Made by a program: the position numbers and the translations under genes. From a bacterium (candidate division B38) B3_B38 (GTDB lineage: Bacteria; Acidobacteriota; B3-B38; Guanabaribacteriales; B3-B38), in assembly GCA_005223145.1 (NCBI GenBank), contig NJBL01000010.1:1-46228 (forward strand): a stretch of 46,228 bases of DNA, written 5' to 3'. The stretch's first letter is position 1; every line of letters starts with the position of its first letter. The notes under the pieces are model-generated. The model made no database searches and was not told the origin of the DNA. It saw only the letters and a list, made by a program, of their open reading frames with translations. This document shows positions 1-46,228 of the stretch, in pieces.

Positions 1-94
1 CACATCTTTCTCCGACTTTCTGCCCTCACATCTGCTATGTATTAACCTTTTTTTGTTTTTTTAGTTTTGTAATCCTTAATTGCCGCTGGCAGTG

Positions 95-592
95 CTCCTT
101 GCCGAAAGCTCCGGTCTCCACACAGCCGCTGGTGCCACCGTTGCGGGCATCCTCCATTGATTTTCCCTGCCGCAGCAGTTCCTGCACCACCTCGTCGGTA
201 TTGAATACCGACGGCTGCCCGAAGCCGGTCTTGATAATCTGCAGCGCCCTCTTCAGAAACCTATCGGGGGTCTTCTTGCTTATCTGCACCGAAGAGCTGG
301 GCTGGGTGATGCGCATCTCTTCCACCACATCGAGTATGAGGTAGGAGAGCTCATTGACCGCATCCGAGCCGTCGGCTCTCACCCCACCGGTGTTTATCTG
401 GGCAAAGTCGGTGTAGGTGCTGCTCTCCTCTGCCGTGACCCCCACCTTCGGCGGGGCGGGCTGGTTGTTGAACTTCACCCAGAAAGCCTGCAAAAGCTCT
501 CTGGCGCTTTCTCTGCTCAGGGAGCCTTCCTCCAGTCCCTTCCGGTAGAAAGGATAGAGATGCTGGTCCAGCTTGCCGGGGTTGAAGGCGTT
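95..592 (-). pseudogene. Glycyl radical enzyme (PFL family) internal fragment
   Basis: The minus-strand frame reads as the middle of a pyruvate formate-lyase-like glycyl radical enzyme. It contains the stretches FNNQPAPPKVG, TYTDFAQINTGGV and NGGTSGCVETGAFGKE; the last holds the active-site Cys in the Cys-Val-Glu form seen in dehydratase/lyase-type members rather than the Cys-Cys of true PFL. Homology starts right after an in-frame stop (593-595) and fades after GAFGKE near position 100, where the frame runs into unrelated Lys-rich residues and stops at 35-37. The N-terminal half and the C-terminal Gly-radical loop are both absent, whereas full family members are about 780-850 residues. The piece cannot form a working enzyme. 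Its substrate class cannot be told from this fragment. Confidence 0.8.
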
Positions 593-893
593 TTACAAAG
601 AGTACCCCTTGATCTTAAAGAATATCTGGAGGCGAAAAGTAGATAAAAGAATGACTGTAAGTAAGTGGAAACGCATAGAATTAGCCGTCATTTTTCTCCC
701 GTCAATCCCCGCATTGACCATTCTTGCTAAGCCCGATTCAGGCATTGATACGCTGACTTTAGATTGAATTCAGATGAAAGCTATAAAGGTAGGGAGGATG
801 CTGCTCAAGAGGTGGGGATTAGTTTGTGAACGCATGCTTTCTCGGTCCCAGGTTCAAGTGAGGATTACCCTGTTAAAAAAACAAATTTTCCTC
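593..893. other. Non-coding or decayed stretch before lexA
   Basis: No convincing gene is visible here. One plus-strand frame ending in TAA at 644-646 reads VLQRVPLDLKEYLEAKSR, which looks protein-like and abuts the broken end of the glycyl radical enzyme relic. It may be the tail of another damaged gene. A 38-codon ORF from ATG 651 and a 44-codon ORF from ATG 774 lack a good ribosome binding site or recognisable similarity, and the latter runs into the lexA promoter. Confidence 0.35.
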
Positions 894-922
894 TTGACAG
901 GTGTATAAATTTACACTATATT
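894..922 (+). promoter_or_regulatory. lexA operon promoter
   Basis: A consensus -35 TTGACA (894-899) is followed after exactly 17 bp by a -10 TATATT (917-922). This puts transcription start near 929, about 45 nt before the chosen lexA start. The spacer is itself one of two operator-like palindromes, so a bound repressor would block RNA polymerase. The next two genes have no clear promoter of their own and probably depend on this one. Confidence 0.8.
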
Positions 923-942
923 ATAGGTGTATGGATTTACAC
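901..942 (+). promoter_or_regulatory. Tandem LexA operator candidates
   Basis: Two 16-bp copies are seen: GTGTATAAATTTACAC (901-916) and GTGTATGGATTTACAC (927-942). They differ at two bases and both fit the inverted repeat GTGTA-N6-TACAC. Their centres are 26 bp apart, roughly 2.5 helical turns. The first fills the space between -35 and -10, and the second covers the start of transcription. This placement fits LexA autoregulation. The motif is neither the E. coli CTGT-N8-ACAG nor the Firmicute GAAC-N4-GTTC box. Binding by LexA is inferred from position. Confidence 0.65.
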
Positions 943-973
943 TATAAGAGGGCTTTTTATGAAGGAGGGATTA

Positions 974-1594
974 ATGGCCAAGGATTTGACTGAAAAGCAG
1001 AGGCTGGTCTTCAATTTCATCAATCAGTCTATCCGGGAGAGGGGGTTCCCCCCCACGGTCAGTGAGATTCAGGCTGAATTCTCTTTCAAATCTCCCACCG
1101 GTGTAGTCAATCATTTGCGGGCGATTGCGAGGAAGGGGTATATCAGGATTCACCCTCAGGTGGCCCGGGGGATAGAGCTCCTGGTCAAGGAGAACTTGCT
1201 GGAATCCGAAGCATACAGAAGCCTTCCCCTGGTGGGGAGGATAGCCGCCGGCACGCCTGTGCTCGCCGTGGAGAACATAGAGACGAACATAGTATTTGAC
1301 AGAGATTTCTGCCGTGGGGCGAGCTTCATGCTCAGGGTCAAGGGTGACAGCATGGTCAATGCGGGGATTGTGGATGGGGATTATGTTCTGGTAAAGCAGC
1401 AATTCTCAGCAGAGAACGGGGAGATAATCGTCGCTCTGGTAGATGATGAGGCTACAGTAAAGAGATTTTTCAAGGAGAAGGGCAAGGTCACCCTCAAGCC
1501 AGAGAACGATGCCTTTCCGCCCTTGATAATAGAGCCCGGGCAGGAGGGGTTCAGAATAATAGGCAAGGTTGTCGGCTTGTACCGAGCCATTTAG
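974..1594 (+). CDS. lexA: LexA SOS repressor
   Basis: This is the SOS-response repressor, which inactivates itself when RecA filaments form on damaged DNA. In the 206-residue form, residues 1-65 form the winged helix-turn-helix domain (SEIQAEFSFKSPTGVVNHL). The cleavage site is Ala92-Gly93 within GRIAAGTP. The catalytic Ser126 lies in VKGDSM and Lys163 in EATVKRFF, so self-cleavage should be intact. ATG 974 is preferred over ATG 959 because a full AAGGAGG (962-968) sits 5 nt upstream of it; using 959 would add five residues. The gene is first in an operon with dinB and dnaE2 and lies under two operator-like boxes, so it probably controls itself and both polymerases. The sequence is complete and ordinary in length. 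Confidence 0.97.
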   Translation: MAKDLTEKQRLVFNFINQSIRERGFPPTVSEIQAEFSFKSPTGVVNHLRAIARKGYIRIHPQVARGIELLVKENLLESEAYRSLPLVGRIAAGTPVLAVENIETNIVFDRDFCRGASFMLRVKGDSMVNAGIVDGDYVLVKQQFSAENGEIIVALVDDEATVKRFFKEKGKVTLKPENDAFPPLIIEPGQEGFRIIGKVVGLYRAI

Positions 1595-1728
1595 AAAAAC
1601 GCAACGGTCTCTACTGGCTCATACCCCCTTTAAGCTCTGGGCTGTTCGAGGCTCCGGTAACATCAGCAAAAATGCAAAAGGGGGGCATCTTTCTTTAAAT
1701 AGCAGATGAAACTCGGAGGGCTTCTTTA

Positions 1729-2886
1729 ATGGCAAGAATCATCCTCCATCTTGACATGGATGCCTTTTTCGCCAATGTGGAGAGGGTTCTTAACCCTTCG
1801 CTGAAAGGCAAGCCCCTCATAGTGGGCGGCAATCCCGAGGGCAGGGGGGTGGTCTCCTCAGCCTCCTATGAAGCCAGGAAATACGGTGTCCATGCTGCCA
1901 TGCCCATGAGCAGGGCAAAGAAGCTGTGCCCTCATGCCGTATTTATAACACCTCGCCACCACTGTTATGGTGAATTCTCCGGGAGGATATACCGAATATT
2001 GAAAGACTACGCACCGCTGGTGGAGCGGGCCAGCATTGATGAGTTCTACCTCGACCTCACGGGATGTGACCGGCTTTATGGGGACATGCTCGGGCTGGCT
2101 GGCAAATTAAAAGAGGTCATCCTCAGGGAGACAGGGCTTCCCTGCACTATTGGGATAGCCAGCAACAAGCTGGTCGCCAAGATCGCCTCGAGTCAGGCAA
2201 AACCAGACGGACTCCTTCGCATCACTCCGGGAGAAGAGGCCCTTTTTCTCTCCAGACTGCCGGTAAAGGAGCTTCCCGGCATTGGTGAGAGCACACATAA
2301 GAAACTGGGGGATATGGGAATAAGAACCATCGGAGACCTGGCCAGGTTCCCCAGGAACCTTCTGGTCAGCTCCTTTGGTAAAGCTGGCGAATCCCTGTGG
2401 GAGAGAGCCAGGGGGATGGACAGGGAAGAGGTGAGGGAGCGCGGCAGACAGAAGAGCTTCAGCCAGGAGACCACCTTTGAGAAAGATTCAGAGGACCCTC
2501 TGTTTTTGAAGACCACCATCTCCCATCTGGTGGAAGAGGTCGGTTACCGGCTGAGAAAACACGGGATAAAAGCCAAGACGGTGACCCTGAAGGTCAGGTA
2601 TTCTGACTTCAGAACCATAACCCGGTCTCGAACCGGTGGTGAGGTGGATGGGGATGCCGAGATTTACCAGATAGCCAGGGAGCTGCTGAAAAAGGCTCAC
2701 ACCAGAAGGGTGAGGATAAGACTGCTCGGGATCTGCCTCTCCAACCTCACCCCGGCAGTGGCCCAGAAACAGCTCTTTGAGGATGAAAGGGAGAGGAGGA
2801 AATCCTCCCTCTACCGGAGCCTCGACCGGATAAGGGATAAATTCGGTCTGAAACTGCACTTTGGAAGTTCGATTTGGCACCAATAG
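1729..2886 (+). CDS. dinB: DNA polymerase IV (Y family, DinB type)
   Basis: This is an error-prone translesion DNA polymerase. The 385-residue protein begins with the palm motif LHLDMDAFFANVE (Asp9) and has the second catalytic motif SIDEFYLDLTG (Asp104, Glu105). All metal-binding acids are therefore present and it should be active, unlike the catalytically dead ImuB proteins found in comparable operons. A helix-hairpin-helix region (LPGIGESTHKKLGDMGI) and a little-finger domain follow. QKQLF near residues 346-350 matches the beta-clamp binding motif. The start has GGAGGG (1715-1720) 8 nt upstream. The gene is 134 bp downstream of lexA with no clear promoter between them and only 9 bp before dnaE2, which points to LexA-controlled co-expression. 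Confidence 0.95.
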   Translation: MARIILHLDMDAFFANVERVLNPSLKGKPLIVGGNPEGRGVVSSASYEARKYGVHAAMPMSRAKKLCPHAVFITPRHHCYGEFSGRIYRILKDYAPLVERASIDEFYLDLTGCDRLYGDMLGLAGKLKEVILRETGLPCTIGIASNKLVAKIASSQAKPDGLLRITPGEEALFLSRLPVKELPGIGESTHKKLGDMGIRTIGDLARFPRNLLVSSFGKAGESLWERARGMDREEVRERGRQKSFSQETTFEKDSEDPLFLKTTISHLVEEVGYRLRKHGIKAKTVTLKVRYSDFRTITRSRTGGEVDGDAEIYQIARELLKKAHTRRVRIRLLGICLSNLTPAVAQKQLFEDERERRKSSLYRSLDRIRDKFGLKLHFGSSIWHQ

Positions 2887-2895
2887 GAAAAAAAG

Positions 2896-5800
2896 ATGTT
2901 TACCCATCTTCACCTCCACTCCAACTTCTCTTTCCTCTCCTCCACCATAGACATCCCCGGATTGATAAGGGAAATCAGGCGCAAAGGGATGGACTCGGTT
3001 GCTCTCACGGATACCAACGGGATGTACGGGGTTATCCAGTTCTATAAACTCGCTAAGGAGAACGGGATAACACCGATAATCGGGGCGGAGATTGATGACC
3101 CCGCTGACAGGAATATAAAGGCGGTTCTCCTGGCGAAAAACAGGGGCGGCTACTCTGAAATCTGCCGCTTGGTCACTGAGAGACAGCTGCAAGAGGAATT
3201 CCATCTCACCGAAAGGCTGAAAAAGGCTAAGGAGGTGGTCATTCTCTCAGAGTCGCCCCATTTACTGCGAAGCCTGGCGGGTGAGCTTGAGCAAGGGACC
3301 CTTTACTGTGAGCTGACCCACCATGGGGACCGCGAGAGCAGGTTGAAGTGCCGGGGACTGCTGGAGCTATCCAGAGAGCTGGGGCTACCCGTGGCAGCTA
3401 CCAGCGATGTCCATTTCTTCCACCCCGAGGAATACCATGTGTACAGAATATTAAGAGCAATAGAAAGGAACACCACCATATCCAATCTGGACCGGGATGA
3501 GCTTGCCCACCGGAACAGCTATCTTAAATCCCCCCGGGAGATAGAGAATCTGTTCAGAGAACTCCCGGAGGCGGTGGTTAATACCCAGCTTATAAAGGAG
3601 CAATGCAATCTGGAATTGGACCTGGGGGTCTATAAGTTTCCCGGTTTTCCCTTGTCCGAGGGGGAGACGCAGGCTTCCTACCTGCGGAAGATAGCCTTCA
3701 GGGGTCTGAAAGAGCGGTACCAACCTCTGACCGGCAGGGCGGTGGAGAGGCTGGAGTATGAGCTGAAGGTGGTGGAAGCTTTGGGCTTCAGCGGATACTT
3801 CCTGGTGGTCTGGGACATCACGCAGAGGGCAAAAGAGCTGGGGATACCCTTCATCGGGAGGGGCTCGGCAGCCAACTCCATGCTCTCCTACTGTCTGGGG
3901 TTCACCGCGGTAGACCCGCTGAAATACGACCTTTATTTTGAGCGATTTCTGAACCCGGAGCGAAAATCCCCGCCCGATATCGACCTCGACTTCCCCTGGA
4001 ATGAGAGGGACAGGATTCTCAACTATGTCTATGAGAAATATGGGGAGGACAGGGTGGCTATGATCTGCACCACCAATAGATTCGCCGCCCGGTCGGCCAT
4101 AAGGGAGGTGGGCAAGGCTATGGGGTTGAGTGAAGCAGAGGTGAATGAGTTCACCTCAAGGATACCACCCTATGCCAGGGCAAGCGACCTGACCAGCCTC
4201 AAGGAGAAGTATGTGGAATGCCGACATCTGCAGACAGAAAGCGAACCGTTCAGAACCGTCCTATCCATCGGCCAGAGAATAGCTGAGTTCCCCAGACATC
4301 TCTCCATCCACTGCGGGGGCATAGTTATCTCCCCTGCTCCCATTACCGATTATGCCCCCCTGGAGAGGTCAAGCAAGGGGTTGGTGATCACTCAGTATGA
4401 TATGTTCCCTATTGAGGATTTGGGCCTGGTGAAGATCGACCTTCTGGGGAACCGCTCCCTGGCTGTGCTCATGGACACCCTGGAGTCGGTGAGAATCAAC
4501 ACCGGAAACTCAACGGATCTTTACAATTTTCCCGCTATTTTTAAGGACAGAAATGTCAGGGAGCTGATAAGAAACGGCAGGACAATGGGGTGCTTTTACA
4601 TAGAGTCACCGGCCATGAGAAGCCTGTTGAGGAAATTGAAGGTGGAGACCTTTGAGATGCTCACCGCCGCCAGCTCTGTTATCAGACCCGGGGTGGCGGA
4701 GAGCGGAATGATGAACGAATTCATAGAAAGACATCTTGACCCGGCAAAGGCTAACTATCTCCATCCAAAGCTGGAGGAACTGCTTAAGGAGACCTACGGA
4801 GTGATGGTCTATCAGGAGGATGTGATCAAGGTAGCCCACCATCTGGCTGGTATGTCCCTGGGGGAGGCAGACCTTCTGAGAAGAGCCATGAGCGGAAAGA
4901 TGAGGTCAAGGGAAGCCATGGCGGGGCTGGAGAGCAGATTTGTGTCCTCGTGCGTGGAAAGGGGAGTGGACAGAAAGGTAGCCCGGGAAGTATGGCGCCA
5001 GATTGCCAGCTTTGCCGGATACGCCTTCTGCAAGGCTCACAGCGCTTCCTTCGCCATGCTCAGCTTTCAGGTGGCTTATCTAAAGCACTATTTTCCCGCC
5101 GAGTTCATGGCGGCGGTCATCTCCAACATGGGGGGATTCTATGGCACCTACGCCTATATCCAGGAGGCAAGGAGGATGAGTCTGCAAATCCTGCCGCCCT
5201 GTGTTAATTGCAGTGAGCTCAAGTACGCCGGTCGGGGAAATCAGATCAGGGTCGGGCTGATGCAGATAAAGGGCTTGACTATGAGCTCAATACAATCGAT
5301 AGTGCAGGAACGGGAGAGAGGATGGTATAAATCCCTTTGCGATCTGATAGTGAGAACCACGGTTGGCTATGAGGAGTTGAGAAGCCTCATCAGGGTGGGG
5401 GCATACGACTGCTTCGGGAAGAGCAGACCGGAGCTTCTATGGATGCTGGATATGGAGTACACCAGGCTCCGCAGCGACCTTTCTCTTTCCCTGTTCAGAG
5501 AGGATGTATCCCCGAAAATTCCGAAAGTGGAGAATTACTCAGCCTTGGAAAAATGCCGTATAGAGTCAGAGCTGCTCGGCTTCCCCCTGACCAGACATCC
5601 TCTGGAGATTTTTCGTGATGAGATAACGGAGTGGAATCCGGTCCCGGCGGATAGGATCAGGAATTATGTAGGCAGGAGGGTCAGAATGGGGGGCTGGCTG
5701 ATAGCTGCCAAGAGGGTCAGGTGCAGAAAATCGGGGAACTACATGAAATTCATGTCCATGGAAGACCTGACCGGAACCTATGAGGTGACATTGTTTCCCA

Positions 5801-5949
5801 GGGTTTTCTCAAGATACGGACATCTCACTGTGGATAGGGGGCCATATATTTTCGAGGGGAAAGTTCAGGATGACTTCGGAGCTTGCAGCCTGATAGCTGA
5901 TAAGGTGAAGGTTCTTGAAAATGGCTTTTTTGCTAAAACTAATTTATAG
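2896..5949 (+). CDS. dnaE2: Error-prone DNA polymerase III alpha-like subunit DnaE2
   Basis: This C-family DNA polymerase is likely used for damage-induced mutagenic synthesis. The 1017-residue length and the position after lexA and a Y-family gene fit DnaE2 better than the replicative DnaE, which is usually 1100 residues or more. An N-terminal PHP domain starts at HLHLHSNFSFL. The polymerase core holds PPDIDLDF (Asp363, Asp365) and VKIDLLGNRS (Asp515), the three catalytic acids. A helix-hairpin-helix region and an OB-fold (about residues 920-990, YVGRRVRMGGWL onward) complete it. The short LSLSLF segment near residue 862 may be the clamp contact. The gene follows dinB by 9 bp with AGGA overlapping the dinB stop. 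No imuA-like gene is present in the operon. Confidence 0.92.
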   Translation: MFTHLHLHSNFSFLSSTIDIPGLIREIRRKGMDSVALTDTNGMYGVIQFYKLAKENGITPIIGAEIDDPADRNIKAVLLAKNRGGYSEICRLVTERQLQEEFHLTERLKKAKEVVILSESPHLLRSLAGELEQGTLYCELTHHGDRESRLKCRGLLELSRELGLPVAATSDVHFFHPEEYHVYRILRAIERNTTISNLDRDELAHRNSYLKSPREIENLFRELPEAVVNTQLIKEQCNLELDLGVYKFPGFPLSEGETQASYLRKIAFRGLKERYQPLTGRAVERLEYELKVVEALGFSGYFLVVWDITQRAKELGIPFIGRGSAANSMLSYCLGFTAVDPLKYDLYFERFLNPERKSPPDIDLDFPWNERDRILNYVYEKYGEDRVAMICTTNRFAARSAIREVGKAMGLSEAEVNEFTSRIPPYARASDLTSLKEKYVECRHLQTESEPFRTVLSIGQRIAEFPRHLSIHCGGIVISPAPITDYAPLERSSKGLVITQYDMFPIEDLGLVKIDLLGNRSLAVLMDTLESVRINTGNSTDLYNFPAIFKDRNVRELIRNGRTMGCFYIESPAMRSLLRKLKVETFEMLTAASSVIRPGVAESGMMNEFIERHLDPAKANYLHPKLEELLKETYGVMVYQEDVIKVAHHLAGMSLGEADLLRRAMSGKMRSREAMAGLESRFVSSCVERGVDRKVAREVWRQIASFAGYAFCKAHSASFAMLSFQVAYLKHYFPAEFMAAVISNMGGFYGTYAYIQEARRMSLQILPPCVNCSELKYAGRGNQIRVGLMQIKGLTMSSIQSIVQERERGWYKSLCDLIVRTTVGYEELRSLIRVGAYDCFGKSRPELLWMLDMEYTRLRSDLSLSLFREDVSPKIPKVENYSALEKCRIESELLGFPLTRHPLEIFRDEITEWNPVPADRIRNYVGRRVRMGGWLIAAKRVRCRKSGNYMKFMSMEDLTGTYEVTLFPRVFSRYGHLTVDRGPYIFEGKVQDDFGACSLIADKVKVLENGFFAKTNL

Positions 5950-5960
5950 TAACAAGGGGC

Positions 5961-5986
5961 AAATTTAGAAAGACCTCTCTAAATTT
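5961..5986 (+). terminator. Hairpin after dnaE2
   Basis: AAATTTAGA (5961-5969) and TCTAAATTT (5978-5986) form a perfect 9-bp stem with an 8-nt loop, 11 nt after the dnaE2 stop. The tail that follows is pyrimidine-rich but not a clean T run, so it is a weak terminator or an mRNA 3-prime stabilising hairpin. AT-rich arms make it less stable than a typical intrinsic terminator. Confidence 0.45.
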
Positions 5987-6022
5987 CTCTCCTACTTCAG
6001 CTTTAAAAGAACCTATAAAGAC

Positions 6023-6065
6023 TGCAGGGCTAAAGGAAGATTTACTTTTTTAATCTTTGCCTGCA
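6023..6065. repeat. Second inverted repeat downstream of dnaE2
   Basis: Outer arms TGCAGG (6023-6028) and CCTGCA (6060-6065) enclose inner arms AAGATT (6037-6042) and AATCTT (6052-6057) around a T-rich loop. The structure can fold on either strand. There is no T run after it on the plus strand. Its role is unknown; it may be a back-up terminator for the dnaE2 operon. Confidence 0.4.
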
Positions 6066-6124
6066 ATCATAGCACATAATCAATGTTATCTTCTACTTAG
6101 CCTTCTGTTGTACATTATTAGATA

Positions 6125-6155
6125 TTGCTCTAATACTTATTATTTATGTTATCTT
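6125..6155 (+). promoter_or_regulatory. Candidate promoter of first structured element
   Basis: An extended -10, TG-T-TATCTT (6147-6155), lies 7-10 nt before the left arm of the first structured element. The best -35, TTGCTC (6125-6130), has a long 19-bp spacer, so activity would rest on the extended -10. Predicted transcription start is about 6162. Confidence 0.4.
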
Positions 6156-6161
6156 AAACGA

Positions 6162-6255
6162 AATACCCGGAGGGAGATAAATTTTTTTCTTGCCATAAGC
6201 AAGCAAAGAAAGGGAGGGAAAAGCCACTTCTCCTCCGGGTTTCTATCTATTTTTT
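6162..6255 (+). ncRNA. Candidate small structured RNA, copy A
   Basis: A long-range stem joins ACCCGGAGG (6165-6173) to CCTCCGGGT (6232-6240) and extends by AGA/TCT past one bulged G, giving 12 bp. Inside is a hairpin, CTTGC-cataa-GCAAG (6189-6203). The closing stem is followed by a T-rich tail (6240-6255) that could serve as an intrinsic terminator. A second copy 327 nt downstream shares the left-arm core GGAGGGAGATA and the right-arm CCTCCGGGTTT while differing inside. No reading frame of note is present. It matches no riboswitch or sRNA family I recognise; a mobile palindromic element is the main alternative. Confidence 0.45.
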
Positions 6256-6445
6256 GCCCTTACTGGTAAAATCAGATAAAAATCCCTTATAGTCCGCTTA
6301 GGATGTGTGCAGAATAAACCCTCCATTTTGCTGTTGATAAAATTCCCTATTTATGATATATTGCTAAAAATATTTAATTTTCATAAATTTTAACCCTTCC
6401 GATATTAAAATGAATTTATAATATATAATATATTAAAATTATTTG
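6256..6445. other. AT-rich spacer between the two elements
   Basis: This stretch is very AT-rich, mostly runs of A and T with repeated TATA-like tracts near 6410-6440. No coding sequence, tRNA or clear repeat is visible. The composition contrasts sharply with the genes on either side and suggests a curved or easily melted promoter upstream region, or foreign DNA. Confidence 0.4.
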
Positions 6446-6474
6446 TTGACTTAATAATCAACTTATGCTATATA
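6446..6474 (+). promoter_or_regulatory. Promoter with operator-like palindrome upstream of repressor gene
   Basis: -35 TTGACT (6446-6451), 17-bp spacer and -10 TATATA (6469-6474) with an extended TG-C give a strong promoter, start near 6482. An inverted repeat GTTGA-N8-TCAAC (6445-6462) overlaps the -35 and could be the operator of the downstream XRE-type repressor. Transcription from here would include copy B of the structured element in a leader of about 220 nt. Confidence 0.6.
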
Positions 6475-6481
6475 TTATATA

Positions 6482-6578
6482 TAAACATTGAACCGGGAGG
6501 GAGATAGCTTTTATTTGTTGCCCTAAGGCGGGAAAATACAATGAAAAAGGAGAATTCTGCCTTGCCTCCGGGTTTTCA
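6482..6578 (+). ncRNA. Candidate structured leader/small RNA, copy B
   Basis: Arms AACCGGGAGG (6491-6500) and CCTCCGGGTT (6565-6574) pair at nine of ten positions. An apical hairpin TTGCC-ctaa-GGCGG (6518-6531) occupies the same place as the hairpin in copy A but uses different base pairs, which looks like compensatory change. The left-arm GGAGGGAGATA and right-arm CCTCCGGGTTT are the same as in copy A. Only four T residues follow the stem, so transcripts may read through into the repressor gene; the element could act as an attenuator-like leader or be processed out as a small RNA. Confidence 0.45.
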
Positions 6579-6700
6579 GGTAATAAGGGCTTGTTAAATA
6601 AATTCTGCTCTCATTTCCGCCTCTTAGGGTAAGACAAATTCAATTTTAGCAACAGAAATTGTAATTGTCAGGAAAAAATTTAATAAAGGTGGATTTTATT

Positions 6701-7414
6701 ATGAGTGATGTTAAAATCAGACTCCAAGAAATAGTTGGCTCCAATATCTCCAAATTTGCTCGTATGATTGGCGAAAACAGGCAGACCATAGATAATTACT
6801 TATTAGGCAGGATGCCCCGTGGAGCGTTTTTGAAAAAATTGGCAGAAAAGTTTAATATCAATATTAATTGGCTCTTAACTGGAAAAGGACCGAAAGAACT
6901 TTCGGCAGCAGTTGTGAGAGAAAAAAAAGCTCTTTACAATACTCCTGCCATAAATATCATTACCAGCCAAGAATACAAAAAGCTCCTCAAGTATCAATCC
7001 CCCGTCGAGGACTGCATACCTATACCCATAATATCAGAACCTATCGTTGCCAGTAACCCTCTATCTGTAAAAGAAAAAGATATCGAAGGCTTTGTTTTTG
7101 TCAATCAGGCGTGGCTTAAGCGAGGACACACCTATCTTTGCTTCCGAGTCCAATACAACTGCATGCATCCTGTCATTTGTGAGGGCTTTATCGTCGCCAT
7201 TGACCTCAACGAAAACGAACCCCTGAAATTGAAGCGCCAGATTGTAGCCACCCGCTTTGAAGATGGCATCTCCCTAAAATACTTGATTCTGACCGAAAAA
7301 GACTATGTACTATTACCCCATAACACGGCTGAGCATAAACCAATTGTGATACCAAGAACCGCACCAAATCCCATTATTGGCAAAGTATGCTGGTGGTGGG
7401 GCAACCAAAAATAG
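6701..7414 (+). CDS. XRE-family repressor with LexA/CI-like C-terminal domain (Cys variant)
   Basis: This 237-residue predicted DNA-binding regulator has an N-terminal helix-turn-helix (about residues 10-60, ISKFARMIGENRQTIDNYL) and a C-terminal domain laid out like S24 peptidase/CI repressors (about 105-235). The place normally held by the catalytic Ser in GDSM reads YNCM, with Cys154; the likely Lys is Lys193 in DGISLKYL. The usual Ala-Gly cleavage pair is not evident; IVASNP (near 115-120) is the nearest equivalent. ATG 6701 is chosen over TTG 6665 because AAAGGTGG (6685-6692) precedes it. A palindrome on the promoter suggests self-repression. No phage genes are nearby, so it is an orphan regulator. 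Whether it still self-cleaves is unknown. Confidence 0.8.
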   Translation: MSDVKIRLQEIVGSNISKFARMIGENRQTIDNYLLGRMPRGAFLKKLAEKFNININWLLTGKGPKELSAAVVREKKALYNTPAINIITSQEYKKLLKYQSPVEDCIPIPIISEPIVASNPLSVKEKDIEGFVFVNQAWLKRGHTYLCFRVQYNCMHPVICEGFIVAIDLNENEPLKLKRQIVATRFEDGISLKYLILTEKDYVLLPHNTAEHKPIVIPRTAPNPIIGKVCWWWGNQK

Positions 7415-7918
7415 GAGTTATTTAACAGACATTAGCTACATATCCCTTACTACTATCTGCCAGGATGGCATAAACCTCCTTTCTTACTCTTACGCCGTAG
7501 AGGAGCATTCCCCGTTTCTCAGCGCCTTCTCCCACTCCTCGTTAAGGTAAATGGAGTTGCGATACTGTCTTGACGGTTTATCCTCTTTTGTCTTCAGTTA
7601 TCTCTCGATGCCGGGAAAGCTAAAGAACATCCTAAATGCTCTAACATTTAACTTACCTGGGATTCCGTGGAGAACGCGAAACTCCAACCTGCGCATTATT
7701 AATTAGTTTCACCATATATGCATTATTTAGCTACTGCGAAGGCTCATTATGCGGTGACCAGATGGAGCCATAATGAGACAAAATTATCCTCACCAGCCTG
7801 AAACCGACCGAATTAAATCAAAGGCTCAAAGGTGAACTTTCTTTTAAAACCTCTTTTAAAAAATCCCTTTTTGTTATAGAATTATTTTAAAATCTGTAGA
7901 AAGAAGAGGTGCAAAAAA
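7415..7918. other. Gene-poor stretch with short ORF remnant and hairpin
   Basis: No complete gene is supported. On the minus strand 7490-7597 is an open frame of 35 codons (containing YRNSIYLNEEWEKALRNGE) closed by stops at both ends and lacking a normal start; it reads like a fragment of a lost gene. An inverted repeat CTCATTATG (7743-7751) / CATAATGAG (7769-7777) with a 17-nt loop follows. The last 60 bp is AT-rich and probably contains the promoter of the next gene, but no confident -35/-10 pair is seen. Confidence 0.4.
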
Positions 7919-8215
7919 ATGGCGACCTATATTTTGGTAACCAAGCTCTCCCCTGAAGTCACCAGCAAACTGGAGCAAAGGGAGGAGATTGGGAAGCGAT
8001 GGCATGAAATTGTAAAGAGCAAGTGCCCCGAAGTGAAGTGGCTAAGCCACTATGCCCTGCTCGGTCCTTACGACTTTCTTGATATCTACGAAGCCCCCGA
8101 CGAAACGGTAGCCGCCAAGGTCTCCCTTCTCACCCTGGCTCATGGGGCGATGGTGGCCGAAAGCTGGACAGCCATCCCCTACCGTAGATTTCTGGAGCTG
8201 GTAAAAGAGCTCTGA
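7919..8215 (+). CDS. GYD-domain protein
   Basis: This small 98-residue protein belongs to the GYD family, named for the conserved Gly-Tyr-Asp; here the motif reads LLGPYDFLDIYEAPD (about residues 48-62). These proteins adopt a ferredoxin-like alpha/beta fold, and their function is not established. Length and N-terminus (MATYILVTKLSPE) are typical of the family. The start has GAGGTG (7906-7911) 7 nt upstream. The gene stands alone between non-coding DNA and a convergent M28 peptidase gene, so context gives no hint of its job. No signal peptide or membrane segment is present, so it is cytoplasmic. Confidence 0.85.
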   Translation: MATYILVTKLSPEVTSKLEQREEIGKRWHEIVKSKCPEVKWLSHYALLGPYDFLDIYEAPDETVAAKVSLLTLAHGAMVAESWTAIPYRRFLELVKEL

Positions 8216-8239
8216 GCGCGGATAAACTTCTCTATTTAA

Positions 8240-8335
8240 TTAAGGCAAAACTGCCTTGTAAAGAGTGTAGGAATACTTCGTCGCCCAGAAGATAAGCTTC
8301 TGTATCTCGGCGCTGTTCTTACTATAGAGCCCTAT
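8240..8335 (-). pseudogene. Short ORF remnant
   Basis: A 31-codon minus-strand frame, closed by stops at both ends, contains SAEIQKLIFWATKYSYTLYK. It has no start codon or ribosome binding site. The composition looks like real protein, so it may be the tail of a decayed gene; I cannot assign a family. It overlaps a small AAGGCA/TGCCTT hairpin (8242-8257) that could help end transcription of the M28 gene. Confidence 0.2.
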
Positions 8336-8354
8336 TTAATGAGAGCAACCTCCC

Positions 8355-10472
8355 TCATTGAGAGAGGGTGATGATTCCCGCTTCGAGAGCTTTATTAAGG
8401 CATTCCTCTACCATCTCCAGGGTGACCTTGCCGTAGTAGAACTCCCCGGCAGAGAGAGCCTCTGCGCTCACCGCATTGAAGATATCCAGGTAGCTGTTCT
8501 TCGCATCAACAAAATTCACTATCTCGTAAGACATAAGGCCGTGAAGCCCTCTTACTCCTACCCCTCCCATCACTATCGCTATATACTTGTCAAGGTAGTC
8601 CTTAACCGAAGGAATCGGCTCAGGAACTTTGGTGCTCAGCTCCTTCTCTTTAGGGGAGAGGGTTAAGGTGGGGGGCTTCTTCTCGCCGGTGACCGAGCAG
8701 TAATACTGGTCCAGGTCTGCTTGATACTCTCTCATTATCTTCATTAATTTAATCTTGTAGCTCTGGAGGAGCTTCGATACGGGGCTATTTGCCGGAACGA
8801 AGACCGATATGGATTCTAAAGCCTTCTCCTCACGCAGAAACGCCTGGCGAAGCTGGTTGCTCGCCTTTTTATATGCCTCCTTGGTAGCAGGAGCCTCGCC
8901 CTTGTGAATCATTCCCATGGCCAACTTCAGCTCTCTTCCGATGCGGGAGATGCCCGAACCATACACCTCGGCTATCAGGGTGGGCACCCGGGGCTCATCA
9001 AGGTAAGCCAGGTAGTACATAATGGCGGCAGCTGCCAGAGCGTTCCGCTGAAGCTGGGTGCGGTCGACATTCCACAGGTCGTCATCGGAGGAGTGGATGT
9101 AGTCATCAGGCCAGTTGGTAAAGGATATTCCGGGGATGCCGATTATGCTGGCAGTAAATAGCATGTGGTCTGTATTTCCGTGGAAGGGTATCACCGCCGC
9201 ACGATAGGGCTCACGGCTGCCTAATAGAGAAAGCACTGGCCTGGTGAAGGGCTCCCCACTGCCTGTTTGAGCGGCAAGCTGGTCGGTATTCCCTTTGACC
9301 ATAAACTCTATGATACCCTGGGTCACATCGGAGAGAAAACTGGGAAGAGAATAGGGAGGAAGGCAGATGTTCTGAGTCCTGCCGCCGTAACGGAGGTCGG
9401 CACCCGCCATATCCTGGTTGACATTGGCCAGGAACTGCGACCTTTCTTCCGGGTGGTCTGCAAAATACTGCCACTCGCTGCTTATCTCATCCACCCACCA
9501 GAAGCGGATGTCCCGCACGGGGGGCTTCATTTTCCCCTCTTTGATGAGCCTGACAAAGGTGCGGGCAATCTCCAACCCATTGGCGCAGCCTGTAGCATCG
9601 TCGTTAGCAGAGAACTTCTCTTCCTGGATGTGTGCGGTGAAGACGATATCCTGGTCGTGAATTTGGCTGCCGGGTATGATGCCCTCTACCATCTCCTGCC
9701 ACCCCGGCTCTATAAACTCAGTATCCAGCACCGCTCCTACCTTGACCGGCTTTTCATTGTTGGCGAGCAGGTCCTTGAGCTTCATTCCCTGTCGATAGGA
9801 GAGGGAGAAACCAAAGGTGCCCGGCTTCTTGTCTCGGCTCTCATAGGGGATGGAGCTCCAAGGTATCTGGTCGGGATAGTCAATCCCTCTTCCCCTGCCG
9901 TTGTACACCACAATTCCCAGAGCTTCGCGCTTCCATACCGCCTGATTCATTACTGTGTAAGGAGAACCGCTTGCCAGGACAATCTTCCCCGCTACATCTA
10001 TATCCTTGTAATCATCATCTGAGTTCCCGTTGCCCACATCGACCAGCTCGGCGGTAACATCATCGCTGCGACTGTTAGAGCACACCGCCAGGGCACACTC
10101 CGCATAGCTGGTGACTTTAACCTCTTCGGGCTCCAGCACCCACAGCTCACCCTTTTTGACAAACCACCCTCTTCCGCGGTACTCCTGTTTTATGAGCTTC
10201 ACATCCTGCAAGCCGTACTCCTCGGCTTTTTCCTTTATATAGAGAGCCGCCTGGTGGTATCCCGGAGAGGAACCCGGCCGATGCCATTGGGTCAGCAGGC
10301 GGATGTGTTCGTAGGCGATGTCCCCCGATATTTCATTTGCTAAGAGGCGGTATTCCTCGTCGCTGAGAAAGGGGGTCTGCTGAGATTTCACCAGCAAAGG
10401 GGAAACAAAAATCAAGACAATCAAAAGAGCCAAATAACGGCAAAAAATCCGTTTAGTTATATGGGCTTTCAT
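8355..10472 (-). CDS. Exported M28-family metallopeptidase
   Basis: This is a predicted secreted zinc aminopeptidase of family M28. The N-terminus (MKAHITKRIFCRYLALLIV...) is a signal peptide. A PA-like insert probably lies near residues 120-250, and the catalytic domain follows with metal-ligand motifs in order: FTAHIQE, SANDDATG, VDEISSEW, NQDMAG and IHSSDDD. A helical C-terminal region of roughly 200 residues follows. The start is set at ATG 10472, where AAAAGGAGGAGG lies just upstream; the longer start at 10520 would put a charged stretch before the signal peptide. The 705-residue length is long for M28 but fits members with extra domains. A role in scavenging extracellular peptides is inferred. 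The gene is divergent from the amidase gene and monocistronic. Confidence 0.88.
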   Translation of the reverse strand: MKAHITKRIFCRYLALLIVLIFVSPLLVKSQQTPFLSDEEYRLLANEISGDIAYEHIRLLTQWHRPGSSPGYHQAALYIKEKAEEYGLQDVKLIKQEYRGRGWFVKKGELWVLEPEEVKVTSYAECALAVCSNSRSDDVTAELVDVGNGNSDDDYKDIDVAGKIVLASGSPYTVMNQAVWKREALGIVVYNGRGRGIDYPDQIPWSSIPYESRDKKPGTFGFSLSYRQGMKLKDLLANNEKPVKVGAVLDTEFIEPGWQEMVEGIIPGSQIHDQDIVFTAHIQEEKFSANDDATGCANGLEIARTFVRLIKEGKMKPPVRDIRFWWVDEISSEWQYFADHPEERSQFLANVNQDMAGADLRYGGRTQNICLPPYSLPSFLSDVTQGIIEFMVKGNTDQLAAQTGSGEPFTRPVLSLLGSREPYRAAVIPFHGNTDHMLFTASIIGIPGISFTNWPDDYIHSSDDDLWNVDRTQLQRNALAAAAIMYYLAYLDEPRVPTLIAEVYGSGISRIGRELKLAMGMIHKGEAPATKEAYKKASNQLRQAFLREEKALESISVFVPANSPVSKLLQSYKIKLMKIMREYQADLDQYYCSVTGEKKPPTLTLSPKEKELSTKVPEPIPSVKDYLDKYIAIVMGGVGVRGLHGLMSYEIVNFVDAKNSYLDIFNAVSAEALSAGEFYYGKVTLEMVEECLNKALEAGIITLSQ

Positions 10473-10528
10473 AAGCCTCCTCCTTTTGAAAAAATGCACC
10501 ATTCTTACCATTTTCTCCATTTCGGCCC

Positions 10529-10558
10529 CTTATATTTACTAAACGTAGGGGGAAACAA
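10529..10558 (-). promoter_or_regulatory. Possible M28 gene promoter
   Basis: On the minus strand TTGTTT (10558-10553) and TATAAG (10534-10529) are separated by 18 bp, giving a leader of about 50 nt. The match to consensus is moderate. Confidence 0.35.
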
Positions 10559-10835
10559 AATGGACGACTTATACTTTGAAAAAACTAAAAAACTCACTTT
10601 ATCCCTTTTTCCCTATCGCTCAGAGGCAAATTGTTAATACTCTTCCTCCCTTGATTACGAAAATCTTCTCCCTGAGGTTCCCGTCCAGGAAGAAAGTAAA
10701 AAATTCTATCACATCTGCAGCACCTCTTTCAAACTAAAAATTAAAATCTGCAGCTATCGGAAAGCACTGGAGGCTCTCTTATGAGATGCAAGTGCCAAGA
10801 TGGTATTCTTTTGGAGGGAACAGATGAAGAAGCTC
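10559..10835. other. Divergent intergenic region
   Basis: Between the divergent M28 and amidase genes I see no gene. A 23-codon ORF at 10781-10852 has no recognisable similarity and overlaps the candidate amidase promoter. The motif ATCTGCAG occurs twice (near 10710 and 10746) without further symmetry. Confidence 0.4.
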
Positions 10836-10864
10836 TTGATTTCTCAGGGTAATTGGGTTATCTT
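10836..10864 (+). promoter_or_regulatory. Possible promoter of the nitrilase-family gene
   Basis: TTGATT (10836-10841), a 17-bp spacer and TATCTT (10859-10864) predict a start near 10871 and a 40-nt leader. The -10 is imperfect. Confidence 0.4.
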
Positions 10865-10910
10865 CTGAAAAGGATTAATTTAGCAAATCTTATGGGAGAG
10901 GAAAGAAGAT

Positions 10911-11705
10911 ATGAAGGTTGGTGTCTTTCAGTTAGCCCCCCAATTCGGGGAGGTAAAGAAGAATATGGAAAGAGTAGAGAAAGGGCTTCAGCAGATAAAG
11001 GAAGCCCTCATCGTCCTGCCCGAGCTGTTCAACACCGGTTACCAGTTTACCTCAGGCGAGGAGCTGGCTTCCCTGGCGGAGAAGATTCCTGATGGTCCGA
11101 CCACAGGTAGGCTGGCGGAGCTTGCCCATAAAAACCTTCTCCATATTGTTGCCGGCATTGCCGAGAGGGAGGGAGAGAAATTTTACAATTCAGCGGTCTT
11201 AGTCGGACCCGATGGCTACATAGACCATTACCGCAAGGTCCATCTCTTTCTGGATGAGAAGCTATGGTTTGCCCCCGGAGATAAAGCGTGGGAGATATAT
11301 GATATCGGACCTGCCAAGATTGGGCTGATGATATGCTTTGACTGGATTTTCCCCGAGGTTGCCCGCACCCTGGTGTTGAAGGGAGCGGAGGTCATCTGCC
11401 ACCCCTCCAATCTCCTCATACCTTTCTTTGGTCAGAGGGCTATGATTACCAGGTCGATCGAGAACATGGTCTACACCATTACCTGCAACCGAACCGGCTG
11501 GGAGGAGAGAGGGGGGAAGGAGAGGATAACCTTCACCGGAATGAGCCAGGTGGTAAGCCCCCGAGGGGAGGTATTTTTGAGCCTCAAGAGGGAAGAGGAA
11601 GGAGTGGCCCTGGTGGGGATAGACCCCATGGTAGCGCGCAACAAATCGTTCACACCGCACAATGACCTCTTCCGGGATAGAAGAGCCGACCTCTATGCCC
11701 TATAG
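10911..11705 (+). CDS. Carbon-nitrogen hydrolase (nitrilase superfamily amidase)
   Basis: This cytoplasmic hydrolase of amide C-N bonds carries the superfamily's Glu-Lys-Cys triad: Glu38 in VLPELFNTGY, Lys109 in YRKVHLF and Cys142 in MICFDWIFPE. The 264-residue length fits a single-domain amidase such as omega-amidase or N-carbamoyl/aliphatic amidase relatives. The residue after the catalytic Cys is Phe rather than the more common Tyr or Trp; the effect on substrate choice is unknown. GAGAGG (10896-10901) precedes the ATG. It stands alone, convergent with a methyltransferase gene, so context does not reveal the substrate. Confidence 0.9.
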   Translation: MKVGVFQLAPQFGEVKKNMERVEKGLQQIKEALIVLPELFNTGYQFTSGEELASLAEKIPDGPTTGRLAELAHKNLLHIVAGIAEREGEKFYNSAVLVGPDGYIDHYRKVHLFLDEKLWFAPGDKAWEIYDIGPAKIGLMICFDWIFPEVARTLVLKGAEVICHPSNLLIPFFGQRAMITRSIENMVYTITCNRTGWEERGGKERITFTGMSQVVSPRGEVFLSLKREEEGVALVGIDPMVARNKSFTPHNDLFRDRRADLYAL

Positions 11706-11835
11706 CCTCTTCCTACCTTTCTTATTGCGGAAATGAGGTCCCCATCTTCCTGAGAGAAAAAGCCATATCTTTTAAAAGTCATAACCCTCAAGTCTGAGTA
11801 CTAATAGTATAAAAATTTATGCCTCCTCCGTGCGG

Positions 11836-11868
11836 CTCATTAATCAAAACAAACGCCTGCTTAATGAG
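11836..11868. repeat. CTCATTAA/TTAATGAG inverted repeat
   Basis: CTCATTAA (11836-11843) and TTAATGAG (11861-11868) pair over 8 bp around a 17-nt loop, overlapping the end of the methyltransferase gene. The sequence and loop size resemble the hairpin at 7743-7777. It may act as a bidirectional terminator between convergent genes, though there is no good T run. Confidence 0.4.
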
Positions 11869-12535
11869 GGCTAATCTCGCAAAATAGGCTCGATTCGTCC
11901 ACCTCTACAACCTGAGTATCGACATCAAACTCTGCGGTTAATGAAAGGAATTCGTCCGGGCGCACTGTTGTCGCTTTGAATCCGTCCTTGCAGACGATAA
12001 CACCGTTGTAAGTCTTTTCCCAGTCGATTTCCCCCAGGAGTCCGGCCTCCGATTGCAGTTGAAACCATTCCAGTCGATATTTCCAGAATTTATCGGAATA
12101 ACTTGAAAAGAGGAGGGTTCCGCCAGGTTTGGCAACGCGAATGCTTTCCCGGATTAAGTCTTTCTGATCCACACGGAATGCTGAAATTCCGTTCTGGATA
12201 CACACTACCCGGTCAAAAACCCGGTTGCGGAAGGCAAGTTGAACTGCATCCATATTCAGCAGTAGGGTGTTGGGAATACCGCTGAGCATTTCCCGTCCAA
12301 GCATCAAGCTGCCAAGAGAGAGGTCAATTCCCATGACCAAGCCGGCTTTTTGGGCGAGCCGGGGCAGTATTCGTCCGTAACCACATCCCAGTTCCAGAAC
12401 CATGTCGCCGGGGCGGATTTTTTGCATGATATGGTTCACCTCCGCTTCCAGGTACTGCTTCACCCGTGGGGGAGCGATTTCGTAGCATTGCTTCAGCTGA
12501 TTGGCAGAAAGTTTATCACTGTAGTAGCCGCTCAT
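11861..12535 (-). CDS. Class I SAM-dependent methyltransferase
   Basis: The 224-residue protein has a Rossmann methyltransferase core: motif I VLELGCGYGRILPRL, then GIDLS, MDAVQLAF and the post-motif VAKPGGTLLFSSYS. Its substrate is not recognisable. I choose ATG 12535 (MSGYYSDKL); a TTG seven codons upstream (12556) has no better ribosome binding site. The gene is monocistronic, convergent with the amidase gene, with its own promoter. No signal or membrane segment is present, so it acts in the cytoplasm. Confidence 0.85.
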   Translation of the reverse strand: MSGYYSDKLSANQLKQCYEIAPPRVKQYLEAEVNHIMQKIRPGDMVLELGCGYGRILPRLAQKAGLVMGIDLSLGSLMLGREMLSGIPNTLLLNMDAVQLAFRNRVFDRVVCIQNGISAFRVDQKDLIRESIRVAKPGGTLLFSSYSDKFWKYRLEWFQLQSEAGLLGEIDWEKTYNGVIVCKDGFKATTVRPDEFLSLTAEFDVDTQVVEVDESSLFCEISPH

Positions 12536-12587
12536 ATCCCCATTCTCTATTTTCAATTAGAGCCAGAAGATTAGTAAGAAAATATTT

Positions 12588-12616
12588 AATATATTTTTCT
12601 AAAAGATATTTTGCAA
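12588..12616 (-). promoter_or_regulatory. Promoter of the methyltransferase gene
   Basis: On the minus strand TTGCAA (12616-12611) and TATATT (12593-12588) are spaced by 17 bp; the predicted start is about 45 nt before the ATG. A further extended -10 (TGCTATAAT, ending at 12762) lies upstream without a matching -35. Confidence 0.55.
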
Positions 12617-12789
12617 TTTTTATGGGGAAATTTCTTATTGCTTGCTTATATACAAATCTCGCGTCTGATTTCATTTAAGGGGTATATGTAAACTCAATCC
12701 CCGGCTGAGATATTATTCCTCTGGAGTTCAGCTTAATCAAATAAATTCTGTCAAACCGAAAATTATAGCATCTTGTGATTTGAGCCTTG

Positions 12790-13896
12790 CTACTGAACGC
12801 CCTGGTATTTCCTCTCGCCTTTCTTCTCTGTCTCCTCAGGTTTTCTCTCGTCACGGAAGAAGCCGGGGGCTAACCAGCGCTCCAGCATAGCCTTTCTCCC
12901 CTCTGTCACCACCTGCTGGAAATACTCCTTTCCCCTCATAGTGTTAATGAAGAGCCGCAGGTTGTCCAGAGAAGAGAGACCGATCAGTTTGGTCCAGACC
13001 TGATAGGCTTCAACAAAATCGTTGCTCTCCAGCCCCAGGGTGCAGTTATCAATGCGGGTCAGCCCGGGGTAGTTGGCGGCAATATCGGTCTGTCTTTTAG
13101 TCTGGAAGCTGAATTCCATCCGGTAAGGGGGGTCAAGCTTAAAGGGGGGTATCTCCTCTATCCTCTGTACCGCATTGAATGCCGCTTCTTCAATTCTCTT
13201 CAGGGCTTCCTCGCGTGGGGGGAATTCGGCATCTGTCTTCCCTTTGGCGGTCTTTACCACGGCAAACTCGGTCTGGGGATGAAGATTTTTAACCTGCCCT
13301 TCCAGAATGTCGTCACCGGAGACCATAATCAGCGGGACATCGAAGCGCGAAGCCGACAGGGCGATGATGTCCGGTTCATTGAACTCCTGTCCGTTCACCT
13401 TGAGCATGGTATGAACTGTGTAGGTGTGGCTGAGAACTCCGGTCGAGCCGGCGAAGGCGTGCATGCCGATGGTCACAATCCCATGATAAGTGGAGTTGGG
13501 GGATTCGATATAGGGATCGAAGCGCTCATCCCTGAACTCCAGAACTGCCCTTTTGTCCATCTTATCTAACAGGATGTCGGGCTCAGGATTGCCGCTGCCG
13601 TGTGCATCGGTAACCACTATCTCCCCCGCTCCCCCTCTGACAAGACCACTGATGGCGGCGTTTATATCCTCGGTCAAGAACTCCCTCGCCTCTTGATACC
13701 TTGCCTCGCCGAAGAGAACCTGCTCCGGGGTGCACACATTGGAGATCCCTTCGAAGTCGTAGTAAACAAGGATTTTCGGTCCCTTCCCCTCCTCGGCTAC
13801 CCTGGTTTCTTTCTGACATGCCGGGAAGAAGAATAGAGGGATAATCAGAAAAATGATGACCAATCTGTTAAGGATAAATCCTCTCCCTTTGCGCAT
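12790..13896 (-). CDS. M55-family D-aminopeptidase-like lipoprotein
   Basis: This is a zinc peptidase of the DppA (M55) family, which releases N-terminal D-amino acids. The N-terminus is a lipoprotein signal with lipobox ending FPACQKE (Cys27), so it is likely anchored in the envelope. Metal/active-site motifs are in the expected order: YYDFEGIS (Asp47, Glu49), TDAHG (His99), GMHAFAG (His146) and FNEPD (Glu174). A C-terminal extension ends in a charged, probably disordered tail. At 368 residues it is longer than cytoplasmic DppA (about 270). AGGAGG precedes the ATG. It lies 83 bp downstream of a TPR gene and may share its transcript. A role in peptidoglycan-peptide or D-peptide turnover is inferred. 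Confidence 0.88.
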   Translation of the reverse strand: MRKGRGFILNRLVIIFLIIPLFFFPACQKETRVAEEGKGPKILVYYDFEGISNVCTPEQVLFGEARYQEAREFLTEDINAAISGLVRGGAGEIVVTDAHGSGNPEPDILLDKMDKRAVLEFRDERFDPYIESPNSTYHGIVTIGMHAFAGSTGVLSHTYTVHTMLKVNGQEFNEPDIIALSASRFDVPLIMVSGDDILEGQVKNLHPQTEFAVVKTAKGKTDAEFPPREEALKRIEEAAFNAVQRIEEIPPFKLDPPYRMEFSFQTKRQTDIAANYPGLTRIDNCTLGLESNDFVEAYQVWTKLIGLSSLDNLRLFINTMRGKEYFQQVVTEGRKAMLERWLAPGFFRDERKPEETEKKGERKYQGVQ

Positions 13897-13979
13897 TACC
13901 CACCTCCTGCAAAAAGATACTAATACTAACTTCTCCCGAAGGATGAAAAGCTCAATAGAGCTATAATCAGCAGTTTACC

Positions 13980-14912
13980 TTATTTTTTCTTCTCCGATTT
14001 TTTTAGAGCTTCTATCAGCTTCTTGACTTCCGCTGCCTCAGGAGAGTCGGGCTCCAGCTCCAGATATTTCTCAAAGACGCTCACCGCCTCCTCCAGTTTC
14101 TCCAGCGACACTAAGGCCAGCCCCAAATCATAATAAACCATGGCAAATTTGGGGTTCAGCTCCACCGTCTTCCGAAAATATTCAATCGCCTTCTCGGGCT
14201 GCTGATTGTTGTAATATTGGACTCCTATGTTGAAGTAGGTCTCCGCGGTGGGAGAAAGCTGGACCAATTGCTGGAACATCTCTTCCGCCTTCTCGGGCCG
14301 TCCAGTGTCGACATAGACAGAGGACAGATTGATGTAAAGCTGTGGATTATCGGGAAAAAACTCCAGAGCCTTCATCAGATATTTCTCCGCCTGGGGATAA
14401 TCCTTTTTAGCCAGATAGCAGGTGCCCAGATTAAAATAGGCAGAACCGAAATCGGGCTTCTCCTCTTTTAACTTCAGAAACACCTCAATTGCCTTATCAA
14501 TCTCATTGTTCTGATAGAGCTCAATCCCTTTTTTGTAAAGCTCTCCACCCTGCTCCTCCACCGTGGCTGGCGAAATGGGTATATCCATATCGTGCTGCAC
14601 ACCGGCGCGGAAGACAAAGGAGAACTCCCGCTTGCGATAGCCCTTCTTCTCTACTACCACCTTGTGGGGACCGGGATTTATTCCTCGCTGAAAAAACTCC
14701 CCCTTCTCGTTGGTCTTGAAAGTGATTTTGCGTCCAGTCTGGCTGATGAGGGTGATTTTAACCCCTGCCACAGGCTTCCCCTCGTGGTCGATCACCTTCC
14801 CCCTGAACCTGGTATCGGCTCCCCGCAGCAGGGTTCCCTCTGATAGAAGGAAGACCATGGTAAGGAAAAGAAGGAAGGCGATGAAAAATCCTTTCTGTTT
14901 TGACAGAGACAT
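13980..14912 (-). CDS. Exported TPR protein with carboxypeptidase-like regulatory domain
   Basis: The 310-residue protein starts with a signal sequence or membrane anchor (about residues 8-30), followed by a beta-sandwich of the carboxypeptidase regulatory type (about 35-115, FRGKVIDHEGKPVAGVKI). Five or so tetratricopeptide repeats then run from about residue 120 to 300 (for example AYFNLGTCYLAKKDYPQAEK). It most likely acts as a periplasmic or surface scaffold that binds other proteins; no enzymatic motif is seen. It follows the GWxTD gene by 17 bp and is surely in the same operon, and both end in TPR arrays. The start has GGAGAG upstream. A precise partner cannot be named. Confidence 0.85.
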   Translation of the reverse strand: MSLSKQKGFFIAFLLFLTMVFLLSEGTLLRGADTRFRGKVIDHEGKPVAGVKITLISQTGRKITFKTNEKGEFFQRGINPGPHKVVVEKKGYRKREFSFVFRAGVQHDMDIPISPATVEEQGGELYKKGIELYQNNEIDKAIEVFLKLKEEKPDFGSAYFNLGTCYLAKKDYPQAEKYLMKALEFFPDNPQLYINLSSVYVDTGRPEKAEEMFQQLVQLSPTAETYFNIGVQYYNNQQPEKAIEYFRKTVELNPKFAMVYYDLGLALVSLEKLEEAVSVFEKYLELEPDSPEAAEVKKLIEALKKSEKKK

Positions 14913-14929
14913 CTTTTTCTCTCCTTTAT

Positions 14930-17011
14930 CTATTTATAATAATTACCTTTAATTTGCTCTAATAATTTCTTTATTTCCGGCTGTGAAGGGTCAATCTCCA
15001 GAGAGCGCTGAAAAGCCTCCCGAGCTTTGGTGTTGTTTTTCAGGTTTAAATAGAGCATCCCCATGGCATTGTAAATCTCGGCGGAGGTGAACCCCCCCTT
15101 AACCACCTCTTCGTAGCGTGAGAGGGCTTCGGCGAAGTGCTCCCTTTTAGCCAGCAAGGTGGCTTCTATGAGGAGAACCTGAGGGTCGTGGGGGAACTTA
15201 GCTCTCAGCCCCTTAACCAGCTCCTCCGCCCGGGAGAGCCTATCGAGCACCACCAGGTTCTTTATAAACATCACCTGATAAGAGAGTTCCTCAGGCTTTT
15301 TGAGGGCTGCTGTCTCCAGATGGGGCAGGGCTTTCAGGTACTCCCCTTTGAGGAAGTATTGCAGACCAAAAAGATACTCCAGGTGGACCGGGTCCACCCC
15401 CCTTTGGGCATTGATGATGAATTTGCCATATTCTATCGGCTGATCCACCAGGGTGCACCTTTTTTGCTCAGCAATAAGTAGCTCTCCTGAGAGATTTACC
15501 ACCTCCAGAGAGATGGTATGCTCACCAGGGGGGAGAGTCTCGGTCGATATAGAATCGAAGAAAACCATCCTCCTCCCCCCACCCTCTATACCGCTCAAAG
15601 GAACCGAGGTGAGAACCTTCTTCTCCCCTCCCTTTTCCACCGATAGCACCAGGGTTACCGGCTCTTCCTCAGGCATCCACCCTTCAGGAGCCAGCAGTTC
15701 TGCCGCCACCATCACCCCTCTTCCCCGTCTGAAAGTGGCATCGCCCTGGGGGTAGATGGCATACTCCCCGAAGGTAAAGGGGAGACCCTTCTCCACCATT
15801 TCCCTATTGGCTTTCACCGCTTTATAGCCCAGGGCTATATCGCTCAGCAACCATCGGTCAGCCCTCAACTCATCAACGGTGAAGGTATGCTCCACCTTCC
15901 CCTGCCCCCTTCCCAGTTTATCAAAGCTCAACAGGTTCAGATTGTATTCTCCGGGAACCAGGTCAGCCCTCCACCGCAGGGATAGGTTGTAATGCTGCTT
16001 AGCAGGGTAATCCTCCTTGGAGAGCTCCAGGAAAGCGGTCTCCTCCAGCCGGGCGATAGTCATTCCCTTGCTATCGGAGATGCTCCCCAGAAACTTTACC
16101 TTCCCCAACAACTTATCCTCCTCTTCCTTGAGGGTGATCTGCTCAGAGGGTATCTCAATATTAAAATGACACTGATAAAAACCCTCTTCGGTGGGGATGT
16201 TTACCTGCTCAAAGGAGAGCGCGAAGATATCAAAGGTATAATCAACCACAACCCCTGTTTCCGGTACAGAGCGAACCTGACTTACGATCGTCTCCTTCAG
16301 CCAGGTGGGGTCCCTCAGCTCCTCAACAATCTGGCTGGAAAAACCCGTGCTGTAACCCGGTGCAATGCCGGAATATGCCTGGGTAAACTCCAACCCCAAC
16401 ACATCCCTTATCTGCTCGGGGCTGATAAACTCCCACTGGCGGATGCGCGAGATGAAAATGCGGTTCCTATCGAAAAGGGGGTCAAAGAGGAGATACTCAC
16501 CCGCTCCAAAGCGGCGATAGAACATAATCCTCATACCAGGAGGCAACCCCGGAGCCGGGCTCTTAAAATAGTGCCATATCTCGTAGGGTAAGACGATGTT
16601 AGAGCTGTAAGTATGGTCACGGTCGTCAGGCTTCCCAAGAAGGATGTAAACCCTTCCCATATCGGTCAGGCACCCCTTCCTGGTAGAGCCCACCGCCAGA
16701 TATCGGTTTGCATACTCCAGCCTCTGGTAGTGCTCATCACGATACTCGTTCTCCCGGGTCAGGGGGTTGGGGTCCCGCTTCTCCCAGAAGCCTTCTATGA
16801 AGCGTTCCCGGTTGGTATCGGACTTGAGCCTCAGGAACTCCTCCTCCTCCTGGGGGGTGATAATCCAGCAGACCTCCTCTGTGAGCCATTTTCTGTATTT
16901 GGGTGTGAGCTGGGCGTAGCGGTCCTTCTCATCCGCTATCCCACTGGTTGAGCTCCCCCATACCAGACCAGCCAACGCTACTATTAAAAGGCACCGCCAC
17001 CATCTTTTCAT
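14930..17011 (-). CDS. GWxTD-domain protein with C-terminal TPRs
   Basis: This 693-residue exported protein has a signal peptide (MKRWWRCLLIVALAGLVWGSS) and an N-terminal GWxTD domain around residues 30-230. The defining motif is KGCLTDMGRVYILLGKPDD, so the Trp of GWxTD is Cys114 here. Beta-rich segments follow (about 240-530) and TPR-like repeats close the protein (about 560-690). GWxTD proteins have no firmly known function and are found in groups such as Acidobacteriota. ATG 17011 is chosen because AGGAGAG lies 8 nt upstream; an upstream start at 17062 would begin inside the promoter. It has a strong promoter and leads an operon with the TPR gene and perhaps the M55 gene. Confidence 0.85.
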   Translation of the reverse strand: MKRWWRCLLIVALAGLVWGSSTSGIADEKDRYAQLTPKYRKWLTEEVCWIITPQEEEEFLRLKSDTNRERFIEGFWEKRDPNPLTRENEYRDEHYQRLEYANRYLAVGSTRKGCLTDMGRVYILLGKPDDRDHTYSSNIVLPYEIWHYFKSPAPGLPPGMRIMFYRRFGAGEYLLFDPLFDRNRIFISRIRQWEFISPEQIRDVLGLEFTQAYSGIAPGYSTGFSSQIVEELRDPTWLKETIVSQVRSVPETGVVVDYTFDIFALSFEQVNIPTEEGFYQCHFNIEIPSEQITLKEEEDKLLGKVKFLGSISDSKGMTIARLEETAFLELSKEDYPAKQHYNLSLRWRADLVPGEYNLNLLSFDKLGRGQGKVEHTFTVDELRADRWLLSDIALGYKAVKANREMVEKGLPFTFGEYAIYPQGDATFRRGRGVMVAAELLAPEGWMPEEEPVTLVLSVEKGGEKKVLTSVPLSGIEGGGRRMVFFDSISTETLPPGEHTISLEVVNLSGELLIAEQKRCTLVDQPIEYGKFIINAQRGVDPVHLEYLFGLQYFLKGEYLKALPHLETAALKKPEELSYQVMFIKNLVVLDRLSRAEELVKGLRAKFPHDPQVLLIEATLLAKREHFAEALSRYEEVVKGGFTSAEIYNAMGMLYLNLKNNTKAREAFQRSLEIDPSQPEIKKLLEQIKGNYYK

Positions 17012-17033
17012 CGTATATCTCTCCTCTTCAATA

Positions 17034-17062
17034 ATTATATCCCCCAGCATAACTAAAGTCAA
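17034..17062 (-). promoter_or_regulatory. Promoter of GWxTD-TPR operon
   Basis: On the minus strand TTGACT (17062-17057), a 17-bp spacer and a perfect TATAAT (17039-17034) predict a start near 17027, leaving a short leader with AGGAGAG. Confidence 0.75.
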
Positions 17063-17103
17063 TTATACCAACCTGCAGAGATTCCTTTTAGGAATTGCAT
17101 TAA

Positions 17104-17152
17104 ATTAAAAAGAAAAAAGGGGTTAGCCCCCTGTTGATGGGGAGCTAACCCC
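17104..17152 (-). terminator. Intrinsic terminator of the TonB-dependent receptor gene
   Basis: GGGGTTAGC (17119-17127) pairs with GCTAACCCC (17144-17152), and an inner CCCC/GGGG extends the stem past one bulged A. On the minus strand the hairpin is followed by TTTTTTCTTTTTAATTTA. This is a textbook Rho-independent terminator that separates the receptor from the GWxTD operon. Confidence 0.92.
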
Positions 17153-17173
17153 CGGTAGTTATCATCCAGAGAT

Positions 17174-19984
17174 TTAGAACTCGAACCTTACGGAGACCTG
17201 TGCTTCCCGGGCAACCCCCAGAACTATGGTTCCGGTGTTAAACTCGGGCGACTCCCACTGGTCTATCCAGCGGCGCGGGCTCCGGTTGTCGGCGTTGAAC
17301 AGGTTGAAGACTTCGAAGAAGAGCCTCACATTGTATCTATCGGCAAAGCTGAAGCTCTTGGTCAGGCGGATATCAACATTCTTGAAGTCAGCCCCTCTCC
17401 CTTGACCAGCTTTGTGGTCCTTCATGGTATCGCTTTCGAATCCATCGCCATCCATATCGCCACCTTCATAGCTGTAAATGCTGAAGGCGAAGGGGGAGCC
17501 GTAGCCTAAGTTGAGCCCGAGGTTGAAGTCGTAGGGGAGGATAAACATGGCACCGATATTAAACACATGGGTGCGGGAGCCGAAGATTGGTCCGTAGTTG
17601 GCGTTCTCCCAGTCGGAATAGGTCAAATCGTATAAGAGTGTGGAAAGCTCCCTGTCCCTGAATCCTTCATTGGACGACAGGGTGTAGGAAGCCTGCATCA
17701 TCATGTTGTGCCCGAAGCGCTTGCGAGCCGCTACCTCCAGAGCTTGATACCGATTGCGACCTAAGTTCCCAGCTACCCGGCACTTGTAATACAGTCCCAT
17801 CTCCTCCCAGCTCTGCCCGGTCCAGGGGAGAGGTATATCCCCGTGCCTGTAGAAGATCATAGGGTTGTCGGAGCGCTGATAGACATAGTCAACATCCAGG
17901 GCTACGTCGTAAGGCAACTCCTTGGAGAAGCCGATGCTGGCCGTCTGGAACATTGGTATCTCGACATCGGGAGCGATGCAATAGATGTAGTAGATATCCT
18001 GCGGGGTAGGAGGACCCACAGGGACAGTGATGTACTGGCTCCAGTCGACCTGCCCTGCCATTATATCAGCTTGACCCCATTGCGGATAATCAATGGTTCC
18101 AGAGGGGAGCCCTCCTTCCACATCGAGGGGGTCGAGCCACAGCAGGAGATTGTTGACCACCTGCTGGTAGAACATCCCCCAACCACCGCGAATCACGAAT
18201 GAGCTGTCGCCATAGATATCGTAGGCGAACCCGAGCCTGGGGGCGAAGTTGTTCTTATCCGAGTCGGGCTTACCCAACACATCATCACTGGCAAAGTGGC
18301 GCCGCTCACCGAGGATACCATTCTCCCAATCCCAGCGCAGACCTAAGTTCAGGGTGAGCTTATCGGTCAGGCGCAAGTCGTCCTGCGCATACCAGGAGTA
18401 GAGGGTGTAGAGGTCGCCATCACCGGGAGCCGGTGCCAGACCCCATCCGTAGGTGATGGAGGCGTAGTCAGGGTACATGCCCGCCAGATAATCATCGGTG
18501 TCATACCAGGTGAGGGAATAGCGGGGACCCATGTCCCTGTCGGAGCCGAGGAAGCCTTTGATCAGCACATTCTGATACTCAAACCCGACCTTCCAGTCGT
18601 GCTCGCCGCCCCAGCCGGTCATGTGGTAGGACTGGTCATAGCGGAGGTGGTGCTTAATCTGGTCGGTCCTCTGGGGAAGGTTATTGTTCCTGCCGGTATT
18701 CAGCTCAGGGGTGTTGATACCAACGGTTATAGTCTCATCATAATCGATCTTGTTCACGAAGGTGCTGTACTGGTAGAGGACTTCCCCCAGAGTATTGGGG
18801 TTGAAGATTATGGTATCCTTAGCAAGCATGCTGTGGTATATGTTTTCCTCCGGTCCGCCACGCTCTACGGTATATGTCCCTCCCACCTGGGAGTTCTCCT
18901 TGGCGTCCTTCTGGTACCCGTAGCGTCCTGTCAGGAAGTGTTGCTCGGTGGGCTGGGCGGTGAACTTACCAACTACCAGGTTCTGGCTGAAGGAGTTATC
19001 GAAGTTCCCACCCCATATATCATTCAGCTCCGGATAGCCAGCGATTAACACCGGAATGGTCTTGGGCTGCTTGGTGTAATCGATGTTGCCGAAGAAGAAA
19101 GCCTTATTCCTCACAATGGGACCACCGAGCACCCCTCCGTAGATGTGCTGAACTCTCATCTCTTTCTCAGCTCCGGCTTCCTCGGATATGGCACTGATGC
19201 TGGTGAAGCTATCGGGGCGATGAAGGGTGTAGAACCCCCCATGCAACTCATTGGTGCCGCTCTTGGTGATGACATTGATTACCCCGCCAACCGTATGGCC
19301 ATATTCTGCCTTGAACCTGGTGGTAATGACCTCGAACTCCTGGATGGAATCCTGGGGGAAGAACTGTAAGAACGAGCCCACTACATCGTCGTTATTGTCA
19401 CCTCCGTCAATCATCACATTGTTCTCTCGACCGCTGGATGCTCCAAAGGAGACACCGGACATATCCCCGTCTCTCTCCTTGGTGGGGTCGAAGGTGGTCT
19501 GCACCCCGGTGCCAGGAGCCAGCAAGGCTAAGTTGACGAAGTTGCGACCCAGCAGGGGAAGGTTCTCAATCATCTGCTGAGGAATATCGGTGGAGATGTC
19601 CGACTGGGTACCTTCAATCAGCGGCGTCTCACCGGTTACCGTGATCACCTCTCTGACCGCGGCTATCCTGAGGGTGATGTTGAGGGTAGCCGTGGCACCT
19701 ATGGTAAGCTTCAGCCCTGTCAGGGTGATGGTCTCAAAACCCTCCAGTTCAGCCGTGAGCTCGTAGTTTCCCGGAGGAACCGCTCGGATGCTGTACAGAC
19801 CCCGCTCAGAGGTGAAAGTGGTCCTTACCATCCCAGTATCAACATTCCTCACGGTGATGGTAACCCCGGGAAGCAAGGCACCTGTCTCATCAGCCAGCTG
19901 CCCCACTACATCGGCTGTCTGCCCGAAAGCCAGGACAGAGGCAAACAAAATGAACAACGAAGCAAAACAGATAAGCTTTTTCAT
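17174..19984 (-). CDS. TonB-dependent receptor with carboxypeptidase-like N-terminal domain (Oar type)
   Basis: This 936-residue outer-membrane barrel is predicted to import a large substrate using TonB energy, or to act in adhesion like Oar. A signal peptide (MKKLICFASLFILFASVLAFG) is followed by a carboxypeptidase regulatory-like domain (about 25-110, ADETGALLPGVTITVRN). The plug domain comes next (about 130-250, ITVTGETPLIEG and VGGVINVITKSGTNELHGG), then the barrel to the C-terminal strand VSVRFEF, which ends in the aromatic residue expected for BAM recognition. There is no SusD partner or transporter next to it, so the substrate is open. The transcript ends at a strong terminator. The promoter was not identified. 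Confidence 0.93.
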   Translation of the reverse strand: MKKLICFASLFILFASVLAFGQTADVVGQLADETGALLPGVTITVRNVDTGMVRTTFTSERGLYSIRAVPPGNYELTAELEGFETITLTGLKLTIGATATLNITLRIAAVREVITVTGETPLIEGTQSDISTDIPQQMIENLPLLGRNFVNLALLAPGTGVQTTFDPTKERDGDMSGVSFGASSGRENNVMIDGGDNNDDVVGSFLQFFPQDSIQEFEVITTRFKAEYGHTVGGVINVITKSGTNELHGGFYTLHRPDSFTSISAISEEAGAEKEMRVQHIYGGVLGGPIVRNKAFFFGNIDYTKQPKTIPVLIAGYPELNDIWGGNFDNSFSQNLVVGKFTAQPTEQHFLTGRYGYQKDAKENSQVGGTYTVERGGPEENIYHSMLAKDTIIFNPNTLGEVLYQYSTFVNKIDYDETITVGINTPELNTGRNNNLPQRTDQIKHHLRYDQSYHMTGWGGEHDWKVGFEYQNVLIKGFLGSDRDMGPRYSLTWYDTDDYLAGMYPDYASITYGWGLAPAPGDGDLYTLYSWYAQDDLRLTDKLTLNLGLRWDWENGILGERRHFASDDVLGKPDSDKNNFAPRLGFAYDIYGDSSFVIRGGWGMFYQQVVNNLLLWLDPLDVEGGLPSGTIDYPQWGQADIMAGQVDWSQYITVPVGPPTPQDIYYIYCIAPDVEIPMFQTASIGFSKELPYDVALDVDYVYQRSDNPMIFYRHGDIPLPWTGQSWEEMGLYYKCRVAGNLGRNRYQALEVAARKRFGHNMMMQASYTLSSNEGFRDRELSTLLYDLTYSDWENANYGPIFGSRTHVFNIGAMFILPYDFNLGLNLGYGSPFAFSIYSYEGGDMDGDGFESDTMKDHKAGQGRGADFKNVDIRLTKSFSFADRYNVRLFFEVFNLFNADNRSPRRWIDQWESPEFNTGTIVLGVAREAQVSVRFEF

Positions 19985-20349
19985 CTCTTCTCCTTAATTT
20001 AAGCAAAGTTCCATTTGCCAAAAAACCTGCATATTATTTTTGCCTATTCACCCCCTTTCTTTAAAACAATTCAACTTTCAGATATAATCAGCAAAATATA
20101 TGCCATAAAAATAATTTAGACTACTATCCCCCTATTCATTTGAAAAATAAAGTAATCCTCTCTTTTCCCTTCTCATGAACCTTCGGAGCCCCCATATTTA
20201 TATACATTTATGTGGATTATAATTCAAAAAAATGCATCATATGTCGCCCCTTGAGGGGTTAATAAAGCAATATTAATAGCGTCCTGCAGTGTTTTTATTA
20301 GATATCCATGCCGCAATTTAAGCAAAAGCGAGAGGGAAGGGAAAAATTT
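19985..20349. other. AT-rich divergent intergenic region
   Basis: The divergent receptor and endonuclease Q genes are separated by AT-rich DNA without a coding sequence. A TATAAT on the minus strand (20221-20216) has no matching -35. A small hairpin CCCC-ttga-GGGG sits at 20247-20258. The receptor promoter must lie here but cannot be fixed by eye. Confidence 0.4.
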
Positions 20350-20378
20350 TTGACAATGGCGAGAAAATCGGTTATCCT
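20350..20378 (+). promoter_or_regulatory. Promoter of endonuclease Q gene
   Basis: Consensus TTGACA (20350-20355), a 17-bp spacer and TATCCT (20373-20378) predict transcription from about 20385, giving a 70-nt leader. Confidence 0.65.
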
Positions 20379-20387
20379 AAGGTCAAA

Positions 20388-20412
20388 CTGAGGGGTGATT
20401 TTACACCCTCAG
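20388..20412 (+). promoter_or_regulatory. Leader hairpin before endonuclease Q gene
   Basis: CTGAGG(g)GTG (20388-20397) pairs with CACCCTCAG (20404-20412) around the loop ATTTTA, with one bulged G. It would lie at the very start of the mRNA. It may protect the 5-prime end, or as DNA it may be an operator overlapping the start of transcription. No T run follows, so it is not a terminator. Confidence 0.5.
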
Positions 20413-20455
20413 GGGCAGGGAGTTCATCTCTTTGAGGTAACCTCGGAAGGAAGCG

Positions 20456-21709
20456 ATGAGGTTTATCGCCGATTTTCATCTCCATTCCCGCTACAGCCGG
20501 GCAACCAGCAGTGATATGGTGGTGGAGACTATTGACCGCTGGGCGAGATTAAAGGGGATAAAGGTTCTGAGCACGGGGGATTTCACCCATCCGGGCTATT
20601 TTGCCGAGCTGAAATCAAAGCTCCAATCTTCGGGCAACGGGCTTTTCAGCCTGAAGGGGGATGATGGTTATGCCTCCTTTATACTTACCACCGAGGTAAG
20701 CAATATCTTCCACCAGGGCGGGAAACTGCGAAAAATCCACACCCTCATCTTCGCCCCCAGCTTTGAGCTGGTGGAGGCTCTCAACCGCCAGCTCGATGAG
20801 CTCGGCAAGCTGGAGGTAGATGGCAGACCGACCTTCAGCTTTCCGGTGAGGGAGCTGGTGAGGATGATTGCCGATATCTCCGACCAGTTCCTAATAGTCC
20901 CCGCCCATGCCTGGACTCCCTGGTTTTCCCTCTTCGGGGCTAACTCCGGATTTGACTCCATGGAGGAGTGTTTTGGGGATGAGCTGAAACACATATACGC
21001 CATTGAGACCGGTCTCTCCTCCGACCCTCAGATGAACTGGAGGCTCTCTGCCCTGGACGGGGTTTGTCTGATTTCCAATTCCGATGCCCATTCTCCCAGC
21101 AAGATAGGGCGAGAAGCCAATGTCTTTGATATCTCTTTAGACTACTTTGAGATTATCAACGCTATAAAGGAGCAGGACAGGGACAGGTTTCTCCACACCA
21201 TTGAATTCTTCCCTCAGGAGGGCAAGTATCATTATGATGGGCACCGCAATTGTGATGTTCTCTGCTCCCCTGCGGAGAGCCTCAGCCAGCAGAACAGGTG
21301 CCCCGTGTGCGGGAGGAGACTCACGGTAGGGGTGATGCATCGGGTGGAGACCCTGGCCGACCGCCCCGAAGGCTATCAGCCACCCCATGCCATCCCTGCC
21401 CGCCATATGGTCCCCTTAGCCGAGATAATAGCCGAGTCTCTCAACCAGGGAGTAAATACCCGTGCAGTCGATGCGGAGTATCACCGCTTGGTGGAGCATT
21501 TTGGCAGCGAGTTCCGCATCCTTTTAGACCTGCCCCAAGAGGAGCTGGTAACATTCGCTCCTCCCAAAATAGTGGAGGGGATAATGAGGATGCGTCAGGG
21601 GAGGCTGAATATCCGCCCCGGATACGATGGGGTCTTCGGGAAGATAAGTATTTTCAGCGCAGAGGAAAAAGAAGAAGCACCCCCTGCCGAGCAGATAGAC
21701 CTTTTCTGA
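20456..21709 (+). CDS. PHP-domain endonuclease Q family protein
   Basis: Members of this family nick DNA on the 5-prime side of deaminated bases (uracil, hypoxanthine, xanthine) and abasic sites. The 417-residue protein opens with the PHP metal motif DFHLHSRYS (His8, His10) and has further PHP residues in PAHAWTPW and SNSDAHSPSK. A Cys4 zinc finger follows at about 266-284 (CDVLC then CPVCG). Its last five residues are QIDLF, which fits the bacterial beta-clamp binding consensus. GGAAGGAAG precedes the ATG. It is upstream of gatB on the same strand, but gatB has its own promoter. Archaeal relatives act with the sliding clamp PCNA; the clamp link here is inferred from the C-terminal motif. Confidence 0.85.
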   Translation: MRFIADFHLHSRYSRATSSDMVVETIDRWARLKGIKVLSTGDFTHPGYFAELKSKLQSSGNGLFSLKGDDGYASFILTTEVSNIFHQGGKLRKIHTLIFAPSFELVEALNRQLDELGKLEVDGRPTFSFPVRELVRMIADISDQFLIVPAHAWTPWFSLFGANSGFDSMEECFGDELKHIYAIETGLSSDPQMNWRLSALDGVCLISNSDAHSPSKIGREANVFDISLDYFEIINAIKEQDRDRFLHTIEFFPQEGKYHYDGHRNCDVLCSPAESLSQQNRCPVCGRRLTVGVMHRVETLADRPEGYQPPHAIPARHMVPLAEIIAESLNQGVNTRAVDAEYHRLVEHFGSEFRILLDLPQEELVTFAPPKIVEGIMRMRQGRLNIRPGYDGVFGKISIFSAEEKEEAPPAEQIDLF

Positions 21710-21736
21710 GGTGAGTATTATCTCTGCAGGGCGCTG

Positions 21737-21745
21737 TGATATAAT
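21737..21745 (+). promoter_or_regulatory. Extended -10 promoter of gatB
   Basis: TG-A-TATAAT (21737-21745) is a perfect extended -10; no good -35 is seen. Transcription would start near 21752, 24 nt before the gatB ATG. Confidence 0.55.
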
Positions 21746-21775
21746 TTTTTCTAAGAAGATGAAGTCTAAACAGTG

Positions 21776-23218
21776 ATGGACTACGAAGCGGTTATCGGTT
21801 TAGAGATTCACGCCCAGCTGCTCACTGCGTCGAAGCTCTTCTGCGGCTGCAGCACCAGATTTGGTGACCCGCCTAATCATAACACGTGCCCCATTTGTCT
21901 GGGAATGCCGGGAGTATTGCCGGTGCTAAACAGAAAGGCGGTGGAGTTTGCCCTGCGAATGGCGGTAGCCCTCCACTGTCGAACAAACCCTTTCTGCCGC
22001 TTTGCCCGCAAGAACTACTTCTATCCCGACCTCCCCAAGGGGTATCAGATATCTCAGTATGAGCTCCCGTTGGCGGAAGGGGGCTACATAGATATAGAGG
22101 TCGACCAGACCAAAAAGAGGATTGGCATAACCCGCGTTCATCTGGAAGAGGATGCCGGGAAGCTCCTCCACGAAGGTCTTACGGAATCGGACAGTAAGAG
22201 CTACATCGATTTCAACCGATGCGGGATACCCCTCATTGAGATAGTCTCCGAACCGGAGATAAGAACTTCCGAGGAAGCCTATGAATATCTGACCCAGCTC
22301 AAGACTATCCTCCAGTATCTGGAGATTTGCAGCGGAAATATGGAGGAGGGGAGTCTCCGCTGCGATGCCAATATCTCCATTCGCCCCGCAGGCTCCTCTG
22401 AGTTTATGACCAAAACCGAGCTCAAGAATATGAACACCTTCAGGGGCGTTCAGCGGGCGCTGGACTACGAGATAAAGCGGCAGGCAGAGGTGGTGGAGAA
22501 GGGGGGAGCCATAGAGCGGGAGACCAGACTGTGGGATGCCAGCCAGCAGGTTACCATCCCCATGCGGGGAAAAGAGGAGGAGCACGATTATCGCTACTTC
22601 CCCGAGCCCGACCTGGTTCCCCTGGTCACAGATGAGAGCTGGGTGGAGGAGGTTGCCCACACCCTGCCCGAGCTTCCCACGGCGAAAAGGGACCGCTTCA
22701 TCAGAGAGTATGAGATACCAAAATACGATGCGGAAATCCTGACCCAGAGTTCCCCATTGGCAGACTATTATGAGCAGTGTGTGGGATACTGCCACAACTC
22801 CAAAGCCGCCAGCAACTGGATTATGGTGGAGATACTGCGGAAGCTGAAGGAAGATAACATTGACATTGAGCAATGCCCCCTCTCTCCCAGAGCGTTAGCA
22901 GAGCTTATTTCCCTCATCGACAAAGGGACCATCAGCGGTAAGATAGCCAAAGAGGTCTTTGAAGACATGTACCAGTCTCAAAGAAGCGCCTCCGAGATTG
23001 TCCAGGAGAAGGGGCTGGTTCAGATTACCGACCAGGAGGAGATTCGCCGCGTGGTCAGCCAGGTGGTAGAGAGCAACCCCAAGCAGCTTGAGCAGTATCG
23101 CAGGGGGCAGACCAGGGTCTTCGGCTTTTTTATGGGTCAGGTAATGAAAGCTACCCAGGGGAAAGCCAATCCTCAGCTGGTGAACAAAATCTTGAAGGAG
23201 ATACTGGACAGCAGCTGA
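21776..23218 (+). CDS. gatB: Asp/Glu-tRNA(Asn/Gln) amidotransferase subunit B
   Basis: GatB is the kinase-and-tRNA-binding subunit of GatCAB, which converts Glu-tRNA(Gln) and/or Asp-tRNA(Asn) to the amidated form. The 480-residue sequence has the hallmark N-terminus [13 protein letters not shown], the zinc-binding Cys residues near FCGCSTRFG and NTCPICLG, the [14 protein letters not shown] and [13 protein letters not shown] motifs, and the C-terminal GatB/YqeY domain. Either GTG 21773 or ATG 21776 can serve as start; ATG is preferred. Partners gatA and gatC are not in this window. The presence of GatB implies that the cell lacks at least one of GlnRS or AsnRS, or uses the indirect route in part. 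Length is normal. Confidence 0.97.
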
Positions 23219-23263
23219 GGCTGCACAGAATGGGTCAGGCGGCTTTCCACCACCTTCATACCG

Positions 23264-24178
23264 ATGAGAACAAAATTAGTCATCCTGATTCTCGCTTTGC
23301 TCTCCTCCGTCTGCTTCCTTGAAGGACAAACCCTGGAGGTTAAGCAGAGCGAGCACTTCTCCATCTTCTATCCACCGCGACACCGCTACTCCGTGGAGCT
23401 TCTCCAAAGCGAAGTAGAGAGGAACCTGAAGAGGGTGGCGGCCGACATCGGTATCGACCCTGCTGTGCTCACTCCAAAAATCAGCGTCTATCTTCTCACT
23501 CGCCGAGAGGACTTCGCTCTGGTGGAGAAGGGCTACAGCCTGTCGCCGGACTGGTCGGCAGGATTTGTAGACATCTACAACAATGTGATCGTCATAAAGA
23601 GCGCCTCGCTGGAGACCCCCTCTGCCAAGGGGGTGGTGACCATCTTCTGCCACGAGTTGACTCATCTCCTTCTTAGGGCTTATCTTGAAGAACATTACTC
23701 TGCTTTGCCCTACTGGTTTCATGAGGGAATAGCTATGCGGGAGGCGAAAGAATGGCGGCTATCTGATGCCTTCTACCTGGTCAGGAAAGGGATGCTGGGC
23801 TCCATCATACCGCTGGAGAGATTAACCACCTCCTTCCCCAGGGAGAAAGGGGAGGTGCACCTGGCTTATCTGGAATCGCTGAATTTTATCATCCATCTTG
23901 AGGAGCGATTTGGCGAGGAGTTCATTCCCCGATTATTAACAAAGATAAGAGAGGGGGGAATTTTTGAGCTCAGCTTCTTCGCCCTCACCAGAGAGCACTG
24001 GCAGAAGGTAGAGGGGGAGTGGCGTCAGGCTCTGGAGCACCACTACCGATGGATCCCCTGGATCACCAGCACCTCTACCATCTGGACGATAGCGGTTATC
24101 CTGTTTATCATGGGCTATATTAAGAAAAGGAGGAGACAAAGGGAAGTAATAAAAAGGTGGGAAGAAGAAGATTTTTAA
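23264..24178 (+). CDS. Membrane-anchored peptidase MA family metalloprotease
   Basis: This 304-residue predicted envelope zinc protease has an N-terminal signal peptide (residues 1-22), an extracytoplasmic catalytic domain with the HELTH motif (His130, Glu131, His134) and a downstream WFHEGIAMRE that supplies the third ligand (Glu154). A single transmembrane segment follows at about 272-290 (WTIAVILFIMGYI), then a short, very basic cytoplasmic tail. The arrangement places the protease outside the membrane and tethers it at the C-terminus. The ribosome binding site before ATG 23264 is weak. The gene is 45 bp downstream of gatB and may be co-transcribed. The substrate is unknown. Confidence 0.85.
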   Translation: MRTKLVILILALLSSVCFLEGQTLEVKQSEHFSIFYPPRHRYSVELLQSEVERNLKRVAADIGIDPAVLTPKISVYLLTRREDFALVEKGYSLSPDWSAGFVDIYNNVIVIKSASLETPSAKGVVTIFCHELTHLLLRAYLEEHYSALPYWFHEGIAMREAKEWRLSDAFYLVRKGMLGSIIPLERLTTSFPREKGEVHLAYLESLNFIIHLEERFGEEFIPRLLTKIREGGIFELSFFALTREHWQKVEGEWRQALEHHYRWIPWITSTSTIWTIAVILFIMGYIKKRRRQREVIKRWEEEDF

Positions 24179-24207
24179 TTGAAAAATAGGAATAATTGAA
24201 ATAAAAT
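24179..24207 (+). promoter_or_regulatory. Promoter of transketolase genes
   Basis: TTGAAA (24179-24184), a 17-bp spacer and TAAAAT (24202-24207) lie just after the upstream stop codon. The predicted start is about 24214, with a 50-nt leader. Confidence 0.5.
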
Positions 24208-24263
24208 GAAGGGCATTTTTATTATATGCCATCAACCTGACCATCTGAGAGATAAAGAGGAAT

Positions 24264-25088
24264 ATGAAGCTATCCCGAAAAAAGATAGAGGAACTTAAGG
24301 AGACAGCCCGCATCTGCCGCCGTGACATCCTCCGCATGACTACCTTAGCCGCTTCGGGGCATCCGGGTGGTTCCCTCTCCTGCATTGACATCCTGGTCAC
24401 CCTCTTCTTCGCCAGGATGCGCCATAACCCTCGCCAGCCGAAGTGGGAGGGCAGAGACCGTTTCTTCCTCTCCAAAGGGCACAGCTGCCCCGCCCTCTAT
24501 GCCGTCCTCAGCCGGGCAGGTTACTTCCCGGTGGAGGAGCTCGATACCCTGCGAAAGCTGAACTCCATTCTTCAGGGGCATCCCGACATGCTCTATACCC
24601 CGGGGGTGGAGGTCTCCTCAGGCTCCCTGGGGCAGGGGCTTTCCATTGGCAACGGAGTAGCCCTGGCAGCCAAGTTGGACCGAAGGGATATCAAGGTCTA
24701 TGTGATGATGGGGGATGGGGAGTGTCAGGAGGGGATGGTATGGGAGGCGGCGATGACCTCCGCCCAGCACAAGCTGGATAACCTCTGCGCTTTTGTCGAT
24801 TATAACCGACTGCAAATTGATGGCTGGATAGATGACATAAAATCGCTGGAGCCACTCCAGCTCAAATGGGAGTCTTTCGGATGGAAAGCCCTCATTATTG
24901 ATGGGCACTCTATTGAAGAAATCTGGGAGGGACTGATGGAGGCGGACAGAACCAAGGGCAAACCGACCGTCTGCATTGCCCGCACTGTGAAGGGAAAAGG
25001 GGTCTCCTTTATGGAGAACCAGGCCAAATACCATGGGATGGCCTTAACCCCCGAGGAGCTAAGCAAGGCTCTGCAGGAGCTGGAATGA
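24264..25088 (+). CDS. Transketolase, N-terminal (thiamine diphosphate) subunit
   Basis: This is the first half of a split transketolase, an enzyme of the non-oxidative pentose phosphate pathway that transfers two-carbon units between sugar phosphates. The 274-residue protein holds the substrate and cofactor motifs ASGHPGGSLS and the thiamine-diphosphate signature GDGECQEGMVWEA...DYNRLQIDG. The rest of the enzyme is encoded directly downstream. The start has GAGG upstream. Split transketolases are common in archaea and many anaerobic bacteria, so the arrangement is not damage. It needs the partner subunit for activity. Confidence 0.95.
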   Translation: MKLSRKKIEELKETARICRRDILRMTTLAASGHPGGSLSCIDILVTLFFARMRHNPRQPKWEGRDRFFLSKGHSCPALYAVLSRAGYFPVEELDTLRKLNSILQGHPDMLYTPGVEVSSGSLGQGLSIGNGVALAAKLDRRDIKVYVMMGDGECQEGMVWEAAMTSAQHKLDNLCAFVDYNRLQIDGWIDDIKSLEPLQLKWESFGWKALIIDGHSIEEIWEGLMEADRTKGKPTVCIARTVKGKGVSFMENQAKYHGMALTPEELSKALQELE

Positions 25089-25132
25089 CCCCCATGACCA
25101 GGGAGAACCCAACTTCTGGAAGGGAATGAATT

Positions 25133-26068
25133 ATGGAGATGCTGGGAACAAGAGATGTCTACGGGAAGACCTTGGTGGAGCTCGGTCGAGAGAATGAGAA
25201 TATTGTGGTACTGGATGCCGACCTGGCCAGCTCCACCCGAACGAGCTACTTCGCTAAGGAGTTCCCTCACCGCTTCTTCAATATGGGTGTGTCAGAGCAG
25301 GACCTCATTGGCACAGCGGCGGGATTAGCCCTGGCGGGGAAGCTCCCTTTTGTATCCTCTTTCGCCATCTTCCTGGCGGGGAAGGGGTGGGAGCCGATAC
25401 GCCAGTCCATCTGTATCCCCAATCTGGATGTTAAGCTGGTGGCTACCCATGGGGGAATCACCGTGGGAGAGGACGGTGCCTCCCATCACAGCACTGAGGA
25501 CTTTGCCCTTATGCGAGTGCTTCCAAATATGACGGTCATCTGCCCTGCCGATGGGGTGGAGACGGAGAAGGCGATCCGGGAGATTGTGAAGCACCGAGGA
25601 CCAACCTATGTGCGATTAGCCAGACCCAAATTTCCTGTTGTCTTAGACCATACTTACCAATTTCAACTGGGGCGCTCCTTCACCCTGCGGGAGGGAAAAG
25701 ATTTAACCATGATAGCCACCGGTATTATGGTCTATAATTGCTTGCGCGCTGCCGAAGAGCTGGACAAGGAGGGGATATCAGCTGCGGTGGTCAATATGTC
25801 AACCCTCAAACCGATAGATGTCCCCGCCATTGCCAGAGCAGCCCGCCAGACAGGGGCTATCCTCACCGCCGAGGAGCATTCGGTCATCGGGGGATTGGGG
25901 AGTGCGGTGGCAGAGGTGGTAAGCCAGAACTGCCCGGTTCCTATGAAGATAATCGGGGTGGACGACCTCTTTGGAGTGTCAGGAAATGCGGATAAGTTAA
26001 TGGAGCATTTCCGGCTGACCTACCCTTATATAGTCGAAGGTGCCCGTCAATTGCTTGGAATGAAATAG
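25133..26068 (+). CDS. Transketolase, C-terminal subunit
   Basis: This is the second half of the split transketolase: a pyrimidine-binding domain (VLDADLASSTRTSYF, GVSEQDLIGTAAGLAL) with the catalytic Glu in SEQD, then the C-terminal domain (about 185-311). The 311-residue length is normal. It starts 44 bp after the N-terminal subunit with AAGGGAATGA upstream. DXS-like proteins share this fold, but the split form and the pairing with the N-terminal subunit support transketolase. The gene is convergent with recO, with 38 bp between their ends and no clear terminator. Confidence 0.95.
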   Translation: MEMLGTRDVYGKTLVELGRENENIVVLDADLASSTRTSYFAKEFPHRFFNMGVSEQDLIGTAAGLALAGKLPFVSSFAIFLAGKGWEPIRQSICIPNLDVKLVATHGGITVGEDGASHHSTEDFALMRVLPNMTVICPADGVETEKAIREIVKHRGPTYVRLARPKFPVVLDHTYQFQLGRSFTLREGKDLTMIATGIMVYNCLRAAEELDKEGISAAVVNMSTLKPIDVPAIARAARQTGAILTAEEHSVIGGLGSAVAEVVSQNCPVPMKIIGVDDLFGVSGNADKLMEHFRLTYPYIVEGARQLLGMK

Positions 26069-26106
26069 CTCTCCTCAGCATCGGGGAATGGCTCAGTGCT
26101 CTCTTA

Positions 26107-26868
26107 TCACTCCTGCCTGAAGAGTTGACGGAAAAATACCAAGGAAGGGGGCTCTTTCCCCAGATGGAAAAGAATCAATCTCCAGGTGAGAAGCCCAATC
26201 TCCTTCTCGGAGTCCACCATCTCTTTCCCGTTCTTGAAATCCAACAGGTTCTTCCTCAGAATAGAGGAGATGGTCCTTATAGCGCGTGGGGATAGACTTT
26301 CCCCCTTTTGAGGTAAACGATGGGAACAGGTGGGACAGAGGAATCCTCCCCCGGGGAGGACGGAAACGCTTGCATTCCTGGCGAACCTTCTGCCACATCG
26401 GCTGCAGCTCCTTAGCGAAGGGAATAGACCGTTGAGCTTGAGCAACCAGATCTCAAAATAGCGAGCAATAATAAGGGGCTTTATCTGAGACTCAACTCCC
26501 TTTAACCCGGCAAGAAGCAGCCTGAAGAGGTTTTCGTTGGGGTCCCTCTCCTGAGAGAACCCGTCCACCAAATCGGCAAGGTATGCCAACAGGCTGGCAG
26601 TTACTATCTCCCGCTGAAATGTATAGTAAGAACGGATTATGTCGCAGCTATCTATTTGAACCAGCTCCTGGGGTCTTTTCTCAAAGAATATCAGGTTCAC
26701 ATAGGTGAAGGGTTCCAGCCCACCACCGAAGGGGTTCTTCAGCAACCGAGCGCCTCTCGCCACCCCCCGGAGCTTCCCGAACTTCCTGGTGAAAAAGACT
26801 ACAATCTTATCGCTCTCACCGAGCTTAAAGCTCTTGAGAATAAGGGTTTGGCTCTGCTGCAAGGGCAT
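26107..26868 (-). CDS. recO: DNA repair protein RecO
   Basis: RecO loads RecA at gaps in the RecF pathway. The 253-residue protein has the N-terminal OB-fold (LILKSFKLGESDKIVVFFTRKFGK), a helical middle and a zinc finger CSRCGRRF...CPTCSHR (about residues 155-182). All four Cys are present. GGGGAGGA sits just before the ATG. It lies 100 bp downstream of a methyltransferase gene on the same strand, but nothing shows a functional link. With endonuclease Q, LigA and the lexA operon it adds to the repair genes in the window. Confidence 0.95.
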   Translation of the reverse strand: MPLQQSQTLILKSFKLGESDKIVVFFTRKFGKLRGVARGARLLKNPFGGGLEPFTYVNLIFFEKRPQELVQIDSCDIIRSYYTFQREIVTASLLAYLADLVDGFSQERDPNENLFRLLLAGLKGVESQIKPLIIARYFEIWLLKLNGLFPSLRSCSRCGRRFARNASVSVLPGGGFLCPTCSHRLPQKGESLSPRAIRTISSILRKNLLDFKNGKEMVDSEKEIGLLTWRLILFHLGKEPPSLVFFRQLFRQE

Positions 26869-26968
26869 ATAGTCCTCCCCTGGGTTTCAGAGAGAGAAAA
26901 TAGTTATGATTGCCGGTCAGGAATCTGATCTGAGATAGGTGCTTCTCGCACCCCTTACTATTGCCATC

Positions 26969-27592
26969 TTAGGGGGTGGTATTATTGATAAATTGGATAA
27001 GCTTCCACCCCTTGAAAAGGTTCACCCGATGAAGTTCCTTCACCTCCAGCTTCAGCCCCTCCAAGAGTTCCTCCATGGTAAGCCCGTTGCGAAAGCCCAA
27101 CCTCTGGCATAAGGGAGAGAAGAGAAGCTCAAGCCGGGCAAGTAACCTGTTGTCGCTGCAAAAGTGATTTAAGATAATAATCTTCCCGCCGGGCTTACAA
27201 ACCTTCTTCATAGCGCGGACAACCCCCACCAGGTCGGGGGCAACGCTCATCACATAAGCGGCGATAACCCCATCAAATTTCCGTCCATCGAAGTTCATCC
27301 GAGCGGCATCCATCAACTGCAGAGTGACATTTGATAGCCGAAGGCTCTTTATCCTCTCCTCGGCAATCTGGAGCATAGGATGGGAGATGTCGATCCCCAT
27401 CACATCACAACAGGAAGGGTAATAGCGAAGGGACAACCCGGTTCCGATGCCGACCTCCAGTATTCGGTCTCCCTCTTTTATTTCCAGCAGCTCGATTGCC
27501 TTCTGCCGCCCTTCCTTAAATATGCTGCCAAAGATAAAGTCATAATAACGAGCACACCGAGAATAGGCACGCTTAACCATCTCCTCATCCAT
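26969..27592 (-). CDS. Class I methyltransferase, PmtA-like
   Basis: The 207-residue protein shows the SAM-binding motif RILEVGIGTGLSLRYYP followed by GIDISHPML and CKPGGKIIILNHF. The opening YSRCARYYDFIFGSIFKEGR resembles phosphatidylethanolamine N-methyltransferase PmtA of alphaproteobacteria and UbiE/MenG relatives. A membrane-lipid substrate is thus plausible but not proven. An excellent AGGGAGGTG precedes the ATG. It lies 88 bp after the nicotinamidase-like gene and 100 bp before recO. Confidence 0.8.
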   Translation of the reverse strand: MDEEMVKRAYSRCARYYDFIFGSIFKEGRQKAIELLEIKEGDRILEVGIGTGLSLRYYPSCCDVMGIDISHPMLQIAEERIKSLRLSNVTLQLMDAARMNFDGRKFDGVIAAYVMSVAPDLVGVVRAMKKVCKPGGKIIILNHFCSDNRLLARLELLFSPLCQRLGFRNGLTMEELLEGLKLEVKELHRVNLFKGWKLIQFINNTTP

Positions 27593-27680
27593 AGCACACC
27601 TCCCTCAGAGTTTATTGTGGCCGGTAATCGCAAGACTGCTTCTCTTTATAAAAAATAGCGGGACCCTCCCTTCTTTTTTC

Positions 27681-28217
27681 TCATCTCACCTTCGGCTTCA
27701 AAACCTCCCGCAGCTGTCTGAGGGCAAACCTGTGGTTCTCCTCATCAAGAGCGGCAACCTGCTCTTCGGAGACCGAAATCCTGTATCCCCTCATATATGC
27801 ATCGGCTCCCGTATAGAGGATGCAGATATTGGTTACTACCCCGGTAAGGATTAGCTCGTCAACCCCCAGCCTTCTCAGAAGGCTATCCAGCTCGGTCTCA
27901 AAGAATCCCGAATAAGAGGTTTTGGCGATAATGTGGTCGCCCGGCTGTGGCTTCAGCTCGGAGACCAGCTCCGCCCCTTCAGTCCCCTTGACCGCATGAG
28001 GGGGCCAGACCTGAAATTCGGGGTCGTCGGCTTGGTGCTGGTCGCATAGATAAATTATGGGGATTCCTTTCCTTCTCGCCTTATTGAGTTCGCTCTTGAT
28101 GCTGGCTATTATGTTTCGCGCTGCTGGAATCTCAAGGGGTGACCCTGGGAGGACAAAGTCGTTCAGCATATCAATTATTAATAAAGCTCTTTTCCCTATT
28201 TTCGCTACTCCCTTCAA
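27681..28217 (-). CDS. Nicotinamidase-like cysteine hydrolase (isochorismatase superfamily)
   Basis: This 178-residue hydrolase most likely converts nicotinamide to nicotinate. The triad is Asp16 (LLIIDMLND), Lys99 (AKTSYSGF) and Cys132 (TNICILYTG). A metal site typical of nicotinamidases is also present: Asp59 and His61 in CDQH, Glu67, and His74 in WPPHAVKGT; plain isochorismatases lack it. The start is TTG 28217, with AGAGGAA 6 nt upstream; no in-frame ATG or GTG fits better. It has its own promoter. The nicotinate phosphoribosyltransferase gene lies in the same strand block, so the two would form the two-step salvage of nicotinamide to NaMN. Confidence 0.8.
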   Translation of the reverse strand: MKGVAKIGKRALLIIDMLNDFVLPGSPLEIPAARNIIASIKSELNKARRKGIPIIYLCDQHQADDPEFQVWPPHAVKGTEGAELVSELKPQPGDHIIAKTSYSGFFETELDSLLRRLGVDELILTGVVTNICILYTGADAYMRGYRISVSEEQVAALDEENHRFALRQLREVLKPKVR

Positions 28218-28268
28218 GAGAAATTCCTCTTATTTTACAACTCCTTTCCATACTGTCCAAAGTAGATA

Positions 28269-28297
28269 AAAATATCACAAGCTCTGAAGAATGTCAA
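28269..28297 (-). promoter_or_regulatory. Promoter of nicotinamidase-like gene
   Basis: On the minus strand a perfect TTGACA (28297-28292) and TATTTT (28274-28269) are spaced by 17 bp, with a leader of about 45 nt. It shows that the gene can be expressed apart from the upstream operon. Confidence 0.6.
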
Positions 28298-28338
28298 AGA
28301 AAAATAAGAGGCAGTGGCTTCCCCGCGGCTCAAAGGGG

Positions 28339-29319
28339 TCAATCTTTGTGTTTGAGCTGATAAAACTCCTCGGTGAGGGTGATGATGTCCTGGCTATCTT
28401 GCAATCCCTCTACCAGATGCTCAGGGATGGCGCCTATCCCATTGAAAGCCCCGCTCATGGCCCCCTGGATGGCACCGGTGGTATCGGTATCGCCACCCAC
28501 ATTTATCACCTTTACCACATTGGAGAGGAAACTGTGCGGGGAGCGAAGGAAGTAATAGAGGCAAATCAACACCGTGGGTATGACATAAGGGGTAATCCCG
28601 CCGCCCCATCCCCACGGTCCTATCTCCGGCTCGCCGGAATGGGTAATCTCCCTCACCGCCTCCCCTTCGTCAATCTTCAGCCATCGCGGGAGCTGGCTTA
28701 TAGCCCGGGCAAAGCCGGAATGAACCTGCGAGGCAGCCGAAGCTAACAGGTCTATCAGCTCCTCTCCATCTATAGCATCGTGATTGAGTCCATAGGCTAC
28801 CGTGGTGGCGACCGCTATCGCCCCGGCTATTGACCTCTCATCTTTGTGGGTGATGATACTGGCGGTAGTGGCATCGGAGACGATGCGGTCGGGATGGTCG
28901 TGATTCCACAGACCGATGGGGCTGGCTCGCATGGCAGTGCCGTTGCCTGCTCGCCCCCGAGGGGTCCCCGCCTCCTCCCAGGAGACCTTTCCCGAAATGA
29001 GGTTGAACACCGCTTCGGTGCAGCTTCCTCCCGCACCTATGATCTCACCCTTCTGCCATAAGGGGACAAACTCATCGGCAATCGTTCTCCCATCCACTTT
29101 TCCTTCCTTCAGAATAGCCCGCATGATAGCCAGGGTCATCTGGGTATCGTCGGTGTATTGACCCGGAGGATAAGGATAGAAGCCCCGGTAATAGAACCTC
29201 CCTCCCTCACCGGGAAGAAGCTGACCGGGTGGAGAGCCTTCCAGAGGTGCCCCCAGAGCGTCCCCCACCCCAGTCCCTACGATGCAGCCTAAAAACTTTT
29301 CCTTTATGGAAGTTGTCAT
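28339..29319 (-). CDS. ADP-ribosylglycohydrolase family protein
   Basis: This 326-residue all-helical hydrolase belongs to the DraG/ARH family, which removes ADP-ribose from proteins or other ADP-ribosyl conjugates using a dinuclear Mg site. The metal motifs are seen: GVGDALGAPLEG, QYTDDTQMTLAIM and GGDTDTTGAIQGAMSGA. Length and layout are typical. The natural substrate is not shown. It is 31 bp downstream of the Mut7-C gene in a minus-strand run that begins at the nicotinate phosphoribosyltransferase gene. No ADP-ribosyltransferase is visible nearby, so it may act on host-wide or metabolic ADP-ribosylation. Confidence 0.9.
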   Translation of the reverse strand: MTTSIKEKFLGCIVGTGVGDALGAPLEGSPPGQLLPGEGGRFYYRGFYPYPPGQYTDDTQMTLAIMRAILKEGKVDGRTIADEFVPLWQKGEIIGAGGSCTEAVFNLISGKVSWEEAGTPRGRAGNGTAMRASPIGLWNHDHPDRIVSDATTASIITHKDERSIAGAIAVATTVAYGLNHDAIDGEELIDLLASAASQVHSGFARAISQLPRWLKIDEGEAVREITHSGEPEIGPWGWGGGITPYVIPTVLICLYYFLRSPHSFLSNVVKVINVGGDTDTTGAIQGAMSGAFNGIGAIPEHLVEGLQDSQDIITLTEEFYQLKHKD

Positions 29320-29350
29320 CTCTTAATCTCCTGATTCATTTAAAGGGCTA

Positions 29351-29836
29351 TTACGGCAGTGGTGTAGAGGTGGTGGATCCCAATTTGGAGAGCCGGTCGA
29401 AAACCCTGCTTATGTGGGTTCCCCTCCAGTAAATCCTGTCGCAGCGGGTGCAGTAGGCGAAGCTTCTCTGGGTTTTATAGACATAGGGTGGGACCCTCCC
29501 CTTAACCTTCCCCTTGGATAGAGTCTTAAGAGGGGTGTTGCACAGCAGGCACCTTCTCAGTATACGCCGGCTGGGAGGCTTGAGCTTAAATTCATCTATC
29601 ACCTGCTTCAACTGCTCCAACACCTGGTCGCTCTCAATAAGGAGGCAGCGGCGAGCGAGTTTCCTTTTGATAAGATGGGTATCTCGGGTGAGAATGACCC
29701 TCCCTTCCTGAAGGGCACGGTAAACCAGCTCCTCATCGTTGATATCCGAATAGTAAGCGGTATCGTATCCGAGAATTCTCAGCCACTTGGCCAGTCTACC
29801 CAGCATGCAATCTGCCAGAAAGATGATAGCAGCCAT
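29351..29836 (-). CDS. Mut7-C RNase-domain protein with zinc ribbon
   Basis: The 161-residue protein has a PIN-like Mut7-C domain (FLADCMLGRLAKWLRILGYD, Asp8 and VILTRDTHL) followed by a zinc ribbon (CLLCNTPL then CTRCDRIYW). The family is predicted to be an RNase; its targets in bacteria are unknown. It starts 3 bp after the radical SAM gene stop, so the two are translationally coupled, and it precedes the ADP-ribosylglycohydrolase gene by 31 bp. No ribosome binding site of note is seen apart from the coupling. Confidence 0.88.
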   Translation of the reverse strand: MAAIIFLADCMLGRLAKWLRILGYDTAYYSDINDEELVYRALQEGRVILTRDTHLIKRKLARRCLLIESDQVLEQLKQVIDEFKLKPPSRRILRRCLLCNTPLKTLSKGKVKGRVPPYVYKTQRSFAYCTRCDRIYWRGTHISRVFDRLSKLGSTTSTPLP

Positions 29837-29839
29837 AGC

Positions 29840-30748
29840 TTAAAACCACAATATAAGGCGCCGGGAGGAGAAGCCACGATATAGCCCTTCCTTGCGAGCC
29901 AAATCTATGGCAGCCTGGAACTCCTCGCCGGTGATGGAGCGGTTCACCGGAGGGTAGCTATCCGCCTTGAATAAGGGGCGATACTGGTCCATTATGTTCA
30001 CATAGCTGTGAGGGGATAGCTCATGAGCGATAAAGCGGACTATGTCGGCGGTGCCCGCCAGGTTGTTAGGGAGAACCAGATGGCGAATCAACAGCCCCCG
30101 CTGGGCAATCCCCTGGGAATCTATCTGGAGGTCGCCTACCTGCCGGTGCATCTCCTTTAGCGCCTCTTTGGCCACCTGGGGATAACGGTTGATTCCCGAG
30201 AGCTTGAAAGCTTTCTCCTCGTCCGAGTATTTGAAATCGGGCATATAGATATCGACCACCCCCTCCAGCAGCTTCAGCACCTCCATTGGCTCGTATCCCC
30301 CACAGTTGTAAACAATAGGGATATGCAGCCCTTCCTGCCGGGCATAGTAGAGGGCTTCCAGTATCTGGGGAGTCTGAGGGGTGGGGGTTACCAGGTTGAT
30401 ATTATGGCAACCTCTTTGCTGCAGGTGCAGCATAATGGTGGCTAAATTTTCCGGGGAGACCTCCTCGCCGTGGCGGTAGTGGCTGATGTCGTAGTTCTGG
30501 CAGAACATACAGTCAAGGTTGCAGCTGGTGAAAAATATGGTCCCCGAGCCGCGCCTCCCTACCAGAGGTGGCTCTTCGCCGAAGTGCGGTCCGGAGCTGG
30601 AAATTACCAGGCTGCTGCTTAGTTGACAGTAGCCCTTCTCCCCCTGGAGGCGGTTGACTCCGCACTGACGGGGGCATACCCTGCACTCCTCCAGCAGGCG
30701 ATGGGCGCTCTGATACCTCTTTTTCAGCTCCTCCAGAGTGATGTTCAT
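29840..30748 (-). CDS. PflX-type radical SAM protein
   Basis: This 302-residue radical SAM enzyme of the PflX (COG1313) group is distantly related to pyruvate formate-lyase activating enzymes. It has the SAM cluster motif CNLDCMFC (Cys76, Cys80, Cys83) and an N-terminal Cys-rich patch CRVCPRQC...C (Cys22, 25, 29, 41) that may hold a second Fe-S cluster or zinc. Its reaction is not known. It is 8 bp downstream of the Mth938-like gene and 3 bp upstream of the Mut7-C gene. The only glycyl radical enzyme in the window is a broken fragment 29 kb away, so a link cannot be argued from position. Confidence 0.88.
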   Translation of the reverse strand: MNITLEELKKRYQSAHRLLEECRVCPRQCGVNRLQGEKGYCQLSSSLVISSSGPHFGEEPPLVGRRGSGTIFFTSCNLDCMFCQNYDISHYRHGEEVSPENLATIMLHLQQRGCHNINLVTPTPQTPQILEALYYARQEGLHIPIVYNCGGYEPMEVLKLLEGVVDIYMPDFKYSDEEKAFKLSGINRYPQVAKEALKEMHRQVGDLQIDSQGIAQRGLLIRHLVLPNNLAGTADIVRFIAHELSPHSYVNIMDQYRPLFKADSYPPVNRSITGEEFQAAIDLARKEGLYRGFSSRRLILWF

Positions 30749-30756
30749 TCTCTTTT

Positions 30757-31098
30757 TTAACAGGTCAGGTGAAGGGCAGCGACGGTCTTCTTGTCGCCAT
30801 GAAGGCGGTTGTAAGTCTGACAGGCGTCAGCGGTTCGCTGCACTATCAGCTCGATGGGGCTTTCTCGGAAAAATCTCTCTGTCTCCGGGGCTATCTTCAT
30901 CAGCCCGCTGTCCCCGGTGCCGACGATGAGGAGTTCCGGGCTGAAATCTATCACCGCCTGGAGGTCTTCCAGTTGAAGCAGATGCCCCTGCAGCCGCCAC
31001 CAATGGCTGTCTAACCGGTGGGGGTAAATAATCACATCCGAAGTGTATCTCTCACCGTTGATTACTATATTTCCAAATGAGTAAGAGTCGATCACCAC
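30757..31098 (-). CDS. Mth938-like domain protein
   Basis: This 113-residue protein of the Mth938/DUF498 (NDUFAF3-like) family has an alpha/beta fold with the conserved core PELLIVGTGDSGLMKIAPET and the C-terminal ACQTYNRLHGDKKTVAALHLTC. Eukaryotic relatives help assemble respiratory complex I; the bacterial role is unknown. The start is GTG 31098 with AGGAGA 5-7 nt upstream. It sits between ligA (28 bp) and the radical SAM gene (8 bp). Confidence 0.88.
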   Translation of the reverse strand: MVIDSYSFGNIVINGERYTSDVIIYPHRLDSHWWRLQGHLLQLEDLQAVIDFSPELLIVGTGDSGLMKIAPETERFFRESPIELIVQRTADACQTYNRLHGDKKTVAALHLTC

Positions 31099-31126
31099 TT
31101 TGTCTCCTCTTATAAAGCCGATACGG

Positions 31127-33148
<2,022 letters not shown>

Positions 33149-33180
33149 TTATACCTCTGAGTGGTAAGCCTCTGATAAAG

Positions 33181-34359
33181 TCAGAGTTCGTAGTGGCTCA
33201 ATTGCCCCAAAACATATCCTCTCAGCTCCTGAGGGGAGGGAAGGGGATAGACCACTTCCCCTCTTTCAACGAGGGATATGGTCAAATTCTCAAACTTCCC
33301 GCCGCAGGGGCAGTCCCCTTCAGGCTCGCTCTCGGGAAGAACGCGATAGGTAAAGCACTGCGGACACCGCACCAGCTTTTTTCGCCCCGACTCCTTCCCC
33401 CGCTTGGCGATGGGCTCCCCTTCAATCTCTACGATATCCAGAGAGAAGTTGACCACCGGGGCGTTGGAGATGAAGGTCCCCACCCCATAGCCGTCGACCA
33501 GAGGATTAAGCTCGAGAATGGATTGCTCATCTACCCCTCCGCTGACGAAGAGTTTGACATCGTTATACCCCCTGAGGTCCAGTTCCCAACGGACCTCCTG
33601 GAGGATTTCCAAGAAGTTACCGCGTCGGCTGGAAGGGGTATCAAACCGGAGGCCATACAGCTCCTTTCCCAGAGACTCGGCGACCCTGAGGCTCTCGAAT
33701 TTCTCGTCGTTGAAGGTATCGATAAGGGATATTCTTTTTATATCTTTGTCGATGACTTCGTGGAAGGCTGTGGTAGCTTCTACGGCGTCCCCCATCACCA
33801 GGATCAGGGCATGTGGCATGGTCCCCTGGGGTTGCTCGCCGAGCATTTGGGCACTGAGAGCCTCGGAGACTGCATCGCATCCCCCGATAAAAGCACTCCT
33901 CTCGATCAAGGGGGAGATGGTGGGGTGCATTCGCCGGGCGCCGAAGCTGAAAAGGAATCGGTCGCCAGCCGCCTTGCGGCAGCGGGCGGCAGCGGTGGTT
34001 ATTCCACTCGATTGACAAAGCAAACCTAAGAGAGCGGTCTCATAGAGGCAAAAATCGATATAATTGCCTTCAATTGATAATACGGGCTGGCGGGATGAGA
34101 AGAAGGTTCCCTCCTTCAAGCCCTTTATGACCAGAGGAAATCCCTTGAAGAGACGGACCACCTCCTCCACTCCCCCCAACACACCCCACGACCAATTATG
34201 GGGAAAATTCTTGGCGAAAACCTCTGCCACCACCCGCTTGTTCACCCCTTTAGCCTTCAAAATCTGAAGGGTCCGCTGGAAATAGCAGTCGGTAAGCTCT
34301 CCCCCCTTTATCTGCTGAAAACTGGCGGTAAAAAAACCTTCGGAATCTTTATCTTTCAA
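33181..34359 (-). CDS. pncB: Nicotinate phosphoribosyltransferase
   Basis: This enzyme makes nicotinate mononucleotide from nicotinate and PRPP in NAD salvage. The 392-residue sequence shows SFGARRMHP, LIDTFNDE, LRFDTPSSRRGNF and the phosphate-binding FVSGGVDEQSI / GYGVGTFISNAP motifs. A C-terminal zinc ribbon (CPQC...CPCGG, about residues 333-356) is an extra often seen in the archaeal-type branch. It starts at TTG 34359 with GGGAGGAT 5 nt upstream; no ATG is available nearby. It leads a long minus-strand operon with ligA and has an extended -10 promoter. The adjacent nicotinamidase-like gene supports the salvage role. Confidence 0.92.
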   Translation of the reverse strand: MKDKDSEGFFTASFQQIKGGELTDCYFQRTLQILKAKGVNKRVVAEVFAKNFPHNWSWGVLGGVEEVVRLFKGFPLVIKGLKEGTFFSSRQPVLSIEGNYIDFCLYETALLGLLCQSSGITTAAARCRKAAGDRFLFSFGARRMHPTISPLIERSAFIGGCDAVSEALSAQMLGEQPQGTMPHALILVMGDAVEATTAFHEVIDKDIKRISLIDTFNDEKFESLRVAESLGKELYGLRFDTPSSRRGNFLEILQEVRWELDLRGYNDVKLFVSGGVDEQSILELNPLVDGYGVGTFISNAPVVNFSLDIVEIEGEPIAKRGKESGRKKLVRCPQCFTYRVLPESEPEGDCPCGGKFENLTISLVERGEVVYPLPSPQELRGYVLGQLSHYEL

Positions 34360-34454
34360 GCTATCCTCCCTTTAGAAATCTCCACCATAGAAAACTTCTC
34401 TCTGCATACCTTTCCAATTCTCTCGCAAGCTAAAAAACCAATTAAGTTGGGATA

Positions 34455-34484
34455 ATTATAGCAAAAACATCCCCCCTTTTTCAA
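34455..34484 (-). promoter_or_regulatory. Promoter of pncB-ligA operon
   Basis: On the minus strand TTGAAA (34484-34479), an 18-bp spacer and TATAAT (34460-34455) with an extended TGC predict a start near 34449 and a leader of about 90 nt. The leader was scanned for a riboswitch-like fold and nothing convincing was seen. Confidence 0.7.
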
Positions 34485-34509
34485 GATTCTCAGGGATAAT
34501 GGTATGTAT

Positions 34510-35616
34510 TCAGAGGAAGAGCTGAGCGGCGAGGCGATGGTAATCCTGCCTTAGCTGGTTCATGTTCTCACCCCGGTAGTGAGGATGAATGCGGTTGGTC
34601 AGCAAGATGTAGATGGCTTGGGCGTGGTGGTCCAGCCAGAGGCTGGTGCCGGTAAAGCCGGTATGACCGATGGAAGATGGGTGAAGATGGTGACCAGCGC
34701 TGCAGCCGGTGGTAGAAGCTAATTGCCAGCCGATGGTCCGGTCTTCATCCAGCCCGGCAGTGAAATTTTTGAAGAAAAGTTCCCTGAAGGGCGGCGAGAA
34801 GAACTCACTTTGGGGGAGGAACTGGGTTGCCAGGCGGAGGAGGTCGTCAGCCGAGGAGAAGAGCCCCGCATTGCCACTCACCCCTCCCAGGGAAAAGGCG
34901 TTCTGGTCGTGGACTTCCCCCCAGACCACTCCCTGCCTCCACCCTTTATAGTCTATGCCATATTCTTTGACCCGTTCCCTCTCATAGCGGTTAGCTTCCT
35001 CTGTGGCGGCAATCTCAGGCTTAAGTGAGGATGGGGGGCGAAACATGGTTCTGGAAAGCTTTAAGGGTTGGATTATCATACGGAGAGCCAGCTCATCCAA
35101 GCTCACCCCCGCCACCCGGGACAGTATCTCCCCCAGGATTATGTAGCCGATACAGCTATAAACCACCATCTTGCGCGGTGGATAGAGGAGGGGAGTCTGA
35201 TTGAGGTGGCGCAGGTAATCGGCCATGGTGCCTCCGAATAGATAGAGGGGGAGCCAGTCTTGAAATCCCGCTCGATGGGTGAGGAGGTCTGTCAGGGTAA
35301 GCTCCCTTTTTAGAGAGTCGGAGAACTCGGGGATGAACCTGCCCACTTTTTCCTCCAGCCTGATGGTTCCCTTTTGAGCCATCAAGGCCGCAAGGAGGGC
35401 AGTAATCAGGGGCTTGGTAAGTGAGGAGAGGTCGAAGATTGTGTCCAGCCTCATAGGAATTGGCTGTGGTTTGACCACGGCTAATCCCTGAGCTGATTTA
35501 AACACCCCTTTGCCCTGGCGATGGACAAGAAAAACAGCCCCGGGGCAATGGTCCTCTTCAATCTTTTGTTGGACAAACCGGGTGAGTCGGGAGAGAGGGT
35601 CTTCAGCCGTGGTCAT
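34510..35616 (-). CDS. Serine hydrolase, beta-lactamase/PBP4*-like (class C fold)
   Basis: The 368-residue protein has the class C beta-lactamase fold (PF00144 type). Ser65-x-x-Lys68 lies in FDLSSLTKPL and the third motif is HTG in IGHTGFTG. The second motif, normally Tyr-x-Asn, reads Tyr153-Ser-Cys155, so the Asn is replaced. No signal peptide is visible at the N-terminus (MTTAEDPLSRL), so it appears cytoplasmic. Candidate activities are esterase, D-amino-acid peptidase or muropeptide hydrolase; lactamase activity is less likely. It is 84 bp downstream of the Gfo/Idh gene and may be read from the envelope operon. The ribosome binding site is weak. Confidence 0.85.
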   Translation of the reverse strand: MTTAEDPLSRLTRFVQQKIEEDHCPGAVFLVHRQGKGVFKSAQGLAVVKPQPIPMRLDTIFDLSSLTKPLITALLAALMAQKGTIRLEEKVGRFIPEFSDSLKRELTLTDLLTHRAGFQDWLPLYLFGGTMADYLRHLNQTPLLYPPRKMVVYSCIGYIILGEILSRVAGVSLDELALRMIIQPLKLSRTMFRPPSSLKPEIAATEEANRYERERVKEYGIDYKGWRQGVVWGEVHDQNAFSLGGVSGNAGLFSSADDLLRLATQFLPQSEFFSPPFRELFFKNFTAGLDEDRTIGWQLASTTGCSAGHHLHPSSIGHTGFTGTSLWLDHHAQAIYILLTNRIHPHYRGENMNQLRQDYHRLAAQLFL

Positions 35617-35700
35617 TTTATCTTCAGGGAAGGCTAAAAGAGGTTCTCAAAATAAATAAGGTGACGCCCCTTAGTCTGGTATGAGAATAGCTCGCTGATG

Positions 35701-36621
35701 TCAAATCTTTTCCAGCACCTGCAGGGCTACTTCCATGGATAGCCTTGCATCTTCGCCACTTACCACCACCTCGGTGCCGTTCTCCACCGCATCTATAAAA
35801 GATTTCAGCTCTCTTTTGAGAGGCTCCTCCTTCTCAACTTTGAGCTGGCGGGTCTGAATGGTGGGGAAGTTGGTCTTCGAGTCTCTAATGAGGTTGGAGA
35901 CGGAGACCTGCTGGGTGGTGTAATCAAGGGAAATGTAGGTGTCGGACTGGAAGATTCTGACCTTTCGTATCTTTTCCGAATTGACCCGACTGGCGGTAAG
36001 GTTGACCACACAACCAGAGTCGAACTCCAGACGGGCATTTGCCATATCGAGCTCACTGGTGAGAACGGGTACCCCTGCGGCATGGACCACCTTGAGGGGG
36101 GATTTAACTATGCTAAGGACAATGTCTATATCGTGGATCATAAGGTCGAGGACGACATCTATATCAAGGCTGCGAGGAACGAAGGTCCCTATGCGGTAGG
36201 TCTCGATGAATCGGGGGTCCCGAATAATGGGCATAGCAGCTTTGAAGGCAGGGTTGAGTCTCTCCAGGAAGCCCACCTGAAGGGAGACCCCCTTCTTCCT
36301 GGCTAAATCTACCAGCCCATCCGCTTCCTCAAGGGTTTTGGTTATCGGTTTTTCTACCAGAACATCTATCCCCTGGTTCAAAAAATCCTTGGTCACCGCA
36401 TAATGGTCAACCGTGGGGACAGCAATAACCGCCGCTTCCACTTTGTCCATTATCTGGCGATGATGGGTATAGTAAGGAGTACCATACTTCTCGCCAATGA
36501 ACTTCGCTCTTTCGGGGATGCAGTCTACCACCCCGATTAGATTTATATTGTCGAGGGATGATAGTATCCGAACATGATGCCTCCCAAAATAGCCAACTCC
36601 AACCACCCCTACTTGCAGCAA
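35701..36621 (-). CDS. Gfo/Idh/MocA oxidoreductase of the lipid A operon
   Basis: This 306-residue NAD(P)-dependent sugar dehydrogenase has a Rossmann N-terminal domain (VGVVGVGYFGRHHVRIL), the family signature VEKPITKTLEEA and a C-terminal substrate domain with the likely catalytic DLMIHDIDI. It is the last gene of the lpxD-fabZ-lpxA-lpxI block (25 bp after lpxI), which suggests action on a UDP-amino sugar. GnnA, which oxidises UDP-GlcNAc for diamino-sugar lipid A, belongs to this family and is one possibility, but no GnnB transaminase is in the window. The start is ATG 36621. Exact substrate is open. Confidence 0.85.
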   Translation of the reverse strand: MLQVGVVGVGYFGRHHVRILSSLDNINLIGVVDCIPERAKFIGEKYGTPYYTHHRQIMDKVEAAVIAVPTVDHYAVTKDFLNQGIDVLVEKPITKTLEEADGLVDLARKKGVSLQVGFLERLNPAFKAAMPIIRDPRFIETYRIGTFVPRSLDIDVVLDLMIHDIDIVLSIVKSPLKVVHAAGVPVLTSELDMANARLEFDSGCVVNLTASRVNSEKIRKVRIFQSDTYISLDYTTQQVSVSNLIRDSKTNFPTIQTRQLKVEKEEPLKRELKSFIDAVENGTEVVVSGEDARLSMEVALQVLEKI

Positions 36622-36646
36622 CTTCTTTCTCCCATAAAAAGTGGTA

Positions 36647-37459
36647 TTATGACAATGCTATTACAGCAATATTCTCTCCATTGGCTCTGCTGAGCAGCTT
36701 TTCTTTATCGAAAAAGAGGGTTTTGCCGGCATCGACCGCCAGGGCGCTGGCTCCTACCTCTGCCATAGTCTCTATAGTATTCAGCCCCACCACCGGTACA
36801 TCAAAGCGCATATCCTGCTGTGGCTTGCTGACTTTAACCACCACCACCCCTTGGCCTCCTATCTTACCGCCTCTTCTGATGAGTTCGTCGGTTCCCTCCA
36901 TACCCTCCACGGCGATGACCGCTTTGCCTTTGACTACCACTGTCTGACCTATGTCGAGGCGGGCAACCTCCCGGGCAATCTGGCGACCAAACCTGATATC
37001 TTCCATCTCCTCAGGTGTGGGGGCTCTCTCGGTCAGTATCCCTGGCGAGACAAGATAATGGGATAGAAAGGTGGTGGAGTCGACCACCTGAATACCCTCC
37101 CTGGTGAGGGTATCGGCAATCCCCCTTAATAAGGAATCGGTCTTCCTGTCCTTGAGCTCTTTGAGAATGGCTTGAAGCCGATGGTCAATCTTGACCCTCT
37201 CATATACCAAGGAGTGGCTTACCTTCCCTGCCATCATAGCCTGGGAGACCCCGTTCTTCTTCAGTATATTTATCAGCTTATCTAACTCCCCCACTTCTAC
37301 CCAATAAGTTCGGTGGGGGGTCAACCTCTGGAGTTGGTCAGAAGCCAACCCTTTGATTCCCACTACAGTCACCTCCATCCCCCTCTGCTGAGCCTCTTCT
37401 ACAATCAAGCAAGGAAACTGCCCGCCACCAGCTATGACCCCTATTCTCTGAGCTTCCAT
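36647..37459 (-). CDS. lpxI: UDP-2,3-diacylglucosamine pyrophosphatase LpxI
   Basis: LpxI hydrolyses UDP-2,3-diacylglucosamine to lipid X in lipid A synthesis and takes the place of LpxH. The 270-residue protein has the DUF1009 features: N-terminal RIGVIAGGGQFPCLI, the central GKVSHSLVYE and the C-terminal VGLNTIETMAEVGASALAVDAGKTL with its conserved Asp. It lies between lpxA (46 bp) and the Gfo/Idh gene, as in many other genomes. The start is ATG 37459. Confidence 0.95.
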   Translation of the reverse strand: MEAQRIGVIAGGGQFPCLIVEEAQQRGMEVTVVGIKGLASDQLQRLTPHRTYWVEVGELDKLINILKKNGVSQAMMAGKVSHSLVYERVKIDHRLQAILKELKDRKTDSLLRGIADTLTREGIQVVDSTTFLSHYLVSPGILTERAPTPEEMEDIRFGRQIAREVARLDIGQTVVVKGKAVIAVEGMEGTDELIRRGGKIGGQGVVVVKVSKPQQDMRFDVPVVGLNTIETMAEVGASALAVDAGKTLFFDKEKLLSRANGENIAVIALS

Positions 37460-37505
37460 ATCATTCTATCAAAAAAGCGTAATCTCCTAATGGAAATATG
37501 TCACC

Positions 37506-38312
37506 CTATTTTATAATTCCTCTTTTAGACCTCCGGATAAAGTCAACCAGGTAGCTGACCTCGGGGGAATTATTTATCTCTCTTTCGATCTTCTCTAATG
37601 CTTGAGTGGTGTTCAGCCTGGACTGGAGGAGTATTTTGTAAGCTGACTTTATGTTTTGGATAGCCTCTGGGGAAAATCCGCTTCGCCGCAAGCCTATAAA
37701 GTTGACCCCGTAAGTTTTAGCTCTGTTTCCTACGGTTTTGGAATAAGGGAGAACATCCCTGGTGATGACCGAATACCCCCCAATGAAACTATATTTCCCC
37801 ACCACACAATGCTGATGAACTCCGGAGAAAGCTCCTACAGTGGCGTAGTCTTCCACCTCCACATGCCCTGCCAGGGTGCCGGCATTGCCGAAGATGACCC
37901 CATTGCCTACCTTGCAGTCGTGGGCAATGTGGGAGTAAGCCATAAAATAGTTGTTGTTGCCGATAGAGGTGACCCCGCCTCCCCCCAGTGTCCCCAGGTT
38001 GACGGTAATAAACTCCCGGAAGATATTGTTGTTTCCTATTATCACCCGGCTCTTCTCGCCTTTGAATTTCAAATCCTGGGGAGGGGTACCGACAACGGTA
38101 AAGGGATAAAGGTGATTGTTTTCCCCTATTTCGGTCCAGGCTTCGATGACTACGTGAGCCTCTATGATGTTATGGTCGCCTATGACAACCTTATCCCCAA
38201 TAATAGAATAGGGACCGACCTTTACTCCGGCTCCCAGTTTAGCGTGATGGCTGATTATTGCTGTAGGGTGAATGTCCACCTCCCCCTCCCTCTTAGAAGG
38301 CGGCTTAAGCAT
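37506..38312 (-). CDS. lpxA: UDP-N-acetylglucosamine acyltransferase LpxA
   Basis: LpxA adds the first 3-hydroxyacyl chain of lipid A. The 268-residue protein is a left-handed beta-helix of hexapeptide repeats with the catalytic His131 (SHIAHDCKVG) and a C-terminal helical domain (FIGLRRSGFSPEAIQNIK). By alignment, Gly179 corresponds to E. coli Gly173, the residue that sets the hydrocarbon ruler; Gly there suggests a long acyl chain. Its ATG overlaps the fabZ stop by 8 bp, so translation is coupled. Confidence 0.97.
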   Translation of the reverse strand: MLKPPSKREGEVDIHPTAIISHHAKLGAGVKVGPYSIIGDKVVIGDHNIIEAHVVIEAWTEIGENNHLYPFTVVGTPPQDLKFKGEKSRVIIGNNNIFREFITVNLGTLGGGGVTSIGNNNYFMAYSHIAHDCKVGNGVIFGNAGTLAGHVEVEDYATVGAFSGVHQHCVVGKYSFIGGYSVITRDVLPYSKTVGNRAKTYGVNFIGLRRSGFSPEAIQNIKSAYKILLQSRLNTTQALEKIEREINNSPEVSYLVDFIRRSKRGIIK

Positions 38313-38742
38313 CCACCATAGAAGACATTATAATTGCCTCCGCTACCAGCTCTTCCCCTACATAAGCCTTCCCTTGCATCTTGCATACCCGGGACTTCAG
38401 CCTCAAGACTTCCACCTCGAAACGGAGCTGGTCGCCGGGTAGAACCGGTTTGCGGAACTTCGCCTGGTCTATTCCCATAAAATACACGAGCTTATTCTCC
38501 CGCTTGGGGATTGTCCTCAGCAGTAATATCCCCCCCACCTGAGCCATCGCTTCGATAATGAGGACCCCTGGCATAATGGGGGTCTTAGGGAAATGCCCCT
38601 GAAAGAAGCTCTCGTTGATGGTCACATTTTTTATCCCCACAATCCTTTTTTTCTCCTCCAACTCCACGATCCTGTCTACCAGCAGGAAGGGAAAGCGATG
38701 AGGTAACAGCTTCATAATCTCATCTATATTAATAATCGCCAT
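38305..38742 (-). CDS. fabZ: 3-hydroxyacyl-ACP dehydratase FabZ
   Basis: FabZ dehydrates 3-hydroxyacyl-ACP in fatty acid elongation and competes with LpxA and LpxD for hydroxyacyl donors. The 145-residue hot-dog protein has HRFPFLLVDRIVE and the catalytic motif GHFPKTPIMPGVLIIEAMAQ with His50 and Glu64. It lies 6 bp after lpxD and overlaps lpxA, the classic order that balances membrane phospholipid and lipid A synthesis. Confidence 0.97.
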   Translation of the reverse strand: MAIINIDEIMKLLPHRFPFLLVDRIVELEEKKRIVGIKNVTINESFFQGHFPKTPIMPGVLIIEAMAQVGGILLLRTIPKRENKLVYFMGIDQAKFRKPVLPGDQLRFEVEVLRLKSRVCKMQGKAYVGEELVAEAIIMSSMVDA

Positions 38743-38748
38743 AGCTCT

Positions 38749-39777
38749 TTAGCCTCTCTGCTTGATGAGGGAGTCCAGTTTTTTCTCAATGGCTTCCATC
38801 CTTTCGAAAAGCTGGGGTAGCTTATGAAAAAGAGCTGTCTGCTCCTTCCATCTCTTCATAGAGATAGCGGGAAAACCTGCCACTACGGAGCCGGGGGTGA
38901 TGTCCTTGGTGATGCCAGCTTTGGCCGCCACCATCACCCGGTCACCCAGCTCCACATGCTCTGTGACACCCGATTGACCCCCCATAACCACTTCTTTGCC
39001 CAACCTGGTGCTCCCCGAAAGTCCGACCATAGAGACCAGTATTGAATCTTCGCCGATGACAACATTGTGGGCTATCTGAACCAGATTGTCCACTTTAACT
39101 CCCCGTCTAATATGGGTGGCACCCATGGTTGCCCGGTCGATGCAGACATTGGCGCCCAGCTCCACATCGTCCTCGATAATCACTGTGCCCACCTGAGGTA
39201 TCTTATGATATACACCTTTCTCCTTAACATAGCCGAAGCCATCGCTCCCTATCACACAACCGCTGTGGATGATAACCCTTTTTCCGATACGGACATGGTG
39301 AGAGATGGATACATTGGGATGGATAATGGTCTCCTCCCCAATAGTCACCCCTTCCCCGATGACCACCCCCGAATGGATGACTACCCGATCCCCAATAGAA
39401 GAGTTGTCTCCCACATGGACCAAAGGATAAAGGGAGACTTCCTTCCCTATACGACAATTCTTACCCACTATTGCCTGAGGACTAATCCCTGAGGGCTGGT
39501 ATCTCTTCCGATAGAAGAGATTCAGCACCTGGGAGAGGGCATAGCGGGTATTGGCTACTTTTATAATATTAGGATACTGCAGCTCTGAATCGGTGGAGAC
39601 AATGAGGGCAGAAGCTTGAGTCTGGCGGAGGTAGCGGGCATATTTGGGATGAAAGAGAACAGCTATATCCCCCGGCGTGGCTTCCTCGATGGGCTTTATC
39701 CCCTTGATCTCAACATTGGCATCTCCCAGCAGCTCCCCCTCGGTAAGCTCTGCTATTTCCCCTAAAGAATACTCCAT
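38749..39777 (-). CDS. lpxD: UDP-3-O-acylglucosamine N-acyltransferase LpxD
   Basis: LpxD adds the amide-linked acyl chain in the third committed step of lipid A synthesis. The 342-residue protein has an N-terminal uridine-binding domain (about residues 1-100), a long hexapeptide left-handed beta-helix (IVGKNCRIGKEVSLYPLVHV onward) with the IAHNVVIGED region containing the catalytic His, and a C-terminal helix (FERMEAIEKKLDSL). The gene is 92 bp after ompH and 6 bp before fabZ. Confidence 0.96.
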   Translation of the reverse strand: MEYSLGEIAELTEGELLGDANVEIKGIKPIEEATPGDIAVLFHPKYARYLRQTQASALIVSTDSELQYPNIIKVANTRYALSQVLNLFYRKRYQPSGISPQAIVGKNCRIGKEVSLYPLVHVGDNSSIGDRVVIHSGVVIGEGVTIGEETIIHPNVSISHHVRIGKRVIIHSGCVIGSDGFGYVKEKGVYHKIPQVGTVIIEDDVELGANVCIDRATMGATHIRRGVKVDNLVQIAHNVVIGEDSILVSMVGLSGSTRLGKEVVMGGQSGVTEHVELGDRVMVAAKAGITKDITPGSVVAGFPAISMKRWKEQTALFHKLPQLFERMEAIEKKLDSLIKQRG

Positions 39778-39869
39778 CTCATTACCTGTTTAAATAGGTA
39801 TACCCTCTGCCCACTTGAGGACCCGCTTTCTGCCGTCAATTTCCAATGCTTATCTATTTATTGCTGAGC

Positions 39870-40415
39870 TTAGTTATTCGGCTGGGTGCCTGTCTGGGCC
39901 TGATTAAACCTTGCTATCACATCGTCGGTGATATCGATAGAGGGGTCCACAAAGAGCATCCCCCTCTGGGGGGCATTCTCCAGAACCAGTATCAGCCCTT
40001 TCTCCCTGGCTACCTGCTCGATGATGGGCAGCACCTTCCGCTCGATGTCCATAATACCATCTGTGTAGAAACTGCGCAGGTCTCTGTCAGCATCCTCTCT
40101 CAACCGCTGTAATTCGAGCTGCCGCTGCTGTAAATCCTTCTCGGTACGGCTGCGAGCGTCCTCGCTGAGGGAGAACATCTGTTTCTGGTAGTTCTGCTGG
40201 TCCTCTCTCAATTTGTTTTCCCTGGCAGCGATCTCCTCTTGCTTCTGCCGGCGCTGTGCCTCTAAAGAGGATAAAAAGTTTTTCCCTATTGTCGATTCTT
40301 GGATAATCCGATTGCTGTCCACCACTCCTATTTTTATTGGTCCCTCTTGAGACCAAACCACCGACGGAAGGCATACCATCAGGAGCACCGCCACTAAAAT
40401 AGATTTTCCTCTCAT
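39870..40415 (-). CDS. OmpH/Skp-family periplasmic chaperone
   Basis: The 181-residue protein has a signal peptide (MRGKSILVAVLLMVCLPSVVWSQ) followed by a short beta segment (IKIGVVDSNRIIQES) and a long charged coiled coil (about residues 50-125), the layout of Skp. Skp holds unfolded outer-membrane proteins in the periplasm and delivers them to BamA. It lies between bamA (86 bp) and lpxD (92 bp), the standard order. AGAGGT precedes the ATG. Confidence 0.92.
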   Translation of the reverse strand: MRGKSILVAVLLMVCLPSVVWSQEGPIKIGVVDSNRIIQESTIGKNFLSSLEAQRRQKQEEIAARENKLREDQQNYQKQMFSLSEDARSRTEKDLQQRQLELQRLREDADRDLRSFYTDGIMDIERKVLPIIEQVAREKGLILVLENAPQRGMLFVDPSIDITDDVIARFNQAQTGTQPNN

Positions 40416-40501
40416 ATTAACCTCTTTCTGAGAGCCTTAAAATAAAATCTCCCTTTTTCCCCCTGCACCTTGGTTAATCACTCACAAAAGGACAAATGAG
40501 T

Positions 40502-42835
40502 TTAGAAGAAACTTCCCACTGAGAATTGAAAATTAGACCTCTTTTCCCATTCAAGAGGATGCATATTAAATCCCCAGATCAATCTCATGGGGAGATTGAA
40601 CATAGGGACAAAGAAGCGGAACTCCAACCCCGCTGTAGTGCGCAAATTGGTCAGGCTATAAGGCTCTGATGCGTCGAAGGCATTACCGGCATCGTAGAAC
40701 ATCACCAGCCTCAACTGGGGATTGAGCAAATAGACATATTCGAAATTAAACAGCAAGGTTTTAGTCCCTCCGATAAGGAAGCCCTCCTCACTGCGGGGGC
40801 TCACCGTCCTGAGCTCCAACCCCCTGATGCTGTACTCACCACCCAGAAAGTAGCGCTCAAAAATGGGAAGCTCCTGACCTCGTAACCCCATGCCGTAAGC
40901 TATCTGAGCCCTGAAGGAGAACAGATGCCTCGGCGGGGCGAAGAAGAAGTGCCTGATTACCTCACCGTATGTCTTGATGAAATCGATGGTGCCTCTCAGT
41001 GGTCCCCCGGCATATTCGAACGAGAAGGTGGCTCTCATCCCCCTGGTAGGGAAGAAGGGGTGGTCCACCGTATTGTAAACGATGCTGGGGCCAATGCTGC
41101 TGGTGGTCATCTTCCCCTCGGGAAAGAGAGCCGGGTTGAGGTAGAAGGAGGGATACAACCCAGTTGCATCCTCGGGGTTGCGTATATTGATTAGCTCATA
41201 GCTGTAAGTCACCATGCCGTAGACAAAGCGGGAGAAGTTCCAGCTAAACTTCACATTCCCACCAGAACCCTCTCGGGCGAAATCGCGGAAGCTTATTCTC
41301 CTCTTAAAGATGGAAACCCCCACTCCAAGGCGATGTTCAAACAGCCAGGGGAGCCAGGGCTCGTAGAAGGAGAGGCTGAAAAAAGTAGCCCTCCTGCCCA
41401 ACTGTCCAGAAACCCCCACCGACTGCCCCCTACCGAAGAGGTTTCGGGTCTCGAAAGCGAAGTTGGTGAAAAGCCCTTCAAGGGCGCTATAACCACCACC
41501 AAACTGCACCGAGTTCCGCCCCATCTCGTTCACCTGAATGGTGACATCGACCTTCTTCTCTTCTTCTAAGATGTCGTTCTTGGGTTCCACCTTGTTAAAG
41601 AAACCGAGCTGCTGAACCCTCAGGACGCTGAGGTCTAATATCCTCTTGTTGAAAACCTGCCCCTCATGCAATATCAACTGCCGGCGGAGAACCCAATCTC
41701 GGGAGGTGTAATTCCCCAGGAACTCTATCTTGTTCACATAATATATGTCGTTCTCCTCAATAGTGAGGTTGATGTCGCAGAACTTCTCATCATCCCTAAG
41801 GTTATAGCTGGGCAGCACGCTGACCATAATATAGCCCCTGCTTCCATAAATCTCCTCAATAGCCTCCTTCCACTTCTGCACTTGGGTGATATCGCATACA
41901 TCATTTTTCTTCATCTGGGCTAAGAACAACAGCTGCTTCTCTGTAAAAACCTTGTTCTCCTTAACCTGAAGCTCCCCCACCCTGAACTGCTCCCCCTCCT
42001 CTATGGGGATGGTAAGGTAAAGCCGGGGACTCTCCTTGCGGCGGAAGAAACCAACTTTCTTCTTCTTGACCTCAATAGCCGGTTTATCTATCTTCACCCT
42101 CAGATAGCCGTTCTTCCAATAGAACTGGGTCAAGCGGGCCACATCCTCCGAGAAGCGCTCCTCACTATAAAGGTCGGTGTTGCTGGCCCAGGAGATAAAC
42201 CAGTGAGGACGGGTCTTCTTCATCGTATGTTTTAGAGTCCAGTCGGAATATGCCTTGTTGCCCACAAATTTTATATTCTCAATCCTCGCCTTGTCCCCCT
42301 CGTCTATTTTAAAAGTGAGGGTTACCGTGGTCTCGGATACCGGGGTTATCTCATATTTGATCTCCGTATATTGAAGCCCCTTCTCCGCCAACAGAAGCCG
42401 CATAACCTCCATAACACTATAGACTGCTCCTATATCCATATAGTTGCCCGGCTTGAGGCTTATGCCCTGCTCATCCAGCTTCTCGGTGACATCAGATTCG
42501 GAAAACGATTTGTTCCCCTCATACACAATCTCCTGTAATTGCATCTTCTCCTTGACCTCGAAGGTGACAATTTTCCCCTGAGTTCCGTCCTCGCTTAAGA
42601 TGCGCACCTCATCGAAAAAACCGGTGTTCCACAGGGATAGGAAATCCTTCTCCAGGCGCTCCTCATCGAAAGGGGAGCCTTCCGCAGAGGAGATGTAATA
42701 AAGAATGGTCTCTGAAGAGATGCGCTTGTTCCCCGCAATTACAATCTTCTCTATAATTGGCTGCTGGGCTATAAGAAGATTAGACAGGACAAACAGCCCC
42801 ATCACTAAAAAGGGCAGAAAAGATTTTTTGGTCAT
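40502..42835 (-). CDS. bamA: Outer-membrane protein assembly factor BamA
   Basis: BamA inserts beta-barrel proteins into the outer membrane. The 777-residue protein has a signal peptide, five POTRA domains (about residues 28-430, starting PIIEKIVIAGNKRIS) and a C-terminal 16-strand barrel with the VRGF-type motif seen here as SIRGLELRTVSP and the terminal FQFSVGSFF. ATG 42835 is preferred over TTG 42841 because AGGGTAGG lies 9 nt upstream. It is 19 bp downstream of clpC and begins the bamA-ompH-lpx block. Confidence 0.96.
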   Translation of the reverse strand: MTKKSFLPFLVMGLFVLSNLLIAQQPIIEKIVIAGNKRISSETILYYISSAEGSPFDEERLEKDFLSLWNTGFFDEVRILSEDGTQGKIVTFEVKEKMQLQEIVYEGNKSFSESDVTEKLDEQGISLKPGNYMDIGAVYSVMEVMRLLLAEKGLQYTEIKYEITPVSETTVTLTFKIDEGDKARIENIKFVGNKAYSDWTLKHTMKKTRPHWFISWASNTDLYSEERFSEDVARLTQFYWKNGYLRVKIDKPAIEVKKKKVGFFRRKESPRLYLTIPIEEGEQFRVGELQVKENKVFTEKQLLFLAQMKKNDVCDITQVQKWKEAIEEIYGSRGYIMVSVLPSYNLRDDEKFCDINLTIEENDIYYVNKIEFLGNYTSRDWVLRRQLILHEGQVFNKRILDLSVLRVQQLGFFNKVEPKNDILEEEKKVDVTIQVNEMGRNSVQFGGGYSALEGLFTNFAFETRNLFGRGQSVGVSGQLGRRATFFSLSFYEPWLPWLFEHRLGVGVSIFKRRISFRDFAREGSGGNVKFSWNFSRFVYGMVTYSYELINIRNPEDATGLYPSFYLNPALFPEGKMTTSSIGPSIVYNTVDHPFFPTRGMRATFSFEYAGGPLRGTIDFIKTYGEVIRHFFFAPPRHLFSFRAQIAYGMGLRGQELPIFERYFLGGEYSIRGLELRTVSPRSEEGFLIGGTKTLLFNFEYVYLLNPQLRLVMFYDAGNAFDASEPYSLTNLRTTAGLEFRFFVPMFNLPMRLIWGFNMHPLEWEKRSNFQFSVGSFF

Positions 42836-42860
42836 AAACAAAACCTACCCTTTTTATCGA

Positions 42861-45305
42861 TTAGTGTGCTTCTTTCTTTATGATTACATCCTTCGGTTTT
42901 TTCTCCCGAAGGCATAGCTTGTCGCCGCAAGGATATACCTCTATGACCCCAATCCCTTTCAGATTCCCCCTTATCATCTCCTCGGCCAAGGTATCCTCTA
43001 TGTGCTTCTGAATAGCCCTCCTCAAGGGGCGAGCGCCATAGGATCTATCCTGACATGTTTTCTCAATGAACCACTTGCAGGCTTCCTCGGTCAGCTCCAG
43101 GGAGAGGTTGTTCTCCAGCAGGTAGCGGTTTATCTCCTCGATCATCAGCTTTATGATTTTGACGAGGTATTCATCCGACAGAGACTGGAAGACTATGGTC
43201 TCATCTATGCGGTTCAGAAACTCCGGGTTAAAGGTCTTCTTCACCTCACTGAGAACCATACCCTTCATCCGATTGAAGGTGAGCTTTTTATCCTCGGATT
43301 TAAAACCCATGGAGCCCTTCTTCTGGATGTAGCGGGCTCCCAGGTTGGATGTCATAATGATGACGGTGTTCTTGAAATCGACCGTGATGCCAAGACCATC
43401 GGTCAACCTCCCATCCTCCAATATTTGCAACAGCACATTGAAGATGTTGGGATGGGCTTTTTCAATCTCGTCCAGCAAAATAACCGAGTAGGGGTTCCTC
43501 TTCACCTGGTCGGTCAACTGTCCCCCCTCCTCATATCCAACATAGCCAGGGGGCGAACCGATAAGCTTAGAAATAGAATGCTTCTCCATATATTCGGACA
43601 TATCAAAGCGGATAAGAGTTTTCTCATTGCCAAAGAGGAACTGAGCCAGCGTCCGGGCCACCAGGGTTTTGCCCACCCCGGTGGGTCCCAGGAAGATGAA
43701 GGAGCCGACAGGCTTCTGGGGGTCCTTCAGACCAGCCCGCGAGCGACGGATAGCCCGGGAGATGGCGATGATAGCCTCCTCCTGACCCACGATGCGCTGG
43801 TGAAGCTCTTTCTCCATATTGAGGAGCCGCTCCATCTCCCCATCTTGAATAGAGGTTATGGGGATACCGGTCCAATTAGAAACCACCTCTTCAATGTCGC
43901 CCCGGGTAACTCTCAGCTTCCCCATTTCGTCGCTGTCATTCACCCTCTGCTTCAACTCCTTGAGCTCCTCCCGCAGAGCCTTCTCTTGCCGGCGGAAGAA
44001 GTCAGCCTTCTCCAGCTCCTTCTCCGCGACAGCCTTTTCCAGCTGGGAATTGACTTTCTTCAAATTCTTCTCCAGGTCCCGGATGCGATTAGGGAGGTTG
44101 ACAGCTAACAGTTTCACCCGGGCTCCGGCTTCGTCAATCACATCTATGGCTTTATCGGGCTGAAAGCGGTCGCTTATGTAACGGCTCGACTGATAGACAG
44201 CCGACCTGATGGCTTCTACAGCGTATCTCACCTGATGATAGCTCTCATACCGCTCTTTGATACCGGAAAGAATGTCCATGGTCTCCTGGTCGGTGGAGGG
44301 TCGCACCTTGATCCCCTGAAATCTCCTCTCCAGTGAGCGGTCCTTCTCTATGAATCGTCGGTAATCTCTGGGGGTACTAGACCCGATGCACTTTATCTCC
44401 CCCCGGGAAAGGGCCGGCTTCAGAATACCAGCGGCATCCAGGGAGCCCTCCGCCGAACCAGCACCCACCAGAGTATGAATCTCGTCGATGAAGATCAATA
44501 TGTCTTCATTCTCTACCAGCTCTTTCATAATGGCTTTTAATCTCTCCTCGAACTGACCCCGATACTTCGTGCCAGCTACCACTGCCGATATATCCAGAGC
44601 CAATATCCTCTTATTAAAGAGGAAGGGGGGCACATCAGCCTTTACAATTCTCTGGGCCAGACCCTCTACAATGGCGGTCTTCCCCACCCCCGGTTCCCCC
44701 ACAAAAATGGGGTTATTCTTGGAGCGACGACATAGAATCTGAATCAATCGCTTAAGCTCCACTTCCCTCCCTATCAGTGGGTCGAGCTTATCCTTCATCG
44801 CCAGTTCGGTGAGGTCTCGGCTGAATTCGCATAAAAAGGGAGTCTCCTTCTTTTTCTCCAGAACTGACTTCTGCCTCATCTGGCCAATTATCTCCTCGCG
44901 GATACTGTTCAGCCGTATCCCCTTCTCCGCCAGGATACGGGCGGCTAAGGATTTCCTCTCCCGGAGCAGACCCAGCAGGATGTGCTCGGTGCCGATATAT
45001 TTGTGGAGAAGGCTCTCCGCCTCTTCAGAGGCATAGGCCAATACCCTTTTAGATTCCTCGCTGAGGGGGATTTCGATGGAGGTGGAGACCTTATCCTTCA
45101 GTGTGGTTACCTCCTCAATCTCCTTCCGCATGGCTTCCAGCTTTATTTTAGATTGGGCGAAGAGCTTACCGGTTATACTATCCCCCTCCCGGAGCAACCC
45201 CAGCAAGAGGTGCTCGGTCTCAATGGAGCTACTCCCCAGCTGGCTCGCTTCGTAGCGGGCGAAGAAAATCACCCTTCTGGCTTTCTCGGTATATTTCTCA
45301 AACAT
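42861..45305 (-). CDS. clpC: ClpC-type AAA+ chaperone/protease ATPase
   Basis: This hexameric unfoldase feeds proteins to ClpP. The 814-residue protein has the double Clp-N repeat (residues 1-150), first AAA module ([13 protein letters not shown]), a middle coiled-coil domain (about 390-470) that in ClpC takes adaptor and arginine-phosphate signals, and second AAA module ([10 protein letters not shown]) with an MGF loop (GSMGFKSED) for ClpP docking. The short middle domain marks ClpC rather than ClpB, which has a much longer one. No ribosome binding site precedes the ATG; instead an extended -10 ends 6 nt before it, so the mRNA may be leaderless. No ctsR, mcsA or mcsB is adjacent; it lies between lolD and bamA. 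Confidence 0.94.
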
Positions 45306-45311
45306 ATTTTT

Positions 45312-45340
45312 ATTATATCATATCACATTTTTTCTACAAA
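45312..45340 (-). promoter_or_regulatory. clpC promoter, predicted leaderless
   Basis: On the minus strand TG-A-TATAAT has its -10 at 45317-45312, and TTTGTA (45340-45335) lies 17 bp upstream. Transcription would begin about 45305, the first base of the clpC ATG. The -35 is inside the end of lolD. Confidence 0.55.
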
Positions 45341-46003
45341 CTGTCCATCTTCCAGATGGAGAATCCTGTCGCATCTTGCTACTATCTGCTCATTATGGGT
45401 AACCACTATAGATGTCAATCCATTTTTATCATGTAACTGGCGAATAAGCAAGTTAATTTTTTCTCCAGTCGCCGAATCGAGGTTCCCGGTGGGCTCATCA
45501 GCCAGGATCAGCTTAGGTTCTCCTACCAGAGCTCGGGCTATGGCTACCCTCTGCTGCTCCCCACCAGAGAGCTCCGCAGGGCGGTGGTGGCTGCGGTCAG
45601 CCAATCCCACTTTCTCCAGCATTTTCTGTGCTTTTTGTTGGGCTTCGGGGAGGGCCATCCCCCGCAGCAGACAAGGCATCAGGGTATTCTCCAGGGCGGT
45701 GAACTCTGGCAGCAGGTGGTAGAACTGGAATATGAAGCCAACTTTACGGTTCCTGAACTGAGCCAGTTCGATGGGAGGCAGGGAGGACAACTCCACTCCT
45801 TCAAACCTGATGGACCCACTATCTGGTTTATCCAGAGCTCCAATAAGGTTCAACAAGGTGGTCTTCCCAGCGCCCGAAGCTCCCACAATAGCCAGCATCT
45901 GCCGGGGAGGGAGGTCAAAGTTGATTCCCCGGATGACCTCCAGTCTACCCCTCCCAGAAGGGTAAGATTTATACAGCTTTTTCACTTCTAACAGATTATT
46001 CAT
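45323..46003 (-). CDS. lolD: Lipoprotein-releasing ABC transporter ATPase LolD
   Basis: LolD powers the extraction of lipoproteins from the inner membrane. The 226-residue ATPase has Walker A GASGAGKTT, signature LSGGEQQR and Walker B LILADEPTG followed by the H-loop VVTHN. The start ATG overlaps the stop of the upstream permease gene by 8 bp, so the two are translated together. Related MacB-type ATPases look alike, but the C-terminus of the linked permease fits LolC/E. Confidence 0.93.
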   Translation of the reverse strand: MNNLLEVKKLYKSYPSGRGRLEVIRGINFDLPPRQMLAIVGASGAGKTTLLNLIGALDKPDSGSIRFEGVELSSLPPIELAQFRNRKVGFIFQFYHLLPEFTALENTLMPCLLRGMALPEAQQKAQKMLEKVGLADRSHHRPAELSGGEQQRVAIARALVGEPKLILADEPTGNLDSATGEKINLLIRQLHDKNGLTSIVVTHNEQIVARCDRILHLEDGQFVEKM

Positions 46004-46228
46004 AACGCAAGGCTTCTACCGGATTGAGCTTTGAAGCCCTCCACGAGGGGTAAAGGGTAGCCAGAAAGCTTATGCCCAAGGCTACCCCCACCACCATAAG
46101 GAGGTCTCCTGCCCTCACCTTAAAGGGGAGATAGGAGATGGTATAAACATCGGGGGGGAGGTGGATCAGCCTATAGGTATCCATCAGCCAGCACAGCCCC
46201 CCTCCTAATAAGGAGCCGAGAAGTGTCC
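45996..46228 (-). CDS. LolC/LolE-type permease, C-terminal end (partial)
   Basis: Only the last 77 or so codons are in the window; the frame stays open to the right edge. The visible part contains a transmembrane segment, the periplasmic LPPDVYTISYLPFKV, a final transmembrane helix (DLLMVVGVALGISFLATLYP) and the family end motif SWRASKLNPVEALRYE. This matches the C-terminus of the LolC/E (FtsX-like) permeases that work with LolD. LolC, LolE and a fused form cannot be told apart here. Confidence 0.9.
   Translation of the reverse strand, partial: TLLGSLLGGGLCWLMDTYRLIHLPPDVYTISYLPFKVRAGDLLMVVGVALGISFLATLYPSWRASKLNPVEALRYE

Follow-up and report, generated by a model that had tools for sequence, protein, structure and literature searches.

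What are the two related hairpin-forming sequences that lie between a DNA polymerase gene and a repressor gene in this genome, and do they encode an RNA? Both were located where the earlier note had put them in the window (the whole 46,228 bp stretch of DNA analysed here). Copy A (6164–6242) and copy B (6491–6575), neither assigned to a strand, match our covariance model R1 with 72.1 bits and 81.1 bits (E 6.8e-19) respectively. They have GGAGGGAGATA and CCTCCGGGTTT in common, in agreement with the earlier claim of a shared left-arm core and right arm. The element is an imperfect inverted repeat of ~80 bp, and in both A and B there is a closing stem (CCSGGAGG with CCTCCGGG) and an inner stem, both of them clear. 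The arms are CCCGGAGG (6166–6173) and CCTCCGGG (6232–6239) in copy A, and CCGGGAGG (6493–6500) and CCTCCGGG (6565–6572) in copy B. The right arm contains a conserved single-nucleotide bulge, and a GGGTTT(T) tail is present in nearly all copies.

The last gene before copy A encodes a dnaE-type DNA polymerase III alpha (2896–5949, plus strand), and is preceded by lexA (959–1594) and dinB (1729–2886). This run (959–5949), which comprises lexA, a dinB-type polymerase and the 1017-residue dnaE-type polymerase directly upstream of A, resembles an SOS mutagenesis cassette. Copy B lies ~126 nt upstream of the ATG (6701) of a gene for a 237-residue LexA/CI-like repressor (6701–7414, plus strand), in the repressor leader as the note had described, behind a promoter that we call P1. 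The repressor has helix-turn-helix (HTH) and peptidase S24 domains (Pfam PF00717 at 5e-11, with PF12844 and PF01381, HTH_19/HTH_3). Alignment shows that the usual catalytic serine of the S24 motif is a cysteine in the window repressor, a difference that may affect self-cleavage. Cysteine is also found in the repressors of G001:C112 and C140 (NCMHP or SCMHP, versus NSMHP in the C96 homologue).

Distribution of the element family

Searches of the home genome (2.25 Mb in 102 contigs) with copy A or the two-arm pattern as queries identified two more complete elements of this pattern, on C96 and C67; by inspection and with an HMM we then recognised decayed copies on C67 and members of the family in two sister species. 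A covariance model built from nine copies recovered a held-out copy, G002:C76 (78.4 bits, E 3.7e-18). Copies A and B are genuine elements and not chance palindromes. The family comprises ~10 intact and 3–4 decayed copies in three species of a single genus; a covariance search of 297 genomes of the phylum gave no match in the remaining 294, and within this sample the family is confined to that genus. All of the significant covariance matches are at loci of HTH-S24 (LexA/CI-like) repressors.

Relatives outside this genus were not found in any of the collections searched. The element resembles Rfam small RNAs and leaders as a structured intergenic element near a promoter, but the whole window matches none of the 4227 Rfam families at the gathering threshold, and a relaxed search of 5940–6720 gave only eukaryotic matches at chance level. 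A literature search on the lineage and small RNAs returned nothing. The upstream regions of distant S24 homologues in G005, G012 and G057 contain no similar hairpin, and viral contigs searched with the repressor profile and the element pattern yielded no relative. The single viral pattern match (L079) sits where a tRNA gene apparently ends and looks like the terminator of that gene, and we therefore take it as chance. Phage and plasmid records gave one weak phage hit (24%) and no plasmid hit.

The order dnaE then copy A is syntenic in three species, and in two of these A is followed by B, the repressor and a GYD-domain gene; in the third the contig ends there. Copy A is the best-conserved hairpin across species, and in sister species G001 and G002 it is conserved far more than its flanks. 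The element and repressor form a unit that has been duplicated and has partly decayed. On contig C67 a repressor fragment is followed by copy F and a transposase-like ORF, after which come copies C and E and then a broken repressor gene; the interval between F and C (L010 1498–1990, equivalent to L074 about 4000–4490) contains transposase-like ORFs of the zinc-ribbon type. At the B, G1b_112, D and C140 loci, ~120–150 nt separate the end of the element nearest the gene from the repressor ATG, and homology extends past the repeat into P1, a second promoter (P2) and the repressor gene.

Promoters on either side of the element

The predicted promoter P1 (TTGACT-17-TGC-TATATA; 6446–6474, plus strand) reads into copy B and then the repressor gene. 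It is weak (score 8.4), weaker than P2, and overlaps a dyad, GTTGA-N8-TCAAC, a possible operator. P1 lies close upstream of copies B, D, F and C98; its TTGACTT and TTATGnTA segments are conserved across most non-A copies, in which it is present or partly kept, and wherever it scores above threshold its start is predicted 3–10 nt before the element. Of the claim that each copy begins within about 10 nt of a start site, the part concerning B holds, with a predicted start ~10 nt before it, but copy A has no promoter above threshold. P1 is likewise absent from the two orthologues of A, in which the –35/–10 region is not conserved although the hairpin is.

By far the strongest promoter is P2 (CTGACA-17-TGC-TAAAAT, with TTGACA in G001; 6643–6671, minus strand), on the strand opposite to that on which the note had read the element. 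P2 occupies the gap between the element and the repressor gene, close upstream of the start codon of the latter, and is oriented toward B, with the repressor behind it. Its consensus is TTGACA or CTGACA, a spacer of 17–18 nt and a TATAAT-like hexamer, mostly with an extended –10. An equivalent P2 is present in all eight B-type copies, 40–72 nt from the element and with scores of 11.3–15.0; the chance expectation for a promoter of this grade is ~0.05 per kb per strand. It is absent from the A-type copies and from two decayed copies (E_67 and G1b_126). Comparison of D with G001:C140 shows that the P2 boxes are retained and the spacer has diverged. The predicted overlap between the P1 and P2 starts is ~150 nt.

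The P2 leader of B contains a short ORF (MRAEFI*; 6594–6614, minus strand) after a Shine-Dalgarno-like AGAGGCG. A Shine-Dalgarno sequence and short-ORF start lie 37–41 nt before the element in five P2 leaders (B, G1b_112, F_67, D_96 and G1b_126), and in four copies the ORFs are 6–12 codons long; C140, C98 and C126 lack such an ORF. We also compared the element interior with an inverted copy of the P2 leader, and rejected this as a general relationship since only the C_67/G1a_126 pair clearly exceeds shuffles (z about 3.3); the similarity in that pair is a lead. A coding role for the element itself was rejected, as the copies do not share a reading frame for their sense ORFs and several have no start.

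RNA structure and alternative explanations

The element is an uncharacterised, lineage-specific control element, which the note had proposed to be an unknown small RNA family or leader RNA. What stands of that proposal is a conserved, promoter-associated family outside Rfam; specific evidence for a structured small RNA was not found. Were the copies independent small RNAs of ~90 nt that act in trans, each equipped with a promoter, a closing stem and a short U-tail, then the location of P1 directly ahead of B, D, F and the C98 copy and the near-universal GGGTTT(T) tail would be expected, as would the folding of the whole element, which in most intact copies is better than that of shuffles on at least one strand (z about –3.5 for A, but an unremarkable z of about –1 for B). 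However, the wobble cells (with decayed copy F left out) number 10 for G-T and 10 for A-C, so that neither strand is favoured: the sense strand has no G-T excess, and strand-specific pairing, with G-U kept and A-C avoided, is not seen. The covariance-model check that had been suggested did find homologues in three species, but covariation is not significant, with two pairs showing double changes and 228 of 500 shuffles equalling this; nine sequences from a family in only three species give the test little power. The interiors, where each copy was said to retain an apical hairpin made of different pairs, do fold, but on neither strand more stably than dinucleotide shuffles (z from –1.8 to +1), and this claim is not confirmed. 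A conserved promoter of its own, as expected of a small-RNA gene, is not found at each copy, A having none, and no copy lies away from repressor loci. There is thus no specific support for an independent small-RNA gene, and we consider it rather unlikely. The element also resembles an intrinsic terminator on the plus strand, with a G+C-rich stem followed by TTT(T), but differs in its loop of ~40 nt and short U-tail; a terminator scan that admits short loops only found none across the region, and there is no consistent terminator at the end of either strand. The T-rich tail of copy A, described as terminator-like, is weakly so, although the scan did not report it.

It is possible that the element acts as a leader RNA of the repressor, and a single-gene 5' leader regulator, either an attenuator or a protein- or ligand-binding leader of the repressor or P2 transcript, perhaps with a short ORF, is an explanation of low but appreciable probability. 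The fixed spacing from element to ATG in B, G1b_112, D and C140, the SD-ATG placed 37–41 nt ahead of the element in five P2 leaders, and the conserved bulge of the right arm fit such a leader, but strand preference is absent, C140, C98 and C126 do not have the ORF, and P2 occurs at some surface genes with no element. The equality of G-T and A-C cells fits constraint on both strands and also fits a palindrome acting as DNA. A role at the level of DNA with no RNA function, whether as inverted binding sites or as a stop or insulator that acts in both directions where transcripts converge, would also explain why the arms are conserved in sequence rather than covarying and why the promoterless copy A is conserved between two converging units; the conserved extra base in the right arm is awkward for a symmetric protein site, however, and P1 and P2 are conserved around most copies, and we regard this explanation as improbable. 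A dispersed mobile palindrome of the MITE or REP type, suggested by a multicopy inverted repeat of ~80 bp, is very improbable: every copy is at a repressor locus, which argues against scattered elements, no dispersed copies were found, the similarity between loci does not stop at the repeat but takes in P1, P2 and the repressor gene, and A is syntenic after dnaE in three species. The evidence for scattered mobile palindromes that the earlier note had named as refuting its idea was not found among the matches.

A putative repressor switch facing cell-surface genes

We favour, tentatively and with somewhat less than even confidence, a reading in which the hairpin occupies the overlap of converging P1 and P2 transcripts and this is the switch region between repressor and surface-gene expression. 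On this view LexA/CI-like repressor genes of phage origin have been duplicated, and the element is part of their regulatory region. Transcription from P1 would cross the element and continue into the repressor gene, that from the stronger P2 would cross it in the other direction, and the hairpin would lie near the 5' end of both transcripts, on opposite strands. Collision of transcription, antisense pairing of the 5' leaders and stopping caused by the hairpin could then oppose expression of the repressor and of the divergent gene, as in an 'excludon-like' switch or one of the phage-immunity type. The genome sequences themselves show the family and its association with repressor genes, where P1 and P2 lie, and that P2 faces surface genes in sister loci; activity of the two promoters, pairing of the RNAs, control of P1 and P2 by the repressor and the role of copy A are inferred. 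Copy A has lost, or never had, both promoters, and most likely persists as a hairpin that acts as a stop or insulator, separating the dnaE operon from the antisense transcript derived from B.

In phage lambda, a strong promoter just upstream of the cI ATG fires away from the repressor (PR), and from a second, more distant promoter (PRE) transcription returns across the region to reach the repressor gene. The loci described here are similar to this immunity arrangement, with an HTH and S24 repressor, a strong divergent promoter near and upstream of its ATG, and a second promoter reading back. They differ in having the hairpin element in place of cro, with no cro-like ORF seen, and in the absence of phage genes nearby; the repressor copies are chromosomal and many are decayed. 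In excludons with overlapping divergent 5' leaders, a concept reviewed in PMC7154746, transcripts of opposite gene content overlap at their 5' ends, and the predicted P1 and P2 transcripts are alike in this respect; here, in contrast, the overlap is predicted from promoters alone and contains a conserved hairpin.

The genes that P2 faces are best seen in the sister loci. P2-type promoters beside repressor genes or remnants on C67, C98, C140, C246, C97, C43 and C125 face EPS/Poly_export or OMP-like genes, encoding a CarboxypepD_reg-like protein, a beta-barrel protein and a Poly_export protein, or OMP_b-brl-like proteins. P2 is also found at several repressor remnants, and surface genes sometimes lie directly behind it with no intact element. 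N-terminal repressor remnants at L047, L043, L036 and L045 are kept beside a GGAGGCGGTTAAAAGG-like leader motif and, at three of the four, a P2-type promoter, both facing outer-membrane-barrel-like genes; the GGAGGCGG-type leader motif was dropped as a general mark of a regulon because it gave too few hits. The window lacks a minus-strand gene beyond P2: a transcript started at this promoter would cross B and then A in the direction of the dnaE end, leaving the switch incomplete at that locus.

A more elaborate version of the proposed switch is improbable as a whole: that a domesticated phage repressor and its hairpin antisense switch, having been duplicated at many loci, set exopolysaccharide and outer-membrane gene expression in this uncultivated bacterial lineage, with locus-specific interiors preventing cross-talk between paralogues. 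The locus illustrates how a real, conserved inverted repeat can pass for a small RNA if one strand alone is read. If the favoured reading is true, this lineage would have reused and duplicated the control region of a phage-type repressor for the regulation of cell-surface genes, and a hairpin element would sit in the overlap of the converging transcripts.
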